Positions 1 to 64,000 of a stretch of 64,000 nt of DNA are shown here, piece after piece. The translations under genes were made by a program, and so were the position numbers. Source of the stretch: Exiguobacterium sp. (GTDB taxonomy: Bacteria; Bacillota; Bacilli; Exiguobacteriales; Exiguobacteriaceae); contig NZ_JAFIFD010000038.1 of the NCBI RefSeq assembly GCF_020832205.1, positions 1 through 64,000 on the forward strand. The letters are read 5' to 3'. The notes under the pieces were generated by a model. It was not told where the DNA came from and ran no database searches. It saw nothing but the letters and a program-made list of their open reading frames with translations. The first letter of the stretch is position 1, and each line of letters starts with the position of its first letter.

Positions 1-16
1 TCAATCTCAAGAAGAT

Positions 17-50
17 GGCGGGCTGGGCATGGAAGAACACCCAGCCCGCC
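17..50. repeat. Inverted repeat, 11-bp perfect stem
   Basis: Arms 17-27 and 40-50 are perfect complements (GGCGGGCTGGG) around a 12-nt loop. No strong T-run on either side, so it is a weak terminator candidate for a gene beyond the left edge, or a spare hairpin behind the RND gene. The rest of 1-177 holds two more hairpins and no gene. Confidence 0.6.
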
Positions 51-90
51 TGAACAGGGGCTCGGGCAGAGCGCCTCAAGGCCCTAAAAC

Positions 91-131
91 GACAAAGTCA
101 CGTTTCAGTTCGCCTGAAACGTGACTTTGTC
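91..131 (-). terminator. Hairpin with 18-bp perfect stem downstream of RND gene
   Basis: Arms 91-108 and 114-131 pair perfectly over 18 bp with a 5-nt loop. Reading leftward (minus strand) it is followed by GTTTT, so it can end transcription of the RND exporter gene that stops at 178. Confidence 0.6.
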
Positions 132-142
132 TACAATCTGAA

Positions 143-175
143 GAGAGTTGACCGCAGATGGTCAACTCTCTTTTT
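143..175 (+). terminator. Rho-independent terminator (plus strand)
   Basis: Stem 143-153/160-170 (GAGAGTTGACC and its complement), loop of 6, then TTTTT at 171-175. The orientation suits a plus-strand gene to the left of the window; the minus-strand RND transcript also reads through this hairpin first. Confidence 0.75.
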
Positions 176-177
176 GA

Positions 178-3100
178 TTAAGCTTGTTTTTTCTTGCGGA
201 ACCGTGCGAAGAATTCATACACGATCGGGACGATGAGAAGCGTCAACAGCGTCGAACTTGTCAGTCCGCCGATGACGGTCACACCGAGCCCTTTCGAGAT
301 GAGCGCACCGCCCTCAAGGCCGAGAGCGAGCGGTGACAAGGCACCAATCGTCGCGAGAGCCGTCATGAGGATTGGACGGAGTCGCGTACCGGCCGCTTCA
401 AGGAGTGCCTCACGCGTCGACAATCCTTCCGCTTCTTTATGGATGACACGATCGATCAATACGATTGCGTTCGTGACGACAATCCCGATCAACATGAGGG
501 CACCGATAAGGGCCGAGACAGAGATCGTCTCGCCGGTCACGAGCAAGGCGACGAGCCCTCCGATAATCGCATAAGGAAGCGAGAACAAGACGACGAACGG
601 GGTGACGGCACCACCGAACGTGATGACGAGCACCAAGTAAACGATGGCAATGGCCGCGAGCATGGCGAGACCGAGCTGGGTGAACGATTCTTGAATTTGT
701 TCCGTTACCCCGCCGATGTCATACGACACACCGCTTGGCAGGTCGATCGCCGACACGCGTTCTTCAATCGCGGCCGATGCCTCGGTCGCTTTGTCCGTGC
801 TGAGCTCGACGTTGACCCGGGCGAGGAGTTTTCCGTCACGTTGGACGAGCGTGTCCGGTGTTGTACCTTCTTCGACTTCAATGAAATCGGCGATTGGACG
901 GGGACCGAACGGTGTCGTGATTTCTTGGTCTTGCAAGTCTTCGATGCTGTCATACGTGACTTGTTCGGTCGGGATGATGACATCGAGTTGTTTGTCATCG
1001 ACCGTCACGCTGGCGAGCGGGCTTTGTTGGGCTTGGAACTGACCGATCGTTTGAGCGATTTGGAACGTCGAGACGCCGGCTTCCGCCGCTGCCTGTTGGT
1101 CGACTTTGAACGTGTACTGCACGTACGACTCGCGCAAATCAGACGTCGCTTGACGGACGTAATCGGACTCTTGTTCAATCGTCTCAATGAATGTCGGGAC
1201 GATCGCCTCGAGATCTTCGAGCGAGTTCGCATACACGTTGTATGTTACGCCGCTCGTTGCTCCGCCGCCTGTGAAATCTTGTTCTTTCCATTCACCGGCC
1301 GGGGCGAGTTCGTTCAAGCGCTCGATGTCTTCAAGTTTGACATCGGCGAAATCTTTCGTGGCCGGATCGTACTGGACGATGAAGATTCCTTGCTTATTGT
1401 TTCCTGGATTGAGCGGGTTTTCACCGCCGACGGTGAACTGGACGTCGGTCGCATTCGGCTGTTCGTTCATGAAATAGTCTTCCGCCACTTCAGCTGCCGC
1501 GATTGAATCATCGAGCGTCTGGCCGGGCTCTGGGTCGAACGTGACGAACAGCGTCTTCTCCGAATCTTGGTTCAAGAAGTTGACGCCGATGGCCGGGACG
1601 AGCGCGAAACTACCGACCAAGAGGAGTGTCGCGAGACCGAAGACGACGAGTTTATGGTTGAGCGACCAGTCGAGGACACCGCGGTACCATTCCGCGAGCT
1701 TGCCTGGTCCTTCTTCCGGCTTTAACTTGTCCCGGTTCTTAAAGAACGAGTCGGCCATCATTGGAACGACCGTGATGGCGACGAGAAGAGACGCGAGCAA
1801 GGCAAAGACGACGGTCAAGGCGAACGGCAAGAACAGTTCGCCGACGAAGCCGGTCACGAAACCGAGCGGCAAGAAGACCGCGATCGTCACGACTGTCGAA
1901 GAAGCGATCGGAATAAATACTTCTTTCGTCGAGGCGATGATCAATTCTTTGCCGCGTAACGTCTCGTTCGGACGCGTGAGACGGCGATAAATGTTCTCGA
2001 TGACGACGATCGAGTCATCGACGACGCGTCCGATGGCGACGGTCATCGCTCCGAGCGTCATGATATTGAGCGTAATGTCGAGTTGTTTCAAGACGATGAG
2101 TGCCATGAGAAGCGAGAGCGGAATCGAGATGACCGCAATGATCGTCGAGCGGACGTTACGAAGGAAGACAAGAATGATCAAGATGGCGAACAAGCCACCG
2201 AGCAGTGCCTTCGACACCATCGTCTCGACCGATTCTTCAATCGGTTGTCCTTGGTCGAGGGTAATCGAGACGTTCGCCGAGTCATACTCGGCCTCAAAGT
2301 CGTCTAAAATCGTTTTGACGGCGTTGACGACGTCGACCGTGTTCGCATCTTGCGTTTTGGTCACTTGAATGCCGATCGAGCGTTCACCATTCGAACGCGA
2401 AATCGACTCTTCGATCCCGCGGTCCTCGATGGACGCCAGTTCGCTCAAGGCGACCGTCGGCACGGCAGTTGGTACATCCGCCGGTAAATCTGTCGGAACG
2501 TCTGTCGGTAGGTCGGCTGGCAGTTGCGGTGCTTCGCCGGTCGGGAGCTCACTTGGTGTACCCGGTGCCTGTGGTGATTCAGCAGGTGAGTAGGGAATTT
2601 GTAAGTCGCGGAACGCTTCGAGCGTCTCCGACTTTCCGTCGATGACGACGGCTTGTTCCGTGTCCCCGAGTTCGTACAAACCGAGGGCGATACGGGCATC
2701 ATTCGCTTGAATCAACTGTTTGACCGTATCTTCCGTCAAGTTGTATTCGGCGAGAGCAGCCTCGTCAAATTGGAGTTCGACGCGACGGATCTCTTGCCCG
2801 GCGATTTGGACGAGTTGAGCACCTTCGACTCCTTCAAGGGCAGGTTGTAGTTCTTCCTCGACGAGCTTCGTCAATTCAGCCAAATCGAGGCTTTCATCGG
2901 AGACGGCCGCCCCGATGACCGGGAAAGCGTCGAAACTGAGCCGTGACACTTGCGGGTCTTGGACGGCTTCCGGCAAATCGACGTTACTGAGCGCGTCTTT
3001 CACTTGCTGCTCGGCTGCTTCCATATCCGTGCTGAAATCGTAGTCGATTTGAATGTTGGAGGCGTTTTGGAATGAGCTCGAACGGACTTGTTCGACCCCG

Positions 3101-3327
3101 TTCAAACTTTTCAGCCGATCTTCGAGCACTGTGCTCACTTCATCAAGTACTTGCTCAGGTGAAGCACCTGGATAGATTGTCGTCACCGAGACGGTCGGTG
3201 TCGTGATGTCAGGCAGTGTCTCTAACTTCATCGTCAGGCCGGCGAAGATTCCGGCGGCCGTCAAGATAATCGTCATCAACCAGACTGCGAACTTGTTGTT
3301 GACGGAAAAGGACGTGATTTTTTGCAT
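178..3327 (-). CDS. RND-family efflux permease (SwrC/AcrB-type)
   Basis: Inner-membrane proton-driven exporter of the HAE-RND family, about 1049 residues, the length of SwrC (YerP) of Bacillus, which exports surfactin and other amphiphiles. Residues about 12-34 form TM1, followed by the large first extracytoplasmic domain, a TM bundle with an invariant Asp-Asp pair (GRVVDDSIVVIENI) and a second half repeating the plan. ATG at 3327 is preferred to the TTG three codons upstream because AGAGGAGA lies too close to the TTG. Odd: a proline-rich insert (about residues 250-297) made of LPTD/VPTD-like tetrapeptides interrupts the first large domain. It lies 27 bp behind the TetR gene on the same strand, so the two are probably one operon. 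Substrate not deducible. Confidence 0.9.
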   Translation of the reverse strand: MQKITSFSVNNKFAVWLMTIILTAAGIFAGLTMKLETLPDITTPTVSVTTIYPGASPEQVLDEVSTVLEDRLKSLNGVEQVRSSSFQNASNIQIDYDFSTDMEAAEQQVKDALSNVDLPEAVQDPQVSRLSFDAFPVIGAAVSDESLDLAELTKLVEEELQPALEGVEGAQLVQIAGQEIRRVELQFDEAALAEYNLTEDTVKQLIQANDARIALGLYELGDTEQAVVIDGKSETLEAFRDLQIPYSPAESPQAPGTPSELPTGEAPQLPADLPTDVPTDLPADVPTAVPTVALSELASIEDRGIEESISRSNGERSIGIQVTKTQDANTVDVVNAVKTILDDFEAEYDSANVSITLDQGQPIEESVETMVSKALLGGLFAILIILVFLRNVRSTIIAVISIPLSLLMALIVLKQLDITLNIMTLGAMTVAIGRVVDDSIVVIENIYRRLTRPNETLRGKELIIASTKEVFIPIASSTVVTIAVFLPLGFVTGFVGELFLPFALTVVFALLASLLVAITVVPMMADSFFKNRDKLKPEEGPGKLAEWYRGVLDWSLNHKLVVFGLATLLLVGSFALVPAIGVNFLNQDSEKTLFVTFDPEPGQTLDDSIAAAEVAEDYFMNEQPNATDVQFTVGGENPLNPGNNKQGIFIVQYDPATKDFADVKLEDIERLNELAPAGEWKEQDFTGGGATSGVTYNVYANSLEDLEAIVPTFIETIEQESDYVRQATSDLRESYVQYTFKVDQQAAAEAGVSTFQIAQTIGQFQAQQSPLASVTVDDKQLDVIIPTEQVTYDSIEDLQDQEITTPFGPRPIADFIEVEEGTTPDTLVQRDGKLLARVNVELSTDKATEASAAIEERVSAIDLPSGVSYDIGGVTEQIQESFTQLGLAMLAAIAIVYLVLVITFGGAVTPFVVLFSLPYAIIGGLVALLVTGETISVSALIGALMLIGIVVTNAIVLIDRVIHKEAEGLSTREALLEAAGTRLRPILMTALATIGALSPLALGLEGGALISKGLGVTVIGGLTSSTLLTLLIVPIVYEFFARFRKKKQA

Positions 3328-3354
3328 GGGGTTCAATTCTCCTCTGCGTGCGGA

Positions 3355-3921
3355 TTAGGTTTCCGTATCGATACGGCGGGCTCGCTCGATCAACCGAGCG
3401 ATGATTTGTTGTTTTAATTCGGTCGGAGGGACGCCGACATGAAAATGTTCAGACATCATCATCCCTTCGAGTGCATAACGGATGATCATCGTCTCGACCG
3501 GATCGCTCGTCTGTTGAAACTGCGCAAAGAACGTGTCGATGTCATGCTTCCATCGTTCGGCGTAGTCTTGATCGACAGCGAACAGCGTCAAAAAGGCAAT
3601 CATCTTCTCAGCATCGATATGGAGTGAAGAACGTTCTGGGTACAACTTCGTCTCGTCAAACAGCCGCACGAACGCCTCGATTGGACCGTAACCCTCTAGT
3701 TGAAGCGATTCGTACATGTCGTTTTGTTCGGTCTGCAACCGCTCGACAATGGCCGTCAGTAACGCCTCTTTCGATGGATAGTGGTAAAGCAATCCACCCT
3801 TTGACACACCAGCCGTCTTGGCGACTTCATCTAATGTGAGCTGATGGACGCCGTGTTCCATAATGATATCGCTTGCCGCGTCTAACAGTTTTTGTTTCGT
3901 CACATTTGATCGGTTCGTCAT
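3355..3921 (-). CDS. TetR-family transcriptional repressor
   Basis: 188 residues. The N-terminal 50 residues carry a TetR helix-turn-helix (LTLDEVAKTAGVSKGGLLYHY), and the C-terminal part is the all-helical ligand-binding/dimer domain, resembling TetR_C domains of the FadR/YxaF kind. AAAGGAGTG precedes the ATG at 3921. It is the first gene of an operon with the RND exporter, so it most likely senses an exporter substrate and represses its own promoter; an imperfect dyad just after the predicted transcription start (3940-3953) fits that. Ligand unknown. Confidence 0.9.
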   Translation of the reverse strand: MTNRSNVTKQKLLDAASDIIMEHGVHQLTLDEVAKTAGVSKGGLLYHYPSKEALLTAIVERLQTEQNDMYESLQLEGYGPIEAFVRLFDETKLYPERSSLHIDAEKMIAFLTLFAVDQDYAERWKHDIDTFFAQFQQTSDPVETMIIRYALEGMMMSEHFHVGVPPTELKQQIIARLIERARRIDTET

Positions 3922-3939
3922 CCCGTCACTCCTTTCTAT

Positions 3940-3953
3940 ACCGACCAGACGGT
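3940..3953. promoter_or_regulatory. Candidate TetR operator
   Basis: ACCGACCAGACGGT has outer arms ACCG/CGGT and sits about +6 to +19 of the predicted start, between the -10 box and the tetR ribosome site. Inner symmetry is imperfect, so the call rests on position and resemblance to TetR sites. Confidence 0.4.
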
Positions 3954-3965
3954 TTTTTCTTTTTC

Positions 3966-3995
3966 ATCATAAGTGCCTCATCATTTTGAAGTCAA
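3966..3995 (-). promoter_or_regulatory. Sigma-A promoter of tetR-RND operon
   Basis: On the minus strand TTGACT (3995-3990), 18-bp spacer, TATGAT (3971-3966). Directs transcription toward the TetR gene. Confidence 0.65.
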
Positions 3996-4061
3996 GAAAT
4001 GATATCTTCAAAACTGTTAAGTTATAGATAAATAACTATTGGTAACGATTTCAAAAAAAGG

Positions 4062-4090
4062 TTGACGTGAGAATGATTATCAGTGATGAT
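4062..4090 (+). promoter_or_regulatory. Promoter of ferric iron ABC operon
   Basis: TTGACG (4062-4067), 17-bp spacer, GATGAT (4085-4090). The spacer and -10 box are covered by the first Fur box, so bound Fur would block polymerase. Confidence 0.5.
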
Positions 4091-4116
4091 AGTAATTGAG
4101 AGTAATTATCATTACC
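4069..4116. promoter_or_regulatory. Two tandem Fur boxes
   Basis: Positions 4069-4087 and 4098-4116 each match the 19-bp Fur consensus GATAATGATTATCATTATC at about 14 and 15 positions respectively. They are 29 bp apart and straddle the promoter of the iron-transport gene, which indicates iron-dependent repression. Confidence 0.75.
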
Positions 4117-4148
4117 AATAAACAGACTAAAACGTGGGGGACTTACAC

Positions 4149-5219
4149 ATGAACAAGAAGTATATGGCATTAGGACTTTCGGCAGCACTTACGACATCGT
4201 TGCTTGCGGCTTGTGCGAGCACGGAAGAGACAACGACGACAGGGGACAACGAAACGGCTGAAGAGTCGAAAGTCGTCAACGTCTACTCAAGCCGTCACTA
4301 TGACGTCGACAAAGAGCTTTATAAACAGTTCGAAGAAGAGACGGGCGTCAAAGTCAACGTCGTCGAAGGAAAAGGCGAAGAGCTTCTTGAGCGTTTGAAC
4401 ACAGAAGGCGCGAATACGGAAGCGGATCTCTTCATCACAGCGGACGCAGGAAACTTGCACCAAGCGAAAGAGAATGGCCATCTTCAAGCGGTCGATAGCG
4501 ATGTGCTTGAATCGAACATTCCGGAAAAATATCGTGATACGGATAACGAATGGTTCGGTCTCACGAAGCGCGCCCGTGTCATCGTCTATGCAAAAGACCG
4601 CGTGAACCCAGAAGACTTGTCGACGTATGAAGCGCTCACGGAAGAACAATGGAACGGCAAAGTACTCGTTCGTCCATCTGAGAACATGTATAACATTTCG
4701 CTCCTTGCTTCGTTCATCGAAGTGAACGGTGTCGACAAGGCGAAAGAATGGGCTGAAGGCATGGTCAACAACTTCGCGCGTGACCCACAAGGGAACGACC
4801 GTGACCAAGCGAAAGCCGTTGTGGCCGGAGAAGGCGATGTCGCCATCATGAACACGTACTACATGGGTCTCATGTTGAACTCGGAAGACGCGGAAGAGAA
4901 GAAAGTCGCTGAAGAGCTCGGTGTCTTCTTCCCGAACCAAGACACGACAGGGACACACGTCAACGTCTCAGGGATTGCGATGACAAAAGCATCGAAAAAC
5001 TCGGAAAACGCGAAGAAACTCATGGAGTTCATGTCTGACCCGTCAGCGCAAGAGCAGTTCGCAAGTGCGAACTTCGAATACCCAGTCAACGAATCAGTCG
5101 AGCCGAACGAGCTCCTCAAATCATGGGGTGAGTTCAAAGAACAAGACATCAACTTGTCTGTTCTCGGTGAAAATCAGCAAGAAGCCATCCGCATCTTCAA
5201 CGAAGCCGGTTGGAAATAA
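4149..5219 (+). CDS. Ferric iron ABC transporter, substrate-binding lipoprotein
   Basis: 356 residues; family-1 extracellular solute-binding protein of the FbpA/FutA iron group. Residues 1-22 are a lipoprotein signal with lipobox LAAC (Cys22). The mature part opens with VNVYSSRHYDVD, and the paired tyrosines Tyr237-Tyr238 (NTYYMG) match the iron-ligand tyrosines of the FbpA family. ATG 4149 is chosen because GGGGG at 4136-4140 gives a proper ribosome site and the lipobox fits; the GTG at 4134 would sit inside that site. Followed by the fused permease and ATPase genes after a terminator-like hairpin, which probably keeps the binding protein in excess. Two Fur boxes lie upstream. Confidence 0.92.
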   Translation: MNKKYMALGLSAALTTSLLAACASTEETTTTGDNETAEESKVVNVYSSRHYDVDKELYKQFEEETGVKVNVVEGKGEELLERLNTEGANTEADLFITADAGNLHQAKENGHLQAVDSDVLESNIPEKYRDTDNEWFGLTKRARVIVYAKDRVNPEDLSTYEALTEEQWNGKVLVRPSENMYNISLLASFIEVNGVDKAKEWAEGMVNNFARDPQGNDRDQAKAVVAGEGDVAIMNTYYMGLMLNSEDAEEKKVAEELGVFFPNQDTTGTHVNVSGIAMTKASKNSENAKKLMEFMSDPSAQEQFASANFEYPVNESVEPNELLKSWGEFKEQDINLSVLGENQQEAIRIFNEAGWK

Positions 5220-5227
5220 GACGACTT

Positions 5228-5260
5228 CGGCTTGAACAAATGTTCAAGCCGGAGGTTTTT
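5228..5260 (+). terminator. Intra-operon terminator/attenuator
   Basis: Stem CGGCTTGAAC (5228-5237) with 5242-5251, loop AAAT, then GGAGGTTTTT. It lies between the binding-protein gene and the permease gene, so partial termination would lower expression of the membrane parts. Confidence 0.75.
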
Positions 5261-5353
5261 CTGTTTCCGGACAGTCTGACGGTACAACGAGTGGCCGGAA
5301 ACTGATATGATGGGACAGGAAGTGATTGAACGAAAGAATGGGAGCGGTACGGC

Positions 5354-6991
5354 ATGAACTGGTATGCGATGAAACGACAATTGAATGGATGGGCCATCTT
5401 GAGCTTTATCGCCTTGTTGTTCATCGTCTTGCCCGGCGTCGTCGTGCTCGTCGAGCTGTTCGCGCCAGTGAACGACAACTGGCAACATATACGCGAATAT
5501 TTATTGCCGCGTTACGTCCGCAACACACTCTTCATCATGCTCGCGACCGGCGTCTTGACGACCATCATCGGGACGAGTCTCGCGTGGTTCGTGACCGTGT
5601 ACGATTTCCCGTTCCGTCGATTCTTCAAATGGGCGCTCATTTTACCGCTCGCGATTCCCCCTTACATCGGGGCGTATACGTATCACGGGATTTTGAACTA
5701 TACCGGGGTCATTCAGACGACACTTCGGAACGACTTTGGGATCACCGTGAATCAGTCTTATTTCAACATCATGACGATTCAAGGGACGATTTTTATCTTC
5801 ACCCTGTTCTTGTATCCGTACATCTATACGATCACACGTGCGTTTCTCCACAACCAGTCGTCCTCGATGATCGAGAACGCCCGCATCCTTGGACGCGGGT
5901 CGTGGGATATCTTCTTTACCGTCGTCATCCCGATCTCTCGCGTCGCCATTATCGGCGGCGTCAGCCTCGTCTTGATGGAAGTGTTGAACGATTACGGGGT
6001 CGTGAAGTACTTCGGGATCCAAACGTTCAGCACGGCGATCTTCAGCACATGGTTCGGGATGAAAGATACGTCTTCGGCGCTCAAACTCGCCGGCACGCTC
6101 ATGATTCTCGTCATCGCGATTCTGACGATGGAACGGCTCGTCCGGGGACGAAAACAGTTCAGCTATGCGACGACGAAAGTGAAGCCGCTCAAGCCGAGAC
6201 CGCTGAACGGATGGCATCGTTACGCCGTGCTCGGCTACGTGGCGACGGTGTTCGGGATTGCGTTTCTCATCCCGTTCGTCCAGCTCATCGCTTGGACGGT
6301 ACTGACGTTCGAGCAAGTGTTCACGGCCGCATTCTTCCGACTCGTCTGGAACACCGTGAGCGTCGCGTTCATCGCGACGGTAATCATTCTCGTGTTTGCA
6401 CTCATCATCGCCAACTATACGCGGCTGTTCCCGTCGAACATGACGCGGGTCATCTCGAAAGTGACGACACTCGGCTATTCGATTCCGGGAGCGGCGATCG
6501 CTATCGCCGTTATCACGTTGTTCTTACTATTGGATGAATGGGTGCTAAAAGCAGCGCTCGCGCTAGACTTAGGTCAGACGTTCGTATTCCGCACGACGCT
6601 CATCATGCTCATTTTCGCGTACGTCATCCGCTTCCTCGCCATCGGGTACAACTCGATCGAGAGCGGGTTCGAGAAAGTCGGAAAGTCGTTCACCGAGGCG
6701 TCGCGCATGCTCGGGTGGGGAACGGTGCAGACGTTCTTCCGGGTCGATATCCCGATGATCAAAGGGGCGATCATGAGCGCGTTCATCCTCGTCTTCATCG
6801 ACATTATGAAAGAGTTGCCGCTGACACTGTTTTTACAACCGTTCAACTTCTCAACGCTTGCGACTCAAGCGTTCAAATATGTCAGTGACGAGAAAATTCA
6901 TGAGGCCGCGCTCGCCTCGATCGTCATCGTGCTCATGAGCGGATTGTTGATCTTTGTTTTCCATAAGGTGCTTGATAAGGAGGCCGACTAA
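5354..6991 (+). CDS. Ferric iron ABC transporter, fused permease
   Basis: 545 residues; FbpB/SfuB-type permease in which two six-helix halves are joined in one chain. Each half carries the EAA loop that docks the ATPase: ENARILGRG near residue 175 and EASRMLGWG near 450. The first helix (residues 13-36) starts straight after a short basic N-terminus. Start at ATG 5354 follows a modest GGGAGCGG site. The stop overlaps the ATPase start by one base (TAATG), implying translational coupling. It moves Fe3+ delivered by the upstream lipoprotein across the cytoplasmic membrane. Confidence 0.9.
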   Translation: MNWYAMKRQLNGWAILSFIALLFIVLPGVVVLVELFAPVNDNWQHIREYLLPRYVRNTLFIMLATGVLTTIIGTSLAWFVTVYDFPFRRFFKWALILPLAIPPYIGAYTYHGILNYTGVIQTTLRNDFGITVNQSYFNIMTIQGTIFIFTLFLYPYIYTITRAFLHNQSSSMIENARILGRGSWDIFFTVVIPISRVAIIGGVSLVLMEVLNDYGVVKYFGIQTFSTAIFSTWFGMKDTSSALKLAGTLMILVIAILTMERLVRGRKQFSYATTKVKPLKPRPLNGWHRYAVLGYVATVFGIAFLIPFVQLIAWTVLTFEQVFTAAFFRLVWNTVSVAFIATVIILVFALIIANYTRLFPSNMTRVISKVTTLGYSIPGAAIAIAVITLFLLLDEWVLKAALALDLGQTFVFRTTLIMLIFAYVIRFLAIGYNSIESGFEKVGKSFTEASRMLGWGTVQTFFRVDIPMIKGAIMSAFILVFIDIMKELPLTLFLQPFNFSTLATQAFKYVSDEKIHEAALASIVIVLMSGLLIFVFHKVLDKEAD

Positions 6992-7698
6992 TGTTTGTTC
7001 AAATCAACGATTTACACTTCAGCTATAAAGGTGCGCATGCCGAGACGATCAAAGGGTTCTCGCTCTCGATCACGAAAGGTGAGATTGTATCGCTCCTCGG
7101 TGACAGCGGTTCGGGGAAAAGTACGATTTTACGCCTCATCGCCGGTCTCGAGATGCCGAATCAAGGTGTCGTCGTCGTCAACGATTGCGTCTGTTGTGAC
7201 GACTGCCAGTTCATGCCGCCTGAACAACGCGGTGTCGGCATGGTGTTTCAGGACTATGCACTGTTCCCGCACATGACCGTTGAAAAGAACATCCGGTTCG
7301 GCCTCCACAAACTGAGCCGGAAAGAACGGAACGAACGGGTCGAGGAGATGCTTGCGCTCGTAAACTTGTCTGAGTTCCGTCATCGGTATCCGTACGAGTT
7401 GAGCGGTGGTCAACAGCAGCGTGGCGCGCTCGCGCGTGCGCTCGCACCAAGACCGTCGTTGTTGATTCTAGATGAACCGTTCAGTAACTTGGACACATCG
7501 CTTCAGCACCGGATCCGCGACGATTTGCGCCGGCTCTTGAAACAGACGGGCACGACGACAATCTTTGTCACGCACGACGAGGAAGACGCGGAAGCGCTCG
7601 CCGACCGCATCGTCTACCTCGGAGAAGGAAAAATCAAGAAACAGATCATGACAGAGAACAACAAGACGTTCAATCCGCAAATCCCATGTTTCGTGTAA
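6991..7698 (+). CDS. Ferric iron ABC transporter, ATP-binding protein
   Basis: 235 residues; FbpC-like ATPase. Walker A GDSGSGKST (residues 38-45), Q-loop in MVFQDYALFP, signature LSGGQQQR, Walker B LLILDEP and H-loop VTHD are all present. It lacks the C-terminal TOBE-type extension of longer FbpC proteins. Unusual feature: between Walker A and the Q-loop, residues 66-72 read CVCCDDC, four cysteines in seven residues, where most relatives have an ordinary loop. TAAGGAGG at 6976 serves as ribosome site and the start overlaps the permease stop. It energises the transporter encoded just upstream. Confidence 0.92.
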   Translation: MFVQINDLHFSYKGAHAETIKGFSLSITKGEIVSLLGDSGSGKSTILRLIAGLEMPNQGVVVVNDCVCCDDCQFMPPEQRGVGMVFQDYALFPHMTVEKNIRFGLHKLSRKERNERVEEMLALVNLSEFRHRYPYELSGGQQQRGALARALAPRPSLLILDEPFSNLDTSLQHRIRDDLRRLLKQTGTTTIFVTHDEEDAEALADRIVYLGEGKIKKQIMTENNKTFNPQIPCFV

Positions 7699-7701
7699 CA
7701 G

Positions 7702-7740
7702 AAAAGCTCCCACAGGACGGTCGTCCTGCGGGAGCTTTTT
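7702..7740. terminator. Bidirectional terminator
   Basis: Stem 7702-7718/7723-7739 (AAAAGCTCCC...GGGAGCTTTT, one mismatch) with T-runs both ways. Ends the iron operon and the convergent sortase gene. Confidence 0.85.
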
Positions 7741-7744
7741 ACGT

Positions 7745-8641
7745 TCACTTCGTCGTCTCAGAAGGGCTCGACTCGTTCCCGAGCCGATCGATCGCCGTCA
7801 CGTAATACGTCGCTTGCTCATTCGTCACTTCGACGCTTTTACGAGCGTGTGACGGTACGCTCTCGATCCGCGTCGCGTCTCCAGCGATGACTTCATAGAC
7901 ACGGTAGCCGATGACGGCGTCGTCGCGGACCGCGTGCCACGTGAGCAAGTTACCGCTCAACGTGACATTCGTCGGGGCGTCGAGTTCAACTTCCGTATTC
8001 ATCTCGCTATCGACAAGCTCCGTATAGACGACGAAACGTTGGTCGTAGCCGCCATCCCCGAACGTGCCGGAACACGTGATCAAGTTCAAGTTGCGATGCG
8101 ACGTCGCTCCAAAAATCTCTTCGATCGGAGCGTTGCTCGTATCATAGCTTTCTGTCTTTGTGACGCGAAACGTCAACGTATTGCCGTTCTCGTCGATGAT
8201 CGCCACGTCATCGCCCGCCTTCAGCTGATCGAGTTCATAAAAGACGGCAGGCCCTGTCTTACTGTCCACATGTCCGGCAACGACGGCGTTGCCTTTACTG
8301 CCAGGTTTGACACCGGGTTCGAACCAGCCGACTTGATCTTCATCAGTTGGTACGCCCATCTGTCCGTTGTCGAGCACGCCGACTTGTTCGATGGCGGTGT
8401 CGACAGCGATGCTCGGGATTTGAATACGGACAGGTGTCGCGGCTTTGGCACTTTCCTCTTCTTCGGCTAATCTGAGCTTCTTCACCTCTTCCTGTAGAAG
8501 TGAGAATTCAGCCGTTAAATCTGGGCTCTCCTCTATTTGTTTTTCTTCTACAGGTGGTGACGACGATTCTTGGGCGCTCGTCCACGTCCAGAAGCCAAAA
8601 CAAAACAGAGAGAGCGCCAGAAACAAATGGCGCTTGTTCAT
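7745..8641 (-). CDS. Class F-like sortase with C-terminal FN3-like domain
   Basis: 298 residues. A signal-like segment (residues 5-23), a Glu/Lys-rich coiled stretch to about 65, then a sortase (C60) core: His124 in VVAGHVDS, Cys190 in LITCSG and Arg202 in YDQRF form the expected catalytic triad. Residues about 221-295 look like one fibronectin type III domain (TNVTLSGNLLTWHAV, YRVYE, YYVTAIDRLGNES), which is not part of the ordinary sortase fold. It lies 18 bp behind the gene for an MPETG-anchored protein on the same strand, so this protein is the obvious substrate. Signal peptide versus membrane anchor is uncertain: sortases usually stay membrane-bound through this helix. Confidence 0.88.
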   Translation of the reverse strand: MNKRHLFLALSLFCFGFWTWTSAQESSSPPVEEKQIEESPDLTAEFSLLQEEVKKLRLAEEEESAKAATPVRIQIPSIAVDTAIEQVGVLDNGQMGVPTDEDQVGWFEPGVKPGSKGNAVVAGHVDSKTGPAVFYELDQLKAGDDVAIIDENGNTLTFRVTKTESYDTSNAPIEEIFGATSHRNLNLITCSGTFGDGGYDQRFVVYTELVDSEMNTEVELDAPTNVTLSGNLLTWHAVRDDAVIGYRVYEVIAGDATRIESVPSHARKSVEVTNEQATYYVTAIDRLGNESSPSETTK

Positions 8642-8659
8642 GGGCTCCCTCCTTATTGG

Positions 8660-10000
8660 TTATTGAACAGATTCTTTACGGTTGCGAAGTGTGACAAAGG
8701 CGAGTAAGATTCCGCCAAGTACAGCAAGGCCAGCGTAGAGGGTGTTCATCGATTGTGTTTGTGCACCACCGAGACCTGTCTCAGGCATCTCTTCAGGCAT
8801 CGTCGTTTCAGCGAACTTGTCAGGCATTTGTGTCACGATCGCGTTACCGAGTGTTTCACCAACACCGAACATGAACGCATAGCCTTCACGGAATGACATC
8901 CAAGCCGCGTCCGCGTCACCGGCTACATACTGATCGAACGTTTGAAGCACGAGTGCCTCGTGTTGCATGATCGCTTCTTGGCCAGCTGCTTGTGGCAAGT
9001 TGCCTTCTGTCGCCGCATCGAGGAACGTGCTGAAGTCGACAGCGAACTGATCGAGTTTCATACGTGCTTCTTCGATTTTAGCTTCGTCGCCTTCGAGTGT
9101 GGCGGCGACGATATCACCTTGAGCCGTGATGTGGTTGCCGTTCCATACTTTCTCGAACTGGGCCGCGCCTTCGTCACCATAGACCGAAGCGATTGCTGCT
9201 TTGAAGTCGAGTGTGTTCTGGTCTTCAGCCCAGCTCACGTAGTCGAAGTCTTCCGCTTTATCATAACCTTTCTGCATGCCGATCGCAGCGAGGGCGAAGT
9301 GTTCACCAGCGAGGCTATTCAATGTCGAACGGAGCTCGACGGCCGGTGTGTCGGCTGGTGTGTCGAACTTGTCAGGCATTTGTGTGACGATGGCGCCAGA
9401 GAGTGCTTTACTGATGTCGAACATGAGTTTGTAGCCTTCACGGTACGTCATGTAAGCCGACTCATAGTCACCGGCTACATAGTTGTCGAACACTGAGAGA
9501 ACTTGATCTTCGTGAAGCTCGAGTACGTCAGCCGCTGCGTCTTTTGGAAGGTTCCCTTCTGTCGCTGCATCAAGGAACGTTGAGAATTCTTCGACGAACT
9601 CATCGACTTCCGCTTCCGCTTCAGCACGGAGTTCTTTGTCGTCCGACTTGGCCGCTTCGACGAAATCAGCCGAGTAGTCGTTATGACCAGCGAAGATGTC
9701 TTCGAACTGGGCCGCGCCTTCGTCACCATAAATCGAAGCGATGGCCGGTGTCATGTCGAGCGCGTTTTGATCGAGTGCTTTCATCGCGACTTCGGCGTCA
9801 GGTGCCCCGTCGTACGCTTTCATCATCGAGGTGACCGCTAAGACGTAGTGCTCAGACAGCAACTGATCGAGTGTCGCTCGAAGGTCTCCAGCTGGTGTGC
9901 TCGCTGTCGGTGCGTGATCTGCCGCCTGGGCATTGATTGGGACGAGTAATCCTAACGCTAATGCCGGTGCTACAATTTTGTTCATTGTTTTCTTCTTCAT
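8660..10000 (-). CDS. Duplicated-domain surface protein with MPETG sorting signal
   Basis: 446 residues. Signal peptide ends near AQA-A (residue 26/27). Two copies of a helical domain, about 38-212 and 222-395, are clearly homologous: both hold IYGDEGAAQFE/VYGDEGAAQFE, STFLDAATEGNLP and IVTQMPDKF. Each copy keeps three histidines in register (His51/234, His106/290, His163/347), which suggests a metal site or ligand pocket. The C-terminus is a classic sorting signal: MPETG at 405-409, a hydrophobic stretch, then RNRKESVQ. AGGAGCG precedes ATG 10000. Cotranscribed with the sortase. Relatives are, from memory, sometimes labelled copper amine oxidase; nothing here supports that. Function unknown. 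Confidence 0.82.
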   Translation of the reverse strand: MKKKTMNKIVAPALALGLLVPINAQAADHAPTASTPAGDLRATLDQLLSEHYVLAVTSMMKAYDGAPDAEVAMKALDQNALDMTPAIASIYGDEGAAQFEDIFAGHNDYSADFVEAAKSDDKELRAEAEAEVDEFVEEFSTFLDAATEGNLPKDAAADVLELHEDQVLSVFDNYVAGDYESAYMTYREGYKLMFDISKALSGAIVTQMPDKFDTPADTPAVELRSTLNSLAGEHFALAAIGMQKGYDKAEDFDYVSWAEDQNTLDFKAAIASVYGDEGAAQFEKVWNGNHITAQGDIVAATLEGDEAKIEEARMKLDQFAVDFSTFLDAATEGNLPQAAGQEAIMQHEALVLQTFDQYVAGDADAAWMSFREGYAFMFGVGETLGNAIVTQMPDKFAETTMPEEMPETGLGGAQTQSMNTLYAGLAVLGGILLAFVTLRNRKESVQ

Positions 10001-10080
10001 GTGAATCGCTCCTTTTTTTGTGAGTGTTGTCGTTGTTTACACCCATCTAACGGAGCGGTTCAAAAAATGGATCACTTTTT

Positions 10081-10863
10081 TTATTCTTTTTTTTCGTTTT
10101 TTTGTTGAAGTGTGCGATAAATCCCTGGTGCGACGCCATATTTCCGTTTAAAAATCCGGTGGAAATAAGGGTACGTCCGAAAACCAGACAGCTCGGCGAT
10201 CCGTTCGAGCGAGTGTTGTGTATATCGCATTTGTTCTTCGGCGAGTTGCAACCGGATCGACTGGGCGTATTCGATAATCGTCATCCCGGTCACTTCTTTG
10301 AACAAGTGGACGGTCCGCGACACGCTCAAGTCGACAGCGTCGGCGACGTCAGCGATTTTAAAGTCGGTGGTGACGTTTCCTTCTATATAACGCATCATCC
10401 GGGACACGACCGGGGGACGGGTGTTCGACCGGACGTCGACCATCGCGCGGTCGAGCATGAGCAGGAGGGCCTCAATCAACGTTTCCATCAAGGCGGTGCT
10501 CTGTTCATCCGTGGGCCGTCTCGCTTCTTCGGTGACGTGTTGCCAAAGCGAGAGCAGGCGGGGGTCAATCGAGATTGAGGTGAGCCGGGAACGATTTCCC
10601 GTTGCCCACCATGCGTCGAGCGTCGGGCCGGCACAAAATAAATGGTAGTCGCCGCTTGCGGGAGTGTCGATGTTCAACTCATAGTAGTCTCCTGGTTTGA
10701 CGAGCAACAGATCACCGGGACGTGCGACGTACGTCTCCCCATTGACGAGAATCCGGGCTGAGCCTTCTGTCTGCAAGCGGATCAAGTACGTGTCTAATCG
10801 GTTGGCGAACGGAAAAGTATATACGGCAGTATGATACGAATAGCCACAAAAGCCAATTTCCAT
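10081..10863 (-). CDS. AraC-family transcriptional regulator
   Basis: 260 residues: N-terminal cupin-like sensor (ARPGDLLLVKPGDYYELN, residues 47-64) and a C-terminal double helix-turn-helix, the second in IAELSGFRTYPYFHRIFKRK. AAAGGAGTGACTCG precedes the ATG. The cupin-AraC layout is typical of sugar regulators. It is divergent from the oligo-1,6-glucosidase gene across 119 bp, so control of that gene is the likely job, though the surface-protein gene lies 80 bp downstream on the same strand and could also be a target. Confidence 0.88.
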   Translation of the reverse strand: MEIGFCGYSYHTAVYTFPFANRLDTYLIRLQTEGSARILVNGETYVARPGDLLLVKPGDYYELNIDTPASGDYHLFCAGPTLDAWWATGNRSRLTSISIDPRLLSLWQHVTEEARRPTDEQSTALMETLIEALLLMLDRAMVDVRSNTRPPVVSRMMRYIEGNVTTDFKIADVADAVDLSVSRTVHLFKEVTGMTIIEYAQSIRLQLAEEQMRYTQHSLERIAELSGFRTYPYFHRIFKRKYGVAPGIYRTLQQKNEKKE

Positions 10864-10982
10864 CGAGTCACTCCTTTATAATAGCAAGATTGTGCATATA
10901 TCGATCATATCATGAATGGGCACGGGCGTCGGGACAGGGTACGATGGTGACGTCAGATTGAACCGATGAGGAGGAGATATAT

Positions 10983-12632
10983 ATGAAACAATGGTGGAAA
11001 GAAGCGGTCGTCTATCAGATTTATCCGCGCAGCTTTAACGACTCGAACGGGGACGGGATTGGGGACATCCCAGGAATCACGGAAAAAATGCCATACTTGG
11101 CTGAACTCGGGATTGATGTCATTTGGCTATCGCCGGTGTACGATTCGCCGAACGATGACAACGGTTATGACATCCGTGATTATCGTGCCATCATGGACGA
11201 GTTCGGGACGATGGCCGATTTCGATACGATGCTTGAAGAAGCGCACCGTCACGGCATCAAAATCATGATGGACCTCGTCGTCAACCATTCTTCCGATGAA
11301 CACCATTGGTTCATGGAATCTCGTTCGTCTAAAGATAGCCCGTATCGGGACTACTACATTTGGAAAAAAGGCGAGAACGGTCAGCCGCCGACGAACTGGG
11401 GCGCGTTCTTTGGCGGCAGTGCGTGGGCGTATGACGAAGCGAGCGACGAATACTATTTGCACTTGTTCAGCAAGAAGCAACCGGACTTGAATTGGGAGTC
11501 GGAGACGCTTCGTCGTGAAGTATACGACTTGATGACGTACTGGCTCGATAAAGGCGTCGATGGTTTCCGGATGGACGTCATCAACATGATCTCAAAAGAC
11601 CAAAGTTATCCGGATGGCGAGACGCGCGGCACCGGGTACGGGGATGGGACACCGTTCTTCTTCAATGGACCGCGGATCCATGAGTTCATGCAAGAAATGA
11701 ACCGTGAAGTGCTGTCGAAGTACGATACGATCACGGTCGGCGAGATGCCGGGTGTAAGCGTCGACGAGGCGAAACTGTATACGGCCGAAGACCGCGACGA
11801 GTTGAACATGGTGTTCCATTTCGAGCACGTCGACGTCGGTAGCGGCAGTTTTGGGAAGTGGAATCCGACCGATTGGAAGCTGACGGACTTGAAGACGATT
11901 TTCTCGCGTTGGCAAGAAGGACTCGAGGAAGAAGGGTGGAATAGTCTGTATTGGAGTAACCACGATCAACCGCGCGCCATCTCGCGTTTCGGCAACGATT
12001 CAGATGAGTACCGTGTCGTCTCCGGCAAGATGCTCGCAACCCTTCTCCATATGTTGAAAGGCACACCTTACATTTATCAAGGGGAAGAGTTCGGGATGAC
12101 GAACGTCGCGTTCGATTCGATCGACAAGTACCGTGACATCGAGACGCTCAATGCATACCGTGATTACACATCGAACGGACTGTTGACGCACGAGGAGATC
12201 TTCCGCGGCATCCACGCCCGCGGACGTGATAACTCGCGGACGCCGGTCCAATGGTCGGCTGAAGCGCAAGCGGGATTCACGACCGGCACACCGTGGATTG
12301 ACGTCAACCCGAACTACGTCGAGGTGAACGCGGAAGCGGCACAGAACGATCCGGACTCGCTCTTCCATTATTATCGTCAGCTGATCGCAATGCGGAAGCA
12401 GAATCCGGTCGTCGTCTACGGGAAGTATGAGTTACTGCTTCCGGAAGATGAGGCTGTCTATGCGTTCACCCGCAAGCTCGACGGGGAGACGTGGCTCGTC
12501 CTATGTAACTTCTCGGACGAGACGCAAGAGCGAACGCTTCCGCATGAAGTGAAAGAACGTGTCATCGGCAATATGGAACCGATCGAACCGTTCACGCTTC
12601 GTCCGTACGAGGCACAAGTGTACAAACTATGA
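10983..12632 (+). CDS. malL: Oligo-1,6-glucosidase (GH13, MalL-like)
   Basis: 549 residues, full family length. GH13 motifs in order: DLVVNH (residues 97-102), GFRMDVIN with nucleophile Asp198, VGEMPG with acid/base Glu254, and SNHDQPR. The valine after Asp198 is the residue associated with alpha-1,6 cleavage in this subfamily, so isomaltose-type oligosaccharides are likely substrates; sucrose or maltose activity cannot be excluded. No signal peptide, so it is cytoplasmic and needs a transporter, possibly the PTS IICB at 47.8-49.4 kb. GAGGAGGAG precedes the ATG. Divergent AraC regulator upstream. Confidence 0.9.
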   Translation: MKQWWKEAVVYQIYPRSFNDSNGDGIGDIPGITEKMPYLAELGIDVIWLSPVYDSPNDDNGYDIRDYRAIMDEFGTMADFDTMLEEAHRHGIKIMMDLVVNHSSDEHHWFMESRSSKDSPYRDYYIWKKGENGQPPTNWGAFFGGSAWAYDEASDEYYLHLFSKKQPDLNWESETLRREVYDLMTYWLDKGVDGFRMDVINMISKDQSYPDGETRGTGYGDGTPFFFNGPRIHEFMQEMNREVLSKYDTITVGEMPGVSVDEAKLYTAEDRDELNMVFHFEHVDVGSGSFGKWNPTDWKLTDLKTIFSRWQEGLEEEGWNSLYWSNHDQPRAISRFGNDSDEYRVVSGKMLATLLHMLKGTPYIYQGEEFGMTNVAFDSIDKYRDIETLNAYRDYTSNGLLTHEEIFRGIHARGRDNSRTPVQWSAEAQAGFTTGTPWIDVNPNYVEVNAEAAQNDPDSLFHYYRQLIAMRKQNPVVVYGKYELLLPEDEAVYAFTRKLDGETWLVLCNFSDETQERTLPHEVKERVIGNMEPIEPFTLRPYEAQVYKL

Positions 12633-12638
12633 CAAAAA

Positions 12639-12663
12639 ACTCGCCCGAGCGGCGAGTTTTTTT
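12639..12663 (+). terminator. Terminator after glucosidase
   Basis: Stem ACTCGCC (12639-12645) with GGCGAGT (12651-12657), then a run of seven T. Confidence 0.85.
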
Positions 12664-12734
12664 CAAGCGTATATATTCTCCCTTGCAATCGGGAATAGGA
12701 AAAATAGACTCTGACTTGCAAAGGGGGAAACGAG

Positions 12735-13241
12735 ATGAAGACGTTGATCGCGTATACGTCGCGTTACGGTACGAGCGAGAAAGTCGCCCATCTTTTGGCT
12801 GAACGCCTGTCTGGAAACGTCCACGTTCAAAATTTGGTCGACGAGCCGGACGTCGATTGGGAGACAGTCGACCATGTCATCGTCGGAGGATCCATTCGGA
12901 TGGGGAAAGTCCAAGACGAGTTGACGGACTGGTTGAAGCAAAACGAGGTGCCATTGCTCGAACGCCCGCTCGGGTTATATTTGTGCGCCGGCACGCCGAC
13001 CGCGGCAGAACGGCAACGGGAGCTCGAGGGCGCGTACGGGGAACCGTTGCGGACGCACGCCTATTTCGTCGAAGTCGTCGGCAGTGGCTATGATTTTGAG
13101 CGGATGGGGTTCCTCGACAAAGCCATCGTGCGCATGATGGCGAAGCAGACGGTCAGCTCCCTCAACTTGGATGAAGCGCGGATAAACGAGCTTGTCGAGT
13201 CAGCTCAAGCGTCGTTACGCACCCGTTCTGAAAATCCGTAA
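12735..13241 (+). CDS. Flavodoxin-domain protein (HemG-like)
   Basis: 168 residues. The N-terminus YTSRYGTSEKVA is the FMN phosphate-binding loop of flavodoxins, and IVGGSIRMGKVQ and YLCAGTP mark the other flavin loops, the pattern of the protoporphyrinogen-oxidase HemG branch. No membrane helix. CAAAGGGGGAAACGAG precedes ATG 12735. The last 37 bases overlap the 3' end of the convergent beta-helix gene, and no terminator separates the two. Electron-transfer role is likely; a heme role is only a family analogy. Confidence 0.75.
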   Translation: MKTLIAYTSRYGTSEKVAHLLAERLSGNVHVQNLVDEPDVDWETVDHVIVGGSIRMGKVQDELTDWLKQNEVPLLERPLGLYLCAGTPTAAERQRELEGAYGEPLRTHAYFVEVVGSGYDFERMGFLDKAIVRMMAKQTVSSLNLDEARINELVESAQASLRTRSENP

Positions 13242-14803
13242 GCAAATAAGTCGTGGGCTTCAAGCGGACTATGAGTGGAGATGAGAGCATCTCCGCTCTT
13301 TTGTTCGCCTTCAATGTGGGTGAGCACGACATCCGTCAAACGGCCACCGACTTTAATGGCGATCGGTGCCGAATGCCGGCACGTCACTTCTTCGACGGTG
13401 ACACGGTCAGTCCGGTTTGCCCCCCCGAACAGTTCGATGTCGGCGCGTCCTGATACGAAGCCGCTCGTCGCGATCCGTTTCAAGCGGACGTCTCGTGACT
13501 TATACTGAACGGCTAAGGCCGGATTGCCTTCATAATCGTAGGACGGATCACCGATGGCCGTGAACCCGTTAATGAATACGTCTTGATAGGCGGACACGAC
13601 GAGACTGCGCGGAGACGACCGCTCGTATAGCACGGACCGGACCGGCTCGATGGAGACCAAGTTCGTGCCTGAGATGAAACGGGCCGTCTTCGAGTCCGGG
13701 TCGTCCGCCAAGTGGTGGCCGATATGGCGGAAATTATACGAACGGTTGTCATGGTATGAGACGTGGCCGAAAATATGGACGTCGTGGGCGGCCGAGGACG
13801 TCGCATGTGCTTTTACCTCGATCCCGCCGAAACACCCCTCGGTCATGTTATTGACGAGCACGACATGCCGAGACCCGTCATCGACTTCGATTCCGTTTGA
13901 ATTCGAGAATCCGGCCGTGTGCGTCCGGCCGTGTGGGTGATGACAGTAACAGTTCGTGACGTAGATGGCGTCACTATGATGGGTCGTGATGCCGTCGTCC
14001 CCATAGTTCGTCGCCTCGCAACGATCGAGCCAGATGTAGCGGCTTCCTTTCGCCGCCCGTAAGCCGTCACCGAGATAGTGGTAGTGGGGGGCGGTAATAT
14101 CAAACGCATGCAGTCCAGCGTTTTTCGACGTGACGTGGTGAACCCAGCCGAATGTGACGTGAGCGAACGTCAACGCGCTTGAAGCCGTGTCTCCGCTAGA
14201 CGTCCGGTCCACGGCTCCGAGCCGGTCGACGTTCCAATCGAGTGTCAGATGCGCGACTTCAATATGATGGTTTCCGAGAAACGGGGTCGCATTCCGGAGC
14301 AGTCGCCGGTGTTTGGGTGCCCGGTCGTCGAGCTTGATCGTCGTCTGATCCTGCCCGGCCCCTTCGAGCACACAATTCGACGGGACGCGGATGCCCCGGA
14401 CGACATAGACGCCAGCTGGGACGTACACATGACGGTATGAGCGCAGGGCCAGGCGAAAAGCGAGCGTACAGTCGGTCTTGCCGTCCCCCACGGCGCCGTA
14501 CTCGGTCACATCGATGCGTCGAGTCGTCGCTTGTCTCAAGTTTAAGTACTCGGCATCGAGCCGGCGCATCCAGACGGGGCGGACGAGATCGTCGACGATT
14601 TCAAGCGGGAGGGAACTCGTCACGGGGGCAATGCGTTCCGTCAGCGGGATGCGTGACGCATACGTCTTCCGTTGATCGGGATAACGGTCCCGTCTCGTCG
14701 CCGCGTGCCAAGCGAGCGTGTCGGAAAGCAATTGATCTTCGTTCCAACTGGAATGGGCTGCGATGCTTGCGCGAATATGTTTCGGGTTGATTGGGTCCAT
14801 CAT
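13205..14803 (-). CDS. Right-handed beta-helix protein (pectate-lyase-3/GH28-like)
   Basis: 532 residues. After an N-terminal 95-residue region, VTEYGAVGDGKTDCTLAFRLAL (residues about 99-120) is the signature opening of pectate-lyase-superfamily-3 proteins, followed by many short beta-helix turns rich in His, Asp and Asn (THHSDAIYVTNCYCHH; VVLVNNMTEGCFGGIEVK). No signal peptide or membrane segment is visible, which is odd for a polysaccharide enzyme. AGGAGGAG with 7-nt spacing supports ATG 14803. Substrate unknown; could be a glycan lyase, hydrolase or epimerase. Confidence 0.72.
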   Translation of the reverse strand: MMDPINPKHIRASIAAHSSWNEDQLLSDTLAWHAATRRDRYPDQRKTYASRIPLTERIAPVTSSLPLEIVDDLVRPVWMRRLDAEYLNLRQATTRRIDVTEYGAVGDGKTDCTLAFRLALRSYRHVYVPAGVYVVRGIRVPSNCVLEGAGQDQTTIKLDDRAPKHRRLLRNATPFLGNHHIEVAHLTLDWNVDRLGAVDRTSSGDTASSALTFAHVTFGWVHHVTSKNAGLHAFDITAPHYHYLGDGLRAAKGSRYIWLDRCEATNYGDDGITTHHSDAIYVTNCYCHHPHGRTHTAGFSNSNGIEVDDGSRHVVLVNNMTEGCFGGIEVKAHATSSAAHDVHIFGHVSYHDNRSYNFRHIGHHLADDPDSKTARFISGTNLVSIEPVRSVLYERSSPRSLVVSAYQDVFINGFTAIGDPSYDYEGNPALAVQYKSRDVRLKRIATSGFVSGRADIELFGGANRTDRVTVEEVTCRHSAPIAIKVGGRLTDVVLTHIEGEQKSGDALISTHSPLEAHDLFAYGFSERVRNDA

Positions 14804-14880
14804 CTTGTTTCTCCTCCTAGCAATCGATTCACTTGAATCTACCCGTTTTCAAAGTATTTTTAGCAAACCGAAGTATTTAG

Positions 14881-14909
14881 TAGACAGAAGCATTTATCCG
14901 TGGTATATT
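14881..14909 (+). promoter_or_regulatory. Promoter of cold-shock gene
   Basis: TAGACA (14881-14886), 17-bp spacer, extended -10 TGG-TATATT (14901-14909). Predicted start near 14916. Confidence 0.65.
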
Positions 14910-14915
14910 ACATAT

Positions 14916-15069
14916 GTGCTTAATTAAGAATAGCTGGAAACATAATTCACAATCGCTTGGGATTATTTTTCATGAAAGATAATCCAACAAGGTTTGTGCT
15001 TTTTTTTGGTCAGTTTTTTCTAGTAAGGCACTACTAGAACGCACAGCGTTTATTTCAGGAGGGTTCATT
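14916..15069 (+). promoter_or_regulatory. Long structured 5' leader of csp gene
   Basis: About 150 nt untranslated. It holds hairpins GGATTAT/ATAATCC (14960-14966/14979-14985) and CTAGTA/TACTAG (15020-15025/15032-15037), with U-runs at 15000-15007 and 15014-15019. Long leaders of this kind control cold-shock mRNA stability and translation. The 14804-14880 stretch before it holds nothing I recognise. Confidence 0.5.
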
Positions 15070-15270
15070 ATGAACACAGGTAAAGTAAAATGGTTTAACT
15101 CAGAAAAAGGTTACGGCTTCATCGAAATGGAAGGCGGAGACGACGTATTCGTACACTTCTCAGCAATCCAAGGCGACGGCTTCAAGACACTTGAAGAAGG
15201 CCAAGCAGTAACTTTCGAAATCACTGACGGAGCTCGTGGCCCACAAGCTTCTAACGTTGAAAAAATCTAA
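15070..15270 (+). CDS. Cold-shock protein (CspA/CspB family)
   Basis: 66 residues, exactly family size: one cold-shock beta-barrel. RNP1 reads KGYGFIEM and RNP2 reads VFVHFSAI, the aromatic nucleic-acid-binding surface. TCAGGAGGG precedes ATG 15070. RNA chaperone in the cytoplasm, binding single-stranded RNA/DNA. Monocistronic, with its own promoter, long leader and strong terminator. AT-richer codon use (GTA, CAA, ACA) than its neighbours, as expected of a highly expressed gene. Which csp paralogue this is cannot be told. Confidence 0.97.
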
Positions 15271-15293
15271 TCTTCCTTTCTAAGGAATTTTAT

Positions 15294-15324
15294 AACCTGC
15301 TCGCTTCGGCGAGCAGGTTTTTTT
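15294..15324 (+). terminator. Terminator of csp gene
   Basis: Stem AACCTGCTCGC (15294-15304) with 15309-15319, TTCG tetraloop, T-run to 15324. Confidence 0.9.
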
Positions 15325-15334
15325 GTGTCCATGC

Positions 15335-15359
15335 GTTTAATCGCTTGCCCCCGGGGAAA
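15335..15359 (+). promoter_or_regulatory. Sigma-B-type promoter
   Basis: GTTTAA (15335-15340), 13-bp spacer, GGGAAA (15354-15359), close to the general-stress consensus GTTTAA-N12-15-GGGWAW. It stands 38 bp before a gene resembling a general stress protein. Confidence 0.6.
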
Positions 15360-15396
15360 GAGTATACGAGTGACGATCACAAGGAGGTTATTTGGA

Positions 15397-15810
15397 ATGG
15401 ATGCATTGCAAACAGCAAAACAAATTCTAGATCATAGTAACGTGGGCACGATGGCTACTGTCTATAAGGGGAAGCCGCACAGTCGCTACATGACGTTTTT
15501 TCATGATGATTTGACGCTCTATACCGCAACCTCAAAAGATACGGATAAAGTGGATGAGTTGAAAAACAACCCGTACACACACATTTTGATCGGTTATGAC
15601 GGGGATGGCGTCGGAGACACGTATCTCGAGATTTTAGGTGAGACGACCGTTTCCGATGACGAATCGATGAAAGAGAAAGTATGGAACGAAAAATTAGAAG
15701 GTTGGTTCGACGGCCCGGACGATCCGAAACTCGTCATCTTGAAAATCTCACCGCAATCGATGCGGGTGATGAACAAAAAAGGTCAACCGCCTCAAGAAGT
15801 GACTTTATAA
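15397..15810 (+). CDS. General stress protein 26-like, PNPOx-fold flavoprotein
   Basis: 137 residues; pyridoxamine-phosphate-oxidase-like split barrel, similar in length and layout to YdaG (general stress protein 26) of B. subtilis. GTMATVYKGKPHSRYMTF at residues 17-34 is the typical first strand pair. AAGGAGG at 15381-15387 selects ATG 15397; the longer reading frame upstream would run through the promoter. Probably binds FMN or F420-like flavin; the reaction is unknown. The sigma-B-type promoter upstream agrees with a stress role. Confidence 0.85.
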   Translation: MDALQTAKQILDHSNVGTMATVYKGKPHSRYMTFFHDDLTLYTATSKDTDKVDELKNNPYTHILIGYDGDGVGDTYLEILGETTVSDDESMKEKVWNEKLEGWFDGPDDPKLVILKISPQSMRVMNKKGQPPQEVTL

Positions 15811-15820
15811 AAGAAAGAAG

Positions 15821-15847
15821 AGACGTCGGAAAGGACGTCTTTTTTTT
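15821..15847 (+). terminator. Terminator of general stress gene
   Basis: Stem AGACGTC (15821-15827) with GACGTCT (15834-15840), then seven T. Confidence 0.85.
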
Positions 15848-15940
15848 GTTGACCAATTTCCAAAAAGTGACTGACTTGTGTCACACATATGAACGAAGCG
15901 TGAACGATTGTCATAACCTATGTGAATGAATGAACATGGA

Positions 15941-15964
15941 TGGTATATTGTGAATGTAATCACA
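15941..15964 (+). promoter_or_regulatory. Extended -10 promoter with Rex/Fnr-like operator
   Basis: TGG-TATATT (15941-15949) is an extended -10 box. TGTGA-N6-TCACA at 15949-15964 begins on its last base. That dyad is the half-site and spacing shared by Rex (TTGTGA-N6-TCACAA) and Bacillus Fnr; a site over the start point fits a repressor such as Rex. Confidence 0.5.
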
Positions 15965-16003
15965 TATAAGCCATCATTCAACCATTCAAAGGGAGGAATT
16001 ATC

Positions 16004-16507
16004 ATGTTCACAAAGTTTTGGCAAAACCATAACATCGCGACCGGCATCTTGACCGTACTCCGGATCTGGCTCGGTTATCACTGGCTCACAGCCGGATGGG
16101 GCAAAGTAACAGGCGACTTCGCCTCAGGCGGGTATCTTCAAAACGCGGCGTCGCTCGCAACAGGTGACCATCCAGCCGTCGCAGGATGGTGGGCCGCATT
16201 CCTTGAAGGGTTCGCAATCCCGAACGCTGCGTTGTTTGACATTTTGATCCCGTACGGTGAGGTCCTTGTCGGTCTCGGACTTTTGCTCGGTGCCCTCACT
16301 CGCAGCGCCGCTTTCTTCGGTCTCGTCATGAACATGGCGTTCTTGCTCTCGGGTACGGTCAGCACGAACCCGACGATGCTCATCGTCTCGGTCCTCATCC
16401 TCGTCGCCGGCTACAACGCTGGTAAAATCGGTGTCGATGGCTTGTTCCTTCGTAAATTCGTAGAAACAAAAGTTATGCACCGTTCACCAAATCGTCAAAT
16501 AGCGTGA
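16004..16507 (+). CDS. DoxX-family membrane protein
   Basis: 167 residues, four predicted membrane helices. The opening VLRIWLGYHWLTAGWGKVTG is the DoxX signature, followed by an extracytoplasmic segment with NAASLATGDHPAV. GGGAGGAA gives ATG 16004. DoxX proteins are small quinone/redox-linked membrane proteins; the CatD partner of the catechol dioxygenase CatE belongs to this family, and a CatE-like gene lies 4.5 kb away. A Rex/Fnr-like site overlaps the promoter, suggesting redox control. Confidence 0.88.
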   Translation: MFTKFWQNHNIATGILTVLRIWLGYHWLTAGWGKVTGDFASGGYLQNAASLATGDHPAVAGWWAAFLEGFAIPNAALFDILIPYGEVLVGLGLLLGALTRSAAFFGLVMNMAFLLSGTVSTNPTMLIVSVLILVAGYNAGKIGVDGLFLRKFVETKVMHRSPNRQIA

Positions 16508-16589
16508 CGAATTTATGAAGTTCTCCTGTGACAAACTGCTCGTTCTTCGGCTACGATGAACGTAGTATGGATTGAAAAGGAGAACAATC

Positions 16590-16886
16590 ATGAATGCTAC
16601 ACAATTCAAATGGCTCGGATATACGGAAGGAATGTCATTCCTTCTCCTCTTATTGATCGCGATGCCGCTCAAGTATTTGGCAGGCATGCCGCTCGCCGTC
16701 AGCATCGTCGGAGCGGCTCACGGTTTCTTATTCGTCGCTTACGTGGCAGCCGCCGTCTACATGGCGTGGCGCTTCAGCTGGGGCTTCAAAGTGTTAGTCC
16801 TCGCGGTCATGGCGTCGGTCATCCCGTTTGGACCGTTCCTATTAGAGAAGCGAGTCCTTCCATCAACAGAAAAGACATCGAACTGA
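16590..16886 (+). CDS. DUF3817 membrane protein (YdzA-like)
   Basis: 98 residues, three membrane helices; KWLGYTEGMSFLLLLLIAMP and VGAAHGFLFVAYVA are the DUF3817 hallmarks. AAAGGAG at 16575-16581 selects ATG 16590 over a TTG at 16572. Function unknown in the family. Its stop codon lies inside the loop-side of the shared terminator with the convergent MFS gene. Confidence 0.85.
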   Translation: MNATQFKWLGYTEGMSFLLLLLIAMPLKYLAGMPLAVSIVGAAHGFLFVAYVAAAVYMAWRFSWGFKVLVLAVMASVIPFGPFLLEKRVLPSTEKTSN

Positions 16887-16908
16887 AACACGTTCGATGT
16901 CTTTTTTT
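16870..16908. terminator. Bidirectional terminator overlapping DUF3817 stop
   Basis: Stem AAAAGACATCGAAC (16870-16883) with 16892-16905, then TTT. The stem begins inside the coding sequence. Confidence 0.85.
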
Positions 16909-16910
16909 GT

Positions 16911-18176
16911 TCATTGATGGGCGGACGCACTTTCAGATTCCACGAGGACGACGGCCTTCTCCGCAGCGATGTCATGGCGAATCCGATGCATCGCGATCAA
17001 CGTGAGCGACAGTAGGCAGATCATGCAAATCGTATACAGGGATGCGGTCGATAACCACTCACTGAGCGCACCGAATAACACAAACCCGAGCGGTGTGATG
17101 CCCAAGGCGAGTGATTCGAGAACCCCCATGACGCGACCGAGATAACTCGGTTCCGTGTTCGTCTGTAAAAACAGCTGGATCGGAATATTGACGCGGAGAA
17201 TGAAAAATCCGCTCAGCAAGGCGAACCCTGTCAGGAAGACGATGGCCGGTGTGACCGAGAAGTCGAAATAAAGCGGGATGGCCGGGGCGATGAACAGGCA
17301 ACTGGTGACGAGGAGAGCCGTCCGCGTCGTCGCTAAACGATATTTGATTCGAAATACCGGTAACGCATGGGTGAGTGAGGCGACTAAGAAGCCGACGGCG
17401 AACATGCTTTCTAAAAAACCGAACTGCAAAGGACTGACTCCGATTTCTTGTAATGCGGCAATCGGGAATAGTACTTCTGAAGCGACGAAAAAGAAGTTGA
17501 GGAACGCCGCCAGAACGGTCAACGTCCACAGAATTCGTTGTCGCTTCAAATACCGAAAGCCGGAACGGACGTCGTCCCATGTCGATTGATCGGTAGGGAC
17601 ATGTTCATAAGCTCGGAACGCGAGGCGGGTGGCGAACAAGGCGGCAATGATGAACAAGAAGGAAGAGCTGAACAGGAATGCGGAGACAGGTAGCAACGTG
17701 AACAACGCGCCGGCTAAAAGTGGCGTACCGATGCTCGAGACGGAGATGATGCTCTGAATGAGTGAGTTTGCGCGTTGGAGTCCGTCTTCGTCGAACAAGA
17801 GTGGGATCGAACTGTTCAGCGTGACAGACAAGAAAGTGGAGACGATAGAAAGCAGACATGTAATAATCAAGAAAGCAGGAACACCGAACGTCCAGACAAG
17901 ACTTGCGAGCCCGGCCAAGAAAAACAGCAGACCGTTCAGTGATTCCATCGTAATGATGACGCGCTTGCGGTTCAATTTGTCGGCATACGCGCCGGCAAAC
18001 GGGGAAAGTAAGACACGCGGCAACGTTCCTGCGAGTAAGACGAGGGCGAACTGAAGCCCTGACCCTGACGTCGTGAGCACTGTCAATCCGGCGACAAACG
18101 TGAACAAGCTTGAGGCGAACAGTGACATGAACTTTCCGAGCAACAATACATACAAATTTGATGATGTGGTCGTCAT
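16911..18176 (-). CDS. MFS exporter (MFS_3/macrolide-efflux type)
   Basis: 421 residues, 12 predicted helices. GAYADKLNRKRVII (near residue 62) is the loop 2-3 motif; a long central loop near 195-205 (TDQSTWDDVRSGFRYLKRQ) is typical of the MefA/EntS-like group. AAAGGAGAA precedes ATG 18176. Divergent from an XRE-TPR regulator across 111 bp that carries two copies of a 19-bp operator, so it is probably the regulated target. Substrate unknown: drug, peptide or siderophore. Confidence 0.87.
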   Translation of the reverse strand: MTTTSSNLYVLLLGKFMSLFASSLFTFVAGLTVLTTSGSGLQFALVLLAGTLPRVLLSPFAGAYADKLNRKRVIITMESLNGLLFFLAGLASLVWTFGVPAFLIITCLLSIVSTFLSVTLNSSIPLLFDEDGLQRANSLIQSIISVSSIGTPLLAGALFTLLPVSAFLFSSSFLFIIAALFATRLAFRAYEHVPTDQSTWDDVRSGFRYLKRQRILWTLTVLAAFLNFFFVASEVLFPIAALQEIGVSPLQFGFLESMFAVGFLVASLTHALPVFRIKYRLATTRTALLVTSCLFIAPAIPLYFDFSVTPAIVFLTGFALLSGFFILRVNIPIQLFLQTNTEPSYLGRVMGVLESLALGITPLGFVLFGALSEWLSTASLYTICMICLLSLTLIAMHRIRHDIAAEKAVVLVESESASAHQ

Positions 18177-18197
18177 ACCGATTCTCCTTTACTATTA

Positions 18198-18216
18198 AGT
18201 TCAACCTGATTTAACT
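18198..18216. promoter_or_regulatory. Operator copy 1, AGTTCAA-N5-TTTAACT
   Basis: Same 7+5+7 pattern as 18254-18272, imperfect dyad. Lies next to the MFS ribosome site (22 bp before its start). Confidence 0.6.
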
Positions 18217-18253
18217 TTATAGTAAACGATAGAAACCCGTTTGTATACAAAAA

Positions 18254-18272
18254 AGTTCAATTAAATTTAACT
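18254..18272. promoter_or_regulatory. Operator copy 2, AGTTCAA-N5-TTTAACT
   Basis: Identical arms and orientation to copy 1, centre-to-centre 56 bp. Lies 15 bp before the regulator start, overlapping its leader. Confidence 0.6.
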
Positions 18273-18287
18273 TTTGAGAGGTGCCTT

Positions 18288-19478
18288 ATGATTGGACAAC
18301 GTATTAAAGCGTTACGAAAAGAAAAAAAGTTGACCCAAAGTCAACTCGCCGAAGGGATCATCACGAAATCGATGCTCAGCATGATCGAGAATGGGAAAGC
18401 CGAGGCATCGATGCGCAGTCTTAGAGAGATTGCGAAACGTTTGGAGGTGCCAGTGCAGTCTCTGCTTGTCGATCCAAAAGAAGAAGAATTACAACGACTT
18501 GTGGAGGAAATCGAGTATGCTCAATTAAGTCTCAACCCTTGGACGGAAGAAGCGACAATCGAGGCGCTAGAAGCCTATATATCGACAGAAATGAATTCGG
18601 TGTGGCAAGGAAAAGCGTTCGTGATCATAGGTGACAACATGGAGCACGACAAGAATCGTGATAAGTTGCTGTCCTACTATGATCGGGCCATTTCGATATT
18701 TGAGCGGCTTGGTGAAAAGAGTGAGCTAGTGATGGCGCTCATTGGGAAAGCCTATTACTATATCCTCTGGAATCAGTTTGACGAAGCGAGCGCGCAGATC
18801 GAACAAATGGAGCTTATGGACGTTCGGAATATGTCATCGAGGACACGGACGGAATATAGCATGCTTCTCGTCATGAAGGAACTGACGTATGATGGGAATC
18901 TTCAAGGTGCCATCGGTCATTTAGACGGCGCTTTGAGACATATGCATCAAACTCGGACGTATTATCGAGCTGACGATGTTCATCGAACGATTGCGCTATG
19001 TTCGTTGTATCTTAAAGACGAACAACGCATCAACGAGGCAGTTTTAAAAGCGAGGCAGTATATTCAGTTCACGGACGATCACGTGGCGAAAGTACGCCTG
19101 ACATTGTCGGAAGCACTATACGCGATTCATTATCGACGTGTCGAACAACTTGGGCATCACATTCAAGAGATGGAGCGGTTGTTAGCCGATGACTATACGT
19201 TTGTCGCTGCGATTGAAATGTCCAAAGGTGTTTATCATGCGATGAAAGGAAATAAAGAATCTGGAGATGCTGCATTCGATTCTTTATGGAACGGTATGGA
19301 TGGTTGGAAGTCGCATAGCTTGATTGATCAGGCCGTCTACTTTGAGGGTGTATTGATTGGGGCTAGCTATGGATGCGGGATTGATTTGGTACCGTCTATC
19401 CAGGAAGCTGTCGAGAAGTTTCCGAACGGGTTTTATCGGACACATTTGACCGATTTGCTACAAAAAATCAAGGGCTGA
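18288..19478 (+). CDS. XRE-family regulator with TPR-like C-terminal domain
   Basis: 396 residues. Residues 1-62 are an XRE helix-turn-helix (LTQSQLAEGIITKSMLSMIENG). The remaining 330 residues are helical repeats resembling tetratricopeptides (LVMALIGKAYYYILWNQFDEA, near residue 148). This is the layout of RNPP/PlcR/Rgg peptide-responsive regulators. GAGAGGTG precedes ATG 18288. Divergent MFS gene and repeated operators between them suggest that it controls the exporter and itself. No small peptide gene is visible nearby, so peptide sensing is only a possibility. Confidence 0.85.
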   Translation: MIGQRIKALRKEKKLTQSQLAEGIITKSMLSMIENGKAEASMRSLREIAKRLEVPVQSLLVDPKEEELQRLVEEIEYAQLSLNPWTEEATIEALEAYISTEMNSVWQGKAFVIIGDNMEHDKNRDKLLSYYDRAISIFERLGEKSELVMALIGKAYYYILWNQFDEASAQIEQMELMDVRNMSSRTRTEYSMLLVMKELTYDGNLQGAIGHLDGALRHMHQTRTYYRADDVHRTIALCSLYLKDEQRINEAVLKARQYIQFTDDHVAKVRLTLSEALYAIHYRRVEQLGHHIQEMERLLADDYTFVAAIEMSKGVYHAMKGNKESGDAAFDSLWNGMDGWKSHSLIDQAVYFEGVLIGASYGCGIDLVPSIQEAVEKFPNGFYRTHLTDLLQKIKG

Positions 19479-19492
19479 CGCATCAGCCCTTG
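19469..19492 (-). terminator. Palindrome containing both stop codons
   Basis: Stem 19469-19478/19483-19492 with a 4-nt loop. The plus-strand stop (19476-19478) and the minus-strand stop (19483-19485) both lie in the stem. The minus strand continues GATTTTTTG, so it terminates the S66 peptidase gene within the regulator's coding sequence. Confidence 0.8.
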
Positions 19493-20490
19493 AACGTTTG
19501 TATGAGTGTGCCTTTCCCGTCTTCGACTTGAATCGAGGCGTGGGCACCGTTGACGAGCGTGAGTTGAGGCGGCACATGGCCGCAGTCGATGTCATAGATG
19601 ATCGGCACGTCGAGCATCGTCTGAAGTTCAGCGTAGACATCTTCGGCCGTATATCCTTGCACCGGTTGTTGTGCTTCGCTCCGTCCGAACAAAATACCGC
19701 TCGTGTGATCGAACCAACCGGCCCACTTCATTTGAAGGAGGGTCCGTTTGAGTGCGGGCACATCGAATTCAGCGTTCTCGAAGTACCAAAGGATCGGTTC
19801 GCCGTTCAATCGGTCCCGTTGAAACGAAGCGATGTCGCCATAAGGCGTCCCGATTGTATGCAAGAGGACATCGATACAGCCGCCGAGCAAGCGTCCGGTC
19901 GCTTCATTGCCGCCGATCGACTTCCATTCTGTCGTCTCGGTCAAATGATAGATGTGCGGACTTGGGTTTCCGTGTTGCCATTCTTTTTGATAGTGCTCAG
20001 AGGCACGTTGAATGACCGTCTCGCCTTCTTTTGCCGAGATGACGTCGAGCCAGCGTGAACTCGTCTCGTCCCATTCCTCACCGCGAAGATCGACGAGATT
20101 CGTCCCGTGCGCGGAGGCAATTCCGGTCTTTAGCGTATAGACGAACAAAAACAAACTGACATCGGAATAACCGAGCATCCACTTGGCGGGCAGCCTATCC
20201 CAGTCGATTTGGTCTAAAATTTCAATCAAGAGTGTCCCGCCCCATGGCGGGATAATCAAATCAATCGCTTCGTCTTGAAATAATGCCGTCAACTCACGGG
20301 CTCGGACGTCCGCCGGCGCCGACTTCGCGTTTGACTGCGTCCAGCTCGACGGCTGGAAGCGTAACGTGAAACCACGACGCGAGAACGTCTTCTCCGCTTC
20401 ATGCAGTAAGTGGTGGAGTTCGGTCGGGATGCCGGACGACGGTGCGGTGACACCGACCGTTCTGCCGGTTAATTGTGGATAGTGAATCAT
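19483..20490 (-). CDS. S66 family peptidase (LD-carboxypeptidase/MccF-like)
   Basis: 335 residues. GVTAPSSG near the N-terminus and the nucleophile elbow GYSD (Ser109) are S66 marks; WYFENAE near 230 and CGHVPPQLTLVNG near 306 supply the Glu and His of the Ser-Glu-His triad. No signal peptide, so cytoplasmic: either LD-carboxypeptidase in cell-wall recycling or a microcin C7-immunity-like (MccF) peptidase. Sequence proportions look nearer MccF. Ribosome site GGAGG precedes ATG 20490. Confidence 0.85.
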   Translation of the reverse strand: MIHYPQLTGRTVGVTAPSSGIPTELHHLLHEAEKTFSRRGFTLRFQPSSWTQSNAKSAPADVRARELTALFQDEAIDLIIPPWGGTLLIEILDQIDWDRLPAKWMLGYSDVSLFLFVYTLKTGIASAHGTNLVDLRGEEWDETSSRWLDVISAKEGETVIQRASEHYQKEWQHGNPSPHIYHLTETTEWKSIGGNEATGRLLGGCIDVLLHTIGTPYGDIASFQRDRLNGEPILWYFENAEFDVPALKRTLLQMKWAGWFDHTSGILFGRSEAQQPVQGYTAEDVYAELQTMLDVPIIYDIDCGHVPPQLTLVNGAHASIQVEDGKGTLIQTFKG

Positions 20491-20554
20491 GCGAGCCTCC
20501 TGTGGATAAGTAGTGGGATTAAGTGTGGAATCGGGTTATCCACATGTGGACAAG

Positions 20555-20881
20555 TCACTTTTGACGCATGTGCTCCGCATGGCGGATGCCCCACGCGTTC
20601 ATCGTCTCGAGTACCGGGATGAGCGTTTTCCCGTATTCGCTCAATCGATAGTCGACGCGAGGCGGGACTTCCGGATAGACGGTCCGAATGATGATGTCTT
20701 GCTCTTCTAAATCACGAAGCTGGGCAGTCAATATTTTTTGGCTAATGTTCGGCAGCGAACGCTTCAGCTCGCTGAACCGGAGTGTGTCGCCGTTGATAAG
20801 CGCGAGCAGGATCGAGTGTTTCCATTTCCCGGTGATCAGTTCGAGCGCCGTATCGACTTCGCAGCTTGATATTTTCGTCAC
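20555..20881 (-). CDS. HxlR/DUF24 regulator, CatR/YodB-like
   Basis: 108 residues from GTG 20881, chosen because GAAGGGGGG lies 5-14 bases upstream; an in-frame ATG further up would extend through the operator. HTH in LRFSELKRSLPNISQKILTAQLRDLE. Cys7 (VTKISSC) is in the position of the redox-sensing cysteine of YodB and CatR, which sense quinones and diamide. Divergent from a CatE-like dioxygenase gene, exactly the kind of target CatR controls in B. subtilis. A 20-bp dyad lies immediately upstream. Confidence 0.85.
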   Translation of the reverse strand: MTKISSCEVDTALELITGKWKHSILLALINGDTLRFSELKRSLPNISQKILTAQLRDLEEQDIIIRTVYPEVPPRVDYRLSEYGKTLIPVLETMNAWGIRHAEHMRQK

Positions 20882-20898
20882 GAGCTTCCCCCCTTCAC

Positions 20899-20918
20899 TA
20901 GTATCTTTTAAGTAACTA
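20899..20918. promoter_or_regulatory. Candidate HxlR/CatR operator dyad
   Basis: TAGT-AT-CTT-TT-AAG-TA-ACTA: 14 of 20 positions are symmetric. It sits between the two divergent genes, directly beyond the regulator's ribosome site. Confidence 0.5.
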
Positions 20919-20987
20919 TACCACCTTTTTGTGCCGTCTTCTGTCGATTTCACTTAACGGGTATACTGAAGATAGAGGTGAGAAAAC

Positions 20988-21788
20988 ATGAAGTTAACCA
21001 ATATCAAACTTGGCGCCGTCACGTTGCGCGTCAATGATTTAGAAACGATGAAAACGTTCTACGAACGCGTCATCGGAATGGCTGTGCTTGAAACGACAGT
21101 CGATCGCGTCACGCTCGGAACGAGTGAAATGGCGCTCGTCGTCTTACATGAAGTGAAAGGTGTTCGCCCGAATCTACGCACAGCCGGTTTGTTCCATATG
21201 GCGATTTTGTTGCCGGATCGCATCGAACTCGGGCGCATCCTCCGTCACTTGATCGAGCAACGGATCGAAGTCGGGCAAGGTGACCATTTGGTCAGTGAGG
21301 CGTTTTACTTGAGTGATCCGGAAGGTAATGGCATCGAACTGTACGCCGATCGCCCCCGCGAACAATGGGAATATGAAGCGAATGGACACGTAAAGATGGC
21401 GACGGATCCGGTCGAGTACGAATCGATGCTCGAAGCGGCAGCCGACCGACCGTTCAGCGGTTTACCGAACGGGACGACGATGGGACACGTCCACTTTAAA
21501 GTACGTTCCCTTGAAGCGGCGAAGTTATTCTATCAAACTCGCCTCGGTTTCACCGTGACGACTGATTCGTACCCGGGCGCGTTGTTCCTCGCGGCCGACG
21601 GCTATCATCACCATATCGGGACGAACGTATGGGCTCGTCCGAGTGAGCCGATGGGTGAAGAGGCCGGTCTAGAGGCGTGGACGTTGCTCGTCGACGCGGC
21701 GACGAACCGCGAACTTGGAGGAACGAACCCGGAATGGTCGCTCACCGACGAAGATGGAATCACGGTCAATATAAAAAGCGTGGACTGA
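20988..21788 (+). CDS. catE: VOC-family catechol 2,3-dioxygenase-like protein (CatE-like)
   Basis: 266 residues, two vicinal-oxygen-chelate halves (about 5-120 and 160-260). AILLPDRIELGRILRHLIEQ, DHLVSEAFYLSDPEGNGIELYADRPR (residues about 104-129) and GYHHHIGTNVWA closely follow B. subtilis CatE. Metal ligands would include His in GHVHFKV and in HHHIG. It should cleave catechols or destroy reactive quinone precursors. GAGGTGAG precedes ATG 20988; a -10 box TATACT lies at 20962-20967. Divergent CatR-like regulator. Confidence 0.82.
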   Translation: MKLTNIKLGAVTLRVNDLETMKTFYERVIGMAVLETTVDRVTLGTSEMALVVLHEVKGVRPNLRTAGLFHMAILLPDRIELGRILRHLIEQRIEVGQGDHLVSEAFYLSDPEGNGIELYADRPREQWEYEANGHVKMATDPVEYESMLEAAADRPFSGLPNGTTMGHVHFKVRSLEAAKLFYQTRLGFTVTTDSYPGALFLAADGYHHHIGTNVWARPSEPMGEEAGLEAWTLLVDAATNRELGGTNPEWSLTDEDGITVNIKSVD

Positions 21789-21802
21789 TGTCCGCGCTTT
21801 TT
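21773..21802. terminator. Bidirectional terminator overlapping both gene ends
   Basis: Stem 21773-21785/21790-21802 with one G-T pair, A/T-runs at both ends. It contains the catE stop and reaches into the exonuclease stop. Confidence 0.85.
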
Positions 21803-22793
21803 AGCGTGCTGAAATTTTCTTTTGACTCGAATCAAACGAGAGACGAATACCGCGTTTTTGATACGCTTGTTCGACTCGTTTTGAATTGATGCTGAGCTCG
21901 AGATGAGCCAGCTTCAAATGTTCGAGTTCTGGCACCGTGACATCGAGACGGACGAGCTCCATGTTGCGCTCGGCTTTCTTGCGGGTGCGTCTCAAGTTAC
22001 GGGGCACTTCCTCTGACGTCAGTGCCGCGATCGTTTCATTGATTTGTTGTCGCTTGTCGCCTTTGACGCTGAGCGCGGTATACAATTTCTCGAGCGAACC
22101 AAATCGCTTGATCAACTGTACCGACTGACTCTCGTCAAGTCCCGCCACAGGCGGAATCCCGTCGGAACGGTCCCCGGTCAACGCTTTGACGGCGGAGAGT
22201 TGTTTTGGCTTCAAGCCTTCATAGAGTGCTGCAATTTCTTCCGGACGAATTTCGAGATGTCGCTTGAGCGGAAGCGGACGGTTGTCTTTAATGTCACAAC
22301 GCGCCTGCATTTGTTGCAGTTCTTGTGTCTGAAGCCAGACGGTGATGCGTGGGCTCACGAGCTGAAGTAAATCTTTATCCTTCGTCATGATGACGACAGG
22401 AGCACTGCAGCTGAACTTCCGAGCGATGTGGGCAATCAAATCTTCACCTTCATACCCTTCTACTTGATATTGCGGGATTCCGCTCTCTTCAAGGAGTTGG
22501 CGCATGAGTTCCATTTGAGCCTTCAACTCGGGTGGGGTTTGGCGACGACGGCGTTTATAGCCTGGATATAGCTCTCGACGCCATAATGTTTCACGTGAGA
22601 CGTCCCACACGACGACAAAATGGGTTGGACGATGTCTGCGTAGAATCGTCCGGATGAGGCCAGTCATTCCGATGACGGCACTCCGATCGTTTTTAGATAC
22701 CTCGCGTCCTTTTTTCGTTCGGCTCGCGGCGGCACCGTAATAGGCACTGGCCAGCATGGAGTTACCGTCAATTAAAAATAGTTTACGTTCCAT
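21801..22793 (-). CDS. 5'-3' exonuclease (PolA N-domain-like, YpcP)
   Basis: 330 residues. LFLIDGNSMLASAYYG, VWDVSRETLWRRELYPGYK, YEGEDLIAH and TKDKDLLQLV are the metal-binding acidic motifs of the FEN-like domain, and TGDRSDGIPPVAG begins the helix-hairpin-helix DNA-binding part. Stand-alone relatives remove RNA primers and flaps. AAGAAGG with 6-nt spacing supports ATG 22793; the 12 residues upstream of it are not conserved-looking. Confidence 0.92.
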   Translation of the reverse strand: MERKLFLIDGNSMLASAYYGAAASRTKKGREVSKNDRSAVIGMTGLIRTILRRHRPTHFVVVWDVSRETLWRRELYPGYKRRRRQTPPELKAQMELMRQLLEESGIPQYQVEGYEGEDLIAHIARKFSCSAPVVIMTKDKDLLQLVSPRITVWLQTQELQQMQARCDIKDNRPLPLKRHLEIRPEEIAALYEGLKPKQLSAVKALTGDRSDGIPPVAGLDESQSVQLIKRFGSLEKLYTALSVKGDKRQQINETIAALTSEEVPRNLRRTRKKAERNMELVRLDVTVPELEHLKLAHLELSINSKRVEQAYQKRGIRLSFDSSQKKISAR

Positions 22794-22944
22794 GCGTAAC
22801 CTTCTTTCTGTAGTTGTTGGACCGAACAATCATGAATAGTTCGGTGATGTTGTGTCAATGAGTGACACGCACTCAAATAAGCAACATATGTGCAGTATAT
22901 CACGACAACGCTTGAAAATATAGCGACAGTTCTGAGTACATAAG

Positions 22945-22975
22945 AAAAGCCTGCCCCGGTCGAGACGGGCAGGCT
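22945..22975 (-). terminator. Terminator of CNNM/CBS gene
   Basis: Stem AGCCTGCCC (22948-22956) with 22967-22975, followed on the minus strand by TTTT. Confidence 0.75.
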
Positions 22976-22986
22976 AGCGGAATGAG

Positions 22987-24342
22987 TCAGTTGACTTCGG
23001 GTTGAATGTCGTCTTTATGGGCTAGAATCAAATCGACGAAAACGATCCGATGATTGTCTACCTCACGAACGATCAATTCATGGTCACCTTGTAACGTGAA
23101 CCGTTCGCCGGTCCGGGCGTTCGCTTTTTGTGACAAGACAAAACCGCCGATCGTATCGACGTCGTCTTCGATTTCGATACCGAAACGCTCTTCAATTTCT
23201 TGGGTGAGAACGAGACCTGACAACCGGTAATGTCCTGGTGAAATTTCCGTAATCTCGGCTTGCTCATCCCGGTCAAACTCGTCCCGAATCTCACCGACGA
23301 TCTCTTCGAGAATGTCTTCAATGGTGAGCAGTCCGGCTGTTCCGCCATACTCGTCGATGACAAGACACATCATCGTGCGAGCGTTCTGCATCTTCACCAT
23401 CGCTTCTTGGAGCGGTGTGAACTCGGTGACGAGCGGTAACTGATGGATGAACGACTCGAACGGGGCGTCACTGTTCGTAAGTTGTGCCGTGAACAGTTGC
23501 TTGGCGTTGACAAAGCCGAGCACGTCATCGCGATCGCCGTCACGGGTGACGGGATAACGCGTGTACTGGTGTTCTTGGACGGTTGCGATAATCGATTCGA
23601 TTGAATCTTCCTCATCAATCGTCACCATATTCATACGGGGTACCATCGCATCCTTGGCAATCCGTTCATCGAACGAGAAGATGTTCTGAACGTACGCGAG
23701 CTCGTTCTCATTGATTTCTCCGCTCTTGAAGCTCTCTGTCATGATGATTTTCAGTTCTTCTTCCGAGTGGGCCGTCTCTTGGGCCGTCGTCTGTACACCG
23801 AACAAGCGAAGTGTGAGACGGGCCAGGCTGTTCAATACGCGAATGAACGGATACATCAATTTCGTGAACGCATAGAGCGGTCGGGCGACGAGAAGCGTCA
23901 ATTTTTCCGCCTCATGCACGGCGAGCGTCTTCGGCACGAGTTCACCGATGACGACGTGCAAGAAAGCGATCAGCAGAAAGGCGAGTAAGAACGAGAAAAT
24001 CGTGGAGACCGTCGGCGAGACGTTTAACAAATTGACGAGCGGTTCCATCATTCCTTCGATTTGATCGGCACCAATCCAACCGAGTCCAAGTGCCGAGAGC
24101 GTGATGCCAAACTGTGAAGCGGAAAGTGAGTCATCTAAATTTTCAATCACTTTTTTTGCGACGACTGCCCGTTTGTTTCCTTCGAGCACGAGCTGGTCGA
24201 GTCTTGCACTGCGTACTTTAACAATTGAAAATTCGGCCGCGACGAAAAATGCGGTCAAGAAGATGAGCAGGGCGACGATGAGTAAACTGAGTAACATGGG
24301 ACTGTCCAAAAATTCCCCCAAAAATCGGGGAGTCACCTCCAT
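22987..24342 (-). CDS. CNNM/CBS/CorC-domain membrane protein (YhdP/MpfA-like)
   Basis: 451 residues: DUF21/CNNM membrane domain with about four helices (residues 18-150), two CBS domains (about 215-335; AKDAMVPRMNMVTID, VLGFVNAKQLF, MMCLVIDEYGGTAGLLT) and a C-terminal CorC_HlyC domain (to 440). Relatives are magnesium exporters or magnesium-homeostasis proteins (MpfA). Start uncertain: ATG 24342 has no good ribosome site; a strong GGAGG lies just inside at 24336-24340, so translation may begin further in, for example at TTG or ATG near 24299-24310. No magnesium or manganese riboswitch seen upstream. Confidence 0.85.
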   Translation of the reverse strand: MEVTPRFLGEFLDSPMLLSLLIVALLIFLTAFFVAAEFSIVKVRSARLDQLVLEGNKRAVVAKKVIENLDDSLSASQFGITLSALGLGWIGADQIEGMMEPLVNLLNVSPTVSTIFSFLLAFLLIAFLHVVIGELVPKTLAVHEAEKLTLLVARPLYAFTKLMYPFIRVLNSLARLTLRLFGVQTTAQETAHSEEELKIIMTESFKSGEINENELAYVQNIFSFDERIAKDAMVPRMNMVTIDEEDSIESIIATVQEHQYTRYPVTRDGDRDDVLGFVNAKQLFTAQLTNSDAPFESFIHQLPLVTEFTPLQEAMVKMQNARTMMCLVIDEYGGTAGLLTIEDILEEIVGEIRDEFDRDEQAEITEISPGHYRLSGLVLTQEIEERFGIEIEDDVDTIGGFVLSQKANARTGERFTLQGDHELIVREVDNHRIVFVDLILAHKDDIQPEVN

Positions 24343-24498
24343 CAAAATAAGATTATATGTCGTTCAGACGATTCCTAAGAACGAATAGTTGGTTTCAGTA
24401 TAGTAGATTTGCCATAAATATTCAAAATAGAGGCCAAAAGGTTTCAGTAAGAAGGGAATGAGGAAACTACAAAACGAGAAGCTGAAGGAGGAAACGAC

Positions 24499-25296
24499 AT
24501 GGCCAACTATCCAGAATTAAAAGGAAAAGTCGCAGTTATTACCGGAAGTTCGAAAGGAATCGGTCGAGCGGTCGCTGAGCGTTATGCGAAAGAAGGCGTC
24601 AGCGTCGTCTTGAACTATCGCAGCAGTGAAGAAGAGATGAATGAAGTCATCCGTGGCATCGAAGAAGCCGGAGGAAAAGCCGTGGCGGTCAAAGGGGACG
24701 TCGCCGAGGAAGGCCTCGCCGAAAAAATGATTGAAACCGCCGTCTCGACATTTGGGAAGATGGATATCTTCGTCAATAACGCTGGTGTACAAGTCGAGGC
24801 GAAGACGCACGAGATGGAACTCGATAACTGGAAGAAAATCATCGATACGAATTTGACAGGCACGTTCCTTGGCGTGCGGGCCGCTTTGAAATATTTTGTC
24901 GAACATGAGATTCAAGGAAATATCATTAACATGTCGTCTGTCCATGAAGTCATTCCACGCCCAGGTTATACGCATTACGCGGCGAGCAAAGGCGGCGTCA
25001 AGATGTTCACGAAATCGGTCGCGCTCGAATATGCCCCGAATAAGATTCGCGTCAATGCGATCGCCCCGGGTGCCATCGATACACCAATCAATGAAGAGAC
25101 GATGCGTGATCCGAAAGAGAAAGAAGGGCTTGAGGCGCTCATCCCGACGCATGAGATCGGTCGTCCCGAACAAATTTCGGCAGTGGCCGCATGGCTCGCT
25201 TCGGATGAATCGTCTTACGTGACCGGTACGACAATCTTTGCGGACGGTGGTTTATCGCTCTATCCCTCATTCGGTCCAGAAAATAAAGTCCAATAA
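24499..25296 (+). CDS. gdh: Glucose 1-dehydrogenase (SDR family)
   Basis: 265 residues, classical short-chain dehydrogenase: TGSSKGIG cofactor loop (residues 16-23), NNAG, catalytic Ser in NMSSVHE, YAASKGG (Tyr-Lys pair) and the C-terminal EIGRPEQISAVAAWLASDES typical of Bacillus glucose dehydrogenases. GAAGGAGGAAACGAC precedes the ATG. Oxidises beta-D-glucose to gluconolactone with NAD(P); related SDRs with other sugar or alcohol substrates cannot be excluded. Monocistronic. Confidence 0.88.
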   Translation: MANYPELKGKVAVITGSSKGIGRAVAERYAKEGVSVVLNYRSSEEEMNEVIRGIEEAGGKAVAVKGDVAEEGLAEKMIETAVSTFGKMDIFVNNAGVQVEAKTHEMELDNWKKIIDTNLTGTFLGVRAALKYFVEHEIQGNIINMSSVHEVIPRPGYTHYAASKGGVKMFTKSVALEYAPNKIRVNAIAPGAIDTPINEETMRDPKEKEGLEALIPTHEIGRPEQISAVAAWLASDESSYVTGTTIFADGGLSLYPSFGPENKVQ

Positions 25297-25297
25297 T

Positions 25298-25333
25298 AAA
25301 AGGGATGATTCGCGCAGGCGAGTCATCCCTTTT
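25298..25333. terminator. Bidirectional terminator
   Basis: Stem AAAAGGGATGA (25298-25308) with 25323-25333 plus a further inner stem. Serves gdh and the convergent histidine kinase. Confidence 0.85.
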
Positions 25334-25335
25334 GT

Positions 25336-27288
25336 TTAGCCGCTCATCTTGTCTTCGGCGATATATTTCGGTAAGACGATTGTAAACGTCGAGCCGAGAC
25401 CAATTCGGGAATCGACCCGAATCGATCCGCCGTGGCCTTCGACAATCTCTTTGCAAATGGCCAGACCGAGGCCGGTCCCACCGATTTTACGGCTGGCCGA
25501 GTTGTCGACGCGGTAAAACTTGTCGAACAGTTTCGGCATCGCCGACGTCGGGATGCCGATTCCGGCGTCTTGGACGGCGATTTCGATAACGTCTGACTGA
25601 TCAGATGTGACGCATACGAGGACTTGACCGCCTTCCGGTGAATACTTGACCGCGTTATGAAGCAAGTTCGTGAACAGTTGGCTCAAGCGGTTTCGGTCTC
25701 CGTAGACGAGAAGGTTCGTATCACATTCGAGTGACAAATCGTGGTGCTGGCTCGAGCCTTGCTGGATAGCGATCGTCTCCGCAAGGATGTCGTGCAACGA
25801 CTCAGGCTGATTATGATACGCTTGCTTTCCGGATTCCATCCGTTGCACATCGAGCAGATTGGAAATCAAGTCTTCGAGTCGGAGTGTCTCTTGATGGATC
25901 ATCCCTAAATATTGATCTGTGCGCACAGGACTCAAGCTACGGTGGCGCAACAGTTCCGTAAAGCCGATGATGCTTGTCAGCGGCGTCCGTAACTCGTGGG
26001 ATACCGTCGAGACGAGTTCCGTCTTCAACCGGTCGACTTCGGTCTCTTGGGTCACGTCCCGGAAGACGAGCATCGTACCGTGGCTCGTGCCCCGTAAATG
26101 GATCTTTTCAGCATACATTTGAATGAACCGTTCTTCTTGATTCATCGAGAACGTTTCACTTTCTTCCATGCTCTCTCCGGCGAAGGCGCGACGCATGAAG
26201 GAGAAGAACGAATCCTTCTGATCGACTTGAAGTCCGAGTTCTTCGAGATCGGCATCAAGGTGATATAAATCCATCCCATCGCGTTTCGTGATCGCTTGAT
26301 TAAACATGACGAACAACGCCTGGTTGGCGAACTTCTCATTTGTCGTATGTTCCACATAAATGACCGCGTCCCGGATCGAGTGCAAGAGGCGAGCCGTTTT
26401 TTCGCGTTCTTCTTCGACTTGGTGACGTTGCATAGCGAGCGATGAGGCCATCTGTCGAAACGAGTCGGTCAGCTGTCCAACTTCGTTTCGTGAAGAGGCG
26501 AACCGCGTCGGAACGATTTGTTCGTCGGCAATGCGTTCACTGTTGGAGATCAACTCTTGGAGCTGGCCAGTCAATCGTTGCACATACGGACGAGCCGCGA
26601 TGAAGAGAATGAGCAAGACGCCGAGCAACGCCAGTAACCAAAGCACTTGCGCCCACTTCGTATGTGTGGCGAGCTGCTCACGTAGTTGATTCTCTTCCTC
26701 GTTCAAGGAGTTTCGATATTCGGTGAAGACGGTTTCCATGTCGACGATGCTCGCGCTCATATCAGCCGCACTTTTCGAATTGATTTTAAATTTTCGGTCT
26801 GCTGGTGGTTCCGCCTGGGGCGTCACTTTTCCAAGTGTCGGCATTTGGAGGAACGGTTCGGTGACCGTACCAGCTCGTTTTGCCACGACGTATCGTTCGA
26901 GGCTCGGCATGACCCGTTCTTGATAGGCCGAGAAGAGGGTGCGAGCGTCGCTTGCATACGTCTGTTCTTTTTCAGTGACCGCGTTCGCTTCGAACCAGGC
27001 GGTCTGTGTCTCAATTAACGCTTGTTTATCTTTGACACGGGTGAGCATTTCCTCATCCCCGAGAATGACGTACCCGCGCATCTCATATTGCATCGACTGC
27101 CACGTCTCGAATAACTCGGTCGCGTTCGTTCTGCGTTCGCTAATATTCTCGAGCGAGGTCGTCGTCTGTTCGATTCGGTTTTCCGTATACACGTATACGG
27201 CGAGTGAAGTGAGGAGGATCAGTCCGATGAATAAATAGAAGACGAATAAAAACTGCCTTCCGATCCGCTGGTCAATCCAAGCTTTCAT
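25336..27288 (-). CDS. Orphan sensor histidine kinase (CHASE3-HAMP-PAS)
   Basis: 650 residues. TM1 about 13-35; extracytoplasmic CHASE3-like domain 40-210 (FETWQSMQYEMRGYVILGDE); TM2 about 213-232; HAMP 233-290; PAS-like 300-412; dimerisation/phosphorylation helix with His431 in VSHELRTPL; ATPase domain with NAVKYSPEGG, DAGIGIP and GGTGLGLAI. Complete and apparently active. No response regulator lies beside it, so its partner is encoded elsewhere. Signal unknown. PAS plus CHASE3 resembles ResE/PhoR-like envelope sensors. Confidence 0.92.
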   Translation of the reverse strand: MKAWIDQRIGRQFLFVFYLFIGLILLTSLAVYVYTENRIEQTTTSLENISERRTNATELFETWQSMQYEMRGYVILGDEEMLTRVKDKQALIETQTAWFEANAVTEKEQTYASDARTLFSAYQERVMPSLERYVVAKRAGTVTEPFLQMPTLGKVTPQAEPPADRKFKINSKSAADMSASIVDMETVFTEYRNSLNEEENQLREQLATHTKWAQVLWLLALLGVLLILFIAARPYVQRLTGQLQELISNSERIADEQIVPTRFASSRNEVGQLTDSFRQMASSLAMQRHQVEEEREKTARLLHSIRDAVIYVEHTTNEKFANQALFVMFNQAITKRDGMDLYHLDADLEELGLQVDQKDSFFSFMRRAFAGESMEESETFSMNQEERFIQMYAEKIHLRGTSHGTMLVFRDVTQETEVDRLKTELVSTVSHELRTPLTSIIGFTELLRHRSLSPVRTDQYLGMIHQETLRLEDLISNLLDVQRMESGKQAYHNQPESLHDILAETIAIQQGSSQHHDLSLECDTNLLVYGDRNRLSQLFTNLLHNAVKYSPEGGQVLVCVTSDQSDVIEIAVQDAGIGIPTSAMPKLFDKFYRVDNSASRKIGGTGLGLAICKEIVEGHGGSIRVDSRIGLGSTFTIVLPKYIAEDKMSG

Positions 27289-27435
27289 ATAGACCGTTCC
27301 TTCCTGGAACTACGTACATTCCTGCTGTGACAAATATCCTAACTGCGCCGTCCCTTCATTGTACAGATTTCAACCAGTTGTTGCCACCAATCAAGAAATA
27401 AGCGGAAATTCAACTATTGTCTATTGAATAATAGC

Positions 27436-27454
27436 AAACGATGAGCTATTGTTT
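27436..27454. promoter_or_regulatory. Candidate PadR operator dyad
   Basis: AAACGAT-gagct-ATTGTTT (one mismatch in 7+7), next to a second short palindrome CTATTGAATAATAG at 27421-27434. A -10-like TATAGT follows at 27459-27464. Position before padR suggests autoregulation. The remaining 27289-27420 shows nothing clear. Confidence 0.4.
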
Positions 27455-27479
27455 AATGTATAGTAGAGGAGGCGAGAAA

Positions 27480-27800
27480 ATGAATCCTCAGTTTAAAAAG
27501 GGCGTGCTCAATCTTTGTGTACTCGCGCTCGTCGAAAAAGGCGATCGTTACGGGTATGAGCTCGTCCAAGCGATTTCGGTGAAAGTCGCCATTTCAGAAG
27601 GTGCTGTTTATCCGTTGTTGCGGCGGCTCACGTCTGAAGGATACTTCACGACGTACTTAAAAGAGTCGGCAGAAGGCCCGCCGCGTAAGTACTATACGAT
27701 CACGGATCAAGGCAAGAGGCACTTAGACGAACTGCGCGCGGAATGGGAGTTGTTCACGACCGGTGTCAATGAACTGATCGAAGGGGGAGACGATGTATGA
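27480..27800 (+). CDS. PadR-family transcriptional regulator
   Basis: 106 residues. Winged helix with the PadR features GDRYGYELVQAI, EGAVYPLLRRLTSEGYF and GPPRKYYTITDQG. AGAGGAGGCGAG sets ATG 27480. The stop overlaps the next start by four bases (ATGA), so the two are translated together. PadR genes coupled to a HAAS/DUF1700 protein are a common Bacillales module in which the membrane or cell-surface partner is thought to modulate PadR activity. Confidence 0.92.
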   Translation: MNPQFKKGVLNLCVLALVEKGDRYGYELVQAISVKVAISEGAVYPLLRRLTSEGYFTTYLKESAEGPPRKYYTITDQGKRHLDELRAEWELFTTGVNELIEGGDDV

Positions 27801-28822
27801 CAGAAGAACAATATTTACTTGAACTTGAACGGTTGCTGATGGGGATGAGCGTCATCGAACGAGTCGACATTTTACGGGACGTGTCCGAATATTTCGCGAG
27901 CGGACGCCTCGATGGGAAGAGTGATGCTGCGATGATCGAGGAGCTCGGTACACCAGACGCACTCGCGAACGAGTTGCTTGGTTCGGTCGAGCCGTCGTCT
28001 GATGTGCCAAAAGAGCCTGCCGTCGTGAAAAGTCAGAACGTGGCATTTCGTAACGTTTCCATCAACGTCCTGCAGGCGCACGTCCAAGTGGTCCCGTCTC
28101 ATGACGGTTTTGCCTATGCGACGTTAGAGACGGAACGGGATCACGGGGTGACGATGGATATCGTCGGGGACACCCTTGAAATTCGAATCGAATCGGAGCG
28201 CCGTTTCGGTCTGTCGAACTTGTTCGCTTGGGCGGTGACAAAGGCGCCGGTATTGCACGTCGAGCTGCCGCGTCATGCGTATGAGCAAGTCGTGATTAAA
28301 AATCGTCTCGGTTCTTGTGACGTGCGCAACCTCGAGGCCGCAACGGTCGAGGTCGAGAGCGAGAACGGTACCATCACGGCCAACGTGATCCGGGCCGAGC
28401 GTGGCTCATTCCGTTCCTCGAACGGAAAAGTCAGTCTCACATCGATGACGGGACAGACGCTTGACGCGCAATCATCGAACGGGCGTGTAGAGGTGCTTGC
28501 CTCGAGTGTGGACCGTCTCGATATTCAGTCGTCAAACGGGCGTCTCGATATCCAGGACGTGAACGGCGCGATCGATGCGAAGACGTCGAATGGACGCATC
28601 GACTGTGTGGTTGATGCGCTCGAGCATCCGGTCCGTCTGAAGACGAGTAATGGACGAATCGATTTGCGTCTGAAGGAGAATCCGAGTGACGCCGTCATCC
28701 GCGCCAAGACGAGAAACGGCAAAGTCGAGCTGTTCGGGGATCGGGCGAACGAGCGGACGTTCGGGGACGGGACAGTTGAAGTCAAACTGACGAGTTCGAA
28801 CGGGAGCATCACCGTCGAATAA
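27797..28822 (+). CDS. HAAS/DUF1700 plus DUF4097 beta-solenoid protein
   Basis: 341 residues. Residues 1-70 form the helical HAAS domain (YLLELERLLMGMSVIERVDI, EELGTPDALANELL). Residues about 90-341 are a DUF4097 adhesin-like beta-solenoid with a repeated turn: SSNGK, SSNGR, SSNGR, TSNGR, TSNGR, TRNGK, SSNGS at about 20-residue steps. No transmembrane helix or signal peptide is visible, unusual because HAAS proteins normally link a membrane part. Coupled to PadR by a 4-bp overlap. Envelope-stress or regulatory role inferred. Confidence 0.82.
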   Translation: MTEEQYLLELERLLMGMSVIERVDILRDVSEYFASGRLDGKSDAAMIEELGTPDALANELLGSVEPSSDVPKEPAVVKSQNVAFRNVSINVLQAHVQVVPSHDGFAYATLETERDHGVTMDIVGDTLEIRIESERRFGLSNLFAWAVTKAPVLHVELPRHAYEQVVIKNRLGSCDVRNLEAATVEVESENGTITANVIRAERGSFRSSNGKVSLTSMTGQTLDAQSSNGRVEVLASSVDRLDIQSSNGRLDIQDVNGAIDAKTSNGRIDCVVDALEHPVRLKTSNGRIDLRLKENPSDAVIRAKTRNGKVELFGDRANERTFGDGTVEVKLTSSNGSITVE

Positions 28823-28831
28823 ATGGAACGC

Positions 28832-28859
28832 AAAAAGACTCGCCGCAGCGAGTCTTTTT
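28832..28859. terminator. Bidirectional terminator
   Basis: Stem AAAAAGACTCGC (28832-28843) with 28848-28859, loop CGCA. Separates the PadR operon from convergent lutC. Confidence 0.85.
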
Positions 28860-28862
28860 CTA

Positions 28863-29558
28863 TTATAGGTCATGGACAAGTAAGTAGGCGACGCGCACCG
28901 GTCCGTGCACCCCGACAATCAAGTTCATTTCGATGTCCGCCGAGTTCGACGGTCCTGAGATGAAGTTGACGCCGTTTGGCGAGGCAAGTTCACCGTTACG
29001 ATCAAGTTCCGCGAGCCGTTTCGCGGCCTGTGTCATCCGGGGCACGAGTACCGATTTCGGGACGATAGCGATATGGTCTTGCGGTAACAGGCTAATCGTC
29101 CGTGACTTTCCGGGCTTCGCATATTGAACGATCGTCGCGCTCTCAGCGAGTGCCTCGTCAGCGATGGTGATGCCGATATCGGCTTTGACGGCCAACGCGC
29201 GACTTTCATCCGGACGTTCAGCGTCCCACCAGTCAAACGATTGGCTCGTTTTAGGCGCCCATGCTCGGAGGCGGTCATCGTGTTCGGCGATGATGGCCGC
29301 TCCTTCGTAACGTTCGATGAGCAGGCGCAACGTATCGTCGAGGTTGTTTGCTTCGCACTCGATGACGTCCGTATGGATACGCATCGCGACCATACGGAAC
29401 GTCTCAAGGAGCTCCTCTTCAGACGCGTCTTTCAACACCTCGTCTTGCGGACGGTGCTTGTACACACGCTTGGGCGGGGTCAAATCGACGTCGCGTCCGA
29501 GTTGTTTGGCAATCCGATTCAAAAAATCTTCCCGGTTCGTAATTGTTCCTGGATTCAC
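28863..29558 (-). CDS. lutC: Lactate utilization protein LutC (LUD domain)
   Basis: 231 residues; LUD-domain protein of the LutABC L-lactate oxidase complex, which feeds lactate electrons to the respiratory chain. [21 protein letters not shown] (C-terminus) is the conserved LUD end. Its start overlaps the lutB stop by four bases. Last gene of the lutABC operon, on the minus strand, ended by the shared hairpin at 28832-28859. Confidence 0.93.
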
Positions 29559-30964
29559 TGTGTATTCCCCCGTTTCTTAAACCAGTCCCGTACGGTCTGT
29601 TTAGCCGGTTGGGGCATGTCTTTTGAGTCGGTCCAAGCCGGCAAGCCTTTATCGATTTGACCAGCCTTTGTGAACGGCGATGTCGCAAACGGCGCCATCT
29701 GTTCGGCCGCTTCAAATAGGAACGGGCTTGATGACGTGACAGCGAACCCTTTCATGGCGATGCGTTCGACGAACGGGGATTGTTTTTTCTCTTCAACGAT
29801 GACGCGGCGATGCTCGATCAACAGCTCATGGAGCGGAATTTTGACCGGACACGCTTCTGTACAGGCACCGCATAAACTCGAGGCGTAAGGCAATTCTTTA
29901 TAGTTCTCGTAACCGTCAAGCAGCGGGGCGAGTACGGCACCGATCGGTCCTGGATAAATCGAGCCGTAGGCGTGACCGCCGATGTGTCGATACACTGGAC
30001 AGACGTTGATGCAGGCGGCGCAGCGGATACATTGGAGCACCGACTGGAACTGCGTGCCGAGAATGCCAGAGCGTTTGTTGTCGACGATGACGAGGTGGAA
30101 CTCTTCCGGTCCATCGACTTCTCCGGCGCCTTTCGTACCGGCAAACGTCGTGATGTAAGACGTGAGCCGTTGTCCGACGGCGCTGCGGCACAACATGTTG
30201 ACGAGCACTTCAAATTCCTCGTAGGAAGGGACGATCCGCTCCATTCCCATGACGGAGATGACAGTGTTCGGGAGCGATGTGACCATGCGGCCGTTGCCTT
30301 CGTTCGTGACGAGACCGACGGCACCGCTCTCGGCGATCGCGAAGTTACATCCGGTGATCCCGACTTCCGCTTTCAAAAAATCTTTACGCAGCTCGCGACG
30401 AGCGTAACGGCCGAGCTCGGTCGGATCATTCGTTCCGAAGTATCCGTGAGCGGTGAACGTCTCGTGGACGGCGTTTCGATCTTTATGGAGGGCAGGGGCG
30501 ACGATATGGGACGGCGGGTCGTTGTCGAGTTGAAGGATCCATTCCCCGAGGTCCGACTCGACGACCGTACAGCCTTCCTCATGGAGCGCCTCGTTCAACC
30601 CGATTTCTTCCGTCACCATCGATTTTGATTTGACGACATGTTTCGCTTCTTTGGAGCGGACGACTTCACGGATGTATCGGTTCGCTTCTTCCGGTGTCTC
30701 CGCGAAAAAGACGTTGCCGCCGCGTTTCGAGATATTCTCACTTAGTTGGTATAAGTAATAGTCGAGATGTTCGAGCACGTGCTGGCGAATCTCTTCTGAA
30801 TGGTCACGGAATGCCTCCCAGTCCCCGAGCTCACCGGCAGCGTTCAGCCGGCCGTCACGGAGCCGGTTTTGGGCCGAACTGACAGCTTGCCGCATGAACG
30901 GGTTGTCGATCCCGTCTTTGCGGCGTGCTTGAAACTTTTCATCTAATCGAATCCCCATACTCAT
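29555..30964 (-). CDS. lutB: Lactate utilization iron-sulfur protein LutB
   Basis: 469 residues. N-terminal LUD domain and C-terminal ferredoxin part with two 4Fe-4S motifs, [14 protein letters not shown] (near 305) and [12 protein letters not shown] (near 355), then a DUF3390-like tail. Start ATG 30964 overlaps the lutA stop by four bases. Electron-transfer subunit of the lactate oxidation complex. Confidence 0.95.
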
Positions 30965-31698
30965 GTTTGTTTCACCCCTTCGTTCAACACTTCTGCGATA
31001 TGCATCACTTTGATCGGGTGCCCTTGTTTATGTAGGCGGCCGCCGATATTCATTAGACAGGAGGCGTCAGCACCGATCAAGACGTCCGCTCCCGAGTTTA
31101 AAATCGATGCCACTTTCTCATCGACCATCTGAACCGACACGTCCGGCATCTTGACGGAGAACGTCCCGCCGAACCCGCAACAGTTATGGACGTTTTCAAG
31201 CGGCAACATCGTCAACCCGTCGACGTTCCGCAACAGTTGTCCCGGGGCCGCTTCAATCCCGAGGAGCCGGGTCATATGACACGAGGCATGATACGTTGCT
31301 TTCGCCGGGAACTTCGCCCCGACGTCTGTCACTTCGAGAATGTCGACGATGAATTGGGTCAATTCGAACGTCTTCGACGCATGGGCCTCGGCCCGCGTCT
31401 TCCAGACAGGGTCGTCTTTGAACAAGTGTGGGTAATCGCGCATCATCATGACGCATGAACCCGACGGTCCGACGATGTAATCGGCATCCGCCTTTTCAAA
31501 CGTCTCGATCATATGTTTGGCGACTTTTTTCGTCTCTTCATGATACCCGCTGTTATAGGCAGGCTGACCGCAACACGTCTGCTCGAACGGGAAACTGACG
31601 TCACAACCAAGATGTTCTAATAGTTCGACCGTCGCTTGTCCTACCGATGGGAACAACGTATCGGAGAGACAAGTGACGAACAGCGCCACTTTAGGCAT
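30961..31698 (-). CDS. lutA: Lactate utilization protein LutA (CCG-domain)
   Basis: 245 residues with two cysteine-rich CCG domains: [15 protein letters not shown] (near 40) and [15 protein letters not shown] (near 175), which bind an iron-sulfur centre in the GlpC/HdrD manner. ATG 31698 is chosen because AGAAGG lies 7 bases upstream; an ATG two codons earlier is too near that site. First gene of lutABC. A cre-like site lies 34-47 bp upstream, so glucose repression by CcpA is likely. Confidence 0.94.
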
Positions 31699-31731
31699 GT
31701 TCATTCCTTCTTTCCTGTAAATAGTTATATT

Positions 31732-31745
31732 CGTAAACGGTTTCA
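31732..31745 (-). promoter_or_regulatory. Catabolite-responsive element (cre) upstream of lutA
   Basis: On the minus strand TGAAACCGTTTACG matches TGWNANCGNTNWCA at all specified positions but the last. The rest of 31746-31900 holds no gene or clear signal. Confidence 0.6.
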
Positions 31746-31900
31746 ACGCCATTATTCCATAACATCAGGATGAGAATAAAGAAAAATGGGACGATTCTCA
31801 CAAAAAATTGTAAAATCCTGTCTAATTGAGAACGGGATGATAATGAATAGACGTTCACACCTTTTCTGCTATACGACAGTCATTCCCTGATTAATAACAG

Positions 31901-31926
31901 AAAAACCCTCGTCTTCCGACGAGGGT
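31901..31926 (-). terminator. Terminator of NCS2 permease gene
   Basis: Stem ACCCTCGTC (31905-31913) with 31918-31926, loop TTCC, minus-strand TTTT follows. Confidence 0.85.
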
Positions 31927-31937
31927 CAGTTTAAATA

Positions 31938-33227
31938 TTATAGGAAGAACATTTCCAAAATGAACAATCCTGCGAATAAGTAGATGAGTGGATGGACCGT
32001 CTCTTTGTTCATCGCTTTAAAGATCGGATAAAGGATGAATCCGAAAGCGATTCCGCGCTCGATGCTCCCCGACAGCGGCATGATCAGTATCGTCATGAAC
32101 GCCGGGAAGTACTCGCTGAAGTCCGACCAGTCAATGTAGCGGACGTTCGTCAACATGAGTGCGCCGACGATGATGAGCGCCGGTGCTGTGATGGCAGCGA
32201 CACCTGAGATGGCACCGATGAGCGGGCTGAAGAAAAGTGTGAGTCCGAACAAGCCAGCGACGACAGCCGTCGTCAAACCGGTCCGTCCGCCTTGGGCGAC
32301 ACCGGCGGCCGATTCGATATACGCCGTGGACGGGCTCGTCCCGACGAGCGATCCGCCCATCGTCGCGAGTGAGTCAGCGAACAACGCGCGATGTCCGTTC
32401 TCGATCGTGCCGTCCTTTTTCATGAGGCCGGCTTGTTTGCCGACACCGACGAGCGTGCCGGTCGTATCGAACAAGGTGACAAGGAAGAATGACAAGACAG
32501 CGCCGAACAGTCCGTATTGGATCACATCGGTGAACGCCGTGACCGGGTTGACCATGAGCCCTTCCGGCAACGTCGGCATCGCCGTCACGCCTTCAATCTT
32601 CAACAGACCCATGAAATAAGCCGCGATGCCCGTGACGACCATCCCGATGAGGAGTGAGCCTGGCACGTTCCGGGAGAACAGAAGTGCCGAGACGATCAAA
32701 CCGCCGAGAACGAGCAAGACGCTCGGGGACGACAAATCACCGAGACGTACGAGGTTTGCCTCGTCGGCGACGATGAGTCCTGACAGCTTTAATCCGAGTG
32801 AAGCGATGAACAACCCGATTCCGGTCGTGATGGCGTGCTTGAGTGACGCCGGAATCGCTTGAATCAGTTTCGTCCGAATTGGGGACAACGACAAGATTAA
32901 GAAGAAGACAGACGAGACGAAGACGACACCGAGCGCCGTCGACGGGGCAATTTGCTGTTGAGCGACGAGCGTGTATGCGAAGAATGCGTTCAATCCCATA
33001 CCCGGGGCGACAGCGATCGGTAGATTGGCGTAAAGTGCCATCAAGCCGGTCCCGATCAAAATCGCGATAATCGTCGCCGTGAACGCCTGGGCGAACGGGA
33101 TGCCGGCGTCCGATAAAATCGCTGGGTTGACGACCGAGATGTAAGCCATCGTAACGAACGTTGTGACCCCTGCGGTCACTTCTTGTTTAACGTTCGTTCC
33201 ATGTTGTTCGAGACGGAATAAGTTCAT
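31938..33227 (-). CDS. NCS2/AzgA-type purine permease (PbuG-like)
   Basis: 429 residues, about 12-14 membrane segments. MNLFRLEQHGTNVKQEVTAG and VNPAILSDAGIPF open the guanine/hypoxanthine permease group (PbuG/PbuO); GMGLNAFFAYT and SPSTAYIESAAGVAQGGRTG are the substrate-site motifs. ATAAGGAG precedes ATG 33227. Imports hypoxanthine or guanine. Two PurR boxes flank its promoter, so purine-dependent repression is expected; no guanine riboswitch is present in its short leader. Confidence 0.9.
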   Translation of the reverse strand: MNLFRLEQHGTNVKQEVTAGVTTFVTMAYISVVNPAILSDAGIPFAQAFTATIIAILIGTGLMALYANLPIAVAPGMGLNAFFAYTLVAQQQIAPSTALGVVFVSSVFFLILSLSPIRTKLIQAIPASLKHAITTGIGLFIASLGLKLSGLIVADEANLVRLGDLSSPSVLLVLGGLIVSALLFSRNVPGSLLIGMVVTGIAAYFMGLLKIEGVTAMPTLPEGLMVNPVTAFTDVIQYGLFGAVLSFFLVTLFDTTGTLVGVGKQAGLMKKDGTIENGHRALFADSLATMGGSLVGTSPSTAYIESAAGVAQGGRTGLTTAVVAGLFGLTLFFSPLIGAISGVAAITAPALIIVGALMLTNVRYIDWSDFSEYFPAFMTILIMPLSGSIERGIAFGFILYPIFKAMNKETVHPLIYLFAGLFILEMFFL

Positions 33228-33251
33228 AGAGAAAACTCCTTATAATGATGA

Positions 33252-33276
33252 ATTTCCGAACATTCAATTCGGATAT
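33252..33276. promoter_or_regulatory. PurBox pair downstream of NCS2 promoter
   Basis: Plus strand ATTTCCGAACATT (33252-33264) is a perfect match to the PurR consensus AWWWCCGAACWWT, with a weaker inverted partner (minus ATATCCGAATTG, 33276-33265). Confidence 0.65.
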
Positions 33277-33305
33277 CAGATAAAACAGACGTTATCAACT
33301 TGATG

Positions 33306-33334
33306 ACTATACAAAAAGGAAGAAGTATCGTCAA
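33306..33334 (-). promoter_or_regulatory. Sigma-A promoter of NCS2 permease
   Basis: Minus strand TTGACG (33334-33329), 17-bp spacer, TATAGT (33311-33306). The leader is about 70 nt. Confidence 0.75.
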
Positions 33335-33377
33335 TGTTTTTAAGCAAAAAGTCTAAAAAATTCTAATCGGAGTAGAT

Positions 33378-33390
33378 AATGTTCGGAAAT
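33378..33390 (-). promoter_or_regulatory. Second PurBox
   Basis: Minus strand ATTTCCGAACATT, identical to the box at 33252-33264 but inverted and about 125 bp away, on the other side of the promoter. It could also act on the plus-strand genes starting at 33465. Confidence 0.6.
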
Positions 33391-33417
33391 AGGTGGAAGC
33401 GAAAATAGTTCTTGCTC

Positions 33418-33431
33418 TGAAACGCGTTTCA
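33418..33431. promoter_or_regulatory. Perfect 14-bp palindrome, LacI-type operator candidate
   Basis: TGAAACGCGTTTCA lies 33 bp before the small gene that precedes a LacI regulator; probably its autoregulatory operator. The centre is GC instead of the CG of cre, so CcpA is less likely. Confidence 0.5.
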
Positions 33432-33464
33432 GGAGGTACGGTGGAATCAAAGGAGGGGAGCCTG

Positions 33465-33698
33465 ATGAATCCAACGACGTGGAAGACGTGGTGTAGCGGT
33501 ATCGTCTATGAACTCGTGATCAATCAGTTGTACACACCGCTTGGAAAGATGTTGTGCACCCATTTCCAAGATGAATTTCTTCAATTGCCTATCGAGGAAC
33601 GGTTCCGTCTCGTCCAAGCGATTCGGTCCCAAGTGATAGACAAAGGTGACAGTCAGGAGGCGCAGTGGGTACACTATATGCAAAGACTGACGAATTGA
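33465..33698 (+). CDS. Small protein of unknown function
   Basis: 77 residues from ATG 33465, set by AAAGGAGGGG 6-14 bases upstream. Mostly helical, with LPIEERFRLVQAIRSQVIDKG near 41-61 and two cysteines; no membrane helix or signal peptide. I do not recognise a family. It ends 11 bp before the LacI-type regulator and is probably cotranscribed, so it may modulate that regulator or share its stimulus. Confidence 0.7.
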   Translation: MNPTTWKTWCSGIVYELVINQLYTPLGKMLCTHFQDEFLQLPIEERFRLVQAIRSQVIDKGDSQEAQWVHYMQRLTN

Positions 33699-33709
33699 GG
33701 TGAGACAAG

Positions 33710-34669
33710 TTGGCGAATATTCGAGACATCGCCAAACGTGCCGACGTATCGGTGACGACGGTATCGCGCGTGATCAATGAACATCCCTACGTATCGACCG
33801 AAAAACGTGAGCGGGTGCGACGCGCGATGGAAGAACTCGGTTACTTGCGAAACCAGCAAGCGCTCACGTTATCGACGGGCCGGACGCAACGGTTCGTCGT
33901 CGTCCTGCCTTACATGGACCATCCGTACTATGGATTGTTCGTCAACGGACTGGCGAAAGCCGCACTGGCGAAAGACTATCGGCTCGTCATGTGGCAGACG
34001 GAGTATCGGCTCGACCAAGAACGGCAAGCGCTCGATTTGTTGAAGCACCGGGAAGTAGATGGCGCAATCGTGTTGTCGCATACGATGACGTTCGAAGAAA
34101 TGGAGACGTATCGTGCATACGGACCGGTCGCCGTCACAACCGTCGGGGCACCGGAGACGATTTCGTCTGTCCATGTCGACCATTACACTGCCTTTTGCAC
34201 CGGTTTGCGCTTGTTGGCGCAATCTGGTTACGAGGACGTGGGCATCGTCTTGTCGAGACCGGATAGTCCTAGTTCCATCGCGCGTCAGCGGGCGTACTTC
34301 GATGAAGTGGCGTCCGCGCGTGAGCGATGGGTATGGAGCGGTTACTTGACGAGCGAGGACGGTATTCGGTTGGCGTCGGTATTCTTGTCTCAACAAGAGC
34401 GCCCCCGCGCGCTCTTTTTCTCGTCTGACTATGTCGCCCTCGGTTTTTTAGGAGAGTTGCGCCGGCGCGACGTGCGAACCCCGGAAGACGTTGCGATTCT
34501 TGGCTTTGATGGACACCCGATCGGACAGGCGTTCGGCTTGGCGACGATGCACGCACCGAACGAAGACATCGGGCGTACGCTGTTTGATGTGACCTTCAAT
34601 GAGATGAACGGATGTGCGCCGACGACGAAAAGCTTGGTCGTCACATATCTTCCCGGCACGACGCTCTAG
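33710..34669 (+). CDS. LacI/GalR-family transcriptional regulator
   Basis: 319 residues from a TTG start (GAGGTGAG upstream). The N-terminal headpiece IRDIAKRADVSVTTVSRVIN is a canonical LacI DNA-binding helix-turn-helix with hinge ALTLSTGRT; the rest is a periplasmic-binding-protein-like sensor. The sensor ends in IGRTLFDVTFNEM, TTKSLVVTYLPGTT. No adjacent sugar gene tells the ligand. A 14-bp palindrome upstream of the preceding small gene is the likely autoregulatory site; the three operators at 49.5 kb are another possible target. Confidence 0.9.
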   Translation: MANIRDIAKRADVSVTTVSRVINEHPYVSTEKRERVRRAMEELGYLRNQQALTLSTGRTQRFVVVLPYMDHPYYGLFVNGLAKAALAKDYRLVMWQTEYRLDQERQALDLLKHREVDGAIVLSHTMTFEEMETYRAYGPVAVTTVGAPETISSVHVDHYTAFCTGLRLLAQSGYEDVGIVLSRPDSPSSIARQRAYFDEVASARERWVWSGYLTSEDGIRLASVFLSQQERPRALFFSSDYVALGFLGELRRRDVRTPEDVAILGFDGHPIGQAFGLATMHAPNEDIGRTLFDVTFNEMNGCAPTTKSLVVTYLPGTTL

Positions 34670-34736
34670 GCAACTTCCTCGCTCGACTATTTAGAAACGA
34701 TTAGAATGAAGACAGAAGTCGAGAGGAGGATGTCAG

Positions 34737-35018
34737 ATGAAGATCAACGTGACAGAAGAAGCGCTGCAATTCTTTAAAGACGAGATGGAAGTCGAAGCGG
34801 GCCAAACGGTGCGTTTGTTTGCCAAGTACGGGGGATCGACCGATTTGACGCACGGTTTCTCGGTCGGGGTCATCACGGAAGACATCGACAACGCTGCTGT
34901 TGAGACAGAGGCGGACGGGATTCGTTTCGTCGTCGCCGAGCAAGATGAGTGGTTGTTCCAAGGGCAAGACGTCAATGTCGAGCTTCGCGGGGACGAGGTC
35001 GTGTTCGTTCAAGCGTGA
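34737..35018 (+). CDS. HesB/YneR-family protein without cysteines
   Basis: 93 residues, HesB-like beta-rich fold (MKINVTEEALQFFKDEM; VRLFAKYGGST; VELRGDEVVF). The family of A-type iron-sulfur carriers uses three cysteines; this protein has none, as in the YneR branch, so it cannot bind a cluster in the usual way. GAGAGGAGGATGTCAG precedes ATG 34737. Function unknown. Confidence 0.82.
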   Translation: MKINVTEEALQFFKDEMEVEAGQTVRLFAKYGGSTDLTHGFSVGVITEDIDNAAVETEADGIRFVVAEQDEWLFQGQDVNVELRGDEVVFVQA

Positions 35019-35114
35019 CATCACAGTTTATTTACAGATTCGAGACATCCGTTTGAATCAAATCTCCTTCGGGAACAGTCTACGACAAGACAATCAACCG
35101 AAAGGATGAGTCAG

Positions 35115-35249
35115 ATGTCAGAAAAAGATAAACGTGAACAAGAAGAACGCGAGCAATTAAAACGCGATCAACCCGATATCTCACACGAGGAAGATTCAAA
35201 AGGGGATCATTCAGACCTCGAAGAGACCGATGAAGACGAACAATCGTAA
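35115..35249 (+). CDS. Highly charged 44-residue protein
   Basis: Starts MSEKDKREQEEREQLKRDQ and ends EETDEDEQS; about half the residues are charged and none is aromatic. AAAGGATGAG lies 5-14 bases before ATG 35115, and a terminator begins at the stop codon, so it is a real unit in spite of its size. Probably intrinsically disordered. No family recognised. Confidence 0.65.
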   Translation: MSEKDKREQEEREQLKRDQPDISHEEDSKGDHSDLEETDEDEQS

Positions 35250-35277
35250 AGAGCCGCCCTTTGGCTCTTTTTGTTTT
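35248..35277 (+). terminator. Terminator of the 44-residue protein gene
   Basis: Stem AAAGAGCC (35248-35255) with GGCTCTTT (35263-35270), then TTGTTTT; overlaps the stop codon. Confidence 0.8.
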
Positions 35278-35281
35278 GGAA

Positions 35282-35309
35282 TTGAAAGAACGGGGATTGA
35301 CGTTATAAT
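35282..35309 (+). promoter_or_regulatory. Promoter of ppaC
   Basis: TTGAAA (35282-35287), 16-bp spacer, consensus TATAAT (35304-35309). Confidence 0.75.
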
Positions 35310-35347
35310 GAATGAGGGAAAACTATTTTTAGTGAGGAGAATGAACT

Positions 35348-36277
35348 ATGAGTACAGTACTTGTCTTCGGACACAAAAACCCAGATACGGATACGATCTG
35401 TTCGGCACTCGCCTACGCAGAACTTAAGAAAAAATTAGGGATGGACGCAGAAGCGGTCCGTCTCGGTGAAGTGAGCAACGAGACGCAATACGCACTCGAC
35501 CATTTCCGGGTGAAAGCGCCTCGTCTCGTCGAACGCGTATCGGATGAAGCGAACTCGGTCATCTTAGTCGACCATAACGAATTCCAACAAAGCGCGGACG
35601 ACATCGCAGACGTCCGCATCCTTGAAGTTATCGACCATCACCGCATCAGCAACTTCCAGACGGCAGACCCGCTCTACTACCGGGCCGAGCCAGTCGGTTG
35701 CACAGCGACGATTTTGCTCAAACTCTACAAAGAACACGGCGTTGAGATTGCGCCGGACATGGCCGGATTGATGCTCTCGGCAATCATCTCGGATTCGCTC
35801 CTCTTCAAATCACCGACGTGCACGGACGAGGACGTCAAAGCAGCGAAAGAGCTTGCTGAAATCTCTGGCACAGATGTCGAGACATACGGTCTCGAGATGT
35901 TGAAAGCCGGTGCCGACCTTAGCCAGAAGACGGTGGCAGAACTGATCACACTTGACTCGAAAGAGTTTGCGATGGGCGACTATCGTGTCGAAATCGCACA
36001 AGTGAACACGGTCGACGCAAACGACGTCTTGAACCGTCAAGCTGATGTCGAGGCAGCGATGGCTGTGAAAGTGTTAGACAAAAAACTCGACTTGTTCGTC
36101 CTCGCCATCACGAACATTTTGACGAACGACTCGGAAGCACTCGTCGTCGGAGACAAGCATCACTTGTTCGAAAAAGCGTTCAACGTCGAACTCCAAAACG
36201 GACTCGCGACATTGCCTGGCGTCGTATCACGTAAAAAACAAATCGTTCCTGTCTTGACAGAGACGGCGACGAAGTAA
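35348..36277 (+). CDS. ppaC: Manganese-dependent inorganic pyrophosphatase (family II)
   Basis: 309 residues, DHH and DHHA2 domains. Metal ligands in [13 protein letters not shown] (residues 8-20), VDHNE and [10 protein letters not shown]; the C-terminal substrate-binding SRKKQIVP motif is intact. Hydrolyses PPi to drive biosynthesis in the cytosol. AGTGAGGAG precedes ATG 35348. Monocistronic, with consensus promoter and strong terminator. CBS-free form. Confidence 0.97.
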
Positions 36278-36284
36278 AAGATCG

Positions 36285-36320
36285 GTGAACATCCTGTGTG
36301 AGCAGGGTGTTCACTTTTTT
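36285..36320 (+). terminator. Terminator of ppaC
   Basis: Stem GTGAACATCCTG (36285-36296) with 36303-36314 (one G-T pair), then six T. Confidence 0.88.
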
Positions 36321-36396
36321 GTGTATTTGGAAAAAATAGCCTTATAATAAAAAGGGAAGAACGTGAAACGAATTAAACGATGAACGGGGAGAGCAG

Positions 36397-36900
36397 ATGA
36401 ACAATAAGCGAATCGGCTGGATGATGGGACTTGGCTTCGGGGTGTGCGCTGGTATTTTTTACTTAGGGAATTTGCTGACTGTTGACCCGGCGGACATATC
36501 GGGGAACGGGAACCCGGCGTTCCTCGGTCTGTTTTTTCTTTTCTTTTTCATATTGTTTTTCATGCTCGGTTGGATGGAACTGATGGCGAACGTGCGCACG
36601 CGCTTGTTATGGAGCGGCTTCCTAGTCCTCCCGCTGATTTTTGTTGCGGCGTACCGGTATCAGATGAATGAATTCGACCGATACCGGACGTACGTGAAGG
36701 ATATCGTCATGAATCAAGTAGGTCGTGGAGACTTGGACTACGCGAACAGCATCACGAGCGATGTCTTTTCCATCTACATGAACAACCAGCTGTTCAACGT
36801 CAACACGTTCTTCATGTATGTCGGGTTGACGCTGTGGATCGGGATTGCGCTGATGTTGTGGCACCGTTCCCCTTTCATGCAACCGAAACTAAACCGCTGA
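36397..36900 (+). CDS. Hypothetical membrane protein, four helices
   Basis: 167 residues. Predicted helices about 7-27, 43-63, 70-88 and 138-156, with a hydrophilic extracytoplasmic stretch between the last two (about 90-135; FDRYRTYVKDIVMNQVGRGD). The second helix is very phenylalanine-rich (FLGLFFLFFFILFFMLG). GGGGAGAG precedes ATG 36397. No family recognised. Monocistronic, ends in a bidirectional hairpin. Confidence 0.75.
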   Translation: MNNKRIGWMMGLGFGVCAGIFYLGNLLTVDPADISGNGNPAFLGLFFLFFFILFFMLGWMELMANVRTRLLWSGFLVLPLIFVAAYRYQMNEFDRYRTYVKDIVMNQVGRGDLDYANSITSDVFSIYMNNQLFNVNTFFMYVGLTLWIGIALMLWHRSPFMQPKLNR

Positions 36901-36906
36901 ACGTAA

Positions 36907-36940
36907 AAAAAGGCTCGAAGCGTCTGCTTCGAGCCTTTTT
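36907..36940. terminator. Bidirectional terminator
   Basis: Stem AAAAAGGCTCGAAGC (36907-36921) with 36926-36940, loop GTCT. Confidence 0.9.
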
Positions 36941-36951
36941 AATGATGCTTG

Positions 36952-38076
36952 TTAGGATTTTTGTTGCAACCCATACGTTCCGATGCGCCACAACTTCTCG
37001 AACGGACCGTAGCGATGCGACTTGAGCCACCACATCGAGAAGAACGCTTGCGCGATCAAAATCGCGATGCTTACGAACACTCCTTGCGTCAACGACAGGT
37101 GTCCGTAATAACCGAGTGAGATCACGGGAATCACGACAACGAGCGTGTGCGTCAAATAGTTCGTCAGCGCCATGCGACCGAGTGCCTGAAGCGGACGGAA
37201 CGCACGCCCTTTGCGAACGGCGATCGTGAACAAACAGACGTATGTCGTCGCGAGCAGTTTCCCCGAGACGAGGACGGCAATCAAGTTGACCCAATAATAC
37301 ACGTACCCGTCCCCATAATGATGCCACAAGATGACGCCGAAGAACGGCAGGGCAAGTACGGCACAGATGATCGCTGTTCGAGTCAAACCTTGGATCGTCC
37401 AGGTGAGTAGCTTCCGCTCTCGTCCGATATAGAGACCGAACAAGAACAGGCTGAAGATCTCCACACCGACGAGAAGGGAGTTCGAGATGGCAGAAAAGAT
37501 TTCAACGTTAAGGCGATAATCGAACCAAGCGCCGAATCCGTCATTATATGCAGTCGGGAATGGAGTCCCGCCATAGAAATTACCGCCGTTCGTCCATTCC
37601 ACGAGCGCAGATGATACGTAAAACAAGAAGAAGCTCCCAATCAACAAACTCCACGCCCATGTCAAAATCGCGCGATTGCTCAACCCATAAAACAATGGGA
37701 GCAATAAGCCCCACATCGCATACGTATGTAAGATGTCACCCGACCAGATGGCCAGGTGAGCGAGTCCGAATAAAAATAGAACGACGATGCGCCGGACGTA
37801 ACGGCTCGCCGACTCCCCACGCGCATACGAGCGCTCGAGGAAAATCGAGAAGCCGATTCCGAATAAAAGCGAGAAAATCGTATAAAACTTCGTCTGGATG
37901 AACAAGTCGAACAACGTCCGGACGACAAGGTCGCTCCCGTAGTAGTCGGGGCGACCGAACATCCAGTCGCTTCCGAGCATGCTTGGGATATTGACGAGAA
38001 AGATGCCGCATAAGGCAAATCCTCGAATGATGTCGTACAGCACGATGCGTTCGTTCAGTTGGATCGGGCCATTCAT
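36952..38076 (-). CDS. DUF418 membrane protein (YeiB-like)
   Basis: 374 residues with about nine membrane helices. RIVLYDIIRGFALCGIFLVN (residues 10-29) is the YeiB/DUF418 opening, and the C-terminal half has GRMALTNYLTHT and SMWWLKSHRYGPFEKLWR, the standard DUF418 end. AGAGGAAG precedes ATG 38076. It lies 19 bp behind the ABC-F gene on the same strand. Family function is unknown; acyltransferase-3-like topology suggests modification of envelope molecules. Confidence 0.88.
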   Translation of the reverse strand: MNGPIQLNERIVLYDIIRGFALCGIFLVNIPSMLGSDWMFGRPDYYGSDLVVRTLFDLFIQTKFYTIFSLLFGIGFSIFLERSYARGESASRYVRRIVVLFLFGLAHLAIWSGDILHTYAMWGLLLPLFYGLSNRAILTWAWSLLIGSFFLFYVSSALVEWTNGGNFYGGTPFPTAYNDGFGAWFDYRLNVEIFSAISNSLLVGVEIFSLFLFGLYIGRERKLLTWTIQGLTRTAIICAVLALPFFGVILWHHYGDGYVYYWVNLIAVLVSGKLLATTYVCLFTIAVRKGRAFRPLQALGRMALTNYLTHTLVVVIPVISLGYYGHLSLTQGVFVSIAILIAQAFFSMWWLKSHRYGPFEKLWRIGTYGLQQKS

Positions 38077-38095
38077 GCGACACTTCCTCTACAAA

Positions 38096-39649
38096 TTAGA
38101 ATACTTTCGTCGTCCACGACTCGCAGTTCCAGACGTCTGTGACGATGTCTTGATAGAACTCCGGCTCGTGACTGATGAGCAGGATACTGCCTTTATATTC
38201 TTTCAAGGCGCGTTTCAACTCTTCCTTCGCGTCGACGTCCAAGTGGTTCGTCGGCTCATCGAGAAGAAGCAAGTTCGATTCGTTGTTTTGGAGCTTACAG
38301 AGACGGACTTTCGCCTTCTCCCCCCCGCTAAGGACGGCGATCTTACTCTCGATATGTTTCGTCATGAGACCGCACTTCGCGAGCATGGCCCGGACTTGTT
38401 GCTGGTTGAGTGACGGGAACTCACTCCAAATCTCTTCGATACACGTGTTGTTGCTGACGGCCGCTTCTTGTTCGAAGTACCCGATCTCTAAGAACTCGCC
38501 GCGTTCGACCGTTCCTTCGAGCGGGTTGATCATGCCGAGTAGACTCTTCAATAGCGTCGTCTTTCCGATCCCGTTCGCACCGACGAGAGCGATCTTCTGG
38601 CCGCGCTCCATTTGGAGGTCGAGCGGACGTGAGAGCGGCTCATCGTAACCGATGACGAGGTCTTTGGCGTCAAAAATGAGTCGGCCTGACGTACGTGCCT
38701 GCAAGAAGCGGAACTCTGGTTTCGGGCGTTCGGCGCTCAGTTCGATGACGTCCATCTTATCGAGTTTCTTCTGACGTGACATCGCCATGTTGCGCGTCGA
38801 CACGCGTGCCTTGTTGCGGGCGACGAAGTCTTTCAAATCGGCGATTTCCGCTTGTTGGCGCTTATAAGCTGACTCGAGCTGCGACCGTTTCATTTCGTAT
38901 ACTTCCATGAACTTGTCGTAGTCGCCGACGTAACGCGACAAATCTTGGTTTTCCATATGGTACACCAAGTTGATGACGCTGTTTAAGAACGGGATATCGT
39001 GCGAAATCAAGATGAACGCGTTGTCGTAGTTCTGAAGGTAACGCTTCAACCACTCGATGTGGATCTCGTCCAAATAGTTGGTCGGCTCATCGAGGAGGAG
39101 GATGTCCGGCTTCTCAAGCAACAACTTCGCGAGCAACACTTTCGTCCGTTGTCCACCTGAAAGATCGGCGACGTCACGGTCGAGTCCGACGTCTAAAATA
39201 CCGAGTCCACGGGCGACTTCTTCGACTTTCGCATCGATGATGTAAAAGTCGTTCGAGTCGAGCGTCTCTTGCAGTTCGCCGACTTCAGCGAGCATGTCGT
39301 CCATCTGTTCCGGCGTTGCGTCACCCATCTCCATGTAGAGTTCGCCGATGCGTGTCTCCATGTCGATCAAGTATTGGAACGCGCTTTTCAACACGTCACG
39401 AATCGTCATCCCGCGTGCGAGGACGGCGTGTTGATCGAGATAACCGACACGGACGTTTTTCGCCCACTCGATTTTCCCTTCGTCCGGTTGGAGTTTGCGT
39501 GTGATGATGTTCATGAACGTCGATTTTCCTTCACCGTTCGCTCCGATGAGGCCGATGTGTTCGCCTTTCAATAGACGGAAAGACACGTCGTTTAAAATGG
39601 CGCGGTCACCGAAACCGTGGCTCAAGTTTTGTACCGTTAATATACTCAT
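38096..39649 (-). CDS. ABC-F family ATPase (YkpA/YbiT-like)
   Basis: 517 residues, two ATPase domains in tandem with no membrane part: Walker A GANGEGKST (residues 36-44) and GANGIGKTT (near 355), signatures LSGGQRTK and LSGGEKAK, Walker B LLLDEPTN twice. The linker between domains is charged and helical (MKRSQLESAYKRQQAEIADL). ABC-F proteins bind the ribosome E site and rescue stalled translation or give antibiotic protection. Sequence layout follows YkpA of Bacillus, not a known resistance type. First gene of a two-gene unit with DUF418. Confidence 0.93.
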   Translation of the reverse strand: MSILTVQNLSHGFGDRAILNDVSFRLLKGEHIGLIGANGEGKSTFMNIITRKLQPDEGKIEWAKNVRVGYLDQHAVLARGMTIRDVLKSAFQYLIDMETRIGELYMEMGDATPEQMDDMLAEVGELQETLDSNDFYIIDAKVEEVARGLGILDVGLDRDVADLSGGQRTKVLLAKLLLEKPDILLLDEPTNYLDEIHIEWLKRYLQNYDNAFILISHDIPFLNSVINLVYHMENQDLSRYVGDYDKFMEVYEMKRSQLESAYKRQQAEIADLKDFVARNKARVSTRNMAMSRQKKLDKMDVIELSAERPKPEFRFLQARTSGRLIFDAKDLVIGYDEPLSRPLDLQMERGQKIALVGANGIGKTTLLKSLLGMINPLEGTVERGEFLEIGYFEQEAAVSNNTCIEEIWSEFPSLNQQQVRAMLAKCGLMTKHIESKIAVLSGGEKAKVRLCKLQNNESNLLLLDEPTNHLDVDAKEELKRALKEYKGSILLISHEPEFYQDIVTDVWNCESWTTKVF

Positions 39650-39709
39650 AATTCGTATTCGTTCCCTTCAAATTTGACTATCCGATATTGTAGCATGAAT
39701 TCAAAAAAA

Positions 39710-40318
39710 TTAGTACGCCAGTCCAATCGATTGGCGGATGAAGAGCTGGTCTTCGGCGGCATTCAACATGAACTGGGCGACGTCGGCCCGTGAAATCTGT
39801 TTCCCGTTGTCTGGAATGCCATCGACGGAGACGCGATATACCGACGTCCGTGGACCGTCTGTCAATTGCATCGGCCGCACGATCGTATAATCGAACGACG
39901 AGTTACGCCACAGGTCGACCGCGGCCCGGTGATCACGGAGCGGCTTCCGGAGCATGAACGTCACGACCGTTCCGGCGATGCCTGGAATCTCTTTGTCGAT
40001 GCCGGCCGACGCGAGATAGACGATGCGTGTCACGCCGTTCGCTTTCATGGCCGGGACGAGCGCATCGGTTACGCGGGCAAGGAAGTCTTCATCTGAAAGA
40101 TCAGTTCCAAGACAGCAGATGACCGCGTCGTGTCCAACCATGGCGTCCGTCAAGGCAGAGACGTCCATCACGTCGCCCTCGATGATTTCAAGTTGCGGTG
40201 TCGGAATCAATTTTTTCTGTTCACGGACGAAAGCCGTCACGTGATGGCCGTGTTCTGTCGCTTGGTCGACGAACTGGTGACCGGTCCGGCCGGTCGCGCC
40301 TAATACAAATAGCTTCAT
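39710..40318 (-). CDS. NAD(P)-binding atypical SDR protein
   Basis: 202 residues. Rossmann opening MKLFVLGATGRTGHQFVDQA with GATGRTG dinucleotide loop, then AVICCLGTDLSDEDF and YTIVRPMQLTDGP, the layout of YwnB/BLVRB-like NAD(P)H-binding proteins. No catalytic Tyr-X3-Lys. GGGGGCG lies about 10 bases before the ATG. Probably an oxidoreductase or regulator with bound NADP; substrate unknown. Confidence 0.83.
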   Translation of the reverse strand: MKLFVLGATGRTGHQFVDQATEHGHHVTAFVREQKKLIPTPQLEIIEGDVMDVSALTDAMVGHDAVICCLGTDLSDEDFLARVTDALVPAMKANGVTRIVYLASAGIDKEIPGIAGTVVTFMLRKPLRDHRAAVDLWRNSSFDYTIVRPMQLTDGPRTSVYRVSVDGIPDNGKQISRADVAQFMLNAAEDQLFIRQSIGLAY

Positions 40319-40406
40319 CGCATAATCGCCCCCATCCTCGTTCGTATACGTTCAGTATACAGCAGTTTCAGAAAAATCGAACTTTTGACCGTTTATTCAG
40401 AAAGTG

Positions 40407-40434
40407 TTGCTTTTCCAAATATATCGTCTACAAT
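40407..40434 (+). promoter_or_regulatory. Promoter of xpt-pbuX
   Basis: TTGCTT (40407-40412), 16-bp spacer, TACAAT (40429-40434); start near 40441, 20 nt before the aptamer. 40319-40406 shows nothing else. Confidence 0.65.
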
Positions 40435-40462
40435 AAGTTTTATCTTATAAATAAAAGATTCG

Positions 40463-42509
<2,047 letters not shown>

Positions 42510-42543
42510 ACTGAAAGCAACTACGCAACAAGGGGGAACAAGC

Positions 42544-43191
42544 ATGGGAAAAACAGCACTCGTGGTCGGCGCGACCGGTCTGATTGGCCGTGAACTCGTT
42601 GAGCAGTTACTAGAAGAAGAACGGTACGACGCGGTATGGATTGTCGTCCGCCGCACGAAACGGTGGAGTCATCCGAAGTTACATGAGGTCGTTGGCTTTG
42701 AACACATGGACGAGGCGCTACCGCACATCGATGACGTGTACTGTGCCCTCGGAACGACGATCGCCGTCGCAGGGTCGCAAGAGGCGTTCAAGCACGTCGA
42801 TCTTGAGTTGCCACTCGAAGTCGCGCGCGTCGCAAGACAACACGGTGCCACACGTTACGCCGTCGTCTCGGCACAAGGGGCATCGCTTCGATCGCCGTTC
42901 TTCTACAATCGGGTGAAAGGGGAACTCGAGAACGGACTGAAAGTGTTCGGTTTTGAACACTTGGTCATTGCGCGCCCGTCGCTTCTGCTTGGAGAACGGG
43001 ACTCGTTCCGGCTCGGGGAGAAGACGGCAGAAGTATTGAGCCGTCCGTTCCAAACGCTGTTGCTTGAGAACATACCGGATGCGGCTCCGATTCAAGCGCT
43101 CCACGTGGCCCGCGCGTTAATTATCGCCTCGGAAGAAGGGCAAGGCACAGAAGTGTTGACGTCCGGAATGATGCAGCGGATCAGCCGATGA
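42544..43191 (+). CDS. NAD(P)-binding oxidoreductase, TIP30/CC3-like
   Basis: 215 residues. ALVVGATGLIGRELVEQLL gives the nucleotide loop; YCALGTTIAVAGSQEAFKHVD and YNRVKGELENGLKVFGF (Tyr-X3-Lys-like) match the HTATIP2-like atypical SDRs common in Bacillales. AAGGGGGAA precedes ATG 42544. Its stop overlaps the RDD gene start (ATGA). Role unknown. Confidence 0.83.
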   Translation: MGKTALVVGATGLIGRELVEQLLEEERYDAVWIVVRRTKRWSHPKLHEVVGFEHMDEALPHIDDVYCALGTTIAVAGSQEAFKHVDLELPLEVARVARQHGATRYAVVSAQGASLRSPFFYNRVKGELENGLKVFGFEHLVIARPSLLLGERDSFRLGEKTAEVLSRPFQTLLLENIPDAAPIQALHVARALIIASEEGQGTEVLTSGMMQRISR

Positions 43192-43580
43192 GACAATTGA
43201 CGAAAAGACGCACGCAAGCCGTCTTGATCGACGGTGTCATTGCCGGACTCGTCAGTTATGGCGTGGAGCAACTCGTTCGAAAGAAAGTGAAGAGCGAGTT
43301 CGTCCATGCCGTCATTACCCCGACGCTCGTCTCTTACGCTCTTGAGGCATGTCAAATGAGCCGAGGCGGTCAAACGATTGGCTACAAACTGATGGGTCTC
43401 GAACTGAAGAACGATGACGCGACCCCGGTCACGGCCGAACAAGCGTTCAAACGGGCGCTCCACCGCGACACGCTCTCGATTGCGGCCTACTTTAAAGACC
43501 GCACGCACTACGAAGCGGAAGACGGTGCCGTCTTGCCGCATGATGCGGCGTTCCATATGCACGTAAGCGAAAAGAACTGA
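43188..43580 (+). CDS. RDD-family protein
   Basis: 130 residues. RTQAVLIDGVIAGLVSYGVE carries the Arg and Asp of the RDD signature and GGQTIGYKLMGLELKNDD the central motif. Hydrophobicity is low for this family: perhaps two weak membrane segments (8-28, 45-65). Coupled to the upstream oxidoreductase by a 4-bp overlap. Function unknown; some RDD proteins are cation antiporters. Confidence 0.8.
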   Translation: MRQLTKRRTQAVLIDGVIAGLVSYGVEQLVRKKVKSEFVHAVITPTLVSYALEACQMSRGGQTIGYKLMGLELKNDDATPVTAEQAFKRALHRDTLSIAAYFKDRTHYEAEDGAVLPHDAAFHMHVSEKN

Positions 43581-43605
43581 CCTCTCGCGAGGTCAGTTCT
43601 TTTTT
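43573..43605. terminator. Bidirectional terminator overlapping RDD stop
   Basis: Stem AGAACTGACCTC (43573-43584) with 43589-43600, loop TCGC, T-run to 43605; reaches the convergent permease's stop. Confidence 0.88.
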
Positions 43606-44869
43606 AGTCGTGGATACGGCTCAAGATAGCCGTCGTCAACGCGACCACGGTTCCGAGGACGAGTCCGTTTGAGAAGACAGTCGCGAGAAGCGGCGGTAAA
43701 TCGTTCATCGCGCCAGGCGGGAGAAGCATGGCTCCGGCCCCGATGACGAGCGGCAGGCCGACGGTGAGCGACGCCGTCTTCTGGTTCAATTCAAACGCCG
43801 CCTCGTTGATCCCGATGATGATCATCGTCGCGATGAGCGGGGTGACGATGGCATAGCCGACCGCGGCGGGGATGCTGGCGATGAGCGATACGAACGGTCC
43901 GATCAAGGCGAGCACCATCATCAAGGCGTGGGCGACGAGGTGCGGGGCACGATGGACACTTTCTGTCGACGATAAGAAGCCGGCAGTCCCGGAAATGGCG
44001 ACCGGTCCTGGTGTTCCGAACAAACCGGCGACGATTTGACTGACACCGCTGACGACACCTGACGCCGGGACGTTGCCTTCGACTTGTTGTTTCGTCCGCG
44101 AACTGACGATGCGTTCAATCAATTTGATGTTCGCGAGCACGTTCGTCATGAGCAAAAGCGTGATGACGAACGCTGTCGGAAGTAAGTTCCAATCCCATAC
44201 CCAAGCGCCGAACGGGAACAGTTCTGGGACGAGGAACCATGAATCGGAATGAATGATCGGGTTACCAAGCCCAAGCAGATTAAACAGGCCGAACCCGACG
44301 ATGAGCGTCATGACGAGACCGTACTGTTTGAAACGGCTTCGTTCGAGCGTGAGCGCGAACAAGACGAGTCCAGCTGTCGCGACGGCCTGGACGGTGTTGA
44401 TCCCGTCATCGGTCACACCGAAGCCGCCTTTAATGACGGCACCCGATAATTGGAGGACGAGCAGGATCATGTAAACGCCGAGCACTTGCGGCGTGAACAG
44501 CGACAACATGCGCCGGAGCAGCCCGGTGACGGTCATGATCACGCCGAGCACCCCGCTCAAGAACAGCATAAAGCCGAGCGCTTGAAGCGTCTCTTGCCCG
44601 CTTCCGTAAAGGGCTGGACCGATCGAAGCGTAAAGCGTGAACACACCCCACCAAATGCCGGCCGGTCCTTCTAAAATCGGCAACCGATGGCCGAACAGCG
44701 TCTGGATGATGCTGAACAGTGCGAAGACGAACAGTGAGCGTGAAATGAACGTCATCGTGTCGGCCGGCGACAGTTCAAATAAGGCAGCAATCGCGAGCGG
44801 TGGTACAATGTTCGTAGCTAAAATAAAAATAAACCACTGAATTGTCGTGGTTACAGAACTTTTGGTCAT
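43604..44869 (-). CDS. Uracil/xanthine-type permease (NCS2 family)
   Basis: 421 residues from ATG 44869, preceded by AGGGGGACACC; a longer reading frame upstream lacks a ribosome site and is hydrophilic. About 12 helices. LPILEGPAGIWWGVFTLYA and GTPGPVAISGTAGFLSSTE are NCS2 motifs, nearest the YbbY/uncharacterised purine-pyrimidine branch. Third NCS2-type transporter in the window. Substrate not deducible. Confidence 0.85.
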   Translation of the reverse strand: MTKSSVTTTIQWFIFILATNIVPPLAIAALFELSPADTMTFISRSLFVFALFSIIQTLFGHRLPILEGPAGIWWGVFTLYASIGPALYGSGQETLQALGFMLFLSGVLGVIMTVTGLLRRMLSLFTPQVLGVYMILLVLQLSGAVIKGGFGVTDDGINTVQAVATAGLVLFALTLERSRFKQYGLVMTLIVGFGLFNLLGLGNPIIHSDSWFLVPELFPFGAWVWDWNLLPTAFVITLLLMTNVLANIKLIERIVSSRTKQQVEGNVPASGVVSGVSQIVAGLFGTPGPVAISGTAGFLSSTESVHRAPHLVAHALMMVLALIGPFVSLIASIPAAVGYAIVTPLIATMIIIGINEAAFELNQKTASLTVGLPLVIGAGAMLLPPGAMNDLPPLLATVFSNGLVLGTVVALTTAILSRIHD

Positions 44870-44944
44870 GGTGTCCCCCTGGTATTTCCCTTTTTTATTA
44901 CTAGTGTACCGTGACGAGGAAATGGATGCAAATGGAGGTATATA

Positions 44945-45649
44945 ATGAAGAAAAAACTGAAGTGGGTTGGGCTTGGCCTGTTCGGACTCATTTTGGTCGC
45001 CGTCATCGGCTTCCTTGTGTGGACGCAATTGACGTATGGACCGACAGAGGAAGCGCTCGGTTACGCGGCCGAGGCGACGGAAGTGGACAATCGGCTCGAA
45101 TTCGGGGACCCGAAGAGCGAGGTCGGGATCATCTTGTATCCGGGAGCGAAAGTCGACAAAGAAGCATACGCTTATTACGGCGCACAGTTGGCGGAAGAAG
45201 GAATCTTTGTCGCGATTCCGTCACTCCGGTTGAACTTAGGGATTTTAGATATCGATGCGGCAGAACCAATCATCGAGGCACACCCGAATATCGAACGTTG
45301 GATCGTCGCTGGGCACTCGCTCGGCGGGTCAGCAGCGTCCGGATTCGCCCTCGAGAACGAGGGTCTCGTCGACGGTGTCATTTTCCTCGCCTCGTATCCG
45401 ATCAGCTCGATGATAGAGAGCGAGCTGCGTGTGTTGTCTGTCTCAGGCGAAGTGGACGGCTTGGCCACGCCGGCCGATATCGAAGCGAGCCGTGAGGACG
45501 TCCCGAGTGACGCCACGTTCCATCAAATCGAAGGCGGCAATCACGCCAACTTCGGCATGTACGGCCCGCAGGACGGGGATAACGATAGTCCGCTCAGCGC
45601 GAAAGAACAGCTCGACGAAACGATTGCACACATATTGAATTGGTTATGA
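44945..45649 (+). CDS. Membrane-anchored alpha/beta hydrolase
   Basis: 234 residues. N-terminal anchor or signal (residues 8-27), then an alpha/beta-hydrolase_5 domain: nucleophile in GHSLGGS (Ser near 122), acid in SGEVDGLA and His in GGNHANFGMYGPQDGD. A cleavage site is not evident, so probably an extracytoplasmic, membrane-tethered esterase. ATGGAGGT precedes ATG 44945. Substrate unknown. Divergent from the NCS2 permease. Confidence 0.85.
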   Translation: MKKKLKWVGLGLFGLILVAVIGFLVWTQLTYGPTEEALGYAAEATEVDNRLEFGDPKSEVGIILYPGAKVDKEAYAYYGAQLAEEGIFVAIPSLRLNLGILDIDAAEPIIEAHPNIERWIVAGHSLGGSAASGFALENEGLVDGVIFLASYPISSMIESELRVLSVSGEVDGLATPADIEASREDVPSDATFHQIEGGNHANFGMYGPQDGDNDSPLSAKEQLDETIAHILNWL

Positions 45650-45681
45650 AAACAGCGTGCCCGCATCGGGCACGCTGTTTT
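45649..45681. terminator. Bidirectional terminator
   Basis: 14-bp perfect stem 45649-45662/45668-45681 (AAAACAGCGTGCCC), loop GCATC. Confidence 0.9.
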
Positions 45682-45685
45682 AACG

Positions 45686-46861
45686 TCAGTCAAGACGATA
45701 GCTGATTGCTGTCAATAGCGCGGTCACGAGGGCGACGGCGCCTCCAACGAGGGCGAGCGTCATGACGGGTGCATTCGCATAGACGAGTCCGCCAAGCGCT
45801 GACCCCATCCCGATCCCGACGTTACTTGCGACAGGCATGAGTGACGAGGCGAGACCTTTCGCGTCCGGATTGAACTTCTCGGCCAAGTCAATCAAGTAAA
45901 TTTGCGTCGACGTCGTGAGCAAGATCGCCATGAACGACATGAGTGCGATATTGATGAGGCCGAGCGTCACGTTCGCGGTCGTCACATAGAGCGCGGCGAG
46001 CACGAACGCCTGGATGAGAAAGACGAAGCGAAGGCGACCGATCGGATTGTGGCTCGCAATCTTTCCGGCCGCCATGTTGCTGAAAATCGAGATGAACCCG
46101 TAAGCGAACAGGATCGGGCTGACCCAAGCAATCGGCACCCCGAGCACCCCTTTTAAGATCGGGACGAGATACGTGTAGACGACGTACGTCGCACCGAAAC
46201 CGAACGCCGGGATAAAGAAGGCGATTAAAATGCGGGGATTCGTTAACAGACGCAACTGGTCAGCAATCGACGTCCGCGCGCTCGTCAACTGACTCGGTAC
46301 GACACGGTAGACGGCGAAAAATGCGACGACTCCTAAAGCGGTCGTCAAGATGAACGTCGTTTCCCAGCCGCTTCGTTGACCGATGAACGTGCCGAGCGGG
46401 ACACCGAACACGTTCGCCATCGTGAACCCGCCGAAGATGAACGAAACGGCGATCCCGCGCTTTCCGGGCGGTACCGATTCGCTGGCGACGAGCATCGCGA
46501 GCGAGATGAGGACACCGGTCACGACGGCAGTCAACATCCGGAGTATGAGCAAGATGCCGTACGTCGGCGCCAAACTGCTGAATAAGTTAAAGACGATGAA
46601 GCCGAATGTGAGGACGAGCATGAGTTTTCGTTTCGGCAAATGGCTCGTGAATGACATCGTGAGCGGCGTCCCGATGGCGAACGTGATGGCGAACGCCGAG
46701 ACGAGCGTACCGGCTGTCGCAATCGAGATGGACAGCCCGTCAGCGATATCCGGCAAGATGCCGACGATGACGAACTCGCTCGTCCCGAGCACGAATGTGA
46801 GGAGGGCGAGTGATAAGATAAGCGTCCAGTCGGTGCGACTGAGCGTTGAAGAAGTCGTCAA
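45686..46861 (-). CDS. MFS transporter, DHA1 family (YtbD/AraJ-like)
   Basis: 391 residues, 12 helices. FVLGTSEFVIVGILPDIADG is the start of the DHA1 drug/sugar exporters like YtbD and AraJ, and RMLTAVVTGVLISLAMLVASE is motif C. It starts with TTG at 46861 and has only a weak ribosome site (AGTAGTGA). Export of sugars or drugs; substrate unknown. Monocistronic. Confidence 0.87.
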   Translation of the reverse strand: MTTSSTLSRTDWTLILSLALLTFVLGTSEFVIVGILPDIADGLSISIATAGTLVSAFAITFAIGTPLTMSFTSHLPKRKLMLVLTFGFIVFNLFSSLAPTYGILLILRMLTAVVTGVLISLAMLVASESVPPGKRGIAVSFIFGGFTMANVFGVPLGTFIGQRSGWETTFILTTALGVVAFFAVYRVVPSQLTSARTSIADQLRLLTNPRILIAFFIPAFGFGATYVVYTYLVPILKGVLGVPIAWVSPILFAYGFISIFSNMAAGKIASHNPIGRLRFVFLIQAFVLAALYVTTANVTLGLINIALMSFMAILLTTSTQIYLIDLAEKFNPDAKGLASSLMPVASNVGIGMGSALGGLVYANAPVMTLALVGGAVALVTALLTAISYRLD

Positions 46862-46940
46862 AATGAATCACTACTTTCAAAAATATAGTTGTTAGACATC
46901 AGTCGTTTCCAACGATACCGAAATTTCGTCAAAAGCAAAA

Positions 46941-46971
46941 CCCTTTTCTCTCATCGAGTGAGAGAAAAGGG
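46941..46971 (-). terminator. Terminator of endo/exonuclease-fold gene
   Basis: 13-bp perfect stem 46941-46953/46959-46971; the minus strand then reads TTTTGCTTTTG. Confidence 0.85.
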
Positions 46972-46976
46972 TCAAG

Positions 46977-47768
46977 TCAGCGCCAAAACGCGGTCGCTTC
47001 GACACCGGCATGATCGGAGACGACGGGGCCGTTCTCGCCGTCAAAGACGACAGCGTGCCGAGACACGTGAATCGGCGCGTTCGTCAACATCAAGTCGATT
47101 CGAAGCGCCTGCTTGTTCTCGTCCCATCCGGCAATTTTGCCTTGGACGGTGGCGTCACCTTCCCGTTCGGTCGCGAGGAAGAACAAGTCTTGGAGCCCGT
47201 TGTCCATCAAGTAATCATAACCTTCACCACGCAAAAAGGCGTCATTATTGAAGTCACCGAGGAGCAAGGCGCGGTCGTCGTCCTCGACACGCCGGAGCAA
47301 TTCATCAAGTTGATGACGGACCGGCTCTTCCTCGTCGTGCCACCAGCCGAGATGACAAGAATAGACGGCCGTCGGCGCATCAAATCCGTCAACCATCGCT
47401 TTGACGATTTTTCGGGACTTGTAGTTGTTCGGGTCGGTCGTCTTCGAGACGAAGAACGATTCGGTTGCGAGGAATGGCGTCCGGGACAGGATGGCGACGC
47501 CTTCTTCATAAATATCATAGCCGTAATGAGCGAAGTCCCACGTCATATAGTACGTCACACCGACTTCTTTCAACCGTTCGACGAGTACGTGGGCGAAGTT
47601 ATTCTCACGGATGATGCCGTCGACGATCGGTGCCTCTTTATGTTGGTTCACTTCTTGCAGCGCGATGATGTCATACTCTTCGCTCGCGATCCGTTCGACG
47701 ATGGAATCAATTTTTTCTTGTTGGCGGTCTTCTAACCAGGCGTGGCAGTTGAGCGTCAAAATGTTCAC
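46977..47768 (-). CDS. Endonuclease/exonuclease/phosphatase-fold hydrolase
   Basis: 263 residues, no signal peptide. MNILTLNCHAW, IIALQEVNQH, VYSCHLGWWHDEEEP, LLLGDFNNDAF and VSDHAGVEA are the five EEP-superfamily active-site motifs (Asn, Glu, His, Asp-Asn, Asp-His). GTG 47768 follows AAAGGAGGATCATC. The layout resembles sphingomyelinase-like and YafD-like proteins. Sits between an MFS gene and the PTS gene; the shared orientation with PTS IICB downstream of it is separated by a terminator. Confidence 0.87.
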   Translation of the reverse strand: MNILTLNCHAWLEDRQQEKIDSIVERIASEEYDIIALQEVNQHKEAPIVDGIIRENNFAHVLVERLKEVGVTYYMTWDFAHYGYDIYEEGVAILSRTPFLATESFFVSKTTDPNNYKSRKIVKAMVDGFDAPTAVYSCHLGWWHDEEEPVRHQLDELLRRVEDDDRALLLGDFNNDAFLRGEGYDYLMDNGLQDLFFLATEREGDATVQGKIAGWDENKQALRIDLMLTNAPIHVSRHAVVFDGENGPVVSDHAGVEATAFWR

Positions 47769-47784
47769 GATGATCCTCCTTTAG

Positions 47785-47818
47785 AAAAAACAGGCCAACT
47801 CGTGCGAGCTGGCCTGTT
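47785..47818 (-). terminator. Terminator of PTS IICB gene
   Basis: Stem AACAGGCCAACTCG (47789-47802) with 47805-47818 (one G-T pair), minus-strand T-run of six. Confidence 0.88.
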
Positions 47819-47820
47819 GA

Positions 47821-49449
47821 TTATGCTCCGATGACGTCTTGAATGTCTGACTTCAATACGTCGGCTTTCGGGCCATAGATTGCTTGGACCCCACGGTCTT
47901 TCAAGATGAGACCCATGGCGCCGTTCTTTTTCCATTCGCTCTCTTCCGAGACGAGCGACATGTCTTTCACCGTGACACGAAGGCGTGTCATGCAGGCGTC
48001 GACGTCTTCGATGTTCTCTTCCCCACCGAGGAGGGCGATAATCCCCATGACCTGCTCGTTGCCGGTCATTGTCGATTTCTCGCTCACTTCTTCCATATAG
48101 TTACCGTTGCGTCCTGGCGTCGGCAAGTTCATCTTCTTGATGAAGAAGTTGAACACACCGAAGTTGATGAAGAAAAACGCGATGGCGACGAGGAAGAAGT
48201 TGATCAAATCTTGAAGAAGACCGGCTTTCACGATCATCGGGATGCGTGTGAGCAACTCGATGGCACCGAACGCGTGAACGCGAAGGTCGATGATATCCGC
48301 CAAGGCGAAGGCGGCACCGGCCATGAGCGCATAGACGACGTAAAGCACTGGCGCGACGAACATGAACATGAACTCGATCGGTTCTGTGACACCTGTCAAG
48401 AAGACAGCGAGACCGGCCGATAGGAACATCGGCTTGTATTGTGCTTTCTTGTCAGCGTCGACGTTGCGGTACATCGCATAGGCAGCACCGATAAGCGCGG
48501 CGAACGACAAGAGCACTTGTCCGACTTTGAAGCGGGCTGGTACAACATCAGCGAGTAACGTGTTGTAAGCAGCCGTGTCCCCAGCGGCGCGAAGGTTGAC
48601 GAGGTCCGTTACCCATGCCAACCAGAGCGGGTCTTGTCCGGCTACGACGGATCCGGCCGTTGCCCCTGTCAAAATCGTATACGTGCCACCAAGTTCCGTA
48701 TAGTTCATCGGGACGGTGAGCATGTGGTGCAATCCGAACGGCAAGAGCAGACGCTCGAGTGCCCCGTAGATGAACGGTGCAAGGACCGGTGCCGTGTTAC
48801 GCGACGTCGCGATCCACTCACCAAAGCTATTGAGTGCCCCTTGAATCGTCGGCCAAATGATTGACAGCGCGATTGCCGCGACGACTGAACCAAGGATGAC
48901 GACGAACGGGACGAAACGCTTTCCGTTAAAGAACGAGAGGGCGTTCGGCAATTTGTTGAAGTTGTAGAACTTGTTATAGAGCGCACCACCGAGGAAACCG
49001 GCGATGATCCCGACGAACACACCCATGTTGAGGGCTGGTGAGCCGAGGACTGATGTGAAGTAGTCGGCGACGACGAGGTCGGCTCCGAAAAGCGACTTCA
49101 CGGACGCTGTAGAGTCTTGAAGCATGGCACCGTTGACGTTGAAGATGGCGCCAGTGACGCGGTTGATCAAAATGAAGGCGATGAGTGCCGCGAAAGCACC
49201 GCCGGCTTTATCTTTTGCCCATGAGCCACCGATGGCGACTGCGAATAAAATATGTAGATTGACGATGATGCCCCAACCTAAGTCTTCAATGATGCGAGCC
49301 GTCGTCAGTAAGATACCGACGTCTCCGGCGGACATACCGATCAATTTACCGATAGAGATCATAAGACCGGCAGCTGGCATGACGGCGATGACGACCATTA
49401 ACGCCTTGCCGAGTTTTTGCCAAAAGTCGAACGAGATGAGTTGTTTCAT
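47821..49449 (-). CDS. PTS maltose/glucose-type transporter, IICB
   Basis: 542 residues. IIC domain (1-410) begins FWQKLGKALMVVIAVMPAAG, the glucose-maltose-GlcNAc group, nearest MalT of enterococci and lactic bacteria from memory; substrate-site motif GVTEPIEFMFMF near 365. IIB domain (455-542) has phospho-cysteine Cys486 in EDVDACMTRLRV. No IIA domain, so it must borrow one, for instance the glucose IIA. AAGGAAG precedes ATG 49449. Its promoter is covered by three LacI-type operators at 22-bp steps. Confidence 0.9.
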   Translation of the reverse strand: MKQLISFDFWQKLGKALMVVIAVMPAAGLMISIGKLIGMSAGDVGILLTTARIIEDLGWGIIVNLHILFAVAIGGSWAKDKAGGAFAALIAFILINRVTGAIFNVNGAMLQDSTASVKSLFGADLVVADYFTSVLGSPALNMGVFVGIIAGFLGGALYNKFYNFNKLPNALSFFNGKRFVPFVVILGSVVAAIALSIIWPTIQGALNSFGEWIATSRNTAPVLAPFIYGALERLLLPFGLHHMLTVPMNYTELGGTYTILTGATAGSVVAGQDPLWLAWVTDLVNLRAAGDTAAYNTLLADVVPARFKVGQVLLSFAALIGAAYAMYRNVDADKKAQYKPMFLSAGLAVFLTGVTEPIEFMFMFVAPVLYVVYALMAGAAFALADIIDLRVHAFGAIELLTRIPMIVKAGLLQDLINFFLVAIAFFFINFGVFNFFIKKMNLPTPGRNGNYMEEVSEKSTMTGNEQVMGIIALLGGEENIEDVDACMTRLRVTVKDMSLVSEESEWKKNGAMGLILKDRGVQAIYGPKADVLKSDIQDVIGA

Positions 49450-49503
49450 GCTATACGCTTCCTTCCTGTGCGGAACTTTTTATCTGGTTAATGCGAATGC
49501 TAA

Positions 49504-49561
49504 TGCAATCGCTTGCATAAATGATTGTAATCGATTGCATAGATTTGTGCAACCGGTTTCC
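49504..49561. promoter_or_regulatory. Three LacI/MalR-type operators, 22-bp period
   Basis: TGCAATCGCTTGCA (49504-49517), TGTAATCGATTGCA (49526-49539), TGCAACCGGTTTCC (49548-49561). The central CG lies at 49510, 49532 and 49554, exactly 22 bp apart. They cover the -35, the -10 and the start of the PTS promoter. The pattern GCAANCGNTTGC is that of MalR-type regulators; sites 1-2 also resemble cre. Confidence 0.75.
49524..49552 (-). promoter_or_regulatory. Sigma-A promoter of PTS gene
   Basis: Minus strand TTGCAC (49552-49547), 17-bp spacer, TACAAT (49529-49524). Confidence 0.75.
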
Positions 49562-49669
49562 TAATTTTCATTTATTTTCATCGGCGAGCCGATCGTGCCA
49601 TTCGAGGCGGCAACTTGTCAGGCGAAACGAATCTCGCTACAATACTAAAGGTTGAAAGGGGCGAGAATC

Positions 49670-50434
49670 ATGGGTTGGAGACAGACGACGTCCGCTTTGT
49701 CGAAAGAGGAACAAGCGGTCTTATTAGATGAGTTGCTACAGACAGGTATATTGAAAGAAGAGGACAGATTGTTGTACGGGCTCCTCATGCCGGATCGGGT
49801 CAAGCGCATGTACGACGTCCTCGCACTGCGGACGAACCACATTACGATTTTGACCGAAGGGGTAGACGACCCGCACAATCAGTCAGCGGTACTCCGTTCG
49901 GCCGACGCGTTCGGTGTCCAGACGCTTCACGTCGTCGAGGGACGGGCCAAGTTCAAACCGAACTCGATTATCGCGAAAAGCGCCGATCGCTGGGTCGATG
50001 TCGTCGAACATCCGTCGATTGAGGAAGCGATTGACCGCTTGAAGGCGGACGGGTATCAAGTGTTCGCGACGGCATTGAGCGAAGAAGCGATTCCGCTCGA
50101 GGACGTCGACGTCACGAAGCCGACCGTGCTTTTGTTCGGGAATGAGCATCACGGCGTCTCCGAACGTGCCCTTGCGAAGGCGGACGGGAATTACATCATC
50201 CCGATGCAAGGTTACGTCCAAAGTTTGAACATCTCGGTCGCCGCCGCCATCTCTCTGTATGATGTCACGACACGGGCGAGGCACGTGGTGACGGAAGGTT
50301 ACGGATTGACGATCGCCGAGAAACAACGGGTGCTCAAAGACTGGATGGTCAAGAGTTTGCCGAAGCGTTCACTCGGGGTGTATAAGCAAAAAGGTTTGAC
50401 CGCTTTTGAGCGGGAGACAGGAAAATCTGAGTAG
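49670..50434 (+). CDS. TrmH/SpoU-family RNA 2'-O-methyltransferase
   Basis: 254 residues from ATG 49670 (GAAAGGGGCGA upstream). SPOUT knot motifs: NQSAVLRSADAFGVQ (motif 1), LLFGNEHHGVSERAL (motif 2) and MQGYVQSLNISVAAAISLYD (motif 3). The layout, with a short N-terminal domain and C-terminal helix, is nearest TrmH, which methylates G18 of tRNA. Cytoplasmic. Confidence 0.88.
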   Translation: MGWRQTTSALSKEEQAVLLDELLQTGILKEEDRLLYGLLMPDRVKRMYDVLALRTNHITILTEGVDDPHNQSAVLRSADAFGVQTLHVVEGRAKFKPNSIIAKSADRWVDVVEHPSIEEAIDRLKADGYQVFATALSEEAIPLEDVDVTKPTVLLFGNEHHGVSERALAKADGNYIIPMQGYVQSLNISVAAAISLYDVTTRARHVVTEGYGLTIAEKQRVLKDWMVKSLPKRSLGVYKQKGLTAFERETGKSE

Positions 50435-50490
50435 ACGGCGAAGTAAACAGGCGTACGCGCACTGTTCACACGTTGAAAGGGGATGGAAAG

Positions 50491-50946
50491 ATGAGTACGA
50501 CCAGTTCATTTATCGTGAAAGATGTGACAACGAACTTTAACGAATTTGAAGAGGAGTTCTTTAATCTGTACCGCCGCCTGTATGGCGACATCGATCAACT
50601 GCGTTTCAAAGAACGACTGTATCGTCACGCCAACCCGCTCGTATTGCTCGCCTTCTCGGAAGACCGGCTCGTCGGCTTCAAAATCGGATATGAGGCTGAG
50701 CCGTATCGCTTCTATAGCTGGGCCGGCGGCGTGCATCCGGAGTTCCAAAAACATGGGATCGGCCGCAAGCTGATGGACACGCAACTCGAATGGGTGAAAG
50801 CGCAAGGGTTCCACTCGATTCGGACGAAAGCGCGCAACACGAACAAGGGCGTCATCATCTTGAACTTGTTGTGCGGGTACGACATCATGGGGGCGTATAC
50901 GGAAGATAACGAACCACGCATCATGATGGAGAAACAATTGAACTGA
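50491..50946 (+). CDS. GNAT-family N-acetyltransferase
   Basis: 151 residues. Acetyl-CoA loop HPEFQKHGIGRKLMD (near 85-99) with preceding strand YSWAGGV; C-terminal VIILNLLCGYDIMGAY. AAAGGGGATGGAAAG gives ATG 50491. Substrate unknown. It follows the TrmH gene by 56 bp on the same strand. Confidence 0.87.
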   Translation: MSTTSSFIVKDVTTNFNEFEEEFFNLYRRLYGDIDQLRFKERLYRHANPLVLLAFSEDRLVGFKIGYEAEPYRFYSWAGGVHPEFQKHGIGRKLMDTQLEWVKAQGFHSIRTKARNTNKGVIILNLLCGYDIMGAYTEDNEPRIMMEKQLN

Positions 50947-51037
50947 CGATTGAGCCGTGGCGAGTGCCGCGGCTTTTTTTGTAGGCATGAAACCAAACGA
51001 AGCGGCGTCCGTATAAAGGAAAAAAGGGGGAGAGGAC

Positions 51038-51535
51038 ATGGTCAACACGTTCGCGTTCGGGGAAGAAGGATACATCGATTCGACAGGGATGGGAGATTCT
51101 TTTTTTAGTGGGATGTTCAGTATTTTTCCGATTTTTATTATCGGCATTGTGACCGTGATTATCATCGCTATTATAGGCATGATTCGCCAAGTAACGAAGA
51201 CGAAAGGTCTGTTGAAAGATATGCAACGCTTTGCGACGGAACTCGCTGACCATCCGGACGACGAGGCGGCGAATCGGCTCGCAGATTATTTGCGGGACGT
51301 GACGTCGTTCCCGATCGATCGGACATACATGGAGCCGTTCCGGGTCGCACTCGGCAGTTACCAGTTGGTCATGGAGTCGCCACACGTAAGCGACGAGACG
51401 AAGGCGCGGGTCGACCGCCAATACAAGCGGCTCGGCATATTGGACGGGGATAAGTTCGCCGATGAGCCGGCTCCGCGACGTAGTTCGAGCTCGCATCACC
51501 ATCACCACAACGACCATCATAATCATCACATGTAA
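51038..51535 (+). CDS. Membrane protein with histidine-rich C-terminus
   Basis: 165 residues. Short extracytoplasmic N-terminus, one long membrane segment (about 28-50, IFPIFIIGIVTVIIIAIIGM), a helical soluble domain to 140 (ETKARVDRQYKRLGILDGDK), and a tail SSSSHHHHHNDHHNHHM that ends in nine histidines among 13 residues. The tail may bind Zn, Ni or Cu. AAGGGGGAGAGG precedes ATG 51038. No family recognised. Terminator starts at the stop codon. Confidence 0.78.
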   Translation: MVNTFAFGEEGYIDSTGMGDSFFSGMFSIFPIFIIGIVTVIIIAIIGMIRQVTKTKGLLKDMQRFATELADHPDDEAANRLADYLRDVTSFPIDRTYMEPFRVALGSYQLVMESPHVSDETKARVDRQYKRLGILDGDKFADEPAPRRSSSSHHHHHNDHHNHHM

Positions 51536-51565
51536 AACGCGTCGGGATTTGTCCGACGCGTTTTT
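51534..51565. terminator. Bidirectional terminator
   Basis: Stem AACGCGTCGG-type (51534-51545) with 51553-51564; T-run follows; shared with the convergent gene at 51567. Confidence 0.88.
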
Positions 51566-51566
51566 G

Positions 51567-52076
51567 TTACATATAGCGGCTCGGATCGAAGTCGATTTCT
51601 GTCCGGTAATTGGCCGCGTCGATGGCGCTCGAGATTCGATTTGTCCGTTTCTCGACATCGCGTGCCTTCAACCGGTACAATTCCGGATCGTAGAGGGCAT
51701 GTTTGATAATGACAGATTTTCCGCCATAACTCGATTGAAATTCACGTTTCGGCCGTTCGGCCAAGTCTTGATACATGCGGGCTTGAGCCTTCAATTGAAT
51801 GGCGAACTCCATCGCTTCGACGAGCGGGAGCGGTCCGTCATTCGTCTCGATGATCGTTTGTAAGTTCGATTCACAGATCAGCCGGTCAAGGCGGCGCAAA
51901 TCGGTGCGAATCGCTTGCAGCTCGACTTCGATATCCTCGATCGAACGGGATTGGATGGTCGGGAGCGGTTCATCTGTCTCAAGTTCGATGAACGCGACCC
52001 GCTCCACTTCCTCTGACAACTTATCAATCTGCTTTAAGAGCAGGCTCTTCAACTTGATGGCATCTGCCAAATACAT
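51567..52076 (-). CDS. DIP1984-family protein
   Basis: 169 residues from ATG 52076 (AAGGAGGAATCCCT upstream). Long helical protein: ADAIKLKSLLLKQIDKLSEE at the start, RLDRLICESNLQTIIE in the middle and YDPELYRLKARDVEKR near the end, the pattern of the DIP1984 (septicolysin-like) family of small coiled-coil proteins. Function unknown; no secretion signal. Confidence 0.75.
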   Translation of the reverse strand: MYLADAIKLKSLLLKQIDKLSEEVERVAFIELETDEPLPTIQSRSIEDIEVELQAIRTDLRRLDRLICESNLQTIIETNDGPLPLVEAMEFAIQLKAQARMYQDLAERPKREFQSSYGGKSVIIKHALYDPELYRLKARDVEKRTNRISSAIDAANYRTEIDFDPSRYM

Positions 52077-52191
52077 AGGGATTCCTCCTTCTGCTTTTTT
52101 TAACCGTACCATAAGGCGCTCCCTAAAAAAAGGAAGGCGTTACTTTTGCGAGTCGAGGCGATATGATGAAAGAAAGAGAGGGGGCCGGCCG

Positions 52192-52848
52192 ATGAACAAA
52201 TGGAAAACGCAGTGGATGATCGCGATGGTGTTGCTCGTATTCGGGACAGCGACGCTCCTCTATCAGTGGATCGACTTGCGACCAGGAGAGATCCGCGATT
52301 ACATCGTCCAGTTTGGCTGGCTCGCCCCAGTCGTGTACATCATCCTGTTCACCGTTCGCCCATTGATTTTATTTCCAACGTCCGTCTTGTCCGTCGCGGG
52401 CGGACTGGCGTTCGAGACGTTGCCGGGTGTCGTCTATACGGTCATCGGTGCCACGCTCAGTGCGCTCGTCGCCTACTATGTCGCGATTCGGTTCGGAGAC
52501 CGCTTTTTGCGACATTTTGAATCGAGTGAGTATGAAAAAATCCAACACAAAATCGAGGAGGACGGTTTTTTTTACGTGTTGATTTTACGGTTGATTCCGC
52601 TCGTCAACTTTGACTTGGTCAGTTACGCCTCAGGGCTCGCGAAAGTGAGACTCCCGGCCTATGTATTCGCGACGATGGTCGGCATGGTCCCGGGTGCGTT
52701 CGCGAACAACTTCCTCGGCAGCAGCATCGCGAGTGGCGACTTGAAGATGGTCATCCTCGCCCTTGCCGTCTTCGTCGTCTTGACGCTCGTCGCGACCGTG
52801 TTCCGGGAACCGATCAAGCGACAGATCAATCGCTATAAAAAGAAGTAG
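52192..52848 (+). CDS. TVP38/TMEM64 (VTT/DedA-like) membrane protein
   Basis: 218 residues, five to six helices. VYIILFTVRPLILFPTSVLS and ALVAYYVAIRFGDRFLRHFE, then LILRLIPLVNFDLVSYASGL are TVP38 family motifs. AGAGAGGGGG precedes ATG 52192. Homologues act in membrane-lipid movement (VTT-domain scramblase-like) or ion homeostasis. A long in-frame opening upstream overlaps the DIP1984 gene antisense and is not coding. Confidence 0.87.
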   Translation: MNKWKTQWMIAMVLLVFGTATLLYQWIDLRPGEIRDYIVQFGWLAPVVYIILFTVRPLILFPTSVLSVAGGLAFETLPGVVYTVIGATLSALVAYYVAIRFGDRFLRHFESSEYEKIQHKIEEDGFFYVLILRLIPLVNFDLVSYASGLAKVRLPAYVFATMVGMVPGAFANNFLGSSIASGDLKMVILALAVFVVLTLVATVFREPIKRQINRYKKK

Positions 52849-52877
52849 ACGCTCCTCGTCGGGAGCGTCTACTTTTT
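52845..52877. terminator. Bidirectional terminator
   Basis: Stem GTAGACGCTCC (52845-52855) with 52862-52872, then TTTTT; ends the TVP38 gene and queF. Confidence 0.88.
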
Positions 52878-52880
52878 GAA

Positions 52881-53369
52881 TTAACGGTTGTCGACCGTCT
52901 CCGGGTATAAGTCGTGATTGAAGAGGCGATGTTCGGCCATCTTCTCGTATTTCGTTCCAGGTTTTCCGTAGTTGTAGTACGGATCGATCGAGATGCCGCC
53001 GCGTGGCGTGAACTTGCCCCACACTTCAAGGTAGCGCGGTTCCATCAACTTGACGAGGTCTTTTCCGATGACGTTGATGCAGTTCTCGTGGAAGTCCCCG
53101 TGGTTGCGGAAGCTGAACAAGTATAGCTTGAGCGATTTCGACTCGACGAGTTTTTCGTCCGGGATGTACGAGATGTAAATCGTCGCGAAGTCCGGCTGAT
53201 TCGTGATCGGGCAGAGCGACGTGAACTCCGGGGCGTTGAACTTCACGAAGTAGTCGTTTTCCGGGTGACGGTTCGGGAACGCTTCGAGCACGTCCGGTGC
53301 GTATTCAAAAATGTATGGGACGCTCTTCTGTCCGAGGAGCGACAAGTCTTGTAAGTCTTCTGGTCTCAT
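52881..53369 (-). CDS. queF: PreQ0 reductase QueF
   Basis: 162 residues, short YkvM-type QueF. Catalytic Cys53 in [13 protein letters not shown] with Asp60, and [13 protein letters not shown] binds the nucleobase/NADPH. Reduces preQ0 to preQ1 with NADPH, last step of free-base synthesis. ATG 53369 chosen: AAGGAG lies 7 bases upstream, and an ATG two codons earlier is too near it. Last gene of queCDEF. Confidence 0.96.
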
Positions 53370-53380
53370 ATTCATTCTCC

Positions 53381-54076
53381 TTAGACGCCACGTTCGTTGG
53401 CGTACAGTAATGTGTGCAGTTGCGGCAAGACACGGACGCTTTGCCACGACGGGTCGCGCGCGACGTCTTCCCATAATTGTTTCAAACGACGGAGCTGGGC
53501 GTCGGTGATGTCACCGTCCGCACCAGGCTCTGGGTTACCGGCTGACAAGTACATGACGTCCGGTGTATAGCGCGTCTGGACTTGTTTCGCGTAGGCGAGA
53601 TCGAGTTCGTCGAAGACGGCGACTTTGAACGTCGTCTGTTCCGGACGGAGGCGCTCGACGATGGCGTCGAGTTTCTCCCAGTCGGTCGACATGCCGGAAG
53701 ACGGCGGTTTCGGGCTGAGCGTCACGTCGTCGATTTGCGTGAGCCAGTCTTGATAGCGGCTCCCTTGTGTCTCGACGGCTAGCTTGACGCCGCGTGCCTT
53801 CAGCTTCTCGACCAAGTCTTTCATGCCGGCGATGAGGAGCGGGTTTCCGCCTGAGATCGTGACGTAGTCGTATGCACCGAGCTCATCAAGCCGTTCGATG
53901 ATCGTATCGGCCGAGAGCATGTCCGGTTTTTCCGAGCCGTCCCACGTGAAGGCGGAGTCGCACCACGAACAGCGATAATCGCAACCGGCGGTCCGGACGA
54001 ACATCGTCTTCTGTCCGATGGCGCGGCCTTCTCCTTGGAACGTCGGGCCGAATACTTCGAGGACAGGGATTTTCAT
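53381..54076 (-). CDS. queE: 7-carboxy-7-deazaguanine synthase QueE
   Basis: 231 residues, radical SAM. Cluster cysteines Cys32, Cys36, Cys39 in CDYRCSWCD (CX3CX2C). [13 protein letters not shown] and SGGNPLL are QueE marks. Converts carboxytetrahydropterin to CDG. Its ATG overlaps the queD stop by one base; 11 bp separate it from queF. Confidence 0.96.
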
Positions 54077-54531
54077 CAGTCCACCAACCATTCACGTCGG
54101 AACTCGGCGTACGATGTCGGCGTCTCATACAATTTGACGAACTCGACACGGACGTCGCGCTCATCCGGTAAGTGTTTGGCGAGTTGCTCGAAAATCCAAT
54201 AGCACATATTTTCGGCGGTCGTATTCATATATGGTAATGATTCATTCAAATAACGGTGGTCAAGGTACGGTTCAAGCTCTTCTTTAAAGATGGCTTTTAA
54301 GTCACCGAAGTCGAGCGTCATCCCGCGATTGTCGAGGAATCCGCTAATCCCCATTTGGAGCTTATACGTGTGTCCATGGAGGGCGCGGCACTTCCCGTCG
54401 TAATCGAATAGATGATGCGCCGCGTCGAACGTCACTTCTTTGACGATTTGCACGCGATGCGGACAATAAATGAGCGAGCCGTCTTGTTTAGCTTCGACGT
54501 TCGTCGGGGCGAGGAACGGTGCGTTCTTCAT
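54076..54531 (-). CDS. queD: 6-carboxytetrahydropterin synthase QueD
   Basis: 151 residues, T-fold. Zinc ligands in FDAAHHLF and HGHTYKL; catalytic Cys in [17 protein letters not shown] and LDHRYLNE are the PTPS/QueD motifs. Has a 20-residue N-terminal extension before the fold begins. Makes CPH4 from dihydroneopterin triphosphate. Start overlaps the queC stop by four bases. Confidence 0.96.
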
Positions 54532-55172
54532 ACGCGCACCCCCTCATACGCGTCAAGGCCGTTTTGACGGAGCACACACGCCGGGCACTCACCACAGCCT
54601 GAACCGAGGATGCCGTTGTAGCACGTAAGCGTCCGTTCTTTGACGTAGTCGAACGCACCGAGACGGTCGGCCAGTTCCCACGTCTGTTTCTTATCAAGCC
54701 ACATGAGCGGTGTGTCGATGACGAACGGATAGTCCATCGCTAAATTGAGTGTCACATTGAGTGATTTGATGAATTGGTCGCGGCAGTCCGGATAGCCGGA
54801 AAAATCGGTCTCGCACACACCGGTCACGATGTGATGCATGCCGAGTTGTTTCGCCATGACGGCTGCAAACGACAAGAAGAGATGGTTGCGTCCATCGACG
54901 AACGTGTTTGGCACGTCCGCATTGTCGATGTCGAGATCATGTCTCGTCAACGCATTTGAGGTGAGCTGTCCGAGCAAGGACAGATCGAGGATGTGGTGCG
55001 GGACGTCGAGTTCGGCCGCGATTTCTTTCGCGACTTCGATTTCCGCGTCGTGGCGCTGTCCGTAGGCGAACGTCACGGCTTCCACATGGGAGAATTGTTG
55101 TTTTGCCCAAAACAGGCAAGTGGTTGAATCTTGACCGCCACTAAAGACGACCAATGCTTTTTCGTGTTGCAA
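54528..55172 (-). CDS. queC: 7-cyano-7-deazaguanine synthase QueC
   Basis: 214 residues from TTG 55172. [10 protein letters not shown] is the PP-loop that adenylates CDG; the C-terminal zinc site is [19 protein letters not shown] is chosen because AAAAAGGAA lies 8-9 bases before it; a GTG three codons earlier touches that site. ATP-dependent conversion of CDG to preQ0. First gene of queCDEF, behind a probable preQ1 riboswitch whose end merges with the ribosome site. Confidence 0.95.
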
Positions 55173-55180
55173 ACTGCACA

Positions 55181-55235
55181 CTTCCTTTTTCGCTAGTTTT
55201 GATGTCGGAGGAGGTTACGAACTCCGGAGGTCACC
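55181..55235 (-). ncRNA. Probable preQ1-I riboswitch upstream of queC
   Basis: Minus strand: P1 CGGAG (55226-55222) pairs CTCCG (55210-55206); loop TTCGTAACCTC; then an A-rich tail ACATCAAAACTAGCG leading into AAAAAGGAAG. GTAACC and the CAAAAC tail match the compact Thermoanaerobacter preQ1-I switch. The tail/loop pseudoknot (TTCG with CGAA) would hide the ribosome site, so control is probably translational. Confidence 0.65.
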
Positions 55236-55266
55236 CTCGAGCGTTTACTTTACCATAAAAAGACGT

Positions 55267-55295
55267 TTGACAGGGAAAAGAGAAGCAGGTATAGT
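55267..55295 (+). promoter_or_regulatory. Promoter of nhaC-like gene
   Basis: Consensus TTGACA (55267-55272), 17-bp spacer, TATAGT (55290-55295). Confidence 0.8.
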
Positions 55296-55380
55296 AAGGA
55301 ACATCACTGAAACACTTTCGCGCATAAAAGCGTTTAAGCGGTTAGGTAGAAAATAATGGAACTGAAAGGAGGGGACGTCG

Positions 55381-56757
55381 ATGCAGATGAAAGGAAAAGA
55401 GGCTGTATTCGTCGTGCTGCTGAGCGGAATTTCTTTGCTCGCACTGATGTTTTTGGCCAAAGCGACGCCACATATGGCGATCTTTGGCACAATGGTATTA
55501 ATAGGGGTGTACGCGTATTATCGGACGCGTGACTTTAAACGAATCGAGACGGCGATGATCAATGGGATTCGCGAAGCGATCATGCCCGTCTTAATTTTAC
55601 TGCTCATCGGGATGTTGATCGGTGTATGGCAAATGTCCGGCACGGTGGCGACGATCCTCTCCATCGGTTTAAATACGATTTCCGCTCAATGGTTCTTGCC
55701 GAGCGTGTTGCTTATCACGATGATCGTGTCGTCGTTCACAGGCAGCGCCTTCACGACAGTCGGTACGGTCGGGGTCGCTTTGTTCGGGATCGGGATGGCG
55801 CTCGGGATTTCGCCGGCGCTTGCCGCCGGTGCCATCGTGTCCGGGGCACTATTCGGAGATAAGATGAGCCCGCTCTCGGATACGACGAACTTCGCACCGG
55901 CCGTCGCTGGTGTGAAATTATTCGACCACATCCGTTTCATGATGGGGACGACCGTCCCGGCCTTCCTCATCACGCTCGTCTTGTTCACCATTCTCGGCCG
56001 TAGCGGTCAAGCGGCCGACACGGTTCAAATCGCCGAGGCGCAGGCTGCGCTCGCAGGCCGCTTCAACTTGTCATGGGTGACCCTCCTCGCGCCGATTCTC
56101 GTCGCCGTGCTCGCGTTCCGCCGGATGCCGGTGTTGCCGACGATGCTCGTCGGAATGTTCGCCGGTGTGTTGACGGCCGGGTTCGTTCAAGGCAACTGGA
56201 ACATCTCGAACTGGTTAGGTGTCATGCAAGGCGGCTTCCAGTCAGGTGTTGAAAACGAAACGATCGCGGCTGTACTCGACCGCGGTGGCCTCGAGTCGAT
56301 GCTCTGGTCGGTCAGTCTCGTCTTGATCGCGCTCGCGTTCGGCGGATTGCTCCGAGAGCTCGGTGTGTTCCAAGCGATCGTCGATGCGTTGCTTCGCCGT
56401 TTGAAGTCACCGGGCAGCTCGGTCTTGTCGGTCGTGCTCAGCTCGATTGGGGTCAACTTGCTCGCCGGCGAACAGTACTTGTCGATCTTGCTCCCAGGGC
56501 AAGCGTTCAAACAAGGATTTATCGATCGCGGCATCGACCCGCGTTACTTGTCACGTGCGCTTGAAGACGGCGGGACGGTCATCAACCCGCTCATTCCGTG
56601 GGGCGTGTCCGGCGCGTTCTTCGCGGCGACACTCGGTGTGCCGGTACTCGAATACGCACCGTTCGCCTTCTTCCTCTGGCTCAGCCCGATTTTCTCGATT
56701 ATTCTTGGATACGTGAAGTTGGGAAAGCAACGTGAGGCGATGAAGATTGCATCGTAA
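55381..56757 (+). CDS. Na+/H+ antiporter NhaC family
   Basis: 458 residues, 11-12 helices. SFTGSAFTTVGTVGVALFGIG and GALFGDKMSPLSDTTNFAPAVAG (near 155-177) are the NhaC ion-path motifs, and NPLIPWGVSGAFFAATLGV near the end is also conserved. MleN-type malate-lactate antiporters belong to the same family, so an organic acid substrate is possible. AAAGGAGGGGACGTCG precedes ATG 55381. Confidence 0.9.
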   Translation: MQMKGKEAVFVVLLSGISLLALMFLAKATPHMAIFGTMVLIGVYAYYRTRDFKRIETAMINGIREAIMPVLILLLIGMLIGVWQMSGTVATILSIGLNTISAQWFLPSVLLITMIVSSFTGSAFTTVGTVGVALFGIGMALGISPALAAGAIVSGALFGDKMSPLSDTTNFAPAVAGVKLFDHIRFMMGTTVPAFLITLVLFTILGRSGQAADTVQIAEAQAALAGRFNLSWVTLLAPILVAVLAFRRMPVLPTMLVGMFAGVLTAGFVQGNWNISNWLGVMQGGFQSGVENETIAAVLDRGGLESMLWSVSLVLIALAFGGLLRELGVFQAIVDALLRRLKSPGSSVLSVVLSSIGVNLLAGEQYLSILLPGQAFKQGFIDRGIDPRYLSRALEDGGTVINPLIPWGVSGAFFAATLGVPVLEYAPFAFFLWLSPIFSIILGYVKLGKQREAMKIAS

Positions 56758-56763
56758 GCACAT

Positions 56764-56801
56764 AAAACGATCCAGGACCAATCGAGGTCCTGGATCGTTT
56801 T
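56764..56801. terminator. Bidirectional terminator
   Basis: 16-bp perfect stem 56764-56779/56786-56801 (AAAACGATCCAGGACC). Confidence 0.9.
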
Positions 56802-56817
56802 TGTTTCGTTGTGCCGT

Positions 56818-57267
56818 TTAAAGAATCGGTTTATAAGAGCTCTCAAGTTCCCACAACGTATCTCCGAACTGTTCGAGGAGCGAGTCTTGCGCAAAAAATC
56901 GCAGGTCTAGGCTCTCCCCGTCATTCATTTCCATCGTTCCGCTCACGTGCTTCGCATGAAACAAGTGGATGACGCCATGTGTCTCATCTCCGTTTGGATA
57001 TTTGAAGTAGTATCGTGGTCCAGAACAGACGCCGATGAGTTCGAACTGTTGCGTCGTCAACCCTGTCTCTTCGTTCAGTTCTCGGGCCGCCACGTCTTCA
57101 AGTGTTTCGTCCAGTTCCATCGACCCTCCCGGAAAGCCCCAATCGAACGTATCGGAACGGTGTTGGAACAACAATTCATGCTTCTCGTTCGTGACAAGAA
57201 TTGTGGCACCGACACTGATCAAGGGACGACTCCCAACCATCTTGCGTAAATCTGATAAATAACCCAA
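56818..57267 (-). CDS. Nudix hydrolase
   Basis: 149 residues from TTG 57267; relatives begin MGYIxxLRKxVG, matching LGYLSDLRKMVG here, and GTGAGGCGA supplies the ribosome site. Nudix box GGSMELDETLEDVAARELNEETG is complete with all catalytic acids (residues about 44-66; shown here only to mark the box). Cleaves a nucleoside-diphosphate-linked substrate; which one is not deducible. Confidence 0.88.
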   Translation of the reverse strand: MGYLSDLRKMVGSRPLISVGATILVTNEKHELLFQHRSDTFDWGFPGGSMELDETLEDVAARELNEETGLTTQQFELIGVCSGPRYYFKYPNGDETHGVIHLFHAKHVSGTMEMNDGESLDLRFFAQDSLLEQFGDTLWELESSYKPIL

Positions 57268-57408
57268 CTTGATTCGCCTCACTTTCTCCTAACTACAGTT
57301 TCGCGCTTATTCCTTAAAAACCTGCGCATCGCGACCAGGTTATGAGACGGGCATCTTCTTTGTGCCCCCCGTCCTCATCTGAGAAAATGAGACCGAGGAG
57401 GGATGACG

Positions 57409-57993
57409 ATGAAACGACTGCCTAAAGACTTTTACGAACAACCGACACTTGAACTCGCCCGCTCGCTACTTGGGCACTATCTCGTCCATCAGCACCCGAC
57501 AGGCGAGATCATCGCCAAGATTGTCGAGACCGAAGCTTATCTCGGTGCCATCGACCGAGCGGCGCATAGTTTCGGGGGCAGACGGACGAATCGGACCGAG
57601 GTGATGTTTGGCCTGCCAGGTCACGTCTACACGTATCAGATGCACACGCATACGCTCTTGAACGTCGTCAGCGGACCAGTCGGGACACCCGAGGCCGTGT
57701 TGATTCGTGCGGTCGAACCGATTCAAGGCCAGGCGTTGATCGACCAGCACCGTCCCGGACTGAAGCCGGTCGACCAGACGAACGGACCGGGCAAGCTGAC
57801 GAAAGCGCTCGGCATCACGATGAACCTGTACGGGCATTCGCTCCAACACGAGCCGCTTTTTATCGTGGAAGGTGAACCCATCATAGATGTCGAAGCCGGA
57901 CCTCGCGTCGGCATCCCGAACACCGGTGAGGCGCGTGACTATCCGTATCGTTTCTTCGAACGGGCCAATCCGTACGTTTCAAAGTATCGCTGA
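57409..57993 (+). CDS. DNA-3-methyladenine glycosylase (AAG/MPG type)
   Basis: 194 residues. Base-excision enzyme removing alkylated purines. IVETEAYLG carries the catalytic Glu; AAHSFGGRRTNRTEVMFG and YTYQMHTHTLLNVV form the base pocket, GPGKLTKALGIT the C-terminal motif. Spacing from GAGGAGGG prefers ATG 57409 to an ATG two codons earlier. Monocistronic or read with the PfpI gene; 57283-57408 shows no clear signal. Confidence 0.93.
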   Translation: MKRLPKDFYEQPTLELARSLLGHYLVHQHPTGEIIAKIVETEAYLGAIDRAAHSFGGRRTNRTEVMFGLPGHVYTYQMHTHTLLNVVSGPVGTPEAVLIRAVEPIQGQALIDQHRPGLKPVDQTNGPGKLTKALGITMNLYGHSLQHEPLFIVEGEPIIDVEAGPRVGIPNTGEARDYPYRFFERANPYVSKYR

Positions 57994-57995
57994 AG

Positions 57996-58020
57996 GTTTA
58001 ACCGAGAAGGTCGAGTGGAA
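57996..58020 (+). promoter_or_regulatory. Sigma-B-like promoter, weak match
   Basis: GTTTAA (57996-58001), 13-bp spacer, GTGGAA (58015-58020); the -10 deviates from GGGWAW. Stands before a PfpI gene whose B. subtilis counterpart YfkM is a general stress protein. Confidence 0.4.
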
Positions 58021-58058
58021 CACTCCCTATGTGTGAAAAAACAAATTGAGGGAGTGTT
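58019..58058 (+). promoter_or_regulatory. Hairpin that contains the PfpI ribosome site
   Basis: AACACTCCCT (58019-58028) pairs perfectly with AGGGAGTGTT (58049-58058) across a 20-nt loop. The 3' arm holds the Shine-Dalgarno (GAGGGAG) for ATG 58064, so folding would block translation if transcription starts upstream. Confidence 0.5.
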
Positions 58059-58063
58059 TCAAT

Positions 58064-58576
58064 ATGGCAAAAGTAGCAACGCTCATTACAGATATGTTTG
58101 AAGATGTAGAGTTCACAGAGCCACGCGACGCATTGGTGGAAGCGGGCCACGAAGTCGTCACGATTGAAAAATCGGCAGGGAACACGGTCGAAGGCAAACA
58201 AGGTGAGTCGAAAGTGACAATCGATAAATCCATCGACGACGTATCGCCGGAAGATTTCGATGCGCTGCTCTTACCAGGCGGCTTCTCACCGGACTTGCTT
58301 CGTGAAGACGACCGTTTCGTCCAGTTCGCGAAGGCGTTCATGGATGCGAAAAAACCGGTGTTCGCCATCTGTCACGGGCCACAGCTGTTGATTACGGCTA
58401 AGACACTTGAAGGACGCGACGCAACGGGCTACAAGTCGATTAAAGTCGACATGGAGTATGCCGGTGCGAAGTACGCTGACAAAGAAGTCGTCGTCTGCCA
58501 AGAGCAGCTCGTCACGAGCCGTCAACCGGATGACATCCCGGCTTTCAATCGCGAGATGCTCAACCTGTTAAAATAA
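58064..58576 (+). CDS. DJ-1/PfpI-family protein (YfkM-like)
   Basis: 170 residues. Nucleophile elbow AICHGPQ with Cys103-His104; LLLPGGFSPDLLRED is the second PfpI mark. AGGGAG lies 9 bases before ATG 58064. Such proteins are deglycase/glyoxalase-like or chaperone-like stress proteins; YfkM is general stress protein 18. The ribosome site sits in a perfect hairpin. Confidence 0.9.
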   Translation: MAKVATLITDMFEDVEFTEPRDALVEAGHEVVTIEKSAGNTVEGKQGESKVTIDKSIDDVSPEDFDALLLPGGFSPDLLREDDRFVQFAKAFMDAKKPVFAICHGPQLLITAKTLEGRDATGYKSIKVDMEYAGAKYADKEVVVCQEQLVTSRQPDDIPAFNREMLNLLK

Positions 58577-58648
58577 TCGCTCAGCCACGGATGCGTTCCG
58601 TGGCTTTTTTTGCGAAATCGGGAATAGAGGAGTAAGGAGGAGATGAAG

Positions 58649-59818
58649 ATGAAACGAAGAGCGCGATCACCTAGTTAAGTTCGTCGAAATATCGGTTTGC
58701 TCAGTGCGATGCGGTGGTTTGAGGCGTTGATTCCAGCCTATACGATTGAACGGCTATTTTGGGAATCACGTGGTATCTCGATTCAAGAAGTCGTTTATAT
58801 CGAGATCCTCTACGCCGTGATTGTAGTGATCCTTGAGGTCCCGACAGGCGTCTTAGCCGATCACATGGAGCGACGTCGTCTGCTTCAAATCGGAATCGCG
58901 TTGGAATGGTGCTCGTTTGTCGTGTTGCTGTTGTCGTTTTCATTTCTTGGTTTCGCTTTCGCCATCAGCTTGTCCGCAGTTGGAGCGGTCTGTCGAAGCG
59001 GCACGGAACATGCCCTCTTATATGAGACGCTCGAACAAGATGGACACGAATCCGTGTTTGAACGATGGGTCGGACGTTTAAACGCCATCGGCCTAGTGGC
59101 TGCTGTCGTGGCAGCCTTTAGCGGAAGTCTGCTTGCGGCAATGTTCTCGTTTGAATTGAATTATGTCGTGTCGATTTGCAGTCTGTTCATCGCCACGAGC
59201 TGTAGTCTATTGCTCGTTGAACCGGTTCGGAGGACGCACGATGAAGCGATGACGTGGCGTCAGTTGCGGGCTGGTTTCCGTTTCCTAAGGAACGACCGAG
59301 TGCTTCTCACGTTGACCCTCTCATTCGTCCTTGTCATTGGAGCCTTCAACTTCATCGAAGAGTTTTGGCAACTATATGCGCGTGACGTTCGTGTCCCGAT
59401 TTATTGGTTCGGGGTCATCTCGACTGGTCTATTGCTTATCCAAATTCCAGGACAACTACTTGCCCCGTATTTACTTCGGATTGCGTCGGCCGTGCGTTGG
59501 CATCAGATGATTGGCTGGGGAATCGGGATTGGCTTTATTCTACTCGGAAGTATTCCGAGCCCGGTTGGCTTCGTATGGATGGCCATAATGGCCTGTTTCG
59601 CAGGCGCAATTGAGCCGATCTATGTTGGCGTGCTCCATCACCGCGTCCCTTCCGCCATACGGGCGACGACCGAATCATCCGTTTCGGTCTTGTTGCACGG
59701 AAGCATTATCGAGCTTGGTTTATTGTTCGTCGTTGGAGCCGAGCGCTCTTTATTTGGCGCATTTCTAATGATTGGGATCGTCGTCTGTTTATCCCACGTG
59801 AAGAAGCAGGCGACGTAG
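58649..59818 (+). pseudogene. MFS transporter with early in-frame stop
   Basis: From ATG 58649, after a strong TAAGGAGGAG, the frame reads MKRRARSPS then TAA (58676-58678), then continues VRRNIGLLSAMRWFEALIPA and stays open to 59818: a 12-helix MFS protein with GVLADHMERRRLLQIG (loop 2-3 motif). Reinitiation could occur at TTG 58697 or ATG 58709, but neither has a ribosome site. Total without the stop would be 388 residues. Either a nonsense mutation, or a nine-residue leader peptide controlling an exporter, as in some drug-resistance genes. The rest of the frame is intact, so any inactivation is recent. Confidence 0.7.
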
Positions 59819-59863
59819 CGGGCGGAGCACATTGAACGGCTTGTTTTTTTAAAACAAGGGGAA

Positions 59864-59888
59864 AGGGGGCGTAACGCCCTCTTTTTTT
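59864..59888 (+). terminator. Terminator after MFS gene
   Basis: Stem GGGCG (59867-59871) with CGCCC (59875-59879) plus flanking pairs, then seven T. A second hairpin CTTGTTTT/AAAACAAG lies at 59840-59858. Confidence 0.7.
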
Positions 59889-59962
59889 ACGTCTTAAGCC
59901 CGAGGGCGGGACGACTCACGCCGATGTATGATTAGACCTAATACAGGAGCAGGAGACACATT

Positions 59963-60793
59963 ATGTCATGGTATGAGTTGTTCATCGGTTTTTTGTTAGG
60001 TGTCGTCGAAGGGTTGACCGAGTTCGCACCGGTGTCGTCTACGGGGCACATGATTGTCGTGGATGACTTGTGGCTCAATTCGAGCGCGTTTTTAGGACAG
60101 GAAGTCGCGAACACGTTCAAGATTGTGATTCAACTCGGCTCGATTTTAGCGGTCATCGTCGTGTTTCGGAACCGCTTTAAACAGTTATTGAATCCGAGGG
60201 AACTGGTCTCGTTCCGGCGCGGTCAGACCGATAAGTTGAATCTGCTACATATCTTGATCGGCCTGTTGCCGGCAGCGGTGCTCGGTCTCTTGTTTGAAGA
60301 CTATATCGATACCCATCTTTTCTCGGTCAAGACGGTATTGATCGGGCTCGTCATCGGGGCATTCTTCATGATTGCGGCCGATCTGTCAGGAGTGAAGCGC
60401 CAGACGACGGCGACGCTTGACGAGATTTCGTACAAGCAGGCGCTCGGCGTCGGATTGATTCAATGCTTTTCGCTTTGGCCAGGCTTTTCAAGGTCGGGCT
60501 CGACGATTTCAGGCGGTGTTCTCCTTGGGATGAGTCACAGGGCGGCGGCAGACTTCACGTTCATCATGGCCGTCCCGATCATGTTTGGGGCGAGCGCGCT
60601 ATCGCTTTACAGTAAGTGGAGCTACTTTACGATTGAAACGTTGCCGGTATTCCTTGTCGGCTTCGTCAGTGCTTTCTTATTCGCGCTGATGTCGATTCAA
60701 TTTTTCTTGAAGTTGATCAACAAAGTGAAACTGACCCCGTTCGCGATTTATCGAGTCGTGTTGGCGGCGGTCATTTACTTCTTGTATTTCTAA
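59963..60793 (+). CDS. uppP: Undecaprenyl-diphosphatase UppP/BacA
   Basis: 276 residues, eight helices. EGLTEFAPVSSTGHMI (near 15-30) and PGFSRSGSTISGG (near 173-185) are the two catalytic motifs. Recycles undecaprenyl diphosphate for cell-wall synthesis; confers bacitracin tolerance. GGAGCAGGAG precedes ATG 59963. A Bacillus genome often has several UppP copies; whether this is the main one is not known. Confidence 0.96.
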   Translation: MSWYELFIGFLLGVVEGLTEFAPVSSTGHMIVVDDLWLNSSAFLGQEVANTFKIVIQLGSILAVIVVFRNRFKQLLNPRELVSFRRGQTDKLNLLHILIGLLPAAVLGLLFEDYIDTHLFSVKTVLIGLVIGAFFMIAADLSGVKRQTTATLDEISYKQALGVGLIQCFSLWPGFSRSGSTISGGVLLGMSHRAAADFTFIMAVPIMFGASALSLYSKWSYFTIETLPVFLVGFVSAFLFALMSIQFFLKLINKVKLTPFAIYRVVLAAVIYFLYF

Positions 60794-60797
60794 AAAA

Positions 60798-60817
60798 ACG
60801 CGTGCTTATGCACGCGT
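60798..60817 (+). terminator. Hairpin after uppP
   Basis: Stem ACGCGTGC/GCACGCGT with loop TTAT, preceded by A7 but with no T-run on the plus strand; weak terminator. Confidence 0.5.
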
Positions 60818-60868
60818 CATTGAAACCTATTGTTCAGTTAGTTCGTAAAACCAAGTAGAGGTGAGAAC

Positions 60869-60961
60869 ATGGAACATATCGTTGTCGTATTAGGGACGTT
60901 GATCGGTCTCGGGACGGTCGGAACATTGCTGTACATGACACGTCTCGCATATGAATCATGA
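60869..60961 (+). CDS. 30-residue membrane peptide
   Basis: Starts MEHIVVVLGTLIGLGTVGTL and ends RLAYES: one helix, then a short basic/polar tail. AGAGGTGAG lies 4-12 bases before ATG 60869. The last six bases overlap the 3' end of convergent bshB2. Could be a small membrane regulator or a type I toxin-like peptide; no antisense partner seen. Confidence 0.55.
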   Translation: MEHIVVVLGTLIGLGTVGTLLYMTRLAYES

Positions 60962-61609
60962 GAACGGATAGTGATAAAAGCGCTCACGTTGGAGTAATTC
61001 CATGACGTGGGCGTTTTCTGCGTTGTCGATGGCACGGAGAAGTCCTTCCGTCTGCGAACGGTGAGCGAGGAGCGCTTCCCGCTTCAATGCGCTCTCACCA
61101 CCGACCTCGATGATGACGTGCGGTTTGCCGAGCTCGGATTCGGTCCGGTGATCGAAGGCGACACCTAAAAATTCAGGACGTTCAGAGGCGTCGATGGCTT
61201 GAAGGGCACGGACGACGGCTCTAGCGGTCGCCTCATGGTCCGGATGGACGGCATAGCCTGGGTAAAACGAGATGACTCGGGCCGGTCTCACTTCTGCGAT
61301 CAATGTGCTGAAGCGATCGGCGAGTTCGGCCTCGTCTTCAAATTCGACGGTCTTATCCCGGAGCCCCCACATGCGGAGGTCGTCGATGCCCATGACGGCA
61401 CAGGCGGCCTCGAGTTCATGTTTGCGAATTTTTGGCAGCTCTTCACGCGTCGTGAAAATCGGGGATCCCATGTTTCGTCCCATTTCACCTAGCGTCAAGC
61501 AGACGTACGTGACAGGGAAGCCGTTCTTTTGATGTTGGATGATCGTTCCCGCGGAGCTGAACGCTTCATCGTCGGGATGCGGGAAAATGACGAGCAACGG
61601 TCCAGTCAT
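60956..61609 (-). CDS. bshB2: Bacillithiol deacetylase BshB2 (PIG-L family)
   Basis: 217 residues. Zinc motif PHPDDEAF (His11, Asp13, Asp14) and YPGYAVHPDHEATARA are PIG-L/LmbE hallmarks. GGAGGTGG sets ATG 61609. Removes acetyl from GlcNAc-malate in bacillithiol synthesis, or from bacillithiol conjugates. Directly follows a yojF homologue with a 4-bp overlap, the same pair as yojF-yojG in B. subtilis. Confidence 0.93.
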   Translation of the reverse strand: MTGPLLVIFPHPDDEAFSSAGTIIQHQKNGFPVTYVCLTLGEMGRNMGSPIFTTREELPKIRKHELEAACAVMGIDDLRMWGLRDKTVEFEDEAELADRFSTLIAEVRPARVISFYPGYAVHPDHEATARAVVRALQAIDASERPEFLGVAFDHRTESELGKPHVIIEVGGESALKREALLAHRSQTEGLLRAIDNAENAHVMELLQRERFYHYPFS

Positions 61610-61977
61610 TGGTCTTCCACCTCCGTGGCCCCTTGCGGGAGCGGTTTTATGTCTAAATGGAGCGCACAGGCGAGGCGTCCGAGCCGGTCGTGGCCAGCGA
61701 GTAACAACTGATCGCCGTGCTGTTCGAAATCGGTCAAGCCTTCGACATAGAGCCAACCGTGATCGAGTTTTAACCCGACGCGGTATGGGCCTTGTCCTTT
61801 GATTTGTCCGATGCTGTATTCGATGACGACATTGCGGATGAACATGCCGGCGTTATGGAAATCAGGGTCGTTATGGGTCGCATACGCCCCGTTCGTCGTC
61901 TCGACGTGGGCATAGAGCGGGGTCGTCACGTGTTTGTCTAAATACGATTGAATCAAGTCAGGTTGAATCGGGTTCAC
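61606..61977 (-). CDS. yojF: YojF-family protein (DUF1806)
   Basis: 123 residues from GTG 61977 (GGAGGAG at 7-nt spacing). Compact beta-rich protein: YAHVETTNGAYATHND, HNAGMFIRNVVIEY, YRVGLKLDHGWLYVEGLTDFE. DUF1806 has no known activity but is always found with bshB2, so a role in bacillithiol metabolism is inferred. Its stop overlaps the bshB2 start. Confidence 0.88.
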   Translation of the reverse strand: MNPIQPDLIQSYLDKHVTTPLYAHVETTNGAYATHNDPDFHNAGMFIRNVVIEYSIGQIKGQGPYRVGLKLDHGWLYVEGLTDFEQHGDQLLLAGHDRLGRLACALHLDIKPLPQGATEVEDQ

Positions 61978-61995
61978 GCTATTCTCCTCCAATGG

Positions 61996-62034
61996 AAACG
62001 ATGACCCGAAGCGTTCGCCCCGGGTCACCCGTTT
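61996..62034 (-). terminator. Hairpin between pdxK and yojF
   Basis: Stem AAACG-ATGACCCG (61996-62008) with CGGGTCACCCGTTT (62021-62034), one bulge; the minus strand ends in TTTCC. Weak terminator, so read-through into yojF-bshB2 is possible. Confidence 0.5.
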
Positions 62035-62857
62035 AGGATTGTGTTGCTAATTTTTTACGGTAGCCGGTATGGTTCGTCGGTCCGACATATTGGTTGAGGC
62101 GGAACGAGTGGCGAACCGCTTCCGTGATGAACGCTTTTCCGATTTCGATCGCTTCGTCGACGGAATGTCCGTTCGCGAGTGATGCGGCGATCGCAGAAGA
62201 GAACGTGCAGCCGCCGCCATGTGTGAAGGCCGGCTCGATTTTTTCGCTCTCGAGGAGGCGATATTCGTTTCCGTCATACAGCACATCAAATGCCGTATCA
62301 AAACCGAGCTTGCCACCGACTTTGACGATGACGATGTCCGCGCCGAGCTCATGGATTAACCGGGCCGCTTCTTTGATCTCATCCATCGTTGACGGTGTCT
62401 TATCGAGACCGGCGAGCATGCGTGCCTCGAACAAGTTCGGTGTGATGATTTTCGCGACCGGGACGAGGTGCTTGCGCATAGCGATGGCGACGTCCGGGTT
62501 GAGGATCTCATCGGCGCCTTTACACGCCATGACCGGATCGACGACGGCGTTTTCGATGCCGTACTCTTTAATTTTACGAGCTGCCAGTTCGATAATCTCA
62601 GGCGTCGGGAGCATACCTGTCTTAACGGCGTCGACACCGATTCCGGCGAGCACGGTGTCAATTTGCTTCTCGATCAACGTCGTATCGATTGGAAATACTT
62701 CATGATGCCAGGCGTTGTGCGGATCTTGGGCCACGATGACCGTGAGGGCCGTCATACCGTACACACCGAGCTCTTCCATCGTTTTCAAGTCAGCTTGAAT
62801 GCCAGCACCGCCGCTCGTATCCGATCCGGCGATCGTTAATGCTTTTTTCATCGTCAT
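62033..62857 (-). CDS. pdxK: Pyridoxal kinase PdxK (ThiD-like)
   Basis: 274 residues. ALTIAGSDTSGGAGIQADLKT and YGMTALTVIVAQDPHNAWHH are typical of the Bacillus PdxK/YwdB branch, which resembles ThiD but phosphorylates pyridoxal, pyridoxine and HMP. THGGGCTFSSAIAASL is the catalytic anion hole. AAAGGGGA lies about 11 bases before ATG 62857. First gene of a possible pdxK-yojF-bshB2 transcript. Confidence 0.92.
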   Translation of the reverse strand: MTMKKALTIAGSDTSGGAGIQADLKTMEELGVYGMTALTVIVAQDPHNAWHHEVFPIDTTLIEKQIDTVLAGIGVDAVKTGMLPTPEIIELAARKIKEYGIENAVVDPVMACKGADEILNPDVAIAMRKHLVPVAKIITPNLFEARMLAGLDKTPSTMDEIKEAARLIHELGADIVIVKVGGKLGFDTAFDVLYDGNEYRLLESEKIEPAFTHGGGCTFSSAIAASLANGHSVDEAIEIGKAFITEAVRHSFRLNQYVGPTNHTGYRKKLATQS

Positions 62858-62893
62858 AGTCGTTCAATCCCCTTTGTCTGTTTGGATAGTTTC

Positions 62894-62922
62894 ACTATAA
62901 CGACTTTTTGGCGTTACGACAA
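62894..62922 (-). promoter_or_regulatory. Promoter of pdxK
   Basis: Minus strand TTGTCG (62922-62917), 17-bp spacer, TATAGT (62899-62894). Confidence 0.7.
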
Positions 62923-63045
62923 ATCCCATGACCAGGAAAGGTTCTCCTCAACTTTTCATTATAAGATGGCAGGATTTCAATCATATTTGGGGAATAGTAA
63001 TGAATAGGGTGTAGACCACTTTCAATTGGGCAGGAGGAAAATCGC

Positions 63046-63681
63046 ATGTTAGTGCACAGCTTATGCATTCCGAAGAAAGACGTCGTGACCATCAGTGAAA
63101 AAGCGACGTTACGGGAAGCGCTCGACACGCTTGAGAAAACAGGATACCGTTGCGTCCCTGTTCTCGACGAGACAGGAACGTTTTTCCGCGGTAACATTTA
63201 TAAAATGCACATTTATCGTCACGGTATGAACGAGGGGAGCCTAGACGATAACGTCATGACGCTCATTAAGAACACGCAAAAGTACGTCCACGAGTCGGAC
63301 GGCTTTTTCCAAGTGTTCTTCTCGATCAAAGAATTACCGTACATCGCCGTGTTAAAAGACGAAAGCAATGAATTTTACGGCATCTTGCCGCACGGCAAAA
63401 TGCTCGGTATGCTCGAAGAGGCGTGGAGCCGGGACACGGGAAGTTACGTCGTCACGATCGCTTTGAGCGAACAGGCGGGGGCGCTTGAAAAAATCACGAA
63501 AATCGTCAGCCGGTACTCATCGATCGCGAGTCTCATGACGCTCGATGCGAAGAGTAAAGTACTGCGACGTGTGTTGATCACGCTGCCGCCGGACTGTGAC
63601 GAACCGAAAAAAGACAAGATTGTCGCGAAGCTCGAACAAAAAGGGTTCCGCGTCGTCGAAGTCGAGAACTTGAACAACTGA
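63046..63681 (+). CDS. CBS-ACT domain protein (CbpA-like)
   Basis: 211 residues. Two CBS motifs in residues 1-125 (VVTISEKATLREALDTLEKT; ELPYIAVLKDESNEFYGILP) and an ACT domain at about 137-207 (YVVTIALSEQAGALEKITKI). This layout matches CbpA of Listeria, a cyclic di-AMP-binding protein. GGCAGGAGGA precedes ATG 63046. Probably a cytoplasmic nucleotide or amino-acid sensor. Confidence 0.85.
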   Translation: MLVHSLCIPKKDVVTISEKATLREALDTLEKTGYRCVPVLDETGTFFRGNIYKMHIYRHGMNEGSLDDNVMTLIKNTQKYVHESDGFFQVFFSIKELPYIAVLKDESNEFYGILPHGKMLGMLEEAWSRDTGSYVVTIALSEQAGALEKITKIVSRYSSIASLMTLDAKSKVLRRVLITLPPDCDEPKKDKIVAKLEQKGFRVVEVENLNN

Positions 63682-63685
63682 TAGG

Positions 63686-63717
63686 AAAAGCCCTTCCTCG
63701 AGCGAGGAAGGGCTTTT
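63686..63717. terminator. Bidirectional terminator
   Basis: 14-bp perfect stem 63686-63699/63704-63717 (AAAAGCCCTTCCTC), loop GAGC; touches the stop of the GNAT gene. Confidence 0.9.
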
Positions 63718-64000
63718 CTACGTCAATCGTTTCTCCATCCGGATGTCTGCCCAAAGTCGTCCATCCCAATAGGTGAACGCCTCAATCCGGGCAATCTCTT
63801 CGTAGCCGAGTTTCTCGTAAAGGCGGTGCGCCGCTTCATTGAAGGCGAACACACCGAGTTCGATGCGTGGGGTTCCTTGATGCCGGAGCCGATCTTCAAG
63901 CAGACGCAACGCGTTCGTGCCGACGCCTTTGCCGCGCCCGTGCGTCTCGCCGATGACGATTCCGAGCCAGGCGCTGCCTGGTTCTTGACGATACAAGTGC
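63718..64000 (-). CDS. GNAT-family acetyltransferase (5' part outside window)
   Basis: At least 94 residues visible at the C-terminal side; the start is beyond the right edge. HGRGKGVGTNALRLLEDRL is the acetyl-CoA loop, RIELGVFAFNEAAHRLYEKLGY the beta5/alpha4 segment that marks GNATs, RimJ/RimL-like. Ends in WADIRMEKRLT. Confidence 0.85.
   Translation of the reverse strand, partial: HLYRQEPGSAWLGIVIGETHGRGKGVGTNALRLLEDRLRHQGTPRIELGVFAFNEAAHRLYEKLGYEEIARIEAFTYWDGRLWADIRMEKRLT

Follow-up and report, generated by a model that had tools for sequence, protein, structure and literature searches.

Two adjacent genes in a 64,000-nucleotide stretch of Exiguobacterium DNA (the window) probably form an autonomous, dedicated module for surface display, in which a class F-like sortase would recognise an MPxTG sorting motif and carry a fibronectin type III (FN3) domain as an accessory. 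The protein encoded next to the sortase is most likely the one that the enzyme attaches. Judged from the sequence, a signal peptide would export this partner, and a hydrophobic stretch followed by a basic tail, C-terminal to its MPETGLGG motif, would hold it in the membrane; the membrane-anchored sortase would then recognise MPxTG, cleave between T and G, and transfer the two-domain helical partner to the cell wall. Export, membrane retention, T-G cleavage and wall transfer are steps of the general sortase mechanism. Among class F-like sortases, one branch has FN3 as an accessory module, which most likely helps to position or select a matching partner subfamily; docking, wall binding and spacing are candidates for what it may do.

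The sortase, the sorting signal and the FN3 domain are each of a known kind, and it is their combination that may be new. Neither this combination, nor the MPXTG code, nor the role implied for class F-like enzymes was found in the literature searched, which mostly excluded subscription journals, in keeping with the original prediction of an undescribed small system. Within the same limits, no relevant title was returned for sortase with FN3 or for sortase with copper amine oxidase. A conserved MPxTG pair suggests a job for class F sortases, whose physiological role has been described as unknown (PMC13251363). Class F specificity becomes directly testable through the conserved pair, the Met at P4 and the accessory domain, whose presence follows the partner, and a class F-like enzyme could join the ligation enzymes now in use as an orthogonal one.

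The gene pair and its conservation

The window is from Exiguobacterium, and sequence checks reproduced the reading frames and coordinates of the pair exactly (Table 1), as well as the 18-bp gap by which the partner gene lies upstream of the sortase gene on the same strand. The inverted repeat, which was read from the sequence directly and was absent from the output of a scan, lies between the pair and a convergent ABC-transporter operon. By eye, that operon (window 4134-7698) resembles the ferric-iron type, with a binding protein, a permease and an ATPase.

Table 1. Features of the sortase-partner locus, in window coordinates.
Feature	Position	Strand	Basis
Inverted repeat between A/T runs, likely bidirectional terminator	7702..7740	.	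read directly
Class F-like sortase, 298 aa, triad H124/C190/R202	7745..8641	-	sequence, profile matches, alignment
FN3 tail of sortase, residues 220-298	7748..7984	-	tail profile, AlphaFold strands
Sortase catalytic domain, residues 66-213	8003..8446	-	Pfam, predicted model, fold search
N-terminal hydrophobic helix, sortase residues 4-20, probable membrane anchor, without lipobox	8582..8632	-	sequence-based inference
GGAGGGAG, ribosome-binding site of sortase, inside the 18-bp gap	8645..8652	-	read directly
Partner protein, 446 aa, secreted, C-terminal sorting signal	8660..10000	-	sequence, structure prediction
Hydrophobic stretch and basic tail of sorting signal, partner residues 418-446	8663..8749	-	
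Sorting motif MPETGLGG, partner residues 405-412	8765..8788	-	
Helical repeat 2, residues 217-397, conserved E233 H234 H290 H347	8810..9352	-	
Helical repeat 1, residues 35-216, conserved E50 H51 H106 H163	9353..9898	-	
Partner signal peptide, residues 1-26	9923..10000	-	by eye, inference

The pairing is conserved as a unit across many genera, far beyond chance. Both genes are kept in 17 of 18 Exiguobacterium congeners and the remaining genome (G001) lacks both, a distribution that suits the dedicated sortase-substrate pair originally predicted. The pair was also found in Halobacillus, Rossellomorea, Jeotgalibacillus, Chryseomicrobium and others; named relatives with homologues include these four genera, Pontibacillus and Metabacillus. 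The gene-neighbourhood survey that had been proposed as a check recovered 121 partner homologues scoring over 300 bits. A tailed sortase lies immediately downstream of 70 of them and a plain (tail-less) one of 26; the other 25 have no sortase in the locus. These counts are of loci rather than independent lineages, some genomes having entered twice by two routes, and one locus tallied as plain (L240) is a frameshifted sortase gene that still encodes the tail. Seen from the side of the enzyme, L249 is the one case among the 71 tailed sortases surveyed that does not adjoin a partner, adjacency having been checked on a de-duplicated set, and it has a partner in the same locus. Apart from the pair itself, no neighbour family is recurrent: the most frequent Pfam family matches only 4 of 140 neighbour proteins. 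A Halobacillus plasmid gave a class F sortase alignment spanning residues 9-298, but no partner match. The further claim that the enzyme has one substrate holds for this genome under a strict DNA pattern, but not for a sister Exiguobacterium group, where there are mostly two to three partner-type proteins for each tailed sortase.

A class F-like sortase with an FN3 tail

The sortase domain matched Pfam Sortase (E=1.1e-24), and the predicted triad of His124, Cys190 and Arg202 was present in the window enzyme and invariant across 33 aligned tailed homologues; with a sortase fold and a His-Cys-Arg triad, the enzyme belongs to the sortase superfamily. Its nearest class was class F (NCBIfam NF033748), at 148.6 bits versus 45 bits for class E, the next best, and because this score lies under the curated class F cut-off of 166 bits, we name the enzyme class F-like. 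Class F matches over the NCBIfam cut-off were found in none of 398 Bacilli genomes; a Halobacillus homologue of the window sortase bears the annotation 'class F sortase'.

Dedicated sortase-substrate gene pairs exist elsewhere, for example in class B with iron proteins and in class C with pilins. Here too the sortase adjoins its likely substrate, but the class and the motif are others, FN3 sits on the enzyme, and no pilin or iron-uptake cluster lies alongside. Compared with class F sortases such as SrtF of Cutibacterium acnes, the window enzyme is alike in its triad and scores best against that class by about 100 bits, but differs in its sub-cut-off score, in its FN3 tail and in having an MPxTGxGG partner instead of LPXTG, the motif reported for the C. 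acnes enzyme.

By homology, the tail of the sortase is an FN3 domain. No Pfam score was obtained for it when the whole protein was searched; searching the PDB with a profile built from 37 tails gave fibronectin FN3 domains (best E=8.8e-7), and Pfam fn3 was matched weakly by 9 of the 37 (best E=1.4e-4), which bears out the FN3-like C-terminus of the original prediction. In the AlphaFold model of the sortase, residues 221-298 form a run of beta strands (pLDDT 86-94) in a pattern that fits FN3. Since the pTM of the sortase model was only 0.54, the relative placement of its domains cannot be read from it, and the result rows of a fold search with the whole model span the sortase domain only. The tail shares its profile match with known FN3 domains, but is distinct in being fused to a sortase and in its positions R52-K53 and E75-S76 (tail numbering), which are conserved in the 37 diverse tails.

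A lipobox pattern was seen in 2 of 52 tailed and 23 of 38 plain class F-like sortases, with certain calls resting on uncertain start codons. Many of the tail-less enzymes (loci L085-L278) have the pattern and may be lipoproteins, and tailed ones rarely have it.

The Met motif and the partner subfamilies

Met occupied P4 in all 118 partner homologues whose motif could be recognised, under a pattern that allowed T or A before G; this pattern replaced an initial T-only one once the Sutcliffiella signals had been seen. Among 360 Bacilli genomes outside the Exiguobacterium family, a strict DNA pattern coding for MPxTGxGG was present in 45 of 56 with a strong class F match versus 21 of 304 without one (Fisher p=1e-30, a descriptive value because the genomes are not independent of one another by descent and because class F matches were sorted into strong and weak ones by eye, near E=1e-28). 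Of 76 strong class F sortase matches, 52 had the pattern a short way upstream. Matches to a gapped LPxTG DNA pattern were mostly uninformative. PxTGxGG occurs three times in the source genome, and two of these copies lie in the proteins paired with its two class F-like sortases.

At least three unrelated substrate types carry the Met motif. DUF4397 proteins beside class F-like sortases have it and are unrelated to the window partner. Tiny secreted peptides, whose genes immediately precede those of tail-less class F-like sortases (L180, L181, L182, L198, L094, L095, L197), end in MPxTGxGG and a few residues, without a hydrophobic tail; most are His/Lys-rich, and that of L182 is Gln/Gly-rich. 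The second class F-like sortase of the source genome (G000 C30, L092 3317-4775) overlaps or adjoins a DUF4397 protein ending in APETGQGG, and Met at P4 is thus not absolute. Because unrelated neighbours of class F-like sortases share the motif, Met marks not the FN3 enzyme but the whole Bacilli class F-like group, with or without FN3. Of the original proposal that Met reflects a matching specificity, the match at P4 survives, but it is not peculiar to the FN3 enzyme.

The partner tree has two main groups; one holds the partners of tailed sortases, and the other most partners of plain ones. On the first partner tree the FN3 label required 5 changes (shuffled mean 26). On a trimmed tree of 43 tailed and 14 plain rows, with four long-branch rows left out and L240 corrected, FN3 versus plain required a single change, a claim weakened because the omitted rows were chosen after the first tree had been seen. 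The tail required 4 changes on the sortase tree, in which few forks were resolved. Three genomes (G381, G140 and G336) hold both pair types, each sortase lying beside its own partner subfamily.

This co-inheritance of tail and partner fits FN3-assisted partner selection, but is also expected from linked inheritance; adjacency and co-inheritance can stem from linkage alone. We give somewhat less than an even chance to the reading in which FN3 is a spacer or wall-binding module that takes no part in substrate choice, its link to a partner subfamily reflecting the inheritance of adjacent genes. One event followed by co-inheritance would give the single change on the trimmed tree, and the same partner family is also paired with tail-less sortases; the tailed branch moreover differs in anchoring by its lipobox counts, so tail and anchor may have shifted together architecturally. 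Conservation of R52-K53 and E75-S76, however, exceeds the need of a passive spacer, and genomes with both pair types keep the types matched.

It seems unlikely that Met at P4 is a matter of shared ancestry of the C-terminal signal, with an enzyme that would take LPxTG equally. Sorting signals are exchangeable as a unit, and PMC13257024 (citing Di Girolamo 2019) reports a class F enzyme with LPXTG, but Met is also found at P4 in unrelated neighbours of other class F-like sortases, namely the DUF4397 proteins and the tiny His/Lys-rich peptides without a hydrophobic tail. That the MPETG protein is anchored mainly by another sortase, the window enzyme serving other substrates, is quite improbable: although two further sortases and one LPLTG protein were seen in the source genome, at 15 bits the third sortase falls outside the class F-like group, the second class F-like sortase adjoins a PxTGxGG partner of its own, and the pairing is tight, down to the joint absence from G001. 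The dedicated two-gene module is thus the reading that we prefer. A broader proposal, that Bacilli class F-like sortases have their own MPxTGxGG substrate system in which the FN3 tail gives some of the enzymes orthogonal partner choice in cells with at least two pairs that share one short motif, is put forward tentatively, as somewhat doubtful.

The partner protein

As originally predicted, the gene upstream of the sortase encodes a duplicated MPETG protein. It consists of two helical repeats of ∼180 residues, 52% identical to each other (E=3e-62), was predicted with high confidence to be all-helical, and ends in the motif, the hydrophobic stretch and a basic tail reading RNRKESVQ. These three parts of the sorting signal were recognised by eye; the protein scored below the Pfam Gram_pos_anchor cut-off of 20 bits, both as a whole (13.6) and in the genome search (17.5). 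Glu and His residues, considered as a possible metal site, are conserved in each repeat among 35 aligned sequences, and a divergent group of homologues lacks the middle His. A search with the partner fold, which is uninformative for helical bundles, gave no Foldseek match at E<=0.001 and no VIA match with Z >=8.

Planococcus proteins annotated as 'copper amine oxidase' are homologous to most of the length of the partner, but the partner had no Pfam match to the amine oxidase catalytic domain at E up to 1. Because a Bacilli homologue (G181) has the helical repeats joined to Cu_amine_oxidN1 in place of the sorting signal, this name was probably carried over. In the sister Exiguobacterium group (L102, L088), some extra partner copies lie near PepSY_TM, YtkA and CopD genes, a proximity that gives a weak hint of metals.
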